From a bacterium (GTDB lineage: Bacteria; Thermosulfidibacterota; Thermosulfidibacteria; Thermosulfidibacterales; JALWSI01), in the NCBI GenBank assembly GCA_027080315.1, contig JALWSI010000245.1, positions 1-10,165 of the forward strand: DNA of 10,165 nucleotides, in the 5' to 3' direction. This document shows positions 1-10,165 of the stretch, piece by piece. The notes under the pieces are model-generated. The model had not been told where the DNA came from and searched no databases. It saw nothing but the letters and a program-made list of their open reading frames with translations. The number at the start of each line of letters is the position of its first letter. The first letter of the stretch is position 1. Both the position numbers and the translations under genes were made by a program.

Positions 1-50
1 TCAAGAGCAACTGTGGCCTTGAACTTCGCCGAATATCTCCTACGACCCAT
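1..50 (-). CDS. IS3-family transposase OrfA, N-terminal fragment (runs off left edge)
   Basis: An ATG at 50-48 on the minus strand opens a frame reading MGRRRYSAKFKATVAL and then leaves the window. This is the typical start of an IS3/IS911-type OrfA: a basic head followed by the (F/Y)S-x-x-FK-x-x-V-A-L segment that begins the helix-turn-helix DNA-binding domain. A good AAAGGAGGG ribosome binding site lies a few bases upstream, and the start is about 50 bases inside the presumed IS end, the usual distance for this family. In complete elements OrfA is joined to the OrfB integrase-type DDE domain by programmed frameshifting; that part is not in the window. Only 16 full codons are visible, so the family call rests on this short match plus the IS-like terminus. 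Confidence 0.7.
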   Translation of the reverse strand, partial: MGRRRYSAKFKATVAL

Positions 51-103
51 AGCAGACCCTCCTTTGGCTCTACCTTAGCATACTGTCTCATTTTTGGGGT
101 CCA
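1..103 (-). mobile_element. End of an IS3-family insertion sequence (rest lies outside the window)
   Basis: Read on the minus strand, the stretch starting near 103 begins TGGACCCCAAAAATGAGACA, which resembles the terminal inverted repeat of IS3-family elements (TG start followed by a CCCC-AAAA run). It is followed by a ribosome binding site and the start of an OrfA-like reading frame. The exact outer boundary is uncertain: TGG at 103-101 is the natural start, but an edge a few bases further out, up to 108, is possible. The other end, orfB and the target duplication are not visible. The insertion interrupts the HEPN gene ending at 88, which picks up its last codons and stop from the IS end. 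Confidence 0.75.
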
Positions 104-441
104 CTATAAAACTCCATCCACAGATCTTCGTTTATGGGAAAGCCTTTTTTGTGAGCAAGGTTAACCAGGTCAACCATGGTCATACCTTCAACAGCCTCAC
201 CCTTGCCCAACATATAGTAAAAGAGCAGCCTGCCCAAAACATCCTGGAGTTTAAGATATCTATAGGCAATCTGATCCAAGAGATAGAGACCTTCCTTTTC
301 TAAGGAGAGCCTTTCCACCTCACGGCCACTTAAGGGGAAAAGATCTCTCAGCGTCCCAAAGTCGCTCTTCAAAATGGTAAGATGCCTCTCTGCCTCCTGC
401 CAATATGCTCTATGACGTAAAAGAAGGGCCTCTTTCGTCAT
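88..441 (-). pseudogene. HEPN-domain (HepT-like) toxin, C-terminally truncated by the IS
   Basis: The 117-residue frame looks like the helical HEPN partner of MNT nucleotidyltransferases. Residues 56-70 (DQIAYRYLKLQDVLG) and the GFPINEDLWMEF segment near 100-111 match the subfamily in which a helix of type R(F/Y)xRLQDxLG is followed by LW-x-x-(I/F)R-x-LRN-x-x-x-HEY. The frame stops just where that RN-x-x-x-H RNase motif should begin. After F111-Y112 the codons for SGPQK and the TGA come from the insertion sequence end. The gene therefore lacks the catalytic Arg/His and about 25-30 C-terminal residues, and is probably inactive as an RNase. Its ATG overlaps the TGA of the upstream MNT gene by 4 nt (ATGA), which implies translational coupling. 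It might still fold partly and bind its partner. The HEPN assignment is from visible pattern, not a database search. Confidence 0.72.
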
Positions 442-740
442 ATCTCAACGCCCTCTTCCAAGGCTATTCTCTCCACAGGGCTCCTTGGCTCATCAACCAC
501 CAAGAGAGCTATCTTTCTCTCTCCAAGTCTCTTGCACAGCTCAACAAAGATCCTCTTTCTCGCGTTAAACCTCTCTTCTGTAGAAAAGGAACGGGAGACT
601 TTGACCAAAATATCTATATCTCCCCCCTTTTTTGAAAGATCAGCCCTGCTTCCAAAGATGAAGACCCGCGCGTCGTCTCCTAAAACACTTCGCACTGCCT
701 CTTTTATCTCCATCATCTGGCGCTCTGTTAACCTTACCAT
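438..740 (-). CDS. MNT-family minimal nucleotidyltransferase, antitoxin of the second MNT-HEPN pair
   Basis: This 100-residue protein has the DNA polymerase beta-like nucleotidyltransferase signature: G30-S31 (FIFGSRAD) followed by D41-I-D43 (GGDIDILV), the metal-binding pair. In known MntA/HepT systems such enzymes neutralise the HEPN RNase by adding AMP to a tyrosine next to its active site. A third acidic residue usually lies in a later KID-type strand. Here the matching strand reads KIALLVV with A78, so the third carboxylate seems to be missing. The C-terminal segment SPVERIALEEGVEI is typical of the subfamily. The ATG directly abuts the TGA of the preceding HEPN gene (TGAATG), and its own stop overlaps the next HEPN start. 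With its HEPN partner cut by an IS, this may now be an orphan antitoxin. Confidence 0.8.
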   Translation of the reverse strand: MVRLTERQMMEIKEAVRSVLGDDARVFIFGSRADLSKKGGDIDILVKVSRSFSTEERFNARKRIFVELCKRLGERKIALLVVDEPRSPVERIALEEGVEI

Positions 741-1130
741 TCAAGCAACACCCCGAAGCTTGGTGATAAGTGCCCTTATGGCTCTAACATACACCTCCTT
801 TATTCTCTCAAAGATCTCTCTGGAGGTCTTCTCATCGTAGATGTGAGAGCTTCTGTTTCTATCATCAAGCATATCAAGCAGAAGCTCATCATCCTCTATC
901 AAAGCATGCCTAAAGGCCTTCTTCACACACTCACGGGGTGAGTGACACTCAATCTTATTGTACTCTAAAACCACCTTCAGAGTCTTCCACAAAAGCTCAA
1001 CGGTGAACTCAAAACGCTGGATCGCCCCATCCCTGTCAAGATCATCAACTGCAATGGCCACAGCCTCCTCAAGCCTTTCACAGGCCCGGTTCAGCCTCTT
1101 TATGGCAAGTTCAACCTCTACCTTTTTCAT
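741..1130 (-). CDS. HEPN-domain toxin of the HI0074/HepT type (first MNT-HEPN pair)
   Basis: The 129-residue, mainly helical protein resembles the HI0074 family, long annotated as nucleotidyltransferase substrate-binding protein. Segment 38-53 (QRFEFTVELLWKTLKV) is its hallmark helix. R91-N-R-S-S-H96-I-Y98 fits the HEPN active-site pattern R-x4-H and the extended R-x4-H-x-Y. In studied HepT toxins the Arg and His cleave RNA and the Tyr is the residue AMPylated by the partner MntA. All three are present, so this copy should be functional. The start codon lies within the end of the upstream MNT gene (20-nt overlap), with a GGTGAT ribosome binding site inside that gene. Its stop abuts the start of the next MNT gene. 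The likely role is a growth-inhibiting or phage-responsive RNase; the family and motif are seen, the role is inferred. Confidence 0.85.
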   Translation of the reverse strand: MKKVEVELAIKRLNRACERLEEAVAIAVDDLDRDGAIQRFEFTVELLWKTLKVVLEYNKIECHSPRECVKKAFRHALIEDDELLLDMLDDRNRSSHIYDEKTSREIFERIKEVYVRAIRALITKLRGVA

Positions 1131-1467
1131 AGATCACCATTCCCGTATCTTCCACCACGCTCTTGAACTCAGGATCAACCTTATCGGCAAATAGCAGGTC
1201 CACGGTGTAGATGCCTGCCAGCAGGTCTATCTCTTCTCTCAACTTGCGAGATTCCCTGTGCGACAGATCCCTACCCCCATAAACGAAAAAGTCTATGTCG
1301 TAGCCAGACCTTTTCGCTCTTCCTGAAGCAAGAGATCCAAACAGGAGTATTCTATTAGGGTCAAGTCTTTCGACTAAAAGCTCTCTTAATTTATCAATCC
1401 TCTCTTTTACCGTAGCCTGAACCTCACCTTCCGTACCTGTCTTCAAACCTTTCAATGTCGTCCTCAC
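1111..1467 (-). CDS. MNT-family nucleotidyltransferase, antitoxin of the first MNT-HEPN pair
   Basis: This minimal nucleotidyltransferase carries the catalytic set: G44-S45 (LLFGSLASG), D57-I-D59 (GYDIDFFV) and a third acid D90 in YTVDLLFAD, counted from the GTG at 1467. It would act as the AMP-transferring antitoxin of the overlapping HEPN gene. The start is uncertain. The GTG at 1467 has little upstream signal, while a TTG at 1455 sits about 5 bases after AGGTGAGG, a good ribosome binding site, and would give 114 residues. Either start lies inside the 3' end of manC, so the gene overlaps manC by 32-44 nt in another frame and is probably translationally coupled to it. An intact active site and a paired HEPN gene make the family assignment firm. 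Confidence 0.85.
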   Translation of the reverse strand: MRTTLKGLKTGTEGEVQATVKERIDKLRELLVERLDPNRILLFGSLASGRAKRSGYDIDFFVYGGRDLSHRESRKLREEIDLLAGIYTVDLLFADKVDPEFKSVVEDTGMVIYEKGRG

Positions 1468-2797
1468 CTACGTAATCCCCAACCTGCACCTCTATTATCT
1501 CAAGGGGTTCATCGGTGGTGTTGGCGAGTCTGTGGATCACCCCTTTGGGCACATAGGCAGACTGATTGGGCCTTAAGACCATCTCATCCTCCCCTACAGT
1601 AACCAAAGCCTCTCCCTTAACAACCACCCAATGTTCAGAGCGATGTCTGTGCCTCTGCAGGCTCAGGGTCTCCCCCGGCTTCACCACCACCTTCTTCACC
1701 TTGTAGCCCTCGCTCTCTTTAAGAACGGTGTAGCTGCCCCATGGCCTGAAGACCGTAGGGTTCTCCTCCGCCTCTTGGCGACCCTGAGCAGTAAGGGCAT
1801 CAACCACCTCTCTAACCTGCTGGCTCTCGCCCCTGGGGGCAACAAAGACGGCATCCTCTGTCTCAACCACTATTGAATCCTTAAGCCCCACAGCCACCAG
1901 CAATCTATCCTTTGAAAGCACAAGGGAGTTCTTTGTGCTCAGGGTCAAGACATCTCCCTGGGTCACATTACCATTCTGATCCTTAACGAGCACCTCAAAA
2001 AGGGAGTCCCACGAGCCCACATCGCTCCAGTAGACCTCAAAGGGCAGGGTAACGATGCGTGAGGATCTCTCCATCACCGCATAGTCTATTGATATGGAAG
2101 GCAGCTCAGAAAAAGCCTCAAGCATCTCTTCATAACCCTTGAGCATCAACTCTCCCACAGAGGGAAGATGACGGCTCAATTCTTGGGTTATGGTACCAAT
2201 AGTGAAGGCAAACATGCCAGAGTTCCAAAGAAACCTGCCAGAGCTCAGATACTCTCGAGCCGTGGCCTCATCAGGCTTCTCAGTAAACCTCTCAACCTTG
2301 TAAAACCCCTCCTCTAAAGCATCTCCCAACTCAATATAGCCATATCCAGTCTCAGGCCTTGTGGGTGGGATGCCCAGGGTGACTATGTGTCCCCTACGGG
2401 CCATAGACTCAATGGAAGACATCACCTTGGCTAAGGCATCAGGAGGCGAGATCTTGTGATCAGAAGGGGAGACGAAGAGAACCTCTTCGTCAGAACACCC
2501 AAGAATATAACGACAATACGCAGCGCCAAGGGCTATGGCAGGAGCGGTATTCTTGGCCACAGGCTCCAATACGGCATGGGATATCCCCAGGCCCTCTAAC
2601 TCATTCATCACCTGAAACCTATAGTCCTTGTTGGTGAGTACAATAATGTCCTCTGGTTTAACAGATTGAAGAAGCCTCTGAGCAGTTTCACGCAGCAGGG
2701 ACAATTCGCCAAATCTAAGGAACTGCTTTGGAAATCTCCGCCTGCTGAGAGGCCACAACCTGGTACCAAAACCACCTGTCAATAAGAGAACCTTCAT
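1424..2797 (-). CDS. manC: Mannose-1-phosphate guanylyltransferase / mannose-6-phosphate isomerase (bifunctional, type II)
   Basis: The enzyme makes GDP-mannose from mannose-1-phosphate and GTP. The bifunctional form also interconverts fructose-6-phosphate and mannose-6-phosphate, supplying surface polysaccharide and glycan synthesis in the cytosol. Residues 7-27 contain the pyrophosphorylase loop GGFGTRLWPLSR followed by PKQF. Further family blocks are EPVAKNTAPAIA (78-89), FTEKPD (171-176), WNSGMF (191-196), DYAVME (238-243) and WSDVGSW (257-263). The C-terminal cupin runs from about 347 (FRPWGSY) with the metal-site motif QRHRHRSEHW (381-390) and a PKG-x-x-HR segment (418-423). At 457 residues it is close to the usual 460-480. 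The ATG at 2797 follows GGAG by 8 bases. It is first in a unit whose next four genes are MNT-HEPN toxin-antitoxin genes; no glycosyltransferases adjoin it. Confidence 0.95.
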   Translation of the reverse strand: MKVLLLTGGFGTRLWPLSRRRFPKQFLRFGELSLLRETAQRLLQSVKPEDIIVLTNKDYRFQVMNELEGLGISHAVLEPVAKNTAPAIALGAAYCRYILGCSDEEVLFVSPSDHKISPPDALAKVMSSIESMARRGHIVTLGIPPTRPETGYGYIELGDALEEGFYKVERFTEKPDEATAREYLSSGRFLWNSGMFAFTIGTITQELSRHLPSVGELMLKGYEEMLEAFSELPSISIDYAVMERSSRIVTLPFEVYWSDVGSWDSLFEVLVKDQNGNVTQGDVLTLSTKNSLVLSKDRLLVAVGLKDSIVVETEDAVFVAPRGESQQVREVVDALTAQGRQEAEENPTVFRPWGSYTVLKESEGYKVKKVVVKPGETLSLQRHRHRSEHWVVVKGEALVTVGEDEMVLRPNQSAYVPKGVIHRLANTTDEPLEIIEVQVGDYVGEDDIERFEDRYGR

Positions 2798-2969
2798 TCA
2801 ACCATCTCCATCAAAACCAGAATTATCTGGGCAAAATCCCCAAAAGCCACCTCTCTACCTTGACCCCTTTATGATCACGGAGAAACGTCAGAAACGGCCA
2901 AGCTTTTTAGAAATCCTTATTCGTAACCACCCAACCTCTTTCCTTCCAGAAACAGAACACAACCCTTTC

Positions 2970-3030
2970 AAGAGATAGGGCCTTACAGCCTTCGGCCCCC
3001 TGGAGTGTGAACCACTCCCTTGAGGCTCTT
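2970..3030 (-). other. Possible structured RNA leader of manC (three-stem arrangement)
   Basis: Read on the minus strand, AAGAG (3030-3026) can pair with CTCTT (2974-2970). This would enclose two hairpins: GGAGTG-GTTCA-CACTCC (3018-3002) and GGGCC-N11-GGCCC (2998-2978). Together they would make a three-way junction in the untranslated leader, about 170-230 nt before the manC start. A fourth small hairpin, CCAGA-TAAT-TCTGG (2830-2817) followed by TTTTG, sits just before the manC ribosome binding site. The stems are short and could arise by chance. The sequence does not match a riboswitch class I recognise. Confidence 0.25.
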
Positions 3031-3039
3031 CTCTGATAT

Positions 3040-3062
3040 GTATGTTCAGTTAATGAACATAC
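3040..3062. promoter_or_regulatory. Perfect palindrome GTATGTTCA-N5-TGAACATAC, candidate operator or leader hairpin
   Basis: Nine-base arms (3040-3048 and 3054-3062) are perfectly complementary around the 5-base centre GTTAA. The size and symmetry suit a dimeric repressor. It lies immediately downstream, in the manC direction, of both candidate -35/-10 sets, so a bound protein would block initiation or escape. In RNA it would instead form a 9-bp hairpin. No known regulator can be named from it; GTTC-N7-GAAC has some likeness to SOS-type boxes but does not match a standard one. Confidence 0.5.
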
Positions 3063-3091
3063 CCACCAGATATTGTCAATATACAAACTGG

Positions 3092-3120
3092 TTAATACTA
3101 CATACAGAAAAGGATGTGAA
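3092..3120 (-). promoter_or_regulatory. Candidate sigma-70 promoter for the manC transcription unit
   Basis: On the minus strand TTCACA (3120-3115) is followed after 17 bases by TATTAA (3097-3092), matching 5/6 and 4/6 of the consensus hexamers. Transcription would start near 3085 and give a leader of about 290 nt before manC. A perfect TTGACA also occurs at 3079-3074 but has only poor -10 candidates (TCATTA at 17 bases spacing), and the palindrome at 3040-3062 would overlap them. Either or both may be used. This is pattern matching only. Confidence 0.35.
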
Positions 3121-3283
3121 CACGATTTTGGTAACCCAGCATGAAAAAGATAGGATTTTTAAACAGGGCATCAATAGGTGCTAAGGTCAGAGAAGATGTC
3201 CCCAGCATTGGGCGGGAAAACTTGTCAGTCAAAGACCTGCTTTTCCCTTACACCCTCTGTGAATCTCGCTTTTGGGAGTAAAA

Positions 3284-3772
3284 TTACTCCTCACCCACCT
3301 CCCGCTGATACCCTTTCTCTCTTCCCCAATACCCCCAAAGGGCCAAAGCAACTCCCGCCACAATGGCGCTATCAGCAAGGTTAAAGGCAGGCCAATGGTA
3401 GGCGCCAATGTGAAGATCAATAAAATCAATAACCCGATGGTAGATAAGACGATCAATCAGGTTACCAACCCCGCCGCCAAGCACAAGACCCAACCCCACG
3501 CGAGATAGTGTGTTGCTTAGAGGAAGCTTTCTGAGCAACTGAAAGATAACCACAAGGGCTACCAAGGAGGCTATCAGGAAGACGGTTCCCGACCTGCTGC
3601 CCACGTGCATCCCAAAGGCCCCTCCTGGATTCCTCACCTGGGTTAGATTGAGAAACTTTGAGAGCACCAAGGTGGTCTCTGTTGAGAGATTGTGCACAAC
3701 CCACACCTTGGCCATGCGATCAAGAACAAAGACCACCCCGGCCAGAATCAGAGGGATACCCCACCGCCTCAC
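3284..3772 (-). CDS. lspA: Lipoprotein signal peptidase (signal peptidase II)
   Basis: LspA is an inner-membrane aspartyl protease that removes signal peptides from diacylated prolipoproteins. The chosen GTG at 3772 overlaps the ileS stop (GTGA) with AAGGTGG just upstream, giving 162 residues, the normal family length; an ATG at 3790 is an alternative. Four hydrophobic segments lie at about 5-27, 63-80, 92-106 and 134-149. Conserved blocks are D18 in VLDRMAKVWV, N48-PGGAFGM, GNLIDR (103-108), the catalytic D116 in VIDFID and the catalytic D134 in FNLADSAI. Overlap with ileS matches the ileS-lspA order common in bacteria. A likely substrate, the lipoprotein at 7459-8088, is encoded in the same unit. 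A 7-bp hairpin spans the stop codon (3275-3290) but has no T-run. Confidence 0.95.
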   Translation of the reverse strand: MRRWGIPLILAGVVFVLDRMAKVWVVHNLSTETTLVLSKFLNLTQVRNPGGAFGMHVGSRSGTVFLIASLVALVVIFQLLRKLPLSNTLSRVGLGLVLGGGVGNLIDRLIYHRVIDFIDLHIGAYHWPAFNLADSAIVAGVALALWGYWGREKGYQREVGEE

Positions 3773-6558
3773 TGAACCACCTTGAGACATCTGCTGCATA
3801 TGGTGGGATGCTGAGGGTTCTCTCCCACGGTGGTGGAGTAAACCCAGCAGCGCTCGCACTTCTCGCCTGGAGCCTTCTCAACGGTTATAGAAAGACCTGG
3901 CACTTCCTCAGAGACATAGATTCCCTTGCCCTCTTTAGAATACTCCACCACAGAGACGATGAAGAACTCCCTCAACACCTCAGGAGAGAATCCCGCCAGC
4001 ATGGCCTCAACCTTATCCCCTCCAAAGATGGTCACCTTGGCATCAAAGGGGTGTCCAATAACACCGTTACGACGAGCCTCTTCCAATGCCTTGGTGATCT
4101 CCTGCCTAAGTTGAAACAGCCTGTTCCACCTCTCTTCAAGCTCATCGTCGTGGGGCATCTCATCAAAAAGAGGAAAACGAGATAGGTGCACGCTCTCCTC
4201 TTTCTCCCCTGGAATAAAGTCCCACGCCTCTTCTGCCGTGAAGACCAGAATGGGAGATAGCATGGTCACAATGCCCTTAAGCATGGGGAGAAGAGCCGTC
4301 TGAACCGACCTTCTCTCTTTTGAATCCTTGCCGCAGATATACAACCTCTCTTTAACCACATCCAAGTAGATGGAAGATAGGTCAATGGTGCAGAACCTGT
4401 GAAGCACGGTGAAGGCCTTGTGGAACCTGTAGCTGTCGTAGGAGTCCACCACCTCTTTAACCACCCTGCGGAAACGACAGAGGATCCAGCGATCCATCTC
4501 AAGCATCTCGTCCCAAGAGAGAGTGTCTTTTGCAGGATCAAAATCGTAGAGGTTGCCCAGAAGGAACCTTATGGTGTTTCTCACCTTGCGGTACGAGTCC
4601 ACCAGCCCCTTAAGAATGTTCTGCGATATCCTAACATCGTCGCTATAGTCCTCTGCAGCCACCCACAGCCTCAAAATGTCTGCCCCGTACTTCTGGATTA
4701 TCTCCTGAGGCGAGATGATGTTACCCAGGCTCTTGGACATCTTCTTGCCTTCGCCATCCACCACGAAGCCGTGGGTGAGCACCTCACGGTATGGAGCAGC
4801 GTTGTGGGTGGCAACAGAGGCGATAAGGGAGCTCTGGAACCATCCCCTGTGCTGATCGCTTCCCTCAAGGTACATGTCGCAGGGCCACTTCAGCCCTTCA
4901 CGGGCCTTGAGCACAGCGGTCTGGCTCACCCCTGAATCAAACCAGACATCAAGTATGTCGGTGCCTTTTCTAAAGCGTTTATGCCCACAAGAGGGACAGG
5001 AGAAGTCAGGTGGAATGATCTCCTCTTCCTTTGCAGTGAACCACACATCGGCCCCGTGCTCCTCAACAAGACGGGCCACCCTCTCAAACAGCTGGCTATC
5101 GTAAATGGCAGAGCCGCATTTCTCGCAGTAGAGCACCGTTATGGGCACCCCCCACGCCCTCTGGCGCGAGATGCACCAGTCGGGCCTCTGGGCCACCATC
5201 TCTCTTATCCTTATGCGACCCCAAGAGGGTATCCATTGCACCGAGTCTATGGCTTCAAGGCACCTTTCCCGAAGCCTGTTGTTGTCCATGCAGATGAACC
5301 ACTGGGGAGTGGCCCTGAAGATCACCGGCTCTTTGCATCTCCAGCAATGGGGGTAAGAGTGGGAGATAGGCTCCTCTTTGATGAGATACCCCAATTCATC
5401 AAGAAGAGCCGTCACCTTGGGATTTGCATCCCAAACCACCTCGCCCTTGAAGTGGGTCACACTGTCATCAAGGCGGCCCTGGTCGTCCACAGGATTGTAA
5501 ACCTCTAAGCCGTACTGAAGCCCGCTGATGTAGTCTTCAAGACCGTGTCCGGGAGCTGTGTGGACGCAGCCGCTTCCCTGAACCAAGGTCACGTAGTCGG
5601 CAAGAATCACCATACCCTCTCGGGGCTCAAAGGGATGTCTATACCTCTGCCTCTCAAGCTCACTTCCCTTGACTGTGGCCACAACCTCCCATTCAGAGAG
5701 GCCAGCGACGGCCATCACCTCGTCAATAAGGCCCTCTGCCATGATCCAGACCTCTTCCTCGCCCCTGTGATTCACCTTTACAGCGGCGTAGGTGTACTGT
5801 GGATGCACGGCAATGGCCAAGTTGGCGGGTAGGGTCCACGGGGTGGTGGTCCATATCACGAAGTAGGTTGCAATCCCCTCTACTCCTGGAAAGACCTGAC
5901 CCAAATCACCCTCTGCCGGGAATTTAACATAGATGGAAGGAGATGTATGATCCGCATACTCCACCTCTGCCTCTGCAAGGGCGGTTTCGCATTGAATGCA
6001 CCAATAAACGGGCTTCAGCCCCTCTTCCACAAGGCCTTCCTCAAAACACCTGCCGAGCTCTCTAACTATGCAGGCCTCATAGGCATAGTCCATGGTGATG
6101 TAGGGGTTCTCCCAGTCTCCCACCACTCCCAAACGCTTAAACTCTTCTCTTTGGACCCTTATGAACTTGTTGGCGTAGTCACGGCACAAACGGCGAATCT
6201 CTGCCTTTGAGAGCTCTCTCTTCTTGGGACCAAGCTCCTTCTCTACCTGATGCTCAATGGGCAGGCCGTGGCAGTCCCACCCAGGAACGTAGTTGATGTC
6301 GTATCCTTCTAACACCTTGAAACGGTTAATGATATCCTTCAAAACCTTGTTCAGGGCATGGCCCATGTGGATGTGGCCATTGGCGTAGGGAGGTCCATCG
6401 TGAAGCACCCAAAGGGGAGAGCCCTTTCTGGCTTCGCGTATTCGCCAGTACAACCCCTTCTCTTCCCAGCGCTTCAGAATCTCCGGCTCTCTCTGACTCA
6501 GCCGAGCCTTCATGGGAAACTCGGTTTTTGGAAGATTGAGGGTATCTTTGTAGTCCAT
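3769..6558 (-). CDS. ileS: Isoleucyl-tRNA synthetase (class I, with C-terminal zinc finger)
   Basis: The 929-residue enzyme charges tRNA-Ile with isoleucine in the cytosol. The ATP-binding signature appears as GHIHMGH (61-67), with Met in place of the usual Ile of HIGH. The second signature is KMSKS at 606-610, followed by LGNII. The editing domain blocks TTTPWTLPANLAI and HTAPGHGLEDY are present, so mischarged Val-tRNA should be hydrolysed. Cysteines in YCEKCG and CPSCG before DILDVWFDSG form a zinc-knuckle-like insert. The C-terminal zinc finger has C901, C904, C921 and C924. The N-terminal MDYKDTLNLPKTEFPM matches the family start, and AAGGAGGAGAG lies about 8 bases before the ATG. It is third in the unit after the TIM-barrel gene (88-base gap) and overlaps lspA. 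No T-box leader is seen in the gap. Confidence 0.97.
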   Translation of the reverse strand: MDYKDTLNLPKTEFPMKARLSQREPEILKRWEEKGLYWRIREARKGSPLWVLHDGPPYANGHIHMGHALNKVLKDIINRFKVLEGYDINYVPGWDCHGLPIEHQVEKELGPKKRELSKAEIRRLCRDYANKFIRVQREEFKRLGVVGDWENPYITMDYAYEACIVRELGRCFEEGLVEEGLKPVYWCIQCETALAEAEVEYADHTSPSIYVKFPAEGDLGQVFPGVEGIATYFVIWTTTPWTLPANLAIAVHPQYTYAAVKVNHRGEEEVWIMAEGLIDEVMAVAGLSEWEVVATVKGSELERQRYRHPFEPREGMVILADYVTLVQGSGCVHTAPGHGLEDYISGLQYGLEVYNPVDDQGRLDDSVTHFKGEVVWDANPKVTALLDELGYLIKEEPISHSYPHCWRCKEPVIFRATPQWFICMDNNRLRERCLEAIDSVQWIPSWGRIRIREMVAQRPDWCISRQRAWGVPITVLYCEKCGSAIYDSQLFERVARLVEEHGADVWFTAKEEEIIPPDFSCPSCGHKRFRKGTDILDVWFDSGVSQTAVLKAREGLKWPCDMYLEGSDQHRGWFQSSLIASVATHNAAPYREVLTHGFVVDGEGKKMSKSLGNIISPQEIIQKYGADILRLWVAAEDYSDDVRISQNILKGLVDSYRKVRNTIRFLLGNLYDFDPAKDTLSWDEMLEMDRWILCRFRRVVKEVVDSYDSYRFHKAFTVLHRFCTIDLSSIYLDVVKERLYICGKDSKERRSVQTALLPMLKGIVTMLSPILVFTAEEAWDFIPGEKEESVHLSRFPLFDEMPHDDELEERWNRLFQLRQEITKALEEARRNGVIGHPFDAKVTIFGGDKVEAMLAGFSPEVLREFFIVSVVEYSKEGKGIYVSEEVPGLSITVEKAPGEKCERCWVYSTTVGENPQHPTICSRCLKVVQ

Positions 6559-6646
6559 ATCAGTCTCTCCTCCTTAAAATGCGGCCCTGCCTCGGCGCGA
6601 AAACCAACGGTGAGGTGGCCTGTGGATGGGCGCCCTTTAACACCGC

Positions 6647-7426
6647 TTATCGAAGGGTGTCAAGGTAACGCAGGCTCTTCACGAGATCTTCAAGGGTATG
6701 GGCCTCAATGGTGAAGACCGTTGAGGGATCAAGGTGTTCATTTGCCCACTCTATGCACTCTCTCACAGGAGCCGTTCCTGAACCAAGGGCATGGTGATCG
6801 TCGTTTTTGCCTTTATTGTCATGTATGTGGAACTCAAATATCCACCCGCCAAGGGCCTCAAGCCACTCAATGAGAGGCTCTCTTCCAAACACATTGTAGT
6901 GCCCCACATCAAAACAGCACCCCACCCGAGGATGGTCCGTCTTCTCCAAAAGGCCCACCAAAACCTGGGGTGACTTATCAAAAACGTTCTCTACCGCCAC
7001 CTTCACATTGAAGCTGAAAGAGTCAATAAAGACGTTCAGCGCCTCAGAAGCCCGCTCCTGCCAGTCCTGCACGTGCTCTCCGTAGAAGCACCTGTTGTAA
7101 CCAGGGTGCACCACCACCACCTTTGGGGCAACAAGCTCAATCAAGGGAACCAGTTGCAACCAGCGATCTATGCTTGCCTTTCGTATCCAAGGATCAGCGC
7201 TGCCTGGACTCAGGTCCATGAAGGGAGCATGGATGGTGAAAGGGATCTCACGCTTCACCATGGGCAGCAAGAACCTCTCTAACCGCGCAGGAGAGGTTCT
7301 ATCCATCTCCTCTGCAGAGATATAAAGCTCAACCCCTACATCTGCCACCTCTATCCGCTCAAGGGTATAGTCGTAGTTAGAGGTTAGGTACCACCACGGC
7401 ACGTGAACGTGCAGGTTCATCCTCAT
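6647..7426 (-). CDS. Xylose-isomerase-like TIM-barrel protein (sugar phosphate isomerase/epimerase family)
   Basis: The 259 residues fit the AP endonuclease 2 / sugar phosphate isomerase TIM-barrel family. Candidate metal or active-site residues sit at barrel strand ends: H66 in TIHAPF, H107 in VVVHPGY, E146 in VAVENVF, D173 and H176 in CCFDVGH, H202 in FEFHIHDN, H211 in the DDHHALGSGTAP segment and E241 in FTIEAHT. The set is complete, so it is probably a metal-dependent isomerase, epimerase or endonuclease-like enzyme; the substrate cannot be read from sequence. The ATG at 7426 has TAGGAGG 8 bases upstream; a second ATG two codons on is possible. It lies 32 bases after the lipoprotein gene and 88 before ileS, so it is probably co-transcribed with both. 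The link to translation or lipoprotein processing is not obvious and may be only genomic neighbourhood. Confidence 0.85.
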   Translation of the reverse strand: MRMNLHVHVPWWYLTSNYDYTLERIEVADVGVELYISAEEMDRTSPARLERFLLPMVKREIPFTIHAPFMDLSPGSADPWIRKASIDRWLQLVPLIELVAPKVVVVHPGYNRCFYGEHVQDWQERASEALNVFIDSFSFNVKVAVENVFDKSPQVLVGLLEKTDHPRVGCCFDVGHYNVFGREPLIEWLEALGGWIFEFHIHDNKGKNDDHHALGSGTAPVRECIEWANEHLDPSTVFTIEAHTLEDLVKSLRYLDTLR

Positions 7427-7458
7427 AGCTTAAGCCTCCTAAAAGCGAGAAGGCGAGG

Positions 7459-8088
7459 CTAAAAGCCTCCCTCCTCTCCAGTATCCGCCAATCCCCCAAG
7501 GGGAGGCATGTAAGGAGATCCCATCTTGGTCTCCTGGGCAGGAGTGATCTCGTCGGAGATCTCCAAGGCCAGCTTTGTGCCCATAAGGTTTATGGCCTCT
7601 CCAAGAGAGACCTTTCGGTTAAGCTCCACACTTGACTCCCTTTCACCCTTCAAGATGAACTTAGGCACACCCATCGCCTTACCGGGAGAGTCTCCTCTCT
7701 TCTCCTCTGAAGGCCAGACCGGTTCCAGAAAGCGCATCATCGCATCCAACCTGTAGCCAGAGGGAGTCTCAGATAGCTGCAAGCGGTGAAACAGCACCAA
7801 AGTATCAGCCCCGCTCAGGGCAATGGCCTTGAGGGTCTGGGGAGAGCCGTCAAAATACTCCACCTGCGGCAGATAGACCACATTAAGCTCTTGCTCAAAG
7901 TTTATGGTCTCTTCCATCTTGCCAAGCAGTTTCCATTCCACCTCTGTGGGTTTATGGTCGGTTAACAGCATAAGGCTGTAGGTGTGGGGCAGCCTTATGG
8001 GATCCATTCTCTTAACATTCATAGAAGGTGCGCATCCACCCAACATGAAAAGCAGCAATGGAACCGCCAGTTTTTGAAGCCTCTTCAT
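7459..8088 (-). CDS. Putative lipoprotein of unknown function
   Basis: I do not recognise the family. The 209-residue protein starts with MKRLQKLAVPLLLFMLGGC: a basic n-region, a hydrophobic core and a lipobox with the lipidated Cys at position 19. Ala at +2 suggests outer-membrane sorting under the enterobacterial rule, if that rule applies here. The mature part is soluble and looks alpha/beta. The segment from about 34 to 115 has a hydrophobic strand (YSLMLLTD), a possible charged helix (TEVEWKLLGKMEETINF) and a later strand (GADTLVLFHRLQL). The C-terminal tail is rich in Gly, Pro and Met (GSPYMPPLGG), probably disordered. The ATG follows AAGGAGGAG closely. It is the first gene of the unit containing lspA, whose product would cleave its signal peptide. 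An envelope role is inferred from the signal alone. Confidence 0.8.
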   Translation of the reverse strand: MKRLQKLAVPLLLFMLGGCAPSMNVKRMDPIRLPHTYSLMLLTDHKPTEVEWKLLGKMEETINFEQELNVVYLPQVEYFDGSPQTLKAIALSGADTLVLFHRLQLSETPSGYRLDAMMRFLEPVWPSEEKRGDSPGKAMGVPKFILKGERESSVELNRKVSLGEAINLMGTKLALEISDEITPAQETKMGSPYMPPLGGLADTGEEGGF

Positions 8089-8232
8089 GATTCTCCTCCT
8101 TTTAACCTTCGGGTGTGTAAAATATGGGGCGTAGAAAGAGAGATTACAAGGGCAAAGTTAGCCAAAGCAAACTTGCCTCTTCAAGCCCAAAGCCTACATT
8201 TAGCCAAAACCCAACAACAAGGAGAGGAAAGG
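8089..8232. promoter_or_regulatory. Divergent control region between the lipoprotein unit and apgM
   Basis: These 144 bases separate two diverging genes. On the plus strand TTGCCT (8173-8178), 16 bases and TACATT (8195-8200) form a weak promoter whose start near 8207 would suit apgM. The 9-mer TTAGCCAAA occurs twice (8158-8166 and 8200-8208), 42 bases apart, flanking this promoter. On the minus strand TTGTAA then CATATT, 17 bases apart near 8142-8115, is a poor but correctly placed candidate for the lipoprotein unit. Both genes have clear ribosome binding sites at the region's edges. Confidence 0.35.
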
Positions 8233-9468
8233 ATGAGAAGCAACACAAAGTACATTGTGATTCTGGGAGACGGAATGGCCGACAGGCCTTTGAAAGAGCT
8301 TGAGGGGAGAACACCTCTTGAAGCGGCCAACATCCCCCACATGGATAAACTCGCCCAAGAGGGCACCTGTTGCTGGGTCAAGACCGTGCCAGCTGGAATG
8401 CCTCCTGGCAGTGACGTGGCAAATCTGTCGGTGATGGGCTACGACCCTGAAAAATTCTACACTGGAAGAGCCCCCATTGAGGCTGCCAGCATGGGGGTGG
8501 AGCTTGGTGAGAAAGATATAGCCTTCAGGTGCAACCTGGTCACCATTGAGAACGGGGTGATGAAGGACTACAGCGCCGGTCACATCAGCAACGAAGAGGC
8601 TGCGCAGATCATTGAGAGCCTGCAAAATGAGCTGGGAGACGAGAGGTTCTCCTTCTACCCTGGGGTCAGCTATCGCCACCTCATGGTGTGGCGTGGGGGT
8701 CCAAAAGAGATGGAGTGCACACCACCCCACGACATCTCGGATCAAGAGGTGGAAAGCCACCTGCCACGGGGAGAGGGAAGCCAGGAGCTGAGAGATCTTA
8801 TGGAGAAAGCCAAAGAGATCCTGGCCAATCATCCTGTGAACAAGGCGAGAATAGCAAAAGGCAAGAACCCCGCAAACTCGGTCTGGTTCTGGGGTCAGGG
8901 CCCCCGTCCGTGGCTGCCTGCGTTTCAAGAGAGATTCGGTTTAAGTGGAGGGGTGATCTCTGCGGTGGATCTGGTGAAAGGGATAGGGGTTTTGGCAGGC
9001 CTAACCCCCATATCTGTGCCCGGTGCCACGGGGTACATTGACACCAACTACCAAGGCAAGGTTGAGGCCGCCATTGAGCTCTTAAAAGAGCATCAGTTCG
9101 TGTACATCCACATAGAGGCCCCAGACGAGGCCGGCCATCAGGGAAGCGTAGAGACCAAGATAAGGGCCATTGAGGATGTGGATTCCAAGGTGGTGGCGCC
9201 ATTGGTAAAGTGGGCAGAACGATGCGACCAGAGGGTGCGCATTCTCCTCACCCCCGATCATCCCACCCCCATTGAGATAAAGACCCACTCTGCAGATCCC
9301 GTTCCCTTCGTAATATGGGACAACCAGAGACAAGAAAAAGGGGTACAAGCCTACAATGAAAGGGCCTTTGAGCCGTTAAAACCCTACACCTTAGAGCCGG
9401 GGTTCAAGGTGATGTATCTGCTCACCCAAAAGATCTGCACCCATTGTAGCGAGGGGTGTGGAGGGTGA
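8233..9468 (+). CDS. apgM: Cofactor-independent phosphoglycerate mutase, archaeal type (ApgM)
   Basis: The protein interconverts 3- and 2-phosphoglycerate in glycolysis/gluconeogenesis and belongs to the alkaline phosphatase superfamily. The ATG at 8233 with GGAGAGG 5 bases upstream gives 411 residues, normal for the family (about 400-415). The frame is open further upstream, but that part has no homologous look and overlaps the promoter and the opposite gene. Motifs are ILGDGMAD (10-17, metal Asp13), PPGSDVANLSVMGYDP (57-72, candidate nucleophile Ser60), FYTGRAPIEA, EAPDEAGHQG (295-304, metal Asp298 and His302), TPDHPTP (340-346, Asp342-His343) and KTHSADPVPF (His352). The extreme C-terminus carries C402-x2-C405-x3-C409, an unusual cysteine-rich tail. 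The gene stands alone on the plus strand. ApgM occurs in archaea and in scattered bacteria. Confidence 0.95.
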   Translation: MRSNTKYIVILGDGMADRPLKELEGRTPLEAANIPHMDKLAQEGTCCWVKTVPAGMPPGSDVANLSVMGYDPEKFYTGRAPIEAASMGVELGEKDIAFRCNLVTIENGVMKDYSAGHISNEEAAQIIESLQNELGDERFSFYPGVSYRHLMVWRGGPKEMECTPPHDISDQEVESHLPRGEGSQELRDLMEKAKEILANHPVNKARIAKGKNPANSVWFWGQGPRPWLPAFQERFGLSGGVISAVDLVKGIGVLAGLTPISVPGATGYIDTNYQGKVEAAIELLKEHQFVYIHIEAPDEAGHQGSVETKIRAIEDVDSKVVAPLVKWAERCDQRVRILLTPDHPTPIEIKTHSADPVPFVIWDNQRQEKGVQAYNERAFEPLKPYTLEPGFKVMYLLTQKICTHCSEGCGG

Positions 9469-9469
9469 A

Positions 9470-9648
9470 GGGTAAGGACTGAGTAAGGAGTCAGGGATCA
9501 AAGGTCAGTAGGCAGTAGTCAGAGGATTCTTGAAACTTAAAACTTGCAACTTAAAACTTCTACTAAACCCAACAAACCCAATGAACCAGATAGACGAGAC
9601 AGGACGAGATAGACCAGATGAACCAGATGGACCAGACCGACCAGAAGA
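9470..9648. repeat. Mosaic of degenerate short tandem repeats downstream of apgM
   Basis: No gene is seen here. Three repetitive segments follow each other. First, 9470-9526 mixes variants of AAGG and CAGTAG/GTCAG. Second, 9532-9559 holds four copies of a 7-mer ending AACTT (two exact copies of AACTTAAAACTT, 14 bases apart). Third, 9562-9643 holds nine units of about 9 bases drifting from ACTAAACCC through AATGAACCA to GATGGACCA and GACCGACCA. Units are imperfect, and one is 10 bases long. There are no stems of hairpin size and no spacers, so it is not a CRISPR array. It ends just before the toxin-antitoxin promoter. Confidence 0.75.
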
Positions 9649-9677
9649 TTGACGATATCGCCAAAGAGTCATACTAT
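9649..9677 (+). promoter_or_regulatory. Promoter of the RHH antitoxin/MazF toxin pair
   Basis: TTGACG (9649-9654), a 17-base spacer and TACTAT (9672-9677) match 5/6 and 4/6 of the sigma-70 hexamers with ideal spacing, the best promoter seen in the window. Transcription would start near 9684, about 22 bases before the likely antitoxin ATG at 9707, with GGGAGG (9695-9700) between. A small palindrome, GGTA-T-TACC (9679-9687), overlaps the start point and could be an operator for autoregulation by the ribbon-helix-helix antitoxin. The operator role is inferred from family behaviour. Confidence 0.5.
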
Positions 9678-9706
9678 TGGTATTACCCTAAGGTGGGAGG
9701 ATGGTG

Positions 9707-9949
9707 ATGGGTGCAGTGAAGGTGGCCATAACCATGGATGAGGATCTTTTTAGAAAGGTGGATCTCCTTGTGAAGAAGGGGGTCTTCTCCAGCCGAAGCG
9801 GCTTAATAAGAGAAGCATTAAAGGAGAAACTGGATAGGATAAGAATGGAGAGTCTGGCAGTAGAGTGTGCTAAACTGGACCCAGACTTTGAGAAGGCCCT
9901 GGCAGAGGAAGGATTCTCAACGGAGGTTGACAGGTGGCCTCAATATTGA
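9707..9949 (+). CDS. Ribbon-helix-helix (CopG-type) antitoxin of a MazEF-like pair
   Basis: The 80-residue protein has an N-terminal strand (VKVAITMDEDLF) followed by two helices with the turn VFSSRSGLIREALKEKL, the ribbon-helix-helix DNA-binding pattern. The acidic, aromatic C-terminus (LAEEGFSTEVDRWPQY) resembles the toxin-binding tail of RHH antitoxins paired with MazF. Start choice: the ATG at 9701 touches the GGGAGG ribosome binding site, whereas the ATG at 9707 is 6 bases away and is preferred; a GTG at 9716 is less likely. The stop overlaps the toxin's TTG start. It is expected to sequester the toxin and to repress its own promoter just upstream, as in related systems; both are inferred. 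Confidence 0.85.
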   Translation: MGAVKVAITMDEDLFRKVDLLVKKGVFSSRSGLIREALKEKLDRIRMESLAVECAKLDPDFEKALAEEGFSTEVDRWPQY

Positions 9950-10165
9950 GGGGAGAGATTAGGTGGGCAGACCTTAATCCCGTAAAGGGTCGTGAGCAGG
10001 GAGGGGCCAGACCGGTAGTGATAATAAGCCATGATGTTTTCAACGAGCGGTCGGGCACAGTCATCGCCATGGCCATAACCAGTAAGCCTCAGAAGGCCGG
10101 CTATCCATTAACCCTACCGCTGGAGGATGTGGGTCTTCCTAAACCTTCGTGGGTGAAGATAAGTC
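9946..10165 (+). CDS. MazF/PemK-type endoribonuclease toxin, 5' part (runs off right edge)
   Basis: The frame opens with TTG at 9946-9948, overlapping the antitoxin stop (TTGA), and stays open to the end of the window (73 codons). No ATG lies near the family's expected start; AGGTGG 8 bases upstream supports the TTG. The protein begins RGEIRWADLNPVKGREQGG and continues with the MazF core: R22-PVVIIS (expected catalytic Arg), a short loop, then GTVIAMAITSK with T45/S46 at the expected catalytic Thr/Ser position. MazF toxins are sequence-specific mRNA interferases neutralised by the upstream antitoxin. Roughly the last 35-40 residues of a typical 110-residue protein are missing because the window ends, not because the gene is visibly broken. 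The rare TTG start and the overlap may keep toxin output below antitoxin. Confidence 0.88.
   Translation, partial: MRGEIRWADLNPVKGREQGGARPVVIISHDVFNERSGTVIAMAITSKPQKAGYPLTLPLEDVGLPKPSWVKIS

What the first reader, a model, noticed from the sequence alone, without database searches (positions are those of the whole stretch)
88..135. IS insertion removes the predicted RNase motif of a HEPN toxin
The second HEPN frame aligns with its subfamily up to ...EDLWMEF and then reads SGPQK-stop from the IS terminus. The expected next segment is the LRN-x-x-x-HEY motif that carries the RNase Arg and His. The insertion thus disarms the toxin at the active site while leaving most of the helical body and the antitoxin intact, as expected if loss of toxicity was selected. 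The truncated protein may still bind the antitoxin.
Basis: partly seen in the sequence, partly recalled or inferred. Interest (0 to 1): 0.6.

Follow-up and report, generated by a model that had tools for sequence, protein, structure and literature searches.

The report
Insertion element splits a HEPN toxin
A jumping gene has landed inside a bacterial toxin gene just before the residues that make it an RNA-cutting enzyme, and the cut-off end of the gene, with those residues, was found on the other side of the element; this is a clear but fairly ordinary case of a broken toxin-antitoxin module.

Summary
The 117-aa frame (88-441, minus) has 111 HEPN residues ending ...EDLWMEF, then YSGPQK-stop read from the left tip of a 1,270-bp IS3-family element (window 1-108). 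The displaced 3' part was found elsewhere in the same assembly: contig C231 begins with 108 bases of that element's right end (108/108 identical to a complete copy) and continues FRFLRNSFTHEYPD...LNL-stop, which carries the RX4HXY motif. Both junctions have TTT, a 3-bp target duplication. The pieces fill profile positions 2-109 and 108-149 of 152 and are the only two matches in the genome. Full-length relatives carry RNxxxHxY next to a nucleotidyltransferase. The toxin is very probably dead as an RNase. Two parts of the interpretation are weaker. (1) The antitoxin is not fully intact: it has Ala78 where 21 of 24 readable subfamily members have the third metal-binding Asp. (2) Selection for loss of toxicity is not shown: the same IS also abuts a cut biotin-carboxylase frame and other sites. 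Retained antitoxin binding is doubtful: the break is mid-helix and removes the last helix of the bundle. An adjacent second MNT-HEPN pair keeps its motifs.

The parts
1..108 (-). Left end of an IS3-family insertion element (contig edge lies inside it); includes the start of the transposase orfA (ATG at 50-48, frame 1-50)
   Evidence: 108/108 identical to the left end of the complete 1,270-bp copy on C137; the C137 copy's orfA matches HTH_Tnp_1 and its orfB rve/HTH_21
109..111 (.). Target duplication (TTT on the minus strand), also the last native codon, F111
   Evidence: TTT at both IS junctions, window and L010 109-111
109..441 (-). 5' piece of the HEPN toxin gene (HEPN2), residues 1-111
   Evidence: profile positions 2-109 of 152, E 1.4e-34; relatives fold as HEPN
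88..108 (-). IS-derived tail YSGPQK and stop
438..740 (-). Partner MNT nucleotidyltransferase (antitoxin, MNT2); GSx9DxD kept, Ala78 (codon 509-507) at the place of the third Asp
   Evidence: PF01909 E 1.4e-6; alignment with 10 relatives and a wider set
741..1130 (-). HEPN1, HI0074-type HEPN, RX4HXY present (RNRSSHIY)
   Evidence: PF08780 E 1.9e-35; TIGR01987 E 1.9e-30; solved relatives 1wty, 8xdj
1111..1467 (-). MNT1 nucleotidyltransferase, GSx11DID and third Asp present
   Evidence: PF18765 E 3.1e-11, PF01909 E 1.4e-8; alignment

Best explanation
The four minus-strand genes 1467-88 are two tandem MNT-HEPN (type VII-like) toxin-antitoxin pairs. A 1,270-bp IS3-family element inserted with a 3-bp duplication into the last gene, HEPN2, after codon 111. 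The 5' piece now ends in six IS-encoded residues. The 3' 41 codons, holding the RNase Arg and His and the Tyr that the antitoxin would adenylylate, lie beyond the element, now on contig C231, without a start codon of their own. The toxin is therefore inactive as an RNase, and its partner has no target residue to modify. Shown: the insertion, both pieces, the duplication and the motif. Inferred: that the intact gene was an active RNase neutralised by adenylylation, and that the pieces are inert. The cause (drift or selection) is undecided; relaxed constraint on the whole pair would explain the antitoxin's Ala78 equally well.
For: IS boundary and identical ends, TTT at both junctions. Displaced 3' part. 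Only two profile matches in the genome, abutting at positions 109/108. HEPN-bearing relatives carry RNxxxHxY beside an MNT gene. The predicted fold of an intact relative (pLDDT 93) matches HEPN toxins as all 15 top solved structures, Z 14.8 to 10.6. RX4HXY and the Tyr are the HepT RNase and AMP-acceptor sites (PMC7641770).
Against: The element is not read through in one contig; the two sides are paired by frame, family profile and duplication, not by a spanning contig. The assembly is a draft of 253 contigs, and a mixed population with intact cells cannot be excluded. Toxicity of this subfamily has not been tested.
Confidence: 0.93

Rival explanations
1. The insertion was selected because it removed a harmful toxin, perhaps after the antitoxin had lost its third metal-binding Asp and no longer neutralised it.
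For: Break lies just before the active-site motif; the partner MNT2 has Ala78 where relatives have Asp. The pieces have no stops, and the IS ends are identical to another copy, so the insertion looks recent and the substitution may be older.
Against: The same IS also abuts a cut biotin-carboxylase frame and other loci, so insertion into non-toxin genes occurs. Any break in the gene's first ~120 codons would remove the motif, so its position is not special. One subfamily member (L078) has His at that Asp position and still keeps an intact HEPN neighbour, so the third Asp may not be essential.
Confidence: 0.25
2. The truncated HEPN is kept as a functional antitoxin-binding or regulatory protein.
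For: Frame is open with 12 of 13 subfamily-invariant residues of that part kept.
Against: The break is inside a predicted helix and the last helix of the bundle is lost; the active-site face that contacts the MNT in the HepT/MntA complex is gone (PMC7641770). Recent insertion explains the open frame. An invariant Arg (R74) is Phe here.
Confidence: 0.05
3. Assembly artefact: the HEPN and IS pieces were wrongly joined and the gene is whole in the organism.
For: Contigs break in the IS; the complete IS copy on C137 has unlike flanks (GAA and GGT), so misjoins or recombination at this repeat are possible.
Against: The gene's two halves each abut the proper end of the same IS in the proper orientation and frame with a matching duplication; no third, uninterrupted copy exists in the assembly.
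Confidence: 0.04

Closest known systems
HepT/MntA type VII toxin-antitoxin (Shewanella oneidensis SO_3166/SO_3165; PMC7641770)
   Same: HEPN with RX4HXY downstream of a small MNT nucleotidyltransferase with GSxnDxD; same fold (6m6u Z 12.8, 5yep Z 12.0)
   Different: Sequence is far from PF01934/HepT (no Pfam match for the window piece); spacing GSx9DxD; antitoxin lacks the third Asp; toxin split by an IS
HI0074/PF08780 HEPN proteins (1jog, 1wty, 8xdj HEPN toxin)
   Same: Closest by sequence among named models (TIGR01987 E 6.8e-8 for an intact relative, below its cut-off) and best by fold (Z 14.8 for 8xdj)
   Different: Scores below the curated cut-offs, so a separate subfamily of about 152 aa; the adjacent HEPN1 in the window is the true HI0074-type member
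IS3-family insertion sequences
   Same: orfA with HTH_Tnp_1, orfB with rve and HTH_21, run of eight A then G where orfA and orfB overlap, 3-bp duplication, 1,270 bp
   Different: Left tip TATAG, right tip TGAGAC (read inward); subgroup not determined

Membership tests
HEPN/MNT (type VII) toxin-antitoxin | HEPN toxin with RX4HXY | tested here: met
   Only in the displaced 3' piece on C231 (RNSFTHEY); absent from the window piece
HEPN/MNT (type VII) toxin-antitoxin | Adjacent MNT gene with GSxnDxD | tested here: met
   MNT2 438-740, GSRADLSKKGGDID; spacing 9, not the 10 of MntA
HEPN/MNT (type VII) toxin-antitoxin | Third metal-binding Asp of the MNT (D71 in MntA) | tested here: not met
   Ala78 in MNT2; Asp in all 10 close relatives and 21 of 24 readable members. 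Correspondence with D71 is by position in the domain, not by a confident pairwise alignment
HEPN/MNT (type VII) toxin-antitoxin | HEPN fold | tested here: met
   Model of intact relative L020, pLDDT 93; Z 14.8-10.6 to HEPN structures
HEPN/MNT (type VII) toxin-antitoxin | RNase toxicity and adenylylation by the partner | not testable with these tools
   needs expression and assay
IS3 family | Two overlapping ORFs with HTH and DDE/rve domains | tested here: met
   C137 copy
IS3 family | Short imperfect terminal inverted repeats and 3-4 bp target duplication | tested here: met
   GGACCCCA and GACAGT shared by both ends; TTT at both junctions

The most novel reading that the evidence does not exclude
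The antitoxin lost its catalysis first (Ala78), and the IS insertion into the toxin was then a rescue event, leaving a module in which both partners lost their catalytic residues while the neighbouring MNT-HEPN pair stayed whole.
Probability: 0.15. Interest if true: 0.45.

Novelty: new member of a known kind. Interest (0 to 1): 0.27.

Why it matters
It is an unusually complete natural record of a toxin-antitoxin module being switched off: both gene pieces, the element and its duplication are recovered. The pairing of a dead toxin with an antitoxin that lacks a conserved catalytic residue gives a small, testable case for the order in which such modules decay. Interrupted toxins as such are ordinary.

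Tried and rejected
Pfam, NCBIfam and PADLOC on the 117-aa frame gave no match, so family placement rests on relatives. Empty-site check in close relatives: none of the 8 other genomes of the order has a detectable full-length copy of this HEPN. C129 and C166 were tested as the far side and rejected. The search for the missing N-terminal part of the cut biotin-carboxylase next to an IS found no partner, so that insertion stays one-sided. Paper searches for IS-interrupted HEPN toxins found nothing on point. The two toxin halves were analysed apart and not joined.

Full report
What was checked. The window is contig C245 (1-10165) of a 1.84-Mb draft genome in 253 contigs. On its minus strand, 1467 to 88, lie four tightly packed genes: MNT1 (1467-1111), HEPN1 (1130-741), MNT2 (740-438) and the 117-aa frame HEPN2 (441-88). 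MNT1 and MNT2 match nucleotidyltransferase domains and HEPN1 matches PF08780/TIGR01987; HEPN2 itself matches no named model.

The break. Window 1-108 is identical in all 108 bases to the left end of a complete 1,270-bp element on contig C137. That element's orfA matches HTH_Tnp_1, its orfB matches rve and HTH_21, and a run of eight A followed by G lies where the two frames overlap, as expected of an IS3-family element that uses frameshifting (the frameshift is from general knowledge of the family). HEPN2 therefore has 111 native codons, ending with F111 at 109-111, and then reads YSGPQK-stop from the element. The tip position is fixed by comparing flanks: the base before TATAGTGG differs between copies, and so does the base after GTCTCA at the other end.

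The far side. The right end of the element was searched in the same genome. Three contigs begin or end in it with full identity (C166, C231, C129). Only C231 carries the missing piece: after ...GGGGTCCGTCTCA it reads TTTAGGTTTTTGAGGAAC..., that is FRFLRNSFTHEYPDSHDEMARAINRLRELLSLIEASLERLNL-stop. TTT stands at both junctions, a 3-bp duplication. With a profile of eight intact relatives, the whole genome gives exactly two matches: C245 at positions 2-109 (E 1.4e-34) and C231 at positions 108-149 (E 7.4e-8) of 152.

The family. Relatives were taken from 145 genomes and from the GTDB contig collection. Complete ones are about 150-154 aa and have RN-x-x-x-H-[E/D]-Y; all ten lie beside a small MNT gene. 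Among 24 further MNT loci of the subfamily, 21 have a HEPN neighbour with RNxxxHxY; three (L066, L067, L079) show no HEPN of this type, L048 has an internally shortened one, and L072 shows only the 3' part. An AlphaFold model of the intact relative L020 (pLDDT 93.2) matches HEPN toxins: 8xdj Z 14.8, 1jog 14.3, 6m6u 12.8, 5yep 12.0; all of the top 15 are HEPN/HepT-like entries.

What is lost. In the model's numbering the break is between residues 111 and 112, inside helix 105-118, just before R112 and R115-N116...H120-x-Y122. Lost are the end of that helix, the motif loop and the whole final helix 126-150. In HepT/MntA the Arg and His are the RNase residues and the Tyr receives AMP from MntA (PMC7641770), and the Rx4-6H motif sits at the end of helix 3 (PMC3710099). 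So the piece in the window lacks both the active site and the modification site. Antitoxin binding by the piece is not excluded but is unlikely given the loss of a core helix; this is inference.

The antitoxin. MNT2 keeps GSx9DxD but has Ala78 where all ten relatives have Asp; in a wider set the column is Asp 21 times, His twice (both in one genome) and Ala only here, with one row gapped. In MntA, D71 is the third Mg ligand (PMC7641770); the correspondence is by position in the domain (the profile alignment to 5yep stops just short of it). 'Antitoxin intact' is therefore not right at the level of predicted catalysis. One of the two His-bearing MNTs (L078) has an intact HEPN neighbour, so the loss need not abolish neutralisation. 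HEPN2 itself has Phe at an otherwise invariant Arg (R74; and the alignment).

Was it selected? Not shown. The same IS, with 99 identical bases, abuts a biotin-carboxylase frame cut at its N-terminal side on C104, and other copies lie elsewhere, so the element does not need a toxin as target. The missing N-terminal part of that frame was not found next to an IS. A break anywhere in the first ~120 codons would have removed the motif. Loss by drift and loss by selection both fit; the order of the antitoxin and toxin lesions is unknown.

Verdict. A confirmed IS insertion that splits a HEPN toxin at the doorstep of its active site, with both halves recovered. A new instance of a known kind; modest interest, raised a little by the second lesion in the antitoxin.

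Noticed in passing
window 438-740 (codon at 509-507): The antitoxin MNT2 has Ala78 in place of the third metal-binding Asp conserved in its subfamily.
   Followed up: partly
window 741-1467: A second, directly adjacent MNT-HEPN pair (HI0074 type) with all motif residues present precedes the broken pair.
   Followed up: partly
window 9701-10165: A ribbon-helix-helix / MazF-PemK-like toxin-antitoxin pair lies at the other end of the contig, the toxin cut by the contig end.
   Followed up: no
L048 (G002:C12, same order), around 1249-1791: A related MNT-HEPN pair in another genome of the order has a HEPN of only 93 aa that lacks the middle of the domain but keeps RNKLAHEY; four unknown residues (N) nearby, so it may be an assembly gap.
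   Followed up: partly
L029 (C137:2118-3387): The one complete copy of the IS has unlike flanks (GAA / GGT), so no target duplication: recombination between copies or a misjoin.
   Followed up: no
window about 9520-9650; L010 840-960 and 1500-1602: A dispersed non-coding repeat (aggattctt..aaacttaaaacttgcaacttaaaacttctactaaacccaacaaacccaatgaac..) followed by accagat-type short repeats occurs between genes on both contigs.
   Followed up: no
L066 and L078 (genome G272): Two MNT genes carry His instead of the third Asp (GEQKIHLI); one has an intact HEPN neighbour, the other none of this type.
   Followed up: partly
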